Position numbers and translations under genes: made by a program
Notes under the pieces: model-generated
What the model was told of the DNA's origin: nothing
The model's database searches: none
What the model saw: the letters and a program-made list of their open reading frames with translations, nothing else
In this document: positions 1-12,613 of the stretch, piece by piece
Numbering within the stretch: position 1 is the stretch's first letter
Layout of the letters: the number at the start of each line of letters is the position of its first letter
Source of the DNA: an uncultured Lachnospiraceae bacterium
GTDB lineage: Bacteria > Bacillota_A > Clostridia > Lachnospirales > Lachnospiraceae
Assembly (NCBI GenBank): GCA_902796775.1
Contig: CADBQK010000322.1
Coordinates: forward strand, 1 to 12,613
DNA: 12,613 bases
Direction: 5' to 3'

Positions 1-411
1 ATGGAAGCGCACTATCAGTGCTCCGCCTGCCATAAATACTTCGATGCAGACAAGAAAGAAACAACAAAAGCAGCCCTGACAATCGCGGCAACAGGCCACA
101 ACCTTACAGCCCATGAAGTAACTGATGCAAGCTGTACACAGGCAGGTAATGCTGCATACTGGAGTTGTGACAAGTGCGGTGAGTATTTCTCTGATGCAGA
201 GGCTCAGACCATAATCGAAGAGAACAGCTGGGTAATCCCTGCTGCCGGACACAGCTATGGCGAACTTATTGCAAAGAAAGAAGCAAACTGCACGGAAGAA
301 GGTATGGAAGCGCACTATCAGTGCTCTGCTTGCCATAAGTATTTCGACGCAGACAAGAAGGAAACAACAAAGGAAGCCCTGACGATCGCTGCAACAGGCC
401 ACACATGGGAT
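1..411 (+). repeat. Pair of near-identical ~99-bp direct repeats inside the surface protein gene
   Basis: Bases 1-99 and 304-402 encode the same 33-residue module (Met-Glu-Ala-His... to Thr-Gly-His). By eye they differ at 10 positions, nine of them silent and one changing Ala to Glu. The start-to-start distance is 303 bp (101 codons), so the duplicated unit probably includes the intervening GH modules. Confidence 0.85.
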
Positions 412-2727
412 AAGCCGGATTATACTTGGACAGACAATAACAGCAAAGTAACAGCCACTCATATCTGCACAGTATGTGCCAGGAAAGAATCAGAAACAGT
501 TAATACAACTTATAGTGTTGTGATAGAAGCAACAGAAATGACAGCCGGAACCGGAAGGTATACATCCGATACTTTTGAGAATGAAGCTTTTGAAGTTCAG
601 ACTAAAGATATTGAGTTGTCACCTACAGGTTATAAGGTGGATTATACCTGGGCTGAAACAGAGAGCGGATATGAAGTCACTGGTACTGCTGTGTCTTACG
701 CTCAGGGAGCTGAAACGATTACAGAGAAGGTAGAAGCTGCCTATAAAGTAACAATCGAGCCCACATGTACAAAGAACGGAGTTGGTACATGGACTTCAGC
801 AGCCTTTGTTAACAGACAATTCTCTGTTCAGACGAAAACAATTGTGCTTGAGCAGCTTGACCATAACTGGAATGAACCGAGCTACAGCTGGTCAACCTAC
901 AACAGCAAAGTAACAGCTGCACATATCTGCAAACAATGTGGGAAGGAAGAGACGGAGGAGATCCAGACAGTAGCTGAAGTCACTAAGGAAGCCAACTGCG
1001 AGGAAAAGGGTGAAACAACTTATACCGCAGAGTTTACAAATCCTTACTTTGAGACAAAGTCCAGAACGGTCTCAAATATCGATGCACTCGGGCACGAGTA
1101 CAAAGAAGTTGAAGGAAGTGCAAAAGCAGCAACATGCACAGAGGCAGGCAAAGAAGCCGACCAGAAGTGTACGAGATGTGATGCAGAAATCACAGGCAAG
1201 ACAATTGAAGCCTTAGGTCATACAGAGGAGGATATCCCTGCGGTAGCAGCAACCTGTATAAAAACGGGCCTGACAGCTGGTAAAAAGTGTTCCACCTGCG
1301 GCAAGATTCTTATAGCTCAGGAAAAGATACCTGTCAAGGGGCATACAGAAGTAGTACTTTCTGCAGTCGAGCCAACCTGTATAAAGAAAGGTCTGACAGC
1401 CGGCAAGAAATGCTCAGCTTGCGGCGAGATTCTGGAAGCACAAAAAGAAATATCTGCACTTGGTCATAGTTACAAGGAGGTCAAAGACAGTGCAGTAGCA
1501 GCGACATGTATCGAAGCTGGTAAGGAAGCAGATCAGAAATGCTCCAGATGCGGCGAGGTAATAGAAGGCAAAACAATCAAAGCAAAAGGCCATTCAGAAG
1601 AGACTATTCCGGGAGTGGCAGCGACCTGCACGAATAAAGGTCTCACAACCGGCAGGAAGTGCTCCGCCTGCGGCGAGATTATGGAGACACGGGAAGAGAT
1701 TCCTGCACTTGGTCACGACTACAGGGAAGTCAAAGGCACCGCAATAGCACCTACCTGTACCGAAGCTGGCAAGGAAGCAGATCAGAAATGTTCCAGATGT
1801 GGAGAGGTTATAAAAGGTAAAACGATCAAAGCACATGGTCACGTCTGGAACGAGAAATACACAGTCGATAAAGAAGCTTCGGACAGTACCGAAGGTTTGA
1901 AATCGATTCATTGCTCTATATGCGATGAAATCAAACCTGAGTCATCATTACCTATCGACAAGCTTGAGCCTGAAGGCCAGAAGAAAGGTGCTCAGGAACA
2001 GCAATCTGAAGCTGAAATCGCTGCGGAGGCTGAGATCGAGGCATTAGAGCTGATTAGTCAGGGAATCTATAGTATGCCCGTAAGTAAAGGATTCTCCTTA
2101 ACAACTGCCGATCAGATAATCGTGAATGCAGCCACTGACGAAGGGCCTGCAGGTACTGAGTACGGTCTGGTCAAACTCAGATCATCAAAGCAGACAAAAC
2201 GTTCTGTTACGATCAAATGGACACAGATCAAAAATGCTGAGAAGTATGTAATCTACGGTAACAGGTGTGGTAAAACACGCAAGATGAAGAAGCTTGCAGC
2301 TGTTACCGGAAAGACAAAGACATTCAAAAAGATTGCCGGCAAGAAGGTTAAGAAGGGGACATATTACAAGTTCCTGGTTGTTGCCCTGGATAAGAATGAT
2401 AAAGTAATATCAACATCCAAGGTAGTTCATGTAACAACAAAGGGAGGCAAAGCAGGCAATCATAAGAAAGTAACAGTAAAGAAATCTGTTCTTAAAAAAG
2501 CGCAGAAGCTTAAGACAAGTATGAGTCTGAAGCTGAAAGCAAAAGCAGTCAAGCCTTCAAAGCGTAAGGTCAAAGTCCACCGTCAAGTAGCATATGAATC
2601 TTCCAACCCGGAAATTGCTGTAGTATCTAAAAAAGGCGTTGTGACGGCAAAGAAGAGCGGTACCTGTTACATCTACGCTTATGCTCAGGATGGTATCTAC
2701 AAGAAGATCAAGGTAGTCGTTCATTAG
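1..2727 (+). CDS. Cys-rich repeat surface/secreted protein with Fn3-like and Big2-like C-terminus (5' partial)
   Basis: This is the C-terminal 908 residues of a larger protein. The ATG at base 1 is an internal Met: the same GMEAHYQCSACHKYF context recurs at residue 101 preceded by coding sequence, so the real start and any signal peptide lie outside the window. Residues 1-365 hold varied modules ending in GH, many with CxxC pairs. Residues 366-614 are six tandem modules of 41-42 residues in two types (A: ADQKCSRCG; B: GLTAGKKCSACG; order A-B-B-A-B-A). Each has one Cys, a CxxC and a closing GH. A charged Ala/Glu-rich linker (about 655-690) follows, then a Fn3-like domain (about 723-814) and a Big2-like Ig fold (about 822-908). 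No LPXTG or membrane anchor is seen at the C-terminus. Such architectures are common in secreted proteins of Lachnospiraceae and Ruminococcaceae. An adhesive or structural role is inferred; no catalytic domain is visible. Confidence 0.85.
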   Translation: MEAHYQCSACHKYFDADKKETTKAALTIAATGHNLTAHEVTDASCTQAGNAAYWSCDKCGEYFSDAEAQTIIEENSWVIPAAGHSYGELIAKKEANCTEEGMEAHYQCSACHKYFDADKKETTKEALTIAATGHTWDKPDYTWTDNNSKVTATHICTVCARKESETVNTTYSVVIEATEMTAGTGRYTSDTFENEAFEVQTKDIELSPTGYKVDYTWAETESGYEVTGTAVSYAQGAETITEKVEAAYKVTIEPTCTKNGVGTWTSAAFVNRQFSVQTKTIVLEQLDHNWNEPSYSWSTYNSKVTAAHICKQCGKEETEEIQTVAEVTKEANCEEKGETTYTAEFTNPYFETKSRTVSNIDALGHEYKEVEGSAKAATCTEAGKEADQKCTRCDAEITGKTIEALGHTEEDIPAVAATCIKTGLTAGKKCSTCGKILIAQEKIPVKGHTEVVLSAVEPTCIKKGLTAGKKCSACGEILEAQKEISALGHSYKEVKDSAVAATCIEAGKEADQKCSRCGEVIEGKTIKAKGHSEETIPGVAATCTNKGLTTGRKCSACGEIMETREEIPALGHDYREVKGTAIAPTCTEAGKEADQKCSRCGEVIKGKTIKAHGHVWNEKYTVDKEASDSTEGLKSIHCSICDEIKPESSLPIDKLEPEGQKKGAQEQQSEAEIAAEAEIEALELISQGIYSMPVSKGFSLTTADQIIVNAATDEGPAGTEYGLVKLRSSKQTKRSVTIKWTQIKNAEKYVIYGNRCGKTRKMKKLAAVTGKTKTFKKIAGKKVKKGTYYKFLVVALDKNDKVISTSKVVHVTTKGGKAGNHKKVTVKKSVLKKAQKLKTSMSLKLKAKAVKPSKRKVKVHRQVAYESSNPEIAVVSKKGVVTAKKSGTCYIYAYAQDGIYKKIKVVVH
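1096..1842 (+). repeat. Six tandem 41-42-codon Cys-rich modules
   Basis: Codons 366-614 form six in-frame modules in the order A-B-B-A-B-A. The two adjacent B modules are offset by 123 bp (41 codons). Successive A modules near 1513 and 1762 are offset by 249 bp, an A+B pair of 83 codons. Each module carries C, about 10 residues, CxxC, about 12-14 residues, then GH, which could form a C3H metal site. The metal-binding idea is inference. Confidence 0.85.
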
Positions 2728-2798
2728 AATGCACAGATGCTGCACTTCATTGGAGCATCATTTGATGAATGATCATGATACTTCAAAAGATAATTAAC

Positions 2799-2840
2799 AA
2801 AGACCTGCGGGGCGTCAAAACCTCGCAGGTTCTTTCTATT
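2799..2840 (+). terminator. Rho-independent terminator of the surface protein gene
   Basis: A 10-bp stem (2803-2812 with 2821-2830, one G-T pair) encloses an 8-base loop and is followed by a T-rich run TCTTTCTATT. It lies about 75 bp after the stop codon of the surface protein gene, which is the natural place for its terminator. Confidence 0.75.
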
Positions 2841-2852
2841 CTGCAGATGGAT

Positions 2853-2881
2853 TTGCTTTACAGCACCATCTGTATTATACT
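2853..2881 (+). promoter_or_regulatory. Candidate promoter of the DUF362-MBL operon
   Basis: TTGCTT (2853-2858) and TATACT (2876-2881) are separated by 17 bp and lie downstream of the preceding terminator, about 105 bp before the DUF362 start. The -35 match is poor. Other AT-rich -10-like hexamers occur nearby (TATAAC at 2898, TAAAAT at 2925), so the exact promoter is uncertain. Nothing else is clear in the 260-bp gap. Confidence 0.3.
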
Positions 2882-2987
2882 TTTGCCTAAAGAGGTCTAT
2901 AACAGTTTTTGTATCTTTCAGAAATAAAATAAGCTGAAAACAGGAGATGCTGATTTGGCTTAATGAATCATTAGTCGGCAGGGTTGG

Positions 2988-4103
2988 ATGATGAGAAAAG
3001 AAGATGTTTATGTAATTCACGGTACTGTGTATAAAGAAATGGCTATGCAGGTGATGGAGGAGGCTGATGTGGCTGGCGATATTGGTGACAGAAACAGGAG
3101 TATTGCCTTAAAGCCTAACCTGGTGACAGCCAGTTCACCGGACTATGGAGCAACGACTCACGGAGAGCTGCTGGATGGAGCGATTACTTATCTGCAGGAT
3201 CATGGATTTCGGAAGATCACTGTGATGGAGAGTTCCTGGGTAGGAGAGAGGACAGCAAATGCTCTTCGTAGTACGGGATATATGGAGATATGCCGCAGAC
3301 ATAATGTGCCTTTTGTAGATCTCAAAAAGGATAGTTCCCGCGAATATGATGCCAGGGGGATGCGTATACGGGTCTGTGATCTTGCGATGTCCGTTGACTA
3401 TATGATCAACATGCCGGTGCTGAAAGGACATTGCCAGACACGTATCACCTGCGCTTTGAAGAATAATAAGGGAGTGATACCGGACAGCGAAAAACGGCGT
3501 TTCCACACTTTAGGACTTCATAAACCGATTGCGCATCTGAATACCGTAGTTAGGAATGATTTTATCCTTGTGGACAATATATGCGGGGATTTAGAGTTTG
3601 AGGAAGGCGGCAACCCTGTCATCATGAACCGGGTGCTCGGGTTTAAGGATCCAGTCCTTTGTGATGCATTTGTATGCCGGAGTATGGGCTATGAACTGGA
3701 GGATGTTCCCTATATTCTGATGGCAGAAAAGCTGGGCGTTGGTTCGGCCGATTTAAGCAGAGCAGAATTTCATTATCTTAATTCAGCTTCCCGGGAACAG
3801 ATCATGAGCAATTACCGCACGGGTAAGGTCGGCAGGCTGGCGGCATATACAAATGCCGATGATGCGTGCAGTGCCTGTTACGGCATGCTGATCCATGCTC
3901 TGAACCGGCTCGATGAAAAAGGACAGCTGCCAAAAAGCCGGGGAATGGAAATGGAAAAAATCGCTATCGGACAGGGATTCCGCGGGAAAACCGGCTGTAT
4001 CGGGATAGGGAACTGTACAAAGGATTTTGAAAAAAATCTCAAAGGTTGTCCGCCGTTAGCATCTGACATTCTTTCGTTTCTTGAAAGGAGCTGGGTTCGA
4101 TGA
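2988..4103 (+). CDS. DUF362 domain-containing protein
   Basis: This 371-residue protein has the hallmarks of the DUF362 family: LKPNLV (41-46), an ESSW segment (81-84), NMPVLKGH (141-148), the LKNNKG stretch (157-162) and LVDNI...GGNP (194-210). The C-terminal region adds Cys residues at 294 and 297 (CSAC), 337, 343 and 354, the last three in a GCIGIGNC...GCPP arrangement. These could bind an iron-sulfur cluster, although no classical 4Fe-4S ferredoxin motif (CxxCxxCxxxCP) is present. DUF362 proteins have no settled function; some carry ferredoxin domains. No signal peptide or membrane helix is seen, so it is probably cytoplasmic. Two adjacent ATGs (2988 and 2991) are possible starts; the AGGG at 2980-2983 is better spaced for the second. 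Its stop overlaps the ATG of the MBL gene (ATGA), so the two are likely translationally coupled and work together. Confidence 0.85.
   Translation: MMRKEDVYVIHGTVYKEMAMQVMEEADVAGDIGDRNRSIALKPNLVTASSPDYGATTHGELLDGAITYLQDHGFRKITVMESSWVGERTANALRSTGYMEICRRHNVPFVDLKKDSSREYDARGMRIRVCDLAMSVDYMINMPVLKGHCQTRITCALKNNKGVIPDSEKRRFHTLGLHKPIAHLNTVVRNDFILVDNICGDLEFEEGGNPVIMNRVLGFKDPVLCDAFVCRSMGYELEDVPYILMAEKLGVGSADLSRAEFHYLNSASREQIMSNYRTGKVGRLAAYTNADDACSACYGMLIHALNRLDEKGQLPKSRGMEMEKIAIGQGFRGKTGCIGIGNCTKDFEKNLKGCPPLASDILSFLERSWVR
4084..4090 (+). promoter_or_regulatory. Ribosome binding site of the MBL-fold gene
   Basis: AAAGGAG lies inside the end of the DUF362 gene, 9 bases before the ATG at 4100. It fixes the MBL start at the ATGA overlap. 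Confidence 0.8.
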
Positions 4104-4786
4104 GACATAAACTGAAGCAGATCAGTGAACATGTCTGGATCATGCCGCTGGAGACGGCAAAAGACAGGCCGAATCTCGGATATATCAAAGGCGGTGAAAT
4201 GTCCCTGGCAGTAGATGCCGGACATTCTTCATCCCATGTCAGGGATTTTTACGGGGCTATCGAAAGGCTGAATATGCCTCTTCCCCAGGTGACAGTCCTG
4301 ACACACTGGCATTGGGATCACACTTTCGGTATGCATGCAGTGAGCGGGAAAACAATTGCCCGGCGAGAGACTGATCTGGTACTTCGGGAAATCATGGAGA
4401 AGCTGGAAACAGATCCCTCCTATGGGAAAAGATTTCTGGACAGTGATCTTTGCATCCGTAAAGAATATGCAGGAGGGATTCCTCTGGCTGTCGTTCCGGC
4501 TGATGAGCTGATTACAGGGAACACGGATATTGACCTTGGAGGAGTGACAGCCTGCCTGCGGATCGCTGTTTCACCGCATACAGATGATGCTCTTCTTGTA
4601 TACATTCCCGAGGATAAGGTTTTATTTGTCGGGGATGCGCAGCTGGGAGAATTTCCTTCCTGGAGGATGGATTACGACAAACTTTATGCTCTGACCAGCA
4701 TGATTCAGGATATGGATGTCCAGACGATCATCGACGGGCACTGGAAGCCGTATACAAAACAGGAATACCTGGATGAGTTTTCGTGA
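4100..4786 (+). CDS. MBL-fold metallo-hydrolase
   Basis: This 228-residue protein belongs to the metallo-beta-lactamase superfamily. The metal motif HWHWDH is at 69-74 (H69, H71, D73, H74). Further candidate ligands are H160 (in SPHTDD), D179 (in FVGDAQ) and H214 (in IIDGHWKP), so the full seven-residue dinuclear set appears intact and the enzyme is probably active. There is no signal peptide, and the length suits a single-domain cytoplasmic hydrolase. The substrate cannot be read from sequence: the superfamily includes thioesterases, lactonases, glyoxalase II-like enzymes and phosphodiesterases. The start is supported by AAAGGAG with a 9-base spacer and by the ATGA overlap with the upstream DUF362 gene. 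The pairing suggests a shared pathway. The convergent hairpin at 4851-4880 lies 64 bp beyond its stop and may end its transcript. Confidence 0.9.
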   Translation: MRHKLKQISEHVWIMPLETAKDRPNLGYIKGGEMSLAVDAGHSSSHVRDFYGAIERLNMPLPQVTVLTHWHWDHTFGMHAVSGKTIARRETDLVLREIMEKLETDPSYGKRFLDSDLCIRKEYAGGIPLAVVPADELITGNTDIDLGGVTACLRIAVSPHTDDALLVYIPEDKVLFVGDAQLGEFPSWRMDYDKLYALTSMIQDMDVQTIIDGHWKPYTKQEYLDEFS

Positions 4787-4845
4787 TAGATCTGAATGAA
4801 TTACCGTTGCATATACAGGATAGTAAAAATATGAATATATAATTG

Positions 4846-4880
4846 AAAAAAGCACTGCCGGGATAAATCCCGGCAGTGCT
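4846..4880 (-). terminator. Strong terminator between convergent genes
   Basis: A perfect 13-bp stem (4851-4863 with 4868-4880) encloses a TAAA loop. Read on the minus strand it is followed by a run of six T (plus-strand A run just before and at the stem), making a textbook terminator for the zinc-ribbon membrane protein gene that ends at 4918. On the plus strand the downstream bases are not T-rich, so termination of the MBL transcript there would be weaker. Confidence 0.9.
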
Positions 4881-4917
4881 GCGTTATGCTGTCTTATCTG
4901 TACTTCCTTAGATAACC

Positions 4918-7404
4918 TTACTCGTCGACGGAATCTTCCGAAATGTAGTACTGCGGTTCAACCTTTACAGTATACTGCGTAGGATCAAGGCTTCCATCGA
5001 GCCATACCGTAAGATCCGCTCTTTCACCCTTCTCCCAGGGAGAAAGTTCATCTGAACTGCCGGCGTCAAGAGTGTTTCCATCTGAATCGATAACTGACAC
5101 ATTGACGGCGAAGTAATCAAATGTGTACGGAGAAGTATTTTCCATATGGAGAACATGTTTGCTGTTTCCGTCATCATCAGTTTCCAGGGTCAGCCGGAAT
5201 GTGCTGGCCATCTTTTTGACTTCCTCATTTGAATCGACTGCGATTACGGAAGCGCCGGCGTCTTTGATTGCGGACTCCAGAAGACCTTTATAATTATCAT
5301 CTACCTTCAGGCCGTAATCAGCAACGAATTTCTGCAGCAGCTTTGTACGATCAGCATAAGCATCGTTCCAGATGTTTACGTATCTGTCATAGTCATCTTC
5401 CATATAGGAGACTGCTTCTTTTGCTTCACGCAGAAGTCCGATGTATTCCAGAGCATCCTTTCCGAGCTCGGCATTGTCAAACTCCTCTTCCTCAAAAGGC
5501 TCCAGATGTTTCAGCTCAATGTCACAGAGCCTTTCAAAAGCGACTGCCTCATCATAATTCGGATCGGAATCATCAGATTCTTTCTGTGTCCATCTTTCTG
5601 TAAGGCCTGCAGCCATCTCTCTGAGAAATGCACCGTCCGGAGACAGCTGATAATCGCTGTCATCATACAGAGATGCAGCATCTTTATAATCACCGAGTGT
5701 ACTAAAGAGTTTTCCTGCTGTAGCATACTCCCCTTTGTCATAGTGTTCTTTTGCAAGGAGATAAGTACATTCCTTGCTCTTTTCAGCGGAATCTTTGTAA
5801 CCGCCTTCGCCTGTTTCTGCAAGAGTATCGAAAATGCCGGAAGCCTCTTCATATTTTCCTTCAGAAAGAGCCTTCTCTGCACTCTGGTATTTGCAATCCA
5901 GAAGCCTGTCCGGAGCATCCTTGTAGCTGCCCAGAGATGCGAACCCTTCTTCTGCAACATCGAAGGAACCCTCTTCAAGAGCTTTAGCTGAAGCAGAATA
6001 CAAACGCATTTTGCTGATTTCAAAGGAAGCAAAAACGGCGATGACTGCAATCGCAATGATGGCAGCTACGATACCGACCCATTTGAGCATCGGACTCTTT
6101 GCAATCTGTTTTCCTTTATCTTTAATGGAAGGCTTCGGTTCGCTGGGTGTATTCTCTTTTACTGCTGCCGGCTCCGGTTTTTGTGCTTCCGGCTTCGGCT
6201 CTTCCCTGCTCTCAGCAGGAGCCGGAGTAGGAGCGGGAGCCGGAATCGGGGCTGGTGACGGAGCAGCTTTGGAAACAGCCTTTTCCTGTACGGCATCTGT
6301 GGAAGCATCTACGGCTTTTACTGCAGGTTCAGCAGTCTTAGAGATATCCGCTTTTTCTGCAGCATCGGGGTTAACCATTCTCGCTATTGTTTTGACTGTG
6401 ATTTCAGGATCATCCTGATCTGTGTTGGCAGCAGAAGCTTTGGAAGCTGACTTGCTTTTTGATTCCAAACCAACAGCTGCAAGTATTTTGGCTATATCTT
6501 CTGAGAAAGTTCCCGGATCTGTATCTTCCGCGATGATCTCATCATCTTCATCACTATCCTCGATATCCGCTTCATCCTCCGCTGCGACGGGTTCCTCCAC
6601 CGTTTCTTCAGAGACAACCGACTCTGTTTCCTCAACAGATGTAACCTCAACCGGTTTTTCTTCAGGTGCTGCCGGCTCCGCTTCTGCCACAGGCGCTGCC
6701 TCAGGTACTGCCTCTACCTCAGGCGTCACCTCTGTCTGCACTGCTTCTTCCTCGGGCGCTGCCTCAGGGGTTATCTCTGCCGGTTCTGCTTCTTCCACGG
6801 GTACTGCCTCTGCCGGCGCTGCCTCCGGAGCTTTTGATTCAGTTGCTTCATCCGGGGCCTCTGCTTGAGGAACTGCTAACGGCTCTTCATCCAATACCAC
6901 TGGTTCCGGCTTTTCGACCGGTTCTTCATCCGGAGCCGCCGGAGCGGTTATTTCGCCTTTTTTCAGTGAGGCAGCCGTTTCAAACTCTTCACCAGAAACA
7001 CCCGGTTCACTGTCTTCATCAGAATCCTCAGTTTCAGTTACTTCTTCAGGAGCGGCTTTTTCCGGCTCTTCTTCCTGAAGAGAAGAAACAGGGGTATTAT
7101 TGATCGCTTCTTCAGGAGATGAACTTTTGTCTATTTCTATTTCTTCAATTGGATCTGTTTGATCCTTTATTGTGTTCTCCACCGTTTCTGTAATGTTCTT
7201 TACTGTTTCCGCAGGCTTTTCTTCTGCTGCCGGATCTGCTGCGATCTTTGCAGGTACTTCCGTAAGATCCACATCAGGCTTTTCAATGGTCTGTGTTTGG
7301 ATCGCTGCTTCATCAGAAACCGGCAAGGGCTGCCCGCAGACCTGGCATAACCTGTTGCTGTCTGTTACAAGTGCCTTGCAGTAAGGACATCTGATCAATG
7401 CCAT
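4918..7404 (-). CDS. Zinc-ribbon, single-pass membrane protein with TPR-like repeats and FxLYD-like C-terminus
   Basis: This 828-residue protein starts with a zinc ribbon (C6, C9, C20, C23: CPYC...CQVC). A long low-complexity segment follows (about 30-435), rich in Glu, Pro and Ala, strongly acidic, with a Pro-Ala stretch at 382-397 and a short non-repetitive island near 300-316. One hydrophobic helix (about 442-461) follows a Lys-rich segment (KDKGKQIAKSPMLK), so the N-terminus is predicted inside and the C-terminus outside. Residues 468-583 hold about three TPR-like repeats (pattern A..L..G.Y..A...F..LGdYKDA). Residues about 730-820 resemble an FxLYD-type beta domain. No catalytic motif is seen. 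A role as an envelope scaffold or sensor is inferred only. The start is supported by GGGAGG upstream of the ATG. It has its own promoter and terminator and appears monocistronic. Confidence 0.85.
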   Translation of the reverse strand: MALIRCPYCKALVTDSNRLCQVCGQPLPVSDEAAIQTQTIEKPDVDLTEVPAKIAADPAAEEKPAETVKNITETVENTIKDQTDPIEEIEIDKSSSPEEAINNTPVSSLQEEEPEKAAPEEVTETEDSDEDSEPGVSGEEFETAASLKKGEITAPAAPDEEPVEKPEPVVLDEEPLAVPQAEAPDEATESKAPEAAPAEAVPVEEAEPAEITPEAAPEEEAVQTEVTPEVEAVPEAAPVAEAEPAAPEEKPVEVTSVEETESVVSEETVEEPVAAEDEADIEDSDEDDEIIAEDTDPGTFSEDIAKILAAVGLESKSKSASKASAANTDQDDPEITVKTIARMVNPDAAEKADISKTAEPAVKAVDASTDAVQEKAVSKAAPSPAPIPAPAPTPAPAESREEPKPEAQKPEPAAVKENTPSEPKPSIKDKGKQIAKSPMLKWVGIVAAIIAIAVIAVFASFEISKMRLYSASAKALEEGSFDVAEEGFASLGSYKDAPDRLLDCKYQSAEKALSEGKYEEASGIFDTLAETGEGGYKDSAEKSKECTYLLAKEHYDKGEYATAGKLFSTLGDYKDAASLYDDSDYQLSPDGAFLREMAAGLTERWTQKESDDSDPNYDEAVAFERLCDIELKHLEPFEEEEFDNAELGKDALEYIGLLREAKEAVSYMEDDYDRYVNIWNDAYADRTKLLQKFVADYGLKVDDNYKGLLESAIKDAGASVIAVDSNEEVKKMASTFRLTLETDDDGNSKHVLHMENTSPYTFDYFAVNVSVIDSDGNTLDAGSSDELSPWEKGERADLTVWLDGSLDPTQYTVKVEPQYYISEDSVDE

Positions 7405-7413
7405 GGTAATCTT

Positions 7414-7420
7414 CCTCCCT
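7414..7420 (-). promoter_or_regulatory. Ribosome binding site of the zinc-ribbon protein gene
   Basis: The minus strand reads AGGGAGG about 9 bases before the ATG at 7404, a near-ideal Shine-Dalgarno that supports the start placing the first zinc-ribbon Cys at residue 6. Confidence 0.8.
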
Positions 7421-7432
7421 TTTGCTCCGTGT

Positions 7433-7453
7433 CCTGGGAATGATCTTCCCAGG
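7433..7453 (-). promoter_or_regulatory. Perfect palindrome at the predicted transcription start (possible operator)
   Basis: CCTGGGAA and TTCCCAGG form perfect 8-bp arms around a 5-base centre. The element begins three bases after the -10 box of the zinc-ribbon gene, so it spans the likely start site and early leader. It could be a repressor operator or a 5' stem-loop; no family is recognised. Confidence 0.5.
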
Positions 7454-7455
7454 CT

Positions 7456-7464
7456 ATTATATCA
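7456..7464 (-). promoter_or_regulatory. Extended -10 promoter of the zinc-ribbon protein gene
   Basis: The minus strand reads TGATATAAT, a perfect extended -10 (TGnTATAAT), about 50 bases upstream of the ATG. The sequence at the -35 distance (TTTCTT) is poor, as expected for extended -10 promoters. Confidence 0.65.
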
Positions 7465-7546
7465 CGATATTCGCAGAGAAGAAAAGACTTTGTTGAGTGA
7501 AGAAAGCTTTATATTTCATGATAATTAAATAAAATACAAAGTCATG

Positions 7547-7562
7547 CGGGAAAATGTTCCCG
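7547..7562 (-). terminator. Weak candidate terminator after kdpE
   Basis: A 6-bp stem (CGGGAA/TTCCCG, 4-base loop) lies 9 bp beyond the kdpE stop. On the minus strand a T-rich but interrupted stretch follows after several bases. It may end the potassium operon, but the tail is imperfect. Confidence 0.35.
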
Positions 7563-7571
7563 GAAACGGAT

Positions 7572-8270
7572 CTAGAACTTGAGCATTCGGTAACCTGTAC
7601 CTATATGGGTCTGGATATAAGGCTGATCATCCGGACCGGGTCCCATCTTTTTGCGCAGGGAAGCCATGTACACACGAAGAGAGGACATACTGCTTTCCCA
7701 GGTGTTGCCCCAGACTTCCATCGTGAGAAAACCGTAAGTCAGGACTTTTCCCACATTCTGGGTCAGAAGAGTCAGAAGCTTATACTCGATCGGGGTCAGG
7801 TGAAGTTCCTTCCCACTCATGGTCACGCAGCCTGCCGCATAGTCTACCTGCAGTTCTCCGTTTTCAAAGACCGGTTCCTGGTCGGCAGCCAGGGAGCGGA
7901 TATATTTCAGCCTTCTCTGGATAACCCGCAGTCTGGCCAGCAGTTCTTCCACAGAAAAGGGTTTGGTCAGGTAATCGTCTGCCCCTGCATCCAGAGCAGC
8001 AATCTTATCGGCATCTTCGCTTCTGGCACTGATCACAATGATTGGTACATTGGACCAGCCCCGGATTTTCCGGATGACTTCGACACCGTCCAGATCCGGC
8101 AGACCCAGATCCATAAAGATGATATCCGGCGGATCAGAAGTCGTCAGCATCAGGGCAGTCTGCGCATTACCGGCTGTCTGGTAGGAATAGCCGTTTATTT
8201 CCAGTGTGGTTGTAATCAGGTTCCTTACAGGAGCATCATCTTCCACTACCAGTATTTTTGTATCACTCAT
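7572..8270 (-). CDS. kdpE: KdpE-like OmpR/PhoB-family response regulator
   Basis: This 232-residue regulator has an N-terminal receiver domain with acidic pocket E10-D11-D12, phosphoacceptor D54 (MDLGLPDLDG), S81 (VISARS) and K103 (LTKPF), then an OmpR/PhoB winged helix ending in GTGYRMLKF. The segments RGWSNVPIIVISARS and DKIAALDAGADDYLTKPF closely match E. coli KdpE (225 residues). The start is set at 8270 (MSDTKILVVEDD) because AGGGAGGT lies 8 bases upstream there. An ATG at 8318 in the same frame would add 16 residues that fit no receiver domain and would lie inside kdpD. The gene overlaps the kdpD stop by 8 bases (ATGAGTGA), implying translational coupling. It should be phosphorylated by the adjacent KdpD and bind DNA. 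The likely target is the ktrB promoter region, since kdpFABC is not in the window. Confidence 0.9.
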   Translation of the reverse strand: MSDTKILVVEDDAPVRNLITTTLEINGYSYQTAGNAQTALMLTTSDPPDIIFMDLGLPDLDGVEVIRKIRGWSNVPIIVISARSEDADKIAALDAGADDYLTKPFSVEELLARLRVIQRRLKYIRSLAADQEPVFENGELQVDYAAGCVTMSGKELHLTPIEYKLLTLLTQNVGKVLTYGFLTMEVWGNTWESSMSSLRVYMASLRKKMGPGPDDQPYIQTHIGTGYRMLKF

Positions 8271-10218
8271 CTGCTGCCACCTCCCTGCCTGGTAATGCAA
8301 AACGGAAAACCGTACCATGCGGTTTTCTGTCCATTACGTCTATTGTACCATTATGGGCATCCATGATAGACCGGCACAGTGCCAGGCCCAGACCCAGGCT
8401 TCTCCTGCCGTCAGCCACCGGATTGCCGCCGGTGTAGAACATGTCAAAAGCATGTTTTTTCATTTCATCTGTCATGCCCGGTCCGTCATCTTCCACCATA
8501 ACGATCACCTGCCCGTCAGCATAATGATCGGAAATCCGGATCATGGAGTTTTCCGGTGTGTATTTGATTGCATTATTGACCAGATTGATGATCACCTGCA
8601 TGATCAATCTGGCATCCATATGGGCAAGGAGGAATTCGTCCGGATGTTTTATCAGGATGTTATGTTCGTCCCTTTTCCTGTCGATATGTTTCATAGCCTC
8701 ATCGATTACATCACTAATCAGTTCGTCTGTACAGCTTATCTGCATCTGCCTGTTTTCAAGTCTGGTAACAGACAGCAGGTTTTCCACCACTGTGATCAGC
8801 CACATGGAATCATCATAGATATCCGTATAGATCCGGCAGCGTGTATCGCCGTCCAGCATTTCCCCGCTTTCCAAAAGAGTGCTGGCATTGCCTGAGATAG
8901 AGGTCAGAGGCGTCCGCAGATCGTGCGAGATTGTGCGCAGAAGATCTGCCCGCAATTGCTCGCTTCTGGCCCGGGCAGTTGCTTCTTCCTTTTCCCGGGC
9001 ATTCCGGTCATTTTCAGCAGCCAGGGAACATTCTCCGATAATGGACAGGCAGGTTGTAAAAGCAGGTTCGTCGATTTCGGCGCTGATTCCCTCCAGACCA
9101 ATCACACCATAGATACTGGCTGCTGTACGGACTGCCAGATACATATAGCGGCATTCCGGGTACCGGCTCGTTTTAAAACCGGAACGCTCCCTGTGCTCTA
9201 ACGACCAAAATGCAGCCTTTTTCTCCAGCAAGGCTGCAGGATCATCGCTTAGCTGCGCTGTGGTGCTTTTCGCTTCTATATGATAGGGTCCATCCAGGCC
9301 TTCCCTGTCATCAGGAAAGTAGAGGAGTACACGGTTTTCCAGCATTTTGGCCAGCTGTCTGGCTCCTACGAGAAGGATCTCCCTTTCTCCTGTTGTTTGC
9401 TGCAGGAGCTGATTGGTATCAAACAGTAACTTGTTGCGGTAGGCACGGATTGCGTATTTTTCAGCATAGTCTTTCAGCTGGGAAGCCAGCAGCCCGGAAA
9501 TGATCGCTGAGAGGAACATGACCGCAAAAGTCACTGCATAGCGCCAGTCATAGGCATGGAAGGAGAATAACGGCTCAGTAAAAAAGAAGTTGAAGATGAT
9601 AACGACAGCTGCGGAAGCGATCAGTCCCCATAGCCAGCGGGAGGTCGTTACTGAGATCAGGAGTACTGTCAGAATGTAGAAGGTAATGATATTGGATTCG
9701 AGCAGTCCGGCCCTCCTGAAAACAAAACCGGTCATGGTGGCACCGGTCAGAAAGGCGGCTGTAATCAGCAGATCGCGCCGGATCATCAAGGATCCGGTGA
9801 CCTGTTTCTGTATCTGGTATCTGCTTTTCCCGGTCTTGTCCGGGATAATGAAAACGGAGATCTCCGGAACAGCTTCGATCAGACGCTGGGACAGATCTTT
9901 TTTCAGTACGATATGGAAACGGCTCGAAACACTTTGGCCGATGACGATCCGGCTGACCCCGTTGATACGGGCATACTGGGCCAGCCCTGTCACAACATCC
10001 GGCGCATAAACCTTTTCGATTTTTGCCCCGACTTGCTCCGCATAGCGGATATGCTCCTCAAGCATAGTCTGCTGTGCAGGTGTCATCGTTTTCATCGATG
10101 GTGTCTCCACGTACACTGCCAGCAGATCCGCACCAAAAGCAGCGGCCATTTCTGCGCCAGCCTGGATGATTCCTTTATTGGAAGGAGAGGATGACAGACA
10201 GATCAGAAAATGTTCCAT
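8263..10218 (-). CDS. kdpD: KdpD-like sensor histidine kinase, short form lacking the N-terminal KdpD domain
   Basis: This 651-residue kinase, against 894 in E. coli KdpD, begins directly with a universal stress protein domain (about 1-127, IVIGQS at 91-96). It continues with a four-helix DUF4118 membrane block (about 150-247), a GAF-like segment (about 270-400) and a HisKA dimerisation helix with H432 in TISHDLRTPL. The HATPase domain has N545 and N549 (N box), DDGPGM at 577-582 (G1) and SLGLGLAL at 607-614 (G2). All catalytic motifs are intact. The missing part is the cytoplasmic KdpD domain with its Walker-like motif. The sequence upstream of the ATG is a repeat array with no open frame, so this is the natural start. 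A weak AGAAGG lies 12 bases upstream. In the USP domain, S9-x-S11, 20 residues, then LLAVY resembles the c-di-AMP motif reported for S. aureus KdpD. It should sense K+ status and phosphorylate the overlapping KdpE. Confidence 0.9.
   Translation of the reverse strand: MEHFLICLSSSPSNKGIIQAGAEMAAAFGADLLAVYVETPSMKTMTPAQQTMLEEHIRYAEQVGAKIEKVYAPDVVTGLAQYARINGVSRIVIGQSVSSRFHIVLKKDLSQRLIEAVPEISVFIIPDKTGKSRYQIQKQVTGSLMIRRDLLITAAFLTGATMTGFVFRRAGLLESNIITFYILTVLLISVTTSRWLWGLIASAAVVIIFNFFFTEPLFSFHAYDWRYAVTFAVMFLSAIISGLLASQLKDYAEKYAIRAYRNKLLFDTNQLLQQTTGEREILLVGARQLAKMLENRVLLYFPDDREGLDGPYHIEAKSTTAQLSDDPAALLEKKAAFWSLEHRERSGFKTSRYPECRYMYLAVRTAASIYGVIGLEGISAEIDEPAFTTCLSIIGECSLAAENDRNAREKEEATARARSEQLRADLLRTISHDLRTPLTSISGNASTLLESGEMLDGDTRCRIYTDIYDDSMWLITVVENLLSVTRLENRQMQISCTDELISDVIDEAMKHIDRKRDEHNILIKHPDEFLLAHMDARLIMQVIINLVNNAIKYTPENSMIRISDHYADGQVIVMVEDDGPGMTDEMKKHAFDMFYTGGNPVADGRRSLGLGLALCRSIMDAHNGTIDVMDRKPHGTVFRFALPGREVAADE
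8279..8286 (-). promoter_or_regulatory. Ribosome binding site that fixes the kdpE start
   Basis: The minus strand reads AGGGAGGT 8 bases before the ATG at 8270, inside the end of kdpD. This favours the internal start over the upstream in-frame ATG at 8318. Confidence 0.8.
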
Positions 10219-10238
10219 AGTATAATTGCGCCTTCTTC

Positions 10239-10386
10239 CATACTTGGTTTACCACAGTATGCTTTCGCCAGAGCATATCTAGTATCAGAGTGTACTATTG
10301 CCAGGATATACTATGCCTAAGTATGCTTCTGCCAGAGTATACTGTGGTCAAAGTATATTTCATTCCAGATTATACTATAGTATACT
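10239..10386 (-). repeat. Degenerate 16-bp tandem repeat array between ktrA and kdpD
   Basis: On the minus strand about ten copies of an AGTATACT-like 8-mer follow one another. The main block is spaced 17, 16, 16, 15, 16, 16 and 17 bp; the first pair is 10 bp apart and the last 19 bp. The 8-base spacers are often CTGGCA-like, giving a rough 16-bp consensus AGTATACTCTGGCAAT. The array fills the whole gap from the ktrA stop to the kdpD leader. The core is itself a palindrome, which suits a DNA-binding protein site, but a decaying minisatellite is equally possible. There is no spacer diversity of the CRISPR kind. Confidence 0.7.
10251..10348. repeat. 13-bp inverted repeat inside the 16-bp array
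   Basis: ACCACAGTATGCT (10251-10263) and AGTATACTGTGGT (10336-10348) pair over 13 bp with one mismatch, enclosing 72 bases. The extra ACCAC/GTGGT bases go beyond the array consensus, so the symmetry is more than a by-product of the palindromic core. Confidence 0.55.
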
Positions 10387-10399
10387 ATCTAACTGGCAA
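10369..10399 (-). promoter_or_regulatory. Weak candidate internal promoter for kdpDE
   Basis: The minus strand has TTGCCA (10394-10399, within the last codons of ktrA) and TATAAT (10369-10374) with a 19-bp spacer. Both hexamers are good but the spacing is long. Many TATACT-like copies in the array could also serve as -10 boxes, so the assignment is tentative. Confidence 0.3.
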
Positions 10400-11057
10400 A
10401 TCTGCCAGCTTTCTTTCCAAAACAGCGGTGAATATCTTCATGACTGCCCAGAAGAAGGACGATCTCATCTTTCGAGAAAACAAACTCCGGCCCAAGAGTG
10501 ATTACCATACCTGTTTCATTTTTAACTGCCAGAACATTGAGGTGATATTTCTGCCGGATATTTAAATCGCTTATGGAATGCCCGACCCACAACGGAGGTA
10601 CGGCGATTTCATAGACAGCATATCCATCACTGAGTTCAAGGTAGTCAAATACATTATCGGATCCTACCCGCATAGCGCTCCATTCTGCCATCTGTTTTTC
10701 CGGGAAAACGACTTCATCCGCACCGTTGCGCAGGAGCAGGTTTTCCTGCATGCTTTTGGCAGCGCGGGCAAACACATACTTTGCGCCAAGCTCCTTAAGG
10801 AGCGATGTAGTCTCCAGAGAGGCCAGGTAGTCATCCCCGATGGCGACGACACATTTGTCGAAATTCCCGATGCCAAGCGATTTGAGAAATTCCTTATTCG
10901 TGCTGTCACCGATTTCTGCACTGGTCACATAAGGTTCGATCATCTGTACACGCTCTTCACTTCTGTCTACAGCCATGATCTGGACATTCATTTTGGATAA
11001 TTCCTGTGCGATTCTGATACCGAATCTGCCGGCTCCGATAAGTAAGATATTGATCAT
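10389..11057 (-). CDS. ktrA: KtrA/TrkA-type RCK gating subunit of K+ uptake
   Basis: This 222-residue cytoplasmic protein has one RCK_N Rossmann domain (IGAGRFG at 7-13, acidic D31 at the end of the second strand) and one RCK_C domain (about 146-214). That is the single-RCK length of KtrA (about 220) rather than the double-RCK E. coli TrkA (458). KtrA-type rings bind ATP/ADP or NAD(H) in the Rossmann fold and gate the KtrB channel; the RCK_C domain of several Firmicute homologues binds c-di-AMP. It follows ktrB by 87 bp on the same strand and precedes kdpD, consistent with one operon. The start is supported by AAAGGA about 7 bases upstream of the ATG. The only oddity is the repeat array directly after its TAG stop. 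Annotation as trkA would be equally acceptable. Confidence 0.9.
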   Translation of the reverse strand: MINILLIGAGRFGIRIAQELSKMNVQIMAVDRSEERVQMIEPYVTSAEIGDSTNKEFLKSLGIGNFDKCVVAIGDDYLASLETTSLLKELGAKYVFARAAKSMQENLLLRNGADEVVFPEKQMAEWSAMRVGSDNVFDYLELSDGYAVYEIAVPPLWVGHSISDLNIRQKYHLNVLAVKNETGMVITLGPEFVFSKDEIVLLLGSHEDIHRCFGKKAGRFAS

Positions 11058-11144
11058 TTCTGTTTCCTTTCTTTTCTTCTCTCAACCATCATAATAGAGT
11101 ATAAGCAAATGCATATCTGTTCTTCGAACGCAGGTCATTTTCTT

Positions 11145-12470
11145 TTACCCTACCATGATCTTTTCCGGTGTATAATGAACGTGGCTGTTGGTAATGCCGG
11201 GTATAATGGCATAGACCAGTGTCAGGCTGCCGACTCTTCCGAAGAACATCAGAAAAATCAGGATCAGTCTCGATACGACATGCAAAGAACCGGTGATCCC
11301 GAGCGATAACCCGACAGTTCCTATTGCAGATGCTGTTTCAAACAAACAGATATGCAGCGAGAGACCTTCGAATTCACTGATGATCATGCCGCTGATCAGG
11401 AACAGGCCCAGATACAGTCCGCATACAGTGCAGGCATAGCGCACGGTTTCCATGTCGATCCGATGTTTCATACAATGTACTTCGTCACATCTGAGTACAA
11501 CGGAGCGACCGCAAAGAAGCAGTACCGCCAGTGTAGTAATCTTCATTCCGCCGGCAGTAGACCCGGGGGCGGCTCCGATCAGCATCAGTATGGTCAGGAT
11601 ACTCTGGCCGGTATCGTTAAAATTGTTCAGATTCAGAGAATTGAAACCGGCCGTTCTGGTGGTTACGGACTGAAACAGTGCTCCGAGTAAGCGTTCCTTT
11701 AGGGGCAGGTCACCTAATTCTGCAAACAGCAGGATGGCCGGCAGCAGTATCAGAGCAGCAGTCATAATCAGGATCAATCTGCTCTGGACCCGGAGTTTTC
11801 GTATCTTTCCTTTATGCTGAATGAGATCCTGCCAGGTAATAAACCCCAGACCGCCGGATATGATCAGTCCCATGATGACAAACAGGACCAGTGGGCTGCT
11901 GCAGTATTTCATTAGAGAAACACCATACCTGCTTACGCCTAAAATGTCAAAACCGGCATTGCAGAATGCTGAAATCGAGTGGAAGATACTGTACCAGATT
12001 CCCCTTACTAATCCGTATTCCGGGATAAAACGAATGGCAAGGAGTGCTGCGCCCAGTGCCTCGACTCCCAGGACGAATCGGATTATAAAGAGCATAAGCC
12101 TTACGATTCCGCCAAGCTGATGGGCTGAAACGGCATTCTGCAGGATATTTCTCTGCATCAGGCCAATTCTTCGTCCTGTAAAAGCAGCAATCGAAGCCGC
12201 GACAAGCACAACTCCCAGACCGCCAATCTGAATAAGCAGCAGAATAATGACCTTGCCGGTCAATGACCAGTATGCAGCAGTATCGCATACGGTCAGTCCC
12301 GTTACACACACAGCGGATGTTGTGGTAAACAATGCTGTGAGGGGATCCGTCCATCTGCCCGCGTGGGAGGATACAGGGAGCATCAGAAGAAAAGTGCCGC
12401 AGACAATGATCCAGGCAAACCCAAACAGAATGATCTGAAAAGAAGATAGTTTTAGTTTTCTGAATATCAT
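11145..12470 (-). CDS. ktrB: KtrB/TrkH-type K+ channel subunit
   Basis: This 441-residue integral membrane protein has the four pore-loop repeats of the TrkH/Ktr superfamily. The filter glycines lie in SAVCVTGLTV (G58), SAFCNAGFDI (G173), TTRTAGFNS (G275) and SAIGTVGLS (G387). The GAAPGSTAGGMK segment near 299-310 is the conserved stretch before the later helices. Hydrophobic helices run throughout, and length matches KtrB (about 445). It conducts K+ (possibly Na+-coupled) across the inner membrane together with the RCK subunit encoded next. The start is placed at 12470 (MIFRKLKL) because AGGAGG lies 9 bases upstream. An in-frame ATG at 12503 has no ribosome binding site and sits inside a hairpin. 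It is the first gene of the presumed ktrB-ktrA-kdpD-kdpE operon. Annotation as trkH is an alternative name. Confidence 0.92.
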   Translation of the reverse strand: MIFRKLKLSSFQIILFGFAWIIVCGTFLLMLPVSSHAGRWTDPLTALFTTTSAVCVTGLTVCDTAAYWSLTGKVIILLLIQIGGLGVVLVAASIAAFTGRRIGLMQRNILQNAVSAHQLGGIVRLMLFIIRFVLGVEALGAALLAIRFIPEYGLVRGIWYSIFHSISAFCNAGFDILGVSRYGVSLMKYCSSPLVLFVIMGLIISGGLGFITWQDLIQHKGKIRKLRVQSRLILIMTAALILLPAILLFAELGDLPLKERLLGALFQSVTTRTAGFNSLNLNNFNDTGQSILTILMLIGAAPGSTAGGMKITTLAVLLLCGRSVVLRCDEVHCMKHRIDMETVRYACTVCGLYLGLFLISGMIISEFEGLSLHICLFETASAIGTVGLSLGITGSLHVVSRLILIFLMFFGRVGSLTLVYAIIPGITNSHVHYTPEKIMVG

Positions 12471-12479
12471 AATCAGTAT

Positions 12480-12485
12480 CCTCCT
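12480..12485 (-). promoter_or_regulatory. Ribosome binding site that fixes the ktrB start
   Basis: The minus strand reads AGGAGG, 9 bases before the ATG at 12470. It moves the start 11 codons downstream of the longest open frame. Confidence 0.85.
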
Positions 12486-12489
12486 GTTT

Positions 12490-12507
12490 AAAAATGGCAG
12501 CATTTTT
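12490..12507 (-). promoter_or_regulatory. Small hairpin next to the ktrB ribosome binding site
   Basis: AAAAATG and CATTTTT form a perfect 7-bp inverted repeat around GCAG, four bases upstream of the AGGAGG. It is AT-rich and weak. It could modulate translation or be chance. Confidence 0.35.
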
Positions 12508-12539
12508 CCGAAATTCCTGTATTTAGTATGCCTCTCTGC

Positions 12540-12590
12540 TTATAAAAACAGTATTAAAGATACCCGCTGCGGTATTAAAATTGTATAAAG
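12540..12590 (-). promoter_or_regulatory. Helically phased T-rich direct repeats upstream of ktrB (candidate KdpE site)
   Basis: GTATTAAA occurs at 12551 and 12572 (21 bp apart), with related copies TTATAAAA at 12540 and GTATAAAG at 12583, so copies fall 11, 21 and 11 bp apart. On the minus strand these read as TTTATAC and TTTAATAC direct repeats. OmpR/PhoB-family regulators bind direct repeats of about 10-11 bp, and the E. coli KdpE site is, as recalled, a TTTATA/TTTACA type repeat. A possible -10 (CATACT, 12525-12530) lies downstream. Regulation by the local KdpE is inference. Confidence 0.45.
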
Positions 12591-12613
12591 AGGGCAAAGA
12601 CTTTACAGGCAGG

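Follow-up and report, generated by a model that had tools for sequence, protein, structure and literature searches.

A degenerate 16-bp tandem array in the ktrA-kdpD gap of an uncultured Lachnospiraceae bacterium, probably not a KdpE operator

Why should the gap between a potassium transporter gene and a sensor kinase gene be filled by a phased, AT-rich repeat, and does this repeat act as an operator? The question is raised by the ktrA-kdpD gap of an uncultured Lachnospiraceae bacterium (assembly GCA_902796775.1, contig CADBQK010000322.1), which was analysed in a stretch of 12,613 nucleotides, here called the window. Four genes of this locus share the minus strand: ktrB (11145-12503), identified by domain matches as a KtrB-type potassium transporter (TrkH), ktrA (10389-11057), a KtrA-type potassium transporter subunit (TrkA_N, TrkA_C), kdpD (8263-10218), a short KdpD-type sensor kinase (DUF4118, HisKA, HATPase_c), and kdpE (7572-8318), a KdpE-type response regulator of the OmpR family. 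The true start of ktrB is likely later than this call, since the three closest proteins among the matches listed are 441 aa long. The KdpD of the window has 651 aa and gave no match to PF02702, the N-terminal domain of KdpD, which most of the 120 relatives listed possess; it starts where, in full-length relatives, the region after this domain begins. The order ktrB-ktrA-short kdpD-kdpE was found in six of 80 loci, the best 80 of the 285 detected in a KdpD contig scan, and further cases came from whole genomes. Elsewhere in the window are encoded a neighbouring DUF362 protein, whose few named relatives (Clostridiales, Lachnospiraceae) suit a probable Lachnospiraceae-like source, an 828-aa protein (4918-7404) in which a zinc ribbon is matched weakly at the N-terminus, under the Pfam cut-off, and which has a long P/E/A-rich stretch of low complexity, and a Cys-containing repetitive protein of at least 908 aa (1-2727), with repeats like CTEAGKEADQKCSRCGE, which is probably a surface protein.

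The ktrA-kdpD gap is filled by a degenerate tandem array on the minus strand (10219-10386). Its main part consists of eight in-phase units, each AGTATACTCTGGCA plus a linker (10245-10376, minus strand), whose first sense bases lie at plus-strand coordinates 10376, 10359, 10343, 10327, 10312, 10296, 10279, and 10263, so that the steps along the kdpD-sense strand are 17, 16, 16, 15, 16, 17, and 16 bp. Unit boundaries were set by hand and verified on the window sequence; an automatic chain agrees with them except for the last unit. The linkers measure one to three bases, and five after the last unit. Beyond the in-phase block, a perfect AGTATACT is located on the ktrA side, shifted by 10 bp from the phase of the array (10379-10386, no strand assigned), and two degenerate copies on the minus strand follow on the kdpD side, AGTATGGA after a 19-bp step (10237-10244) and ATTATACT after an 18-bp step (10219-10226), the latter touching the kdpD start codon. 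The preliminary description had counted about ten phased copies of a minus-strand 8-mer. Ten matches to the core do exist, but only eight units are in phase, and the three copies at the edges are degenerate or out of phase; copies do reach both edges of the gap, although the end near 10240 is weak. The conserved unit is 14 bp rather than 8. Because the core AGTATACT is a palindrome identical to its own reverse complement, the strand of the array can be read solely from the CTGGCA after the core, and this reads in the kdpD direction. The same CTGGCA occurs in an inverted repeat, CTGGCAGATTTGCCAG, at the 3' end of ktrA (10393-10408, minus strand), which is terminator-like only if read on the plus strand. 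A reading of the array as 32-bp modules, that is, pairs of half-sites, was attractive by eye and was dropped, as units at even separations were not consistently more alike.

The array is real and more regular than chance. Between 10219 and 10388 there are ten matches to AGTATACT with at most two mismatches, compared with a mean of 2.7 and a maximum of 9 in 5000 dinucleotide shuffles, and five of the ten have their next match at 15-17 bp, which at most three did in the shuffles. A motif-free period score, in which any 8-mer of the sequence may serve as seed and any period from 10 to 33 is allowed, reached 27.6 at period 16, above all 6697 shuffles (mean 15.2, maximum 24.2), which bears out the phased repeat of about 16 bp reported earlier. 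Gapless autocorrelation was weaker because of the indels in the array: lags 15-17 were matched by 2 of 5000 shuffles and any lag from 8 to 40 by 9 of 2000. Tandem Repeats Finder, at a minimum score of 30, did not list the array. Among 1070 non-coding windows of 126 loci, one scored at least 27.6, a KdpE-like array near position 3281 of locus L033; the two can fairly be compared, as the array itself, placed on the 40-bp grid used for these windows, gives 27.6 at all four phases tried. On a coarse 85-bp grid, the array frames scored 23.0 and 21.2; a frame of low-complexity coding sequence at 6886 reached 23.2. The copy GGCATACT near 12525, which had been noted earlier as similar to the array motif, is at chance level, with 59 matches at no more than two mismatches elsewhere in the 12.6-kb window.

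One candidate for a binding protein is KdpE, which is encoded in the same locus. In E. coli, the KdpE operator of kdpFABC is described as TTTATA plus TTTACA, 6-bp direct repeats 5 bp apart, in which the two leading T of each half-site are reported to be invariant across genera (PMC3264566). A box of the form CTTTATAC-NN-TCTTAATAC was found upstream of ktrB in 49 of 53 distinct regions of relatives (at most four mismatches; shuffles, 7 of 1060); only ktrB matches above 40% identity and with more than 200 bp of upstream sequence were retained. Pairs of TTTA-type hexamers upstream of ktrB, the window included, number 26 at 10 bp and 30 at 11 bp, against 0-5 at 7-9 and 12-14 bp. Several relatives have a second box pair about 20 bp on; loci L001, L024, L036, L056, and L104 are among those with a box. 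A position weight matrix (PWM) was built from those 46 of 50 distinct boxes that had at most four mismatches, L006, L070, L114, and L116 (5-6 mismatches) being left out. In the window, it scores 27.0 for CTTTATACAATTTTAATAC upstream of ktrB (12572-12590, minus strand) and 5.4, the second-best value, for a weaker pair, TTTAATACTGTTTTTATAA, just downstream of this main box (12540-12558, minus strand). The conserved box upstream of ktrB resembles the E. coli site, and KdpE may be its binder. A description of a KdpE-like box upstream of ktrB was not found among the literature matches listed.

An operator array through which KdpE controls kdpDE is, in the light of these sites, very improbable for the ktrA-kdpD gap. 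It would be favoured by the presence of kdpE in the locus, by the TATAC common to the array and the KdpE half-site, and by one relative with a phased KdpE-like array, L033, a Butyrivibrio MAG whose extended array before ktrA (3300-3415) contains half-sites in both orientations at steps of about 11 bp. However, the half-sites of the box are 10-11 bp apart, the box was found in none of the 17 distinct ktrA-kdpD gaps of relatives shorter than 720 bp at four mismatches or fewer (lowest 5), and the best PWM score within the array is -6.0, rank 36 in the window. The best candidate for a KdpE site is thus not matched by the array. Its step is 16 bp, whereas that of the E. coli operator is 11 bp, and its units are without the leading TT of that operator (PMC3264566), although both are AT-rich direct repeats near potassium uptake genes and both contain TATA; the KdpE-like box of the window lies apart from the array. 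The KdpE operator was therefore rejected on the PWM scores and on the conservation of the box at ktrB rather than in the gaps, the array is probably not an operator of this protein, and the earlier suggestion of an operator array for kdpDE fails if KdpE was meant.

The occurrence of the array was then compared across genomes. In 17 distinct ktrA-kdpD gaps of relatives, the AGTATACT chain score ranged from 7.6 to 15.4, and in the gap of the window it was 30.0; out of 14 regions fetched, L103 and L106 yielded no such gap, and that of L111 (906 bp) exceeded the 720-bp limit. The best 200-bp chain in the 126 loci (1.02 Mb, overlapping loci included) scored 21.6, compared with 31.6 in the window. 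A two-unit pattern with at most three mismatches gave four matches in 397 genomes of one family and eight for the reversed control, thus no enrichment. Six stretches of viral contigs match the pattern (rough chance estimate, about 3), with a best AGTATACT chain of 20.6, and a KdpD search of the viral contigs gave none. No description of the array was found among the literature matches listed. Relatives with the same gene order that lack the array, which the preliminary description had named as speaking against its proposal, do exist, but those found have a KdpD of at most 49% identity. The best identity in the contig scan was 48-49%, and no KdpD above 49% was found in genomes of the order (295), of the phylum (398, with P0002 as query), or of one family (250, 200, and 397; overlapping samples). 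Closer KdpD relatives, at 75, 71, and 67% identity (P0002-P0004), were compared as proteins only; as the nearest DNA compared belongs to relatives of at most 49% KdpD identity, the array could still be common to these relatives of 67-75%. Many of the relatives' gaps inspected by eye contain a TATAAT-like element ahead of kdpD as well as a small open frame; the frame, which probably encodes a membrane-type protein, appears to be present in L001, L017, L024, L036, L056, L098, L107, L110, and L112 and is absent from the window.

On balance, we consider the array to be somewhat more probably than otherwise a degenerate, lineage-specific tandem repeat of minisatellite type. A unit near AGTATACTCTGGCANN would have been duplicated head to tail about eight to ten times in the ktrA-kdpD spacer, by slippage or unequal recombination, and the units would then have decayed through point mutation and small indels. 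The mean identity of the eight units to their consensus is 81% (91/112), consensus and units being drawn from the same eight hand-cut copies, which favours the units somewhat, and the 21 of 112 positions that differ comprise 16 transitions and 5 transversions. This excess of transitions has P = 7e-5 under random letters, where one third would be expected, and P = 0.80 for 16 or fewer when 70% are transitions. Convergence alone would not be expected to produce such a bias, from which we infer, indirectly, descent from one unit and an origin by duplication. Neutral decay with four random indels was simulated at three rates, 400 runs per rate. In 3.5-8.5% of runs (joint P 0.035-0.085), the units were as similar as those of the array or more so, and at the same time the linkers varied as much or more; the lowest value, 0.035 at the highest rate, is borderline. 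As neutral decay gives such values, the evidence that the 14-mer is constrained is suggestive at best, and the simulation points to little strong present constraint on the array. Of the three readings offered earlier (operator array, cluster of -10 boxes, decayed minisatellite), the minisatellite is thus the best supported, by the transition bias and the simulation. The array would then most likely be passive spacer DNA within the ktrBA-kdpDE locus, the KdpE control point of which would be the box upstream of ktrB, and its TATACT/TATAAT cores may incidentally supply RNA polymerase with -10 elements for kdpD.

Several observations speak against this repeat reading, and some of them would suit an operator for kdpDE bound by a protein other than KdpE, an explanation that we regard as unlikely, though it is the main rival. 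It supposes a 14-bp head-to-tail site at every 1.5 turns of DNA, so that every second copy (32 bp) would lie on the same face and allow cooperative binding. The array fills the gap exactly, its period score exceeds that of all shuffles, CTGGCA is conserved in one direction, all variation in length can be assigned to the short linkers, as expected of a constrained 14-bp site, and the palindromic core would suit a dimer. Transitions would also be tolerated by a protein that recognises the purine/pyrimidine shape of its site, and the KdpE-like operator of L033, the one stretch that scores as high, indicates that a phased array can have a function in loci of this kind. Against such an operator, single cores elsewhere in the window occur only at chance level, the array is missing from the 17 gaps of relatives, the unit is not enriched in the 397 genomes of one family, and the observed variation could also arise by the neutral decay simulated above. 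A more specific proposal is that this protein, at 1.5-turn spacing, sets the expression of kdpDE without involvement of the KdpE box upstream of ktrB, the response being tuned by copy number. We consider this doubtful; if true, the array would represent a head-to-tail arrangement of 1.5 turns, unusual beside the 10-11 bp step of OmpR-family sites. A cluster of -10-like elements that forms a diffuse kdpD promoter is decidedly improbable. Promoter-like sites, defined as -35 and -10 hexamers 16-18 bp apart, are enriched in the array, which likewise counts against the repeat reading: four weak sites occur in 10219-10410, three of them on the kdpD strand, compared with 0.7 +/- 0.8 in shuffles, and the TATAAT-like sequence seen by eye in relatives stands shortly before kdpD. 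Yet all four sites match at just 9 of 12 positions, without a TG ahead of the second hexamer, and over 10150-11200 the same four sites, all in or at the array, compare with 2.4 +/- 1.5 in shuffles. By unit arithmetic, the distance from CTGGCA to the following TATACT within the repeat is 4 or 20 bp instead of 16-18, and any 16-bp repeat containing TATA would give -10-like matches, whatever its origin. The cluster of -10 boxes suggested earlier was kept as a minor alternative.

Two further explanations, a mobile element and a structured RNA, were considered and judged less likely still. It is highly improbable that the array is the internal minisatellite of a MITE or another palindromic mobile element, in the manner of BrickBuilt. 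Two pairs of inverted repeats do share a centre near 10298-10300, with arms 77% and 74% complementary, and the arm alignment score of 60 was reached by none of 1000 dinucleotide shuffles (maximum 52); shuffles of the spacers, however, reached it in 32 of 2000 cases (mean 44), a small excess, and the symmetric palindromic cores alone yield most of the symmetry. Without gaps, the centre 10316 matches better, part of the outer left arm falls within the coding start of kdpD, where the protein sequence is conserved in P0002, and there were no dispersed copies in the window or the 126 loci and no excess in the 397 family genomes. An RNA element in the ktrA-kdpD transcript is likewise highly improbable. 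It is the opposite strand that forms a better fold than its shuffles do (z -3.8, none of 200 as good), whereas the kdpD-sense strand is unremarkable (z -1.4, 18 of 200 shuffles as good), and no Rfam family matched the array at the gathering score.

Among known systems, bacterial minisatellites and VNTRs such as BrickBuilt come close to the array, both being short intergenic head-to-tail units. BrickBuilt of Porphyromonas gingivalis is a 23-nt repeat without spacers that occurs 19 times in one genome, inside a MITE (PMC4596501), whereas the array has a 16-bp unit with small linkers, is heavily decayed, and is known here from one copy. The OmpR-family regulator RR_1586 of C. difficile has an 11-bp direct repeat (PMC6222199); its sites are arranged head to tail like the units of the array, but with a period of 11 instead of 16.

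As it stands, the array may be regarded as a modest example of a repeat that expanded and then decayed within a locus for potassium uptake. Of greater use is a by-product of the analysis: the KdpE-like box conserved upstream of ktrB in loci of Clostridia type, from which targets of KdpE there can be predicted.
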